A stretch of DNA of 11,350 nt from an uncultured Rhodanobacteraceae bacterium (GTDB taxonomy: Bacteria; Pseudomonadota; Gammaproteobacteria; Xanthomonadales; Rhodanobacteraceae): assembly GCA_937902695.1 (NCBI GenBank), contig CALFNI010000044.1:1-11350 (forward strand), in the 5' to 3' direction. Both the position numbers and the translations under genes were made by a program. Below the pieces are notes generated by a model. It worked only from the letters and a program-made list of their open reading frames with translations, was not told the DNA's origin and did not search any database. Shown piece after piece: positions 1-11,350 of this stretch (position 1 is its first letter; each line of letters begins with the position of its first letter).

Positions 1-161
1 GCATCCTGATCACCGACCACAACGTGCGCGAGACGCTCGGCATCTGCGAGCGCGCGTACATCATGAACGAGGGCGCCGTCCTGGCGCAGGGCGCGCCGGC
101 CGAGATCCTGGCCAACGAGCAGGTGCGCGAGGTCTACCTCGGCAAAGAGTTCCGGATGTAA
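1..161 (+). CDS. lptB: LptB, LPS export ABC transporter ATP-binding protein (C-terminal end only)
   Basis: This is the last 53 codons of an ABC ATPase, open at the left edge (first full codon at 3, TAA at 159-161). The segment starts with [11 protein letters not shown], the switch (H-loop) region in which the His contacts the ATP gamma-phosphate. It continues through the typical LptB end, with [10 protein letters not shown], a [10 protein letters not shown] stretch and the terminal VYLGKEFRM. LptB is the cytoplasmic ATPase that powers LptFG extraction of lipopolysaccharide and its transfer along the LptC-LptA bridge. The Walker A and signature motifs lie outside the window. In many Proteobacteria lptB lies directly upstream of rpoN, as here, which supports the call. 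The 212-bp gap to rpoN leaves room for a separate rpoN promoter. Confidence 0.93.
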
Positions 162-170
162 GGGGCTTTT

Positions 171-258
171 CCTTCTCCCGCTCTGCGGGAAAGGGTGCCG
201 AAGGCGGATGAGGCACGCTTGTCGCAGGACTGCCCTCTCCCGCGAGCGGAAAAGGGGA
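171..258. repeat. Two REP-like imperfect palindromes between lptB and rpoN
   Basis: The first dyad (about 171-195) pairs CTTCTCCCGC with GCGGGAAAGG around a short TCT loop. The second (about 233-257) pairs CCCTCTCCCGC with GCGGAAAAGGG around GA. About 40 bp lie between them, including GTGCCGAAGGCGGATGAGG. The CCCTCTCCCGC core recurs exactly at 5756-5766 in this window, so it belongs to a dispersed family. Such CTCTCCCGC/GCGGGAGAG dyads are common in intergenic DNA of Beta- and Gammaproteobacteria. Their placement just after the lptB stop fits a transcript-end or attenuating hairpin, but there is no clear U-tract, so I do not call a terminator. Confidence 0.6.
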
Positions 259-357
259 AAGGCGGGCGGCGAATCCGGCCAGCCTCCACTCCCGCAATCG
301 TGACGTCAAGCCTGCCCGGCACACTCCGTTTGGCGCTACGATGGGGCCAACAGGGGG

Positions 358-373
358 TTGGCACGATTTCGGC
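358..373 (+). promoter_or_regulatory. Sigma-54-like -24/-12 sequence touching the rpoN start codon
   Basis: TTGGCACG at 358-365 is an exact match to the -24 half of the sigma-54 consensus (YTGGCACG). The next four bases are ATTT, followed by CGGC at 370-373, where the consensus has TTGC. The invariant GG (360-361) and GC (372-373) are exactly 10 bases apart, as the enzyme requires. The site ends at the base before the ATG (374). A transcript from it would begin near 385, inside rpoN codon 4, so it would not make an rpoN message with this start. If functional, it more likely lets sigma-54 holoenzyme block rpoN expression, that is, negative autoregulation. Two of the four -12 bases deviate, so function is unproven. 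Confidence 0.4.
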
Positions 374-1801
374 ATGAAACCCGCGCTTCAGATACGACTC
401 AACCAGCAGCTCGCGCTGACGCCGCAGCTGCAGCAGGCGATCCGGCTGCTGCAGCTGTCGAGCATGGAGCTCGAGCTCGAGCTGAACACGGCCATCGAAT
501 CGAACCCCCTCCTCGAGCTCGAGAGCGACCGCGAGGACGTCGATACCGGCGAAGCCGAGACGACGGACGGCGTCGAATCTGCGCCCGAGACCCCCGCGGA
601 AGCCGCCGAGACGGCCAACGAGACCGACGACGGCCCGCTCGACCTCGATATCGAGCGCAGCGAATACCGCGGCACGGCGCTCGACGAGGACGGCATGGAG
701 CCGCAGGACGCCGAGGTCGAGGACCTCCGCGACCACCTGCTCTGGCAGCTCAACCTGACGCCGATGTCGCCGCGCGACCGCGCGATCGCGGCATCCATCA
801 TCGAGGCGATCGACGACGACGGCTACCTGACCGAATCCGACGAGTCGATCCAGATGAGCCTCGCGTCGATCTTCACCGTCTCGGTGGAGCAGATCGAGGC
901 CGTGCGCCATCGCGTGCAGCGCTTCGACCCGGTCGGCGTGGCAAGCCGCTCGCTCAAGGATTGCCTGGCGGTGCAGCTCGACACGCTCGATGCCTCGACG
1001 CCCGCGCTCGCGCTCGCCAAAACGCTCGTCGACGAGCATCTCGAAGCGCTCGCGCGGCAGGACCGCGCGCGCCTTTGCCAGCGCGTGCACGCGACCGAGG
1101 AGGATTTCGAAAGCGCCATCGCGCTGATCCGTTCGCTCGTGCCCAAGCCCGGCGTCGGATTCTCGAATGCGAGCGCCGAATACGTCGCACCCGACGCCTA
1201 CGCGCGCAAGATCGGCGGCCGCTGGCACGTCACGCTCGCGCCGGGCTGCCAGCCGCGGCTCGGCATCAACGAGCACTATGCGAGCCTCATCGCCAAGGCG
1301 CGGCGCGAAGATGCCTCGTACCTGCGCGGCCAGCTGCAGGAAGCGCGCTGGCTGATCAAGAGCCTCAAGACGCGGGCCGAGACGATGCTGAAGGTCGCCA
1401 CCTCGATCGTGCGCGCGCAGGAGGCGTTCCTCGAGTTCGGCGCCGAAGCGATGCGCCCGCTCGTGCTGAAGGACGTCGCCGAGGAGATCGGCATGCACGA
1501 ATCGACAGTCAGCCGCGTCACGACCCGCAAGTTCCTGCACACGCCGCGCGGCACGTTCGAGTTCAAATATTTCTTTTCGAGCGGCGTCTCGACCGTCGAC
1601 GGCGGCGCCGCGTCCGCGACCGCGATCCAGGCCATGATCAAGAAGCTGATCGGCGACGAGCAGCCCGCGCGTCCGATGTCGGACCAGGCGCTCGCCGCGG
1701 AGCTCAACAAGCGCGGCATCAGCGTCGCGCGCCGCACCGTCGCAAAGTACCGCGAGGCGATGAACATCCCGTCGTCCAACGACCGCAGCCGTTTCGGTTG
1801 A
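374..1801 (+). CDS. rpoN: RNA polymerase sigma-54 factor RpoN
   Basis: A 475-aa sigma-54, close to the usual ~477 aa. The start at 374 gives MKPALQIRLNQQLALTPQLQ, the conserved region I opening. An upstream in-frame ATG at 341 would add 11 non-conserved residues and is rejected. Region I (about 1-50) is rich in Gln and Leu and receives activator signals. Residues about 50-118 are strongly acidic (region II). The core-polymerase binding part follows. A helix-turn-helix lies at about 366-387 (KDVAEEIGMHESTVSRVTT). The RpoN box ARRTVAKYRE, which reads the -24 element, is at 452-461. The protein directs RNA polymerase to -24/-12 promoters that need AAA+ activators. Ribosome-binding sequence is poor: AGGGGG at 352-357 is about 16 bases from the ATG. 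No frameshift or missing motif is seen. Confidence 0.98.
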   Translation: MKPALQIRLNQQLALTPQLQQAIRLLQLSSMELELELNTAIESNPLLELESDREDVDTGEAETTDGVESAPETPAEAAETANETDDGPLDLDIERSEYRGTALDEDGMEPQDAEVEDLRDHLLWQLNLTPMSPRDRAIAASIIEAIDDDGYLTESDESIQMSLASIFTVSVEQIEAVRHRVQRFDPVGVASRSLKDCLAVQLDTLDASTPALALAKTLVDEHLEALARQDRARLCQRVHATEEDFESAIALIRSLVPKPGVGFSNASAEYVAPDAYARKIGGRWHVTLAPGCQPRLGINEHYASLIAKARREDASYLRGQLQEARWLIKSLKTRAETMLKVATSIVRAQEAFLEFGAEAMRPLVLKDVAEEIGMHESTVSRVTTRKFLHTPRGTFEFKYFFSSGVSTVDGGAASATAIQAMIKKLIGDEQPARPMSDQALAAELNKRGISVARRTVAKYREAMNIPSSNDRSRFG

Positions 1802-1954
1802 GGATTGCGCATGGATCGGTGCCGCGCCCGCTCGCGCGATCGCGCAATTTTCCCGGCTCAGGAACCGTTCCGCCGGGCGCGGGTCTCATGGTGTGCAGCC
1901 GGCGATTTCGCGCCGCACGACATGGAGGATCCCGCCGACCCCTGACGATTCGAA

Positions 1955-1971
1955 GCCCGGCACTGCCGGGC
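1955..1971. repeat. Hairpin in the rpoN–hpf gap
   Basis: GCCCGGC (1955-1961) and GCCGGGC (1965-1971) form a perfect 7-bp stem around ACT. No T-run follows, so it is not a standard intrinsic terminator. It could be a pause or mRNA-stability structure. The rest of the 260-bp gap (1802-2061) holds no convincing gene; a 43-codon ORF from ATG 1811 has no family-like sequence. It does contain a good ribosome-binding site for hpf, AAGAGGAG at 2048-2055. Confidence 0.4.
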
Positions 1972-2061
1972 CCCGGCGCCTTCGCCGAGTTGCATCGACC
2001 GGGCGCCGACCACGCAGTACGCGTCCGGCGCTTCCGGACGTTCGTCCAAGAGGAGTCCGTC

Positions 2062-2394
2062 ATGCAGATCACGATTCAGGGTCATACGGTCGAAGTCACC
2101 CCCGCGCTACGCGATTACTGCACGAGCAAGTTCGAGCGGATTGCGCGCCACTTCGACCATCTGCATGAGCTCAGCATCGTGCTGGGCATCGAGAAGGTGC
2201 TGCACACGGCCGAGGCCACGATACGGTTCGCCGGCAAGAAATCGGCCCGCACGCTGCACGCGAACGCGACCGCAGCCGACATGTACGCGGCGATCGACGT
2301 GCTGGTCGACAAGATCGACAAGCAGGTGCTCAAGCACAAGGAAAAACTGACCGATCATCACGCCGAGACCGTGCGCGCGACGCGGTACAGCTAG
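2062..2394 (+). CDS. hpf: Ribosome hibernation promoting factor, short form (HPF/YfiA family)
   Basis: A 110-aa protein beginning MQITIQGHTVEVTPALRDY, typical of the S30AE/HPF family. AAGAGGAG ends 6 bases before ATG 2062, which fixes the start. The fold is beta-alpha-beta-beta-beta-alpha. Visible landmarks are the first helix with KFERIARHFDHL, the middle strands, and the last helix with DMYAAIDVLVDKIDKQ followed by basic KHKEKL. The protein binds the decoding region of the 30S subunit, blocking mRNA and tRNA sites and promoting 100S dimers in stationary phase. It lacks the extra C-terminal dimerisation domain of the long form, as expected for Gammaproteobacteria. It is the conserved neighbour of rpoN and ptsN. 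It ends in TAG, showing that TAG works as a normal stop in this genome. Confidence 0.96.
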   Translation: MQITIQGHTVEVTPALRDYCTSKFERIARHFDHLHELSIVLGIEKVLHTAEATIRFAGKKSARTLHANATAADMYAAIDVLVDKIDKQVLKHKEKLTDHHAETVRATRYS

Positions 2395-2421
2395 GGAGCC
2401 GGCAGACAGAGATATATGCCT

Positions 2422-2503
2422 CGTCGTTCCCGCGAACGCGGGAACCCGGCGCCTTTCCCGGGAACGGCAAAGTCGCTGGGTCCCCGCTTTCGCGGGGACG
2501 ACG
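2422..2503. repeat. REP-like double palindrome (BIME/MITE-type) between hpf and ptsN
   Basis: Two strong hairpins lie head to head. GTTCCCGC-GAAC-GCGGGAAC spans 2426-2445 and GTCCCCGC-TTTC-GCGGGGAC spans 2480-2499, each with an 8-bp perfect stem and a 4-base loop. A palindrome TTCCCGGGAA (2455-2464) lies between them. The outer ends CGTCGTTCCCGC (2422-2433) and GCGGGGACGACG (2492-2503) are inverted copies with one mismatch. The unit therefore looks like a small mobile palindromic element of the kind moved by REP-associated transposases. It fills most of the 193-bp hpf–ptsN gap and could limit read-through or stabilise the hpf message. A weaker hairpin, CCGGC-AAAC-GCCGG, follows at about 2524-2537. 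Confidence 0.75.
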
Positions 2504-2587
2504 GGACGAAGCGCAACCGCGGGCCGGCAAACGCCGGTACCATTAGCCGCCCGCCGCCGCGAGCGATACGGAGAGCCTCTTCCGCTC

Positions 2588-3043
2588 ATGCCTTTCCTCG
2601 ATCTGCTGCCGCAGGAGCGGGTGCGGACGGATCTCCTCGCCAGCGACAAGGCGAGCCTGATCGCGCGCATGGCCGAGCTCCTTGCGGGCGACGACGACGT
2701 CCGCACCGTGCAGGCGGCGCTCGAAGCGCGCGAGCAGCTCGGCTCGACCGGTCTCGGACACGGCGTCGCGATTCCGCACGGGCGCAGTGCCAGCGTCGCC
2801 GAGCCGCGCGCGGCGTTCGTTCGGCTCGCCGCGCCCATCGACTTCGGCGCCGACGACAGGAAGCCCGTCGACCTCGTCGCCGCGCTGATCGTGCCGGAGC
2901 ACTTCACGGACCAGCACCTCAAGCTCCTCGCCGAGCTCGCCGAGCTTTTCTCCGACACCGAGCTGACCGCCGAGCTTCGCGCGGCGCCTGATGCGCGCGT
3001 GCTGCGCGATCTCTTGCACAAGGCGAAGGCCGCCGCCCGCTGA
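2588..3043 (+). CDS. ptsN: PTS nitrogen-regulatory protein EIIA-Ntr
   Basis: A 151-aa single-domain EIIA of the fructose/nitrogen type, close to the usual length. The phospho-acceptor is His64 in GVAIPHGR, preceded by the family stretch [12 protein letters not shown]. The C-terminal half carries the expected [20 protein letters not shown] segment. Phosphate normally comes from HPr or NPr. The phosphorylation state of EIIA-Ntr controls potassium transport, stringent response and sigma-54-linked functions in other bacteria; its specific partners here cannot be seen. A CGGAGAG sequence at 2569-2575 lies 12 bases before the ATG. It follows the REP-like element, so it may have its own transcript or depend on read-through from hpf. 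The sequence looks intact. Confidence 0.96.
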
Positions 3044-3176
3044 TGGGGGCCGCGCGGCGCGATTTCGCGCCCGCGCGGACGCCGCGTGGCCGGCATCCGT
3101 ACACTATGGCAGGCTGGCGCGGCCGATCGGCGCGCCGGCAGCGCGATCTCAGTCCGGTATTTCGGGGTTCCGCACG

Positions 3177-4127
3177 ATGGAGAGGCTTTCCGCCCGCCAG
3201 CTGTTCGACGCCGTCTCGGAGCGCATGGCGCTCCGCTGGGTCGCCGGCATGCGCGGCGAGAATCGCACGTTCGATCCGGGCACGACGCAGCAGCGCAGGC
3301 CCTCGCTCGTCGGCTATCTCAACATCATCTATCCGAACAAGGTGCAGATCATCGGCACCGAGGAGCTCAACTACCTCGACGGGCTCGATTCGCGCCAGCG
3401 CTGGGAGACGGTCGAGAAGATCATCGCGTACCAGCCGACCGCCGTGCTCGTGACGAAGGACCAGCCCATCCCCGCCGACCTTCGCCAGGCCGCCGAGGAA
3501 TCGCAGACGCCGCTCTGGATCAGCCCCAAGCGCGGCCACGAGCTCCTGACCTACCTGCAATACCATCTCGCGCGCGAGCTCGCGCGGCAGGTCACGCTGC
3601 ACGGCGTGCTTATGGAGGTCTATTCGATCGGCGTGCTGATCACCGGCGAGAGCGGCACCGGCAAGAGCGAGCTCGCGCTCGAGCTCATCACGCGCGGCCA
3701 TCGCCTCGTCGCCGACGATGCCCCCGAGTTCACGCTGATCGCGCCCGACGTCATCGACGGCAACTGCCCCGACATGCTGCGCGATCTCCTGGAAGTGCGC
3801 GGCCTCGGCGTCTTGAACGTTCGCGAAATGTTCGGCCAGACGGCCGTCAAACCGTCGAAATACCTGCGCCTCATCGTGCACCTGAAGCCGCAGAAGCTCG
3901 ACGCGCCCGGCGACGGCATGGCGCGCCTCACGGGCGACGTCGGCTATCGCGAGGTGCTCGACGTGCAGATTCCGTGCATCACGATCCCGGTCGCGCCGGG
4001 CCGCAACATCGCGGTCCTTGCGGAAGCGGCCGTGCGCAGCCATATGCTGAAGAGCAAGGGCTTCGATCCGGCCCAGACGTTCATCGACCGCCAGGCCCAC
4101 CAGTTGCGCCGGCTGCCCCCATGGTAG
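3177..4127 (+). CDS. hprK: HPr kinase/phosphorylase HprK
   Basis: A 316-aa bifunctional HPr(Ser) kinase/phosphorylase of normal size. The start at 3177 gives [15 protein letters not shown], the usual N-terminal domain opening, with GGGG at 3164-3167 as a plausible ribosome-binding site. The N-terminal domain (1 to about 130) precedes a conserved [14 protein letters not shown] segment. The Walker A loop GESGTGKS is at 157-164, followed by LVADDAPEF. The family signature [15 protein letters not shown] is at 206-220. It phosphorylates HPr on Ser46 with ATP or PPi and removes the phosphate with Pi. In Proteobacteria the Ser-phosphorylated form mainly tunes the phosphorelay. The target serine is present in the ptsH gene downstream (NAKSIMG). 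The 133-bp gap upstream (3044-3176) has no gene. The 3' end overlaps rapZ by 7 bases. Confidence 0.97.
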
Positions 4128-5035
4128 ACACGACCACCGACACCAGCACCGCGCCCACGGCCAAGCCGGCCCAGACCGCGGCCGAGCTCATCATCGTCAG
4201 CGGCCTTTCCGGCTCCGGCAAGACCGTCGCGCTGCGCACGCTCGAGGATCTCGGCTACTACTGCGTCGACAACCTGCCCTCCGCGCTGATGCCGGCGTTC
4301 GTGCAGGCGCTCTCGCAGGGCGCGGCGACGCTTCACGACAAGCTCGCGGTCGGCGTCGACGTGCGCAACCGCGCCGAGAACCTGAACCGCCTGCCGGCGA
4401 TCCTCGCCGAGCTCGCGCAGTCGCAGATCAGCTATCGCATCGTCTTCCTCGACACCCGCGACGACGTCCTCATCAAGCGCTATTCGGAAACGCGCCGCCG
4501 CCATCCGCTCTCGGCCGAAGGCCTTGGTCTCGCCGAAGCGATCGCGACGGAGCGGCGTCTCCTGCGGCCGATGGTCTCGATCGCCGATCGCGTCGTCGAC
4601 ACGAGCGATCTCAACGTCCATCAGCTGCGCCGCCTGATCATCAACGAGATGGGCCTCGCGGCCGGCGGCCTCACGCTGCTCTTCGAGTCGTTCGCCTACC
4701 GGCGCGGCGTGCCGACCGACGCCGATTTCGTCTTCGACGCGCGCTGCCTGCCCAATCCGCACTGGGATTCGCGCCTGCGACCGCTCTCGGGCAAGGACGC
4801 GCCGGTGCGCGAGTGGCTGGAAGCGAAGCCCGACGTCATCGCGTTCCGCGACGATCTGGCGAAGTTCCTCGACACGTGGCTGCCGCGCTTCGAAGCCGAA
4901 GGGCGCAGCTATGTCACGATCTGCATCGGCTGCACGGGCGGACGCCATCGCTCCGTCTACCTCGCCGAGCAGCTCGCCGATCACTACCGCGCGACGCACC
5001 GCCAGGTGCTGAGCTATCACCGGGAGCTCGAATGA
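4121..5035 (+). CDS. rapZ: RNase adapter protein RapZ (YvcJ family P-loop protein)
   Basis: A 304-aa protein with an N-terminal nucleotide-binding domain: Walker A GLSGSGKT is at 28-35 and a [13 protein letters not shown] stretch follows. The C-terminal domain ends with the conserved [20 protein letters not shown] region. The start ATG lies inside ATGGTAG, which contains the hprK stop, so translation is coupled. In E. coli RapZ senses glucosamine-6-phosphate and hands the sRNA GlmZ to RNase E to control GlmS. E. coli RapZ has a basic tail (KRKP) needed for RNA binding. Here the protein ends at HRELE without it, so binding of GlmY/GlmZ-type sRNA is doubtful and the nucleotide-binding or metabolite-sensing role may dominate. 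The first ~20 residues are a Thr/Ala-rich extension. The last 4 bases overlap the next gene. Confidence 0.96.
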
Positions 5036-5352
5036 GCGTCGGCGTCCTCCTCCTCACGCACGAATCGATGGGCGCCGCGCTCGTCTCGGCGGCGAGGCAC
5101 GTGCTCGGCCGCCTGCCGTTGCCGGTCGAAGTGCAGGAAGTCGCTGCGAATGCCGATCCCGACCAGATGCTGTTCGCCGCCGCCGCGCGCGCGCGCGACC
5201 TCGACGGCGGCGACGGCGTGCTCGTGCTCTCCGATCTCTACGGCGCGACGCCGTGCAACGTCGCCAACCGGCTGCCCAAGCTCGGCGTGCGCATGCACTG
5301 CGTCTCGGGCCTGAACCTGCCGATGCTGCTGCGCGTGCTCAACTACCCGTAA
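5032..5352 (+). CDS. PTS EIIA, mannose (Man) family, cut short by an in-frame stop
   Basis: This ORF encodes 106 aa. The ATG overlaps the rapZ stop (ATGA) and has GGGAG at 5022-5026, so the start is firm. [14 protein letters not shown] carries phospho-acceptor His10. LVLSDLYGATPCNVANR and SGLNLPMLLRVLNYP are strongly conserved in Man-family EIIA proteins of HPr-containing Beta- and Gammaproteobacteria. No EIIB/C/D partner is present, so the role is regulatory. The ORF ends at TAA 5350-5352 immediately after NYP, where relatives continue for about 24 residues. The missing part is present in the same frame downstream (see 5353-5424). A truncated product would lack the last helix and strand of the domain and may not fold. 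It could be a recent pseudogene, a read-through gene, or a sequence error. Confidence 0.85.
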   Translation: MSVGVLLLTHESMGAALVSAARHVLGRLPLPVEVQEVAANADPDQMLFAAAARARDLDGGDGVLVLSDLYGATPCNVANRLPKLGVRMHCVSGLNLPMLLRVLNYP

Positions 5353-5424
5353 CAATCGCTCGACGATCTGGCGCAGACCGCCGCGACGGGCGGCCGTGGA
5401 GGGATCTTCGTCGACACGCCGTAA
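5353..5424 (+). pseudogene. Stranded in-frame C-terminal tail of the EIIA(Man) gene
   Basis: Directly after the TAA at 5350-5352, the same frame reads QSLDDLAQTAATGGRGGIF and then VDTP, ending at a second TAA (5422-5424). This is the expected EIIA(Man) C-terminus: the family has an acidic residue, then a Q-x-L-(D/E)-E/D-L-A helix, then GGR-x-G. With the stop counted as a residue the gene is 130 codons long, the usual family length. The tail has the same codon bias as the gene in front of it. No start codon or ribosome-binding site precedes it, so it is expressed only by read-through. Confidence 0.8.
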
Positions 5425-5479
5425 CCTCTTTCACCGAGCGCCGTTTCGAAACCACACGCTCCGACCGACAAAGGCTCGC

Positions 5480-5689
5480 ATGCTCGAAAAGGACATCACG
5501 ATCACCAACCGCCTCGGCCTGCACGCGCGCGCGTCGGCCAAGCTCGTACAGGCACTGCACGGATTCCAGGCGGCGACGTCGATCGCGTATCGTGGCAAGG
5601 AAGTCAACGCGAAAAGCATCATGGGCGTCATGATGCTGGCCGCGGGGCGCGGCGCCGAGCTGAAGCGCCGCGCGGACGGACCCGACTAG
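5480..5689 (+). CDS. ptsH: Phosphocarrier protein HPr, cut short by an in-frame stop
   Basis: The ORF encodes 69 aa, whereas HPr is normally about 85-90. It begins MLEKDITITNRLGLHARAS, with His15 accepting phosphate from EI. Ser46, the HprK target, lies in NAKSIMGVMMLAAGRG. Both functional residues are therefore intact. TAG at 5687-5689 follows DGPD, just where relatives have Glu and then the last helix. The rest of the protein is present downstream in the same frame (5690-5749). Without helix 3 the open-faced beta sandwich would probably be unstable. The segment before the stop reads ELKRRADGPD, unusually basic for strand 4. There is only a weak ribosome-binding site (AAAGG at about 5470-5474). 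The 55-bp gap after the EIIA tail shows no promoter or gene. Confidence 0.87.
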   Translation: MLEKDITITNRLGLHARASAKLVQALHGFQAATSIAYRGKEVNAKSIMGVMMLAAGRGAELKRRADGPD

Positions 5690-5749
5690 GCCGCGGCGAT
5701 GGCGGCGATGGTCGATCTTTTCGAGCGCGAGTTCGAGGAAGGGCAATGA
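5690..5749 (+). pseudogene. Stranded in-frame C-terminal helix of HPr
   Basis: After TAG 5687-5689 the same frame continues AAAMAAMVDLFEREFEEGQ to TGA at 5747-5749. This is a good match to helix 3 and the acidic end of HPr proteins (family pattern E-A-x-A-M-x-x-x-V-x-L-F-E-x-x-F). Counting the stop as residue 70, the whole is exactly 89 residues, the standard HPr length. Two ATG codons (first at 5699) could in principle restart translation to give a 16-aa peptide, but none has a good ribosome-binding site. Confidence 0.8.
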
Positions 5750-5753
5750 GTTT

Positions 5754-5777
5754 CCCCCTCTCCCGCTCGCGGGAGGG
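5754..5777. repeat. REP-like palindrome between ptsH and ptsI
   Basis: CCCTCTCCCGC (5756-5766) and GCGGGAGGG (5769-5777) form a hairpin around TC. The left arm is the same 11-mer seen at 233-243 between lptB and rpoN. It sits 7 bases past the full-length HPr stop. It could pause or partly end transcription before ptsI. The remainder of the gap, to 5815, holds no gene. Confidence 0.6.
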
Positions 5778-5815
5778 ATGACACAAGACCAACCGATTGA
5801 GGCGGGGCGAGAGAC

Positions 5816-7585
5816 GTGCGATTCACTCTTACCGGCAACGGCGCGGCGCGAGGCATGGCCCTCGGCCGCGCTCGCCTCGAGCAGCCGAGCCGGTACCTGA
5901 TCGACGAACGTCCGCTCGCGGCCGCCGAAGTCGAATCCGAGCTCGAACGCCTGACCCGCGCGCTCGTCCTCGCGCGTGCCGAGCTCGCCGCGCTCCGCGA
6001 AAAGCTGACCGGCGTCTTCGCGCATGAAGTCGGCGAGTTCATCGACGCGCACAGCCTGATCCTCGCCGACCGCGAGCTCAACGCCGGGCTCGCCGATCTC
6101 ATCAAGGTCGGCCGCTACCGCGCGAGCGCCGCGCTCAAGATGCAGCGCGACCGCCTGGTCGCGGTGTTCGAGGCGATGGACGATCCGTACCTGCGCAGCC
6201 GCAAGGAAGACATCGACCACGTCATCGGCCGCGTGCAGGCGGCGCTGGTCCGCGAATCGAGCGTCGAGGAGCGCAAGCTCGCCGCGCGCGTCGGCGAGAT
6301 CCTCGTCGGCGACACGGTCGCACCGTCCGAGCTCGTGCCGCTCGCCGAACACGGCGTGCTCGGCGTCGTGCTGACCTCGGGCAGCCCGCTCTCGCACTCG
6401 GCGATCCTCGCGCGCTCGCTGCGTCTGCCGATGATCGTCGCCGCGCACGATGCGCTTGCGCACATCCAGGACGACGACCTGATCCTGATCGACGGCGAGC
6501 GCGGCGAAGTCACCGTGCATCCGACCGCGCAGGACATCGCGCGCTACCGCGCCTGGCAACGCGACGTCGTGCAACGCGGCAAGCGCCTTGCGCTCCTTCG
6601 CGACGTCGAGACGCGCACGCGCGACGGCACGACGATCCAGCTCTATGCCAATGCGGAGCTCCCTGCCGACATCGCGCAGGCGCGCGCGTCCGGCGCGGCG
6701 GGCGTCGGGCTCTATCGCACCGAGTTCCTGTTCCTGCAACGCAAGGAAATCCCCAGCGAGGAAGAACAATTCCTCGCCTATCGCGACCTCGTGCTCGGCA
6801 TGGGCGGCCTCCCCGTCACGATCCGCACGCTCGATCTCGGTGCCGACAAGGCCGACGCGACCGGCATCGTGCTCGACGACGAGGACAATCCCGCGCTCGG
6901 CGTGCGCGGCGTGCGCCTCTCGCTGCGCCGGCCGCAGCTGCTGATCCTCCAGCTCCGCGCGATCCTGCGCGCGTCCAACTATGGGCCCGTGCGGATCCTC
7001 GTGCCGATGGTCTCGACGATCGAGGAAATGGCCGGCGTTCGCTATCTGCTCGACCAGGCCGCGCGCGACCTGCGCGCCGCGGGGCACGAGATCGCCGAGC
7101 ACATCGAGCTGGGCGCGATGATCGAGGTGCCCGCCGCCGCGATCGCGCTGCCGGGCATGATCAGGAAGCTCGATTTCATCGCGATCGGCACCAACGATCT
7201 CGTGCAGTACACGCTCGCGGTCGACCGCAACAACGACCATCTTGCGAATCTTTACGATCCCTTGCATCCGGCGGTGCTGCGTCTCCTCGCTTTCACGATC
7301 GCGACCGCGCGGCGCGCGGGCCGCCACGTCACGCTGTGCGGCGAGATGGCCGGCGACGTGCGCTACACGTGCCTCCTGCTCGCGCTCGGGCTCACCGAGT
7401 TCAGCATGCATCCCGGCCTCCTGCTCGATGGGTGGGAGCAAGGCAACGCCTGCGACCGCGGGCGCCTTCTCGCCGAGTCGAAGACGCTGCTCCGCGCGGT
7501 CACGCGCGAGGGCATCCTGCATGCCCTGAAGCGGCTCGAAGCCTGCGCCGAGAAGCCGGCCGACGGCGCCGCCGCCCCGGCCTGA
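5816..7585 (+). CDS. ptsI: PTS enzyme I (phosphoenolpyruvate–protein phosphotransferase)
   Basis: A 589-aa enzyme I, slightly longer than the E. coli form and without the GAF domain of PtsP. It starts with GTG at 5816 (MRFTLTGNGAARGMALGRAR), preceded by a GGGGCGAGAG stretch. The N-terminal HPr-binding and phospho-His domain carries active His194 in GSPLSHSAILARS. The C-terminal PEP-binding barrel has GLYRTEF at 298-304, GTNDLVQYTLAVDRNND from 458, and the catalytic Cys508 in TLCGEMAGD. It takes phosphate from PEP and passes it to His15 of HPr. All key residues are present, so the entry step of the relay looks functional even though its acceptor HPr, encoded just upstream, is interrupted. Confidence 0.97.
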   Translation: MRFTLTGNGAARGMALGRARLEQPSRYLIDERPLAAAEVESELERLTRALVLARAELAALREKLTGVFAHEVGEFIDAHSLILADRELNAGLADLIKVGRYRASAALKMQRDRLVAVFEAMDDPYLRSRKEDIDHVIGRVQAALVRESSVEERKLAARVGEILVGDTVAPSELVPLAEHGVLGVVLTSGSPLSHSAILARSLRLPMIVAAHDALAHIQDDDLILIDGERGEVTVHPTAQDIARYRAWQRDVVQRGKRLALLRDVETRTRDGTTIQLYANAELPADIAQARASGAAGVGLYRTEFLFLQRKEIPSEEEQFLAYRDLVLGMGGLPVTIRTLDLGADKADATGIVLDDEDNPALGVRGVRLSLRRPQLLILQLRAILRASNYGPVRILVPMVSTIEEMAGVRYLLDQAARDLRAAGHEIAEHIELGAMIEVPAAAIALPGMIRKLDFIAIGTNDLVQYTLAVDRNNDHLANLYDPLHPAVLRLLAFTIATARRAGRHVTLCGEMAGDVRYTCLLLALGLTEFSMHPGLLLDGWEQGNACDRGRLLAESKTLLRAVTREGILHALKRLEACAEKPADGAAAPA

Positions 7586-7590
7586 CGCAT

Positions 7591-7610
7591 CGCGCGCGCT
7601 TGCGCGCGCG
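7591..7610. repeat. GC inverted repeat just after ptsI
   Basis: CGCGCGCGC (7591-7599) and GCGCGCGCG (7602-7610) are perfect inverted arms around TT, starting 6 bases after the ptsI stop. There is no T-run, so it is not a canonical intrinsic terminator. The alternating CG/GC tract could form a hairpin in RNA. The short gap to the next gene (7586-7661) otherwise holds only the GCGAGGA ribosome-binding site for the TTG start. Confidence 0.35.
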
Positions 7611-7661
7611 CCGTCGAGACGGCACGCTTCGCCGCTGCCACGAAGCGACGGCGAGGACGGC

Positions 7662-8438
7662 TTGGATATCGCGGACATCGCAAGGAAGGCCAGCGCGTAC
7701 CGCGTCGAGCTCGACGCGGTGAAGCAGCGCCTCGCGCCGGCCGATTACGGCTGGTACCCGTACGGGACGCTGTCGAACTTCCACCTGCTCGACCAGCTGC
7801 TGCAAGGCCCGAACCGCGCGCTGCTCGATCTCGCCGGCGATGCGCCGATCGCCGACATCGGCGCCGCCGACGGCGACACGGCGTTCTTCCTCGAATCGCT
7901 CGGCCATCGCGCACACGCGGTCGACTATCCGCCGACGAACTACAACAGCTGCCGCGGCATCCGCCTCCTGAAGGAAACGCTCGGCTCGTCGATCGAGATC
8001 CGCGAGGTCGATCTCGACCGGCATTTCGAGCTGCCGGGCGAACGCTACGGCCTCGCGTTCTTCCTCGGCATCCTCTATCACCTGAAGAATCCGTTCGGCG
8101 CGCTCGAAAGCCTCGCCGGCGTCGCGCGCCACGCGGTCGTCTCGACGCGCGTCGTGCGCTACAACCTCGCGCCGAAGGCGCGCGGCTCGAACACGGTCAA
8201 TCGCGAGCGCGTCGAGCTGCGCACGGTGCCGGCCGCATATCTCGTCGCCGCCGACGAGACGAACAACGACGCGACCAACTACTGGATGTTCTCCGAAGCG
8301 GGCCTGCGCCGCACGCTCCATCGCGCCGGCTGGGACGTGCTCGACTTCACGACGTTCGGCAACGCATCGACGTCGGATCCGGCGACCGGCGAAGGCGACG
8401 AGCGCGCATTCTGCCTGCTGCGCAGCCGGCTCTGCTGA
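7662..8438 (+). CDS. SAM-dependent methyltransferase, class I (CmoB/DUF1698-like)
   Basis: A 258-aa protein starting with TTG at 7662, with GCGAGGA at 7651-7657 in the right place. An N-terminal helical part leads to WYPYGTLSNFHLLDQLL (31-47), a pattern shared with CmoB-like methyltransferases. Motif I for SAM binding, IADIGAADGD, is at 63-72. The acidic residue after strand 2 is Asp88 (AVDYP). GILYHLKNP at 136-144 is the CmoB-like motif IV/V area. It is shorter than true CmoB (about 320 aa), so the tRNA cmo5U role should not be transferred. Proteins like this are often found in glycan or secondary-metabolite loci. The substrate is unknown. It is followed after 13 bp by a membrane protein, probably in the same transcript. 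Base and codon use match the neighbouring genes. Confidence 0.8.
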   Translation: MDIADIARKASAYRVELDAVKQRLAPADYGWYPYGTLSNFHLLDQLLQGPNRALLDLAGDAPIADIGAADGDTAFFLESLGHRAHAVDYPPTNYNSCRGIRLLKETLGSSIEIREVDLDRHFELPGERYGLAFFLGILYHLKNPFGALESLAGVARHAVVSTRVVRYNLAPKARGSNTVNRERVELRTVPAAYLVAADETNNDATNYWMFSEAGLRRTLHRAGWDVLDFTTFGNASTSDPATGEGDERAFCLLRSRLC

Positions 8439-8451
8439 CGCCGCGCGCGCG

Positions 8452-10464
8452 ATGAACGCCGCCGCCGGTTCCCGCGCACTGAACGGTTTCGAATCGACCG
8501 CGTGGCGCCGGCGCATTGCGGCGCACGCGCCGGCGCTGGTCGTCGCGTCCGCGCTGATCGTCTTCGCGTTCGCGTATGCGATGGACTGGCGCCTGCCCGG
8601 CCTCTACATGGACGCGGTCAATCCGGAATACATCATCCCCGGCATCTTCGATCCGAAGGCGCCGGGGCATCATCCGTGGATCGTGCCCGGCAACGTGATC
8701 CTCGGCCGGTTCCCGCTGTTCACCGGCCAGATCTACCACGGCAGCACGCAGATCTATTTCGCGCTGCCGCTGATGGCCCTCTTCGGCGTCGACGTCGGCA
8801 CGCTGCGCATCACGCAGGGCGCGGCCGGCTTCCTGATCGTGCTGCTGCTCGCGCAATTCATGCGCCGCGCCGACGCGCCGGCGAAGAGCGCGATCGCGGC
8901 GGCGGCGCTGGTGCCGCTCGCGCTGGATCCGTCGTTCGTCGTCGCGCTCCGCACGCAGGCCTACAGCTGCCTGTTTCCGATGATGCTGCTGCTCGGCGCG
9001 ATGCTGCTCCTGCGCGACTGGGAGTCGAAGCCGCGGCCCGCGCTGCGCCTCGTCGCGAGCGGCCTCCTGTTCGGTCTTTCGGTCTTCAGCTATTTCATCT
9101 TCGCGTTCTTCTTCCCGGCGCTGGTCTGGCTGTTCCTGACCGGACGCACGCAGAACGCGCGCCGCGATCTCGGCTTTGCCGCGCTCTGGCTCTTCGCGTG
9201 CCTCGCCGGCTATCTGCCGGTGATCGGCGGCCTTTTCCGGGTCAGCCAGGCGCTCGGCAGCTTCGAGGCGATGCTGCGCTGGCTGCACGGCCACAGCGAC
9301 AGCCTGCGTCCGCTCGGCGATGCCGGCAGCGCGATGGATCGCGTCCGCACGATGTCCGTGGTCGCGCGCGGCGTGCTCACCGGCCGCTGGCCGTGGCTCA
9401 TGGTCCTGCAGCACCACGCCGGCGATTTCACCGGTTCGCTGAAGGCCGCGCTGCTCGTACTCGTGCCGGTCGGCACCTTGATCGTCGCGCGGGCGGTGCC
9501 GCGCGACGACCGGCGCGCGATCGCGACGCCGCTCGTCTTCGTCGTCTCGTTCCTCGCCTGCGCAGCGGTCTTCGGCAACCGGCTCGACGGCCATCACTAC
9601 ACGACGATCGTGCCGTTCCTCTATGCCGCGTTCGGCGCAGCCTGCGCGGCGTGGTGGACACGGCCGCGGGAGACCGCGACCGCACGCGTCGCAGCCGCGT
9701 CCGGATTCGCGTTGCTGGCCGTCGTCGCCGTCATGAACACGTTCAATCTCGCGCATTTCCATCGCGATCTCGAGGCGAGCGGCGGCGCGGCGATGTACTC
9801 GGACGCGATCGACCGCTTCGCGCATCGCGTCGCCCGGGACGATCCCGATGCGACCGCGTATTTCCCGGACTGGGGCTACGTGATGCCGTTCGTGTTCGTC
9901 ACGCGCGCCAGGCTCGCATGGCTCGACAGCGTCGATCCGGATCGCATCGCGCGCGAGAGCTGCACGGGCAAGCCGCAGGTCGTCGTCTTCACCGGCGCCG
10001 GCAACGCCGCGAAGTTCGACGTCATCGCCTCGCTCGCGCATCAGCCGCCGCCGGCAATCACCACCTGGGCCCAACGCGACGGCGTGCCGGTGTTCCAGTC
10101 CGCGCGCTACGCGCCGCGCACCGACTGCACGGATATCCCGCCGGCAAGCGCCCCGCCGGCGCCAGAGATCGGGCCCGGGCCCGCGATCGCGGTTGCGCCG
10201 GCGGCCGCATCCGATTGTGATTTCCTGTCGCCGTTCCGCGCGACCGCGCGCTGGGATGCCGGCAACCCCGCGCTCAGCTACGTCGAAGCCTGGATCGCCG
10301 CGCCCGGGGCCAAGTCCAAGCCGTGGACCGGCGGCGCGGAGCGCTCGGAATATTCGACGGCGCAGTGGGCGACGCCCGGCATGGCGTTCGTGCTGATCGA
10401 CCCGGTCACGCAAAAGGCGCTCGCGCGCACCGAGATCGCACGCATCGCCTGCCCCGTGCGCTGA
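8452..10464 (+). CDS. Polytopic membrane protein, possible GT-C-type glycosyltransferase with soluble C-terminal domain
   Basis: A 670-aa protein that I do not recognise as a named family. After a short cytoplasmic N-terminus a first membrane segment lies at about 26-44. It is followed by an outside-type loop with YMDAVNPEY (Asp54, Glu59) and a long region to about 95. Acidic residues in the first loop are typical of GT-C glycosyltransferases that use polyprenyl-phosphate sugars. About nine or ten further hydrophobic segments fill residues 100-430, including ones near 103-113, 122-135, 145-166, 172-187, 198-229, 240-262, 331-347, 358-374, 384-400 and 412-428. Residues 440-670 look soluble, with a Pro/Ala-rich linker near 562-585. 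The upstream methyltransferase is a likely partner, so glycan modification is a reasonable but unproven guess. There is no clear ribosome-binding site, so coupling to the gene upstream is likely. Confidence 0.7.
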   Translation: MNAAAGSRALNGFESTAWRRRIAAHAPALVVASALIVFAFAYAMDWRLPGLYMDAVNPEYIIPGIFDPKAPGHHPWIVPGNVILGRFPLFTGQIYHGSTQIYFALPLMALFGVDVGTLRITQGAAGFLIVLLLAQFMRRADAPAKSAIAAAALVPLALDPSFVVALRTQAYSCLFPMMLLLGAMLLLRDWESKPRPALRLVASGLLFGLSVFSYFIFAFFFPALVWLFLTGRTQNARRDLGFAALWLFACLAGYLPVIGGLFRVSQALGSFEAMLRWLHGHSDSLRPLGDAGSAMDRVRTMSVVARGVLTGRWPWLMVLQHHAGDFTGSLKAALLVLVPVGTLIVARAVPRDDRRAIATPLVFVVSFLACAAVFGNRLDGHHYTTIVPFLYAAFGAACAAWWTRPRETATARVAAASGFALLAVVAVMNTFNLAHFHRDLEASGGAAMYSDAIDRFAHRVARDDPDATAYFPDWGYVMPFVFVTRARLAWLDSVDPDRIARESCTGKPQVVVFTGAGNAAKFDVIASLAHQPPPAITTWAQRDGVPVFQSARYAPRTDCTDIPPASAPPAPEIGPGPAIAVAPAAASDCDFLSPFRATARWDAGNPALSYVEAWIAAPGAKSKPWTGGAERSEYSTAQWATPGMAFVLIDPVTQKALARTEIARIACPVR

Positions 10465-10496
10465 GCGCACGCCTATCGCGGAGCGCCGCAGGTCCG

Positions 10497-10502
10497 CATA
10501 AT
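10497..10502 (+). promoter_or_regulatory. Possible -10 box for mgtE
   Basis: CATAAT at 10497-10502 matches five of six bases of the sigma-70 -10 consensus and lies in the short gap before mgtE. No good -35 is visible 17 bases upstream. The leader would be only about 20-25 bases long, too short for an M-box or other Mg2+ riboswitch. Confidence 0.25.
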
Positions 10503-10530
10503 CGCGCGCGCCCCGATGCGAGCGTTGCCG

Positions 10531-11350
10531 ATGGCCGAAGGTACCCGCCCCGAGAAGACCGCGCGCCAGCTGCGCATGCTCGCCGAAGCGATCGGCTCGG
10601 GCCGGCTGGGCGCGGTCAAGCGCCTGGTCAACACGCTCTCGCCCGCCGAGATCGGCAATCTGCTCGAATCGCTGCCGCCGGACCGGCGCGCAGTGGTCTG
10701 GGGACTGACCGATCCCGAGGACGACGGCGAGATCCTCGTCCATGTCGGCGACGACGTCCGCGAGGATCTCCTCAAGGCGATGGATCCGGACGAAATCGTC
10801 GCAGCGGCCGAAACGCTCGACATCGACGATCTCGCCGAGCTCATGGGCGACCTGCCGGACACGGTCGCCGACGAAGTCCTGAAATCGATGGAGCGCGAGG
10901 ATCGCGAGCGCCTCGAGCACATGCTGACGTACGACGAGGGCACCGCGGGCCGCCTGCTGAACCCCGATCTCGTCACCGTGCGCGCCGACGTGACGGTCGA
11001 TGTCGTGCTGCGCTATCTGCGCCAGCGCGGCGAACTGCCCGAGCAGTCGCATCATCTCTACGTCGTCAACCGCCGCCGCCAGTACCAGGGCCGCATTCCG
11101 TTCGCACAGCTCCTCATCACCGATCCCGCGACGCCGGTGAACCAGCTGATGGACATCGAGCAGCCGGCGATCGACGCGCACACGCCGGTCGCCGAGCTCG
11201 CGCAGCAGTTCGCCGACCACGACTGGGTGTCCGCGCCGGTCGTCGACGACAACAACGTGCTGCTCGGCCGCATCACGGTCGACGATGTCATCGACGTGAT
11301 CCGCGAGCAGGCCGAGCACCGCGCCATGAGCGCGGCCGGCCTCGACGAGG
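10531..11350 (+). CDS. mgtE: Magnesium transporter MgtE (N-terminal part, runs off the window)
   Basis: The first 273 codons are present, with no stop before the right edge. Start ATG 10531 gives MAEGTRPEKTARQLR; an in-frame ATG at 10516 (five more codons) is an alternative. The N-terminal superhelical MgtE domain is recognised by LSPAEIGNLLESLPPDRR, DPDEIVAAAETLDIDDLAEL and the end YDEGTAGRLLNPD. Two CBS domains follow: LYVVNRRRQYQGRIPFAQLL, then WVSAPVVDDNNVLLGRITVDD. The plug-helix start AMSAAGLDE sits at the window edge. The cytoplasmic domains bind Mg2+ and gate the channel-like pore of the membrane domain, which lies outside the window. In Xanthomonadales-type genomes mgtE usually follows ptsI, so the two genes between them here look like an insertion (from memory of gene order, not a search). 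Confidence 0.94.
   Translation, partial: MAEGTRPEKTARQLRMLAEAIGSGRLGAVKRLVNTLSPAEIGNLLESLPPDRRAVVWGLTDPEDDGEILVHVGDDVREDLLKAMDPDEIVAAAETLDIDDLAELMGDLPDTVADEVLKSMEREDRERLEHMLTYDEGTAGRLLNPDLVTVRADVTVDVVLRYLRQRGELPEQSHHLYVVNRRRQYQGRIPFAQLLITDPATPVNQLMDIEQPAIDAHTPVAELAQQFADHDWVSAPVVDDNNVLLGRITVDDVIDVIREQAEHRAMSAAGLDE

Follow-up and report, generated by a model that had tools for sequence, protein, structure and literature searches.

Organisation of the locus

The window, a stretch of 11,350 nucleotides, is the entire contig C44 of G000, a Dokdonella-like assembly of 3.17 Mb in 678 contigs that is 77% complete. Judged by EI, its nearest named relatives are records of Dokdonella, Rhodanobacteraceae and other MAGs. 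The plus strand carries, in order, the end of lptB, then rpoN, hpf, ptsN, hprK, rapZ, EIIA(Man) and HPr, followed by ptsI (encoding EI), a methyltransferase-like gene, a gene whose protein has no Pfam match and, at the contig edge, an mgtE-like gene (Table 1). The names lptB, hpf, ptsN, rapZ and mgtE were assigned by eye or taken from a first-pass annotation of the same DNA. In regulatory phosphorelays, phosphate passes from EI to HPr and on to EIIA, and HPr is also a substrate of HprK. The terminal codons of hprK (TAG), hpf (TAG) and lptB (TAA) agreed with those annotated previously.

Table 1. Features of the window and of the second interrupted gene found in the assembly.
Feature	Position	Strand	Description
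hpf	2062-2394	+	
hprK	3177..4127	+	Intact frame, probable ATG start; PF02603 and PF07475 on frame 3144-4124
hprK, private codon	3975-3977	+	Gln to Cys
rapZ	4121..5035	+	Frame intact; name from the first-pass annotation
EIIA(Man) frame upstream of stop	5032..5349	+	106 codons; PF03610, E=1.4e-14
In-frame TAA of EIIA(Man)	5350..5352	+	Codon 107 of 130, placed by codon alignment with relatives
EIIA(Man) frame downstream of stop	5353..5424	+	Well conserved; ends in TAA at 5422-5424
HPr frame upstream of stop	5480..5686	+	69 codons; PF00381, E=9.9e-23; residues 1-56 identical to P0003
Inverted repeat in 3' part of HPr	5647-5655 / 5665-5673		Perfect, 9 bases; arms are exact reverse complements
3' part of HPr with private differences	5648..5737	+	Every one of the six private differences from the four most similar HPr proteins falls here
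In-frame TAG of HPr	5687..5689	+	Codon 70 of 89, placed by codon alignment with relatives
HPr frame downstream of stop	5690..5749	+	Conserved; ends in TGA at 5747-5749
ptsI (EI)	5816..7585	+	Open, 589 codons; PF05524, PF00391, PF02896
EI patch	7427..7444	+	Residues 538, 539, 540 and 543 privately changed, four in six codons
Methyltransferase-like gene	7662-8438	+	3' of ptsI
Gene for 670-aa protein	8452-10464	+	3' of ptsI
ABC-transporter ATPase (L255, contig C388 of G000)	8269-9000		Interior TAG at 8608 within a patch of changed codons

EIIA(Man) and HPr are each interrupted by a stop

Neither EIIA(Man) nor HPr forms a complete frame. The two in-frame stops lie 337 bases apart, more than the approximately 260 bases first estimated, and both are real features of the record at Glu-type sites, as the first-pass annotation had proposed. 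In codon alignments with 20 relatives, the EIIA(Man) stop column holds Glu in 19 and Asp in one (G003), and the HPr column Glu in 19 and Ala in one (G008). Among closer proteins the site was Glu in all 11 aligned EIIA(Man) homologues and in all 12 aligned HPr homologues. Either stop is one base away from the relatives' commonest codon, again in line with the earlier claim. EIIA(Man) scored 54.6 bits against PF03610, above the curated cut-off of 21.4, and truncated HPr scored 80.4 bits against PF00381 (cut-off 23). HPr also retained the motifs GLHARASAKLV and KSIMG; the roles of its His-15 and Ser-46 are described in the available text of PMC6916182.

Homologues were sought in a set of 5.8 billion predicted proteins, grouped into clusters at 90% identity, of which the best 120 were listed; with such clustering, a same-species copy could sit hidden within a cluster. 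Among these best 120 clusters, the closest HPr homologues (P0001-P0003) were 90-91% identical, the closest EIIA(Man) homologue (P0121) 93% identical over the read-through protein, and the closest EI homologues (P0241-P0244) 92-94% identical. The EIIA(Man) and HPr homologues at 90-93% identity were intact. Identity of EIIA(Man) to the relatives compared ranged from 58 to 93%. We found no same-species sister genome, and no second copy of HPr or EIIA(Man) within the 77% complete G000.

Private changes are packed in HPr and EI

Private differences in HPr, EI and EIIA(Man) were counted at the columns that are uniform among the four closest homologues. HPr had six in 81 columns (L57R, L63R, the stop at E70, E71A, K84E and D86E), all within its last 33 codons (permutation P=0.023, with the width picked post hoc). 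Ala at residue 71 is natural in some other Dokdonella. The sequence downstream of the stops had been described as undamaged, which fails for HPr: K84E and D86E lie 3' of its stop, and L57R and L63R lie 5'. EI had been called whole and its frame is indeed open, but four of its 13 private differences in 512 columns are packed into six conserved codons (permutation P=0.00085), at columns invariant across nine aligned homologues. The four private differences of EIIA(Man) in 109 columns were unclustered (permutation P=0.39). Changes thus look packed in HPr and EI and not in EIIA(Man), a comparison of evenness made on small numbers and at the protein level.

The inverted repeat in the 3' part of HPr covers both Leu-to-Arg codons. 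Its arms appear in the predicted fold, where, read by eye, the altered bases pair with the opposite arm. The stretch folded no better than its shuffles (z -0.29), and hairpins are expected there because its GC content is extreme. When a recoding structure was sought in four folded stretches, three around the changes and one control, none was stabler than shuffles. The repeat may be a mutation hotspot or may trigger sequencing errors, and favours neither origin.

We also counted private changes at protein columns invariant across 19 or 20 more distant relatives, a set that includes neither stop column. G000 had 2 in 138 columns for rpoN, 4 in 28 for hpf, 1 in 41 for ptsN, 1 in 115 for hprK, 1 in 127 for rapZ, 0 in 76 for EIIA(Man), 3 in 49 for HPr and 3 in 243 for EI. 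For every gene except HPr, some other genome had a larger share of private changes than G000; for HPr the highest count in another genome was 1 in 47. HPr therefore stands out by this measure and EIIA(Man) does not. The changes in hpf are K6Q, Q9T, K49T and R90L; they tell against damage confined to the pathway, and genome G019 has 5 in 29 for the same gene. In hprK, the private Cys codon differs from the relatives' commonest codon at all three bases, at a site that is Gln in 20 of 20 aligned relatives.

Interior stops are rare elsewhere in the genome

To survey the rest of the assembly, a coding-potential scan was run on 99 G000 contigs (467,526 bases) picked regardless of stops, with 30 codons upstream, 18 downstream and a threshold of 0.1. 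The window was omitted from the count, as was contig C388, since the latter had been fetched for its known stop. Sensitivity, estimated on five window genes, was 0.84. Six candidate sites emerged and all were judged ordinary gene ends or junctions, the sixth (L287) from its flanks only; gene names at the junctions were recognised by eye. There was thus no convincing interior stop in approximately 468 kb of other G000 contigs. Control scans of five relatives gave 0, 2, 2, 0 and 2 hits (6 in 366,672 bases), and the candidate rate in G000 is therefore no higher. Looser settings gave up to 22 raw candidate sites in 488,058 bases, window and C388 included. The scan recovered the EIIA(Man) and C388 stops and missed that of HPr, so short genes are under-counted.

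The first-pass annotation had named similar stops scattered in many housekeeping genes as the sign of assembly error. This sign was absent from the scanned contigs, a result still compatible with local patches of error. Its view that genome-wide reassignment is unlikely agrees with the same scan, and no stop was found serving as a sense codon in many conserved genes. The 16 tRNA matches in the 77% complete genome included none with an anticodon reading TAA or TAG. By chance, a rough upper bound of 0.007 stops would be expected in the 219 codons of the two genes, and two or more would occur with P of about 2e-5, assuming independence. That estimate depends on the coding density assumed and on the sensitivity estimated for the scan. 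It takes no account of the choice of this window for its stops, a choice that makes any such probability optimistic; numbers for short genes are also small, and several tests were chosen post hoc.

The one other interior stop found lies in the ABC-transporter ATPase gene on C388, where the TAG at 8608 was found in 1 of the 42 PF00005 matches listed for G000. None of the 119 listed PF00005 matches of G001, G003 and G010 had an interior stop, nor did the best match of this ATPase in any of the 12 relatives compared. Seven of its 10 changed codons, stop included, fall within 24 of 244 codons (P=0.0002, a test run on G000 only with the width picked post hoc). G000 had 11 private changes in 398 columns of this gene, the same number as one relative; the changes in the patch were mostly multi-base, and G/T exchanges made up 2 of the 11. 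Interior stops are thus rare in G000, and at both sites found the interrupted genes contain or adjoin patches of unusual changes.

Nucleotide spectrum of the private changes

The spectrum of private changes was compared between G000 and 20 other genomes in eight window genes, using nucleotide columns that do not vary among the other sequences. Over 2646 such columns G000 had 47 private changes, an unremarkable total given that the 20 others ranged from 3 to 68. G/T exchanges in both directions showed a modest excess, with 9 of 47 in G000 against 21 of 498 in the others (P=4e-4). Omitting the two stops left 7 of 45 (P=0.005). Two EI changes of this class, at 7451 and 7469, are common to close homologues; with these also omitted, from G000 only, the count was 5 of 43 (P=0.047). 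The excess is therefore only marginal once stops and natural changes are left out. T>G alone accounted for 4 of 47 changes against 1 of 498 (P=2e-4), and transitions were fewer in G000 (13 of 47 against 266 of 498, P=7e-4). A/C exchange was not enriched (6 of 47 against 80 of 498, P=0.68).

Oxidative or ancient-DNA damage was considered separately. The relevant classes, G>T plus C>A, made up 8 of 47 changes in G000 and 73 of 498 elsewhere (P=0.67), with no enrichment. The earlier suggestion of damage-type G-to-T errors is therefore kept in one part, as local error fits best, and set aside in the other, the oxidative spectrum.

The relay is present or absent as a whole among relatives

Profile searches of 41 genomes matched PF00381 in 37, G000 among them, and only the G000 match contained an interior stop. 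PF03610 was likewise matched in 37 of 41 and showed no interior stop, the G000 match ending short of its TAA. PF05524 and PF07475 were each matched in 37 of 41. The same four genomes (G007, G030, G032 and G040) were without all of EI, HPr, EIIA(Man) and HprK, so that in this set a genome has either the entire relay or none of it, and none of the relatives showed a half-lost state. G032 is approximately 99% complete, and absence of the whole cluster thus seems to occur in the order. PF00562 (rpoB), meant as a yardstick of error, had no match in G000.

Origin of the two stops

We see roughly an even chance that both stops lie within short patches of wrong bases in a fragmentary, metagenome-type assembly, and rank this local consensus error first, modestly ahead of real recent decay. 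Several bases would be miscalled within tens of bases, and such a patch inside a gene would give radical missense changes and an occasional stop. On this reading the living bacterium would have intact EIIA(Man), HPr and EI, acting as the usual regulatory phosphorelay. Consensus errors in draft and metagenome assemblies create spurious pseudogenes. The present case resembles these in its single-base stops in conserved genes, its fragmentary assembly and its intact relatives; it differs in the rarity of stops across the contigs sampled and in the position of the HPr and C388 stops within patches. HPr follows P0003 up to residue 56 and then departs from its closest homologues six times in 33 codons. 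Even decay would not squeeze four EI changes into six codons of an open gene, and the only other interior stop found likewise lies among crowded codon changes.

The excess of G/T and T>G changes also points to miscalled bases. According to the available text of PMC4381044 and PMC6053417, one channel or laser of Illumina instruments reads both G and T, which get confused, and the former reports inverted repeats and GGC as error triggers on these machines. This comparison would apply if G000 was sequenced on such a machine. The fit is imperfect: PMC4381044 gives A and C as more error-prone than G and T, yet A/C exchange was not enriched here, and T to G is among the rarest errors in the data that PMC6053417 itself presents. 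Further points against error are the shrinking of the G/T excess after omissions, the mostly multi-base changes of the C388 patch and the unclustered differences of EIIA(Man). Because some 468 kb of other contigs held no convincing interior stop, any errors would have to be local. The three most damaged genes belong to one pathway, with rpoN, ptsN, hprK and rapZ little affected, which fits decay better than error.

Real recent decay of the EI-HPr-EIIA(Man) branch is thus a serious competitor, to which we give appreciably less than an even chance. HPr and EIIA(Man) would be truncated pseudogenes and EI would be starting to decay, with HprK, RapZ, EIIA-Ntr and RpoN kept. A Dokdonella lineage may then have been sampled mid-way in shedding these three proteins, HPr and EIIA(Man) first and EI following, with HprK intact, a picture that we hold slightly more tentatively still. 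The peak of damage in three adjacent genes, the excess of private HPr changes at invariant columns, the four genomes without the whole set and the rarity of interior stops elsewhere in G000 are all consistent with decay. Loss may also be tolerated, as deletion of ptsH in Xanthomonas campestris, which has a similar cluster, gave wild-type phenotypes in the part of PMC6916182 available. Against decay, the four families are co-present or co-absent across the 41 genomes, and the intact first 56 residues of HPr and the packed changes of EI are unlike an even process.

Genuine clustered mutations, multi-base or templated by a hairpin, in otherwise functional genes are an improbable origin. In their favour stands the perfect inverted repeat, whose predicted fold pairs the altered bases of the two Leu-to-Arg codons (L57R, L63R) with the facing arm. 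However, the stretch folds no better than its shuffles, hairpins are expected at such GC content, and inverted repeats provoke sequencing errors as well, according to the accessible text of PMC4381044. Clustered mutation would also leave EIIA(Man) unexplained.

Read-through of both stops, by a suppressor tRNA or a programmed mechanism, would yield some full-length HPr and EIIA(Man) and would account for the frame conserved past either stop; this earlier idea went unsupported and is highly improbable. Other conserved positions of HPr, before as well as after the stop, are privately changed too, and a read-through product would probably still be damaged. The 16 tRNA matches of the incomplete genome include no suppressor, the two stops are different codons, and no HPr stop occurs in any other genome searched.

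Comparison with known systems

The window bacterium and Xanthomonas campestris are presumably related. The incomplete PTS cluster of the latter (XC_1304-1309) comprises PtsI, PtsH, two IIA-like proteins and HprK in the available description (PMC6916182), and the window likewise holds EI, HPr, Man-type and Ntr-type IIA proteins and HprK. The X. campestris genes are described there as working, whereas two carry stops in the G000 record. If the stops are real, the locus would show the dismantling of a regulatory PTS. HprK would be left without its known substrate, which would offer a direct test for other HprK targets.

A second phosphorelay can be compared, one whose EI and HPr we take to be of the Ntr type and whose bearers we assume to form a distant group. 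As far as its description in PMC2937029 is available, it too has HprK and a protein resembling EIIA(Man) but lacks a permease, and it differs in that its genes are described as highly conserved. If the stops are errors, they serve as a caution that two single-base stops in linked genes can mimic coordinated loss. The patch in the open neighbouring gene, EI, would then point to the consensus itself.

Genes downstream of ptsI

The methyltransferase-like gene 3' of ptsI scored 21 bits against PF13489, under the cut-off of 27, and the 670-aa protein encoded after it had no Pfam match. In comparisons of short flanks, by which absence is not proven, sequence similar to the methyltransferase-like gene was present in 2 of 20 relatives and sequence similar to that of the 670-aa protein in 1 of 20.
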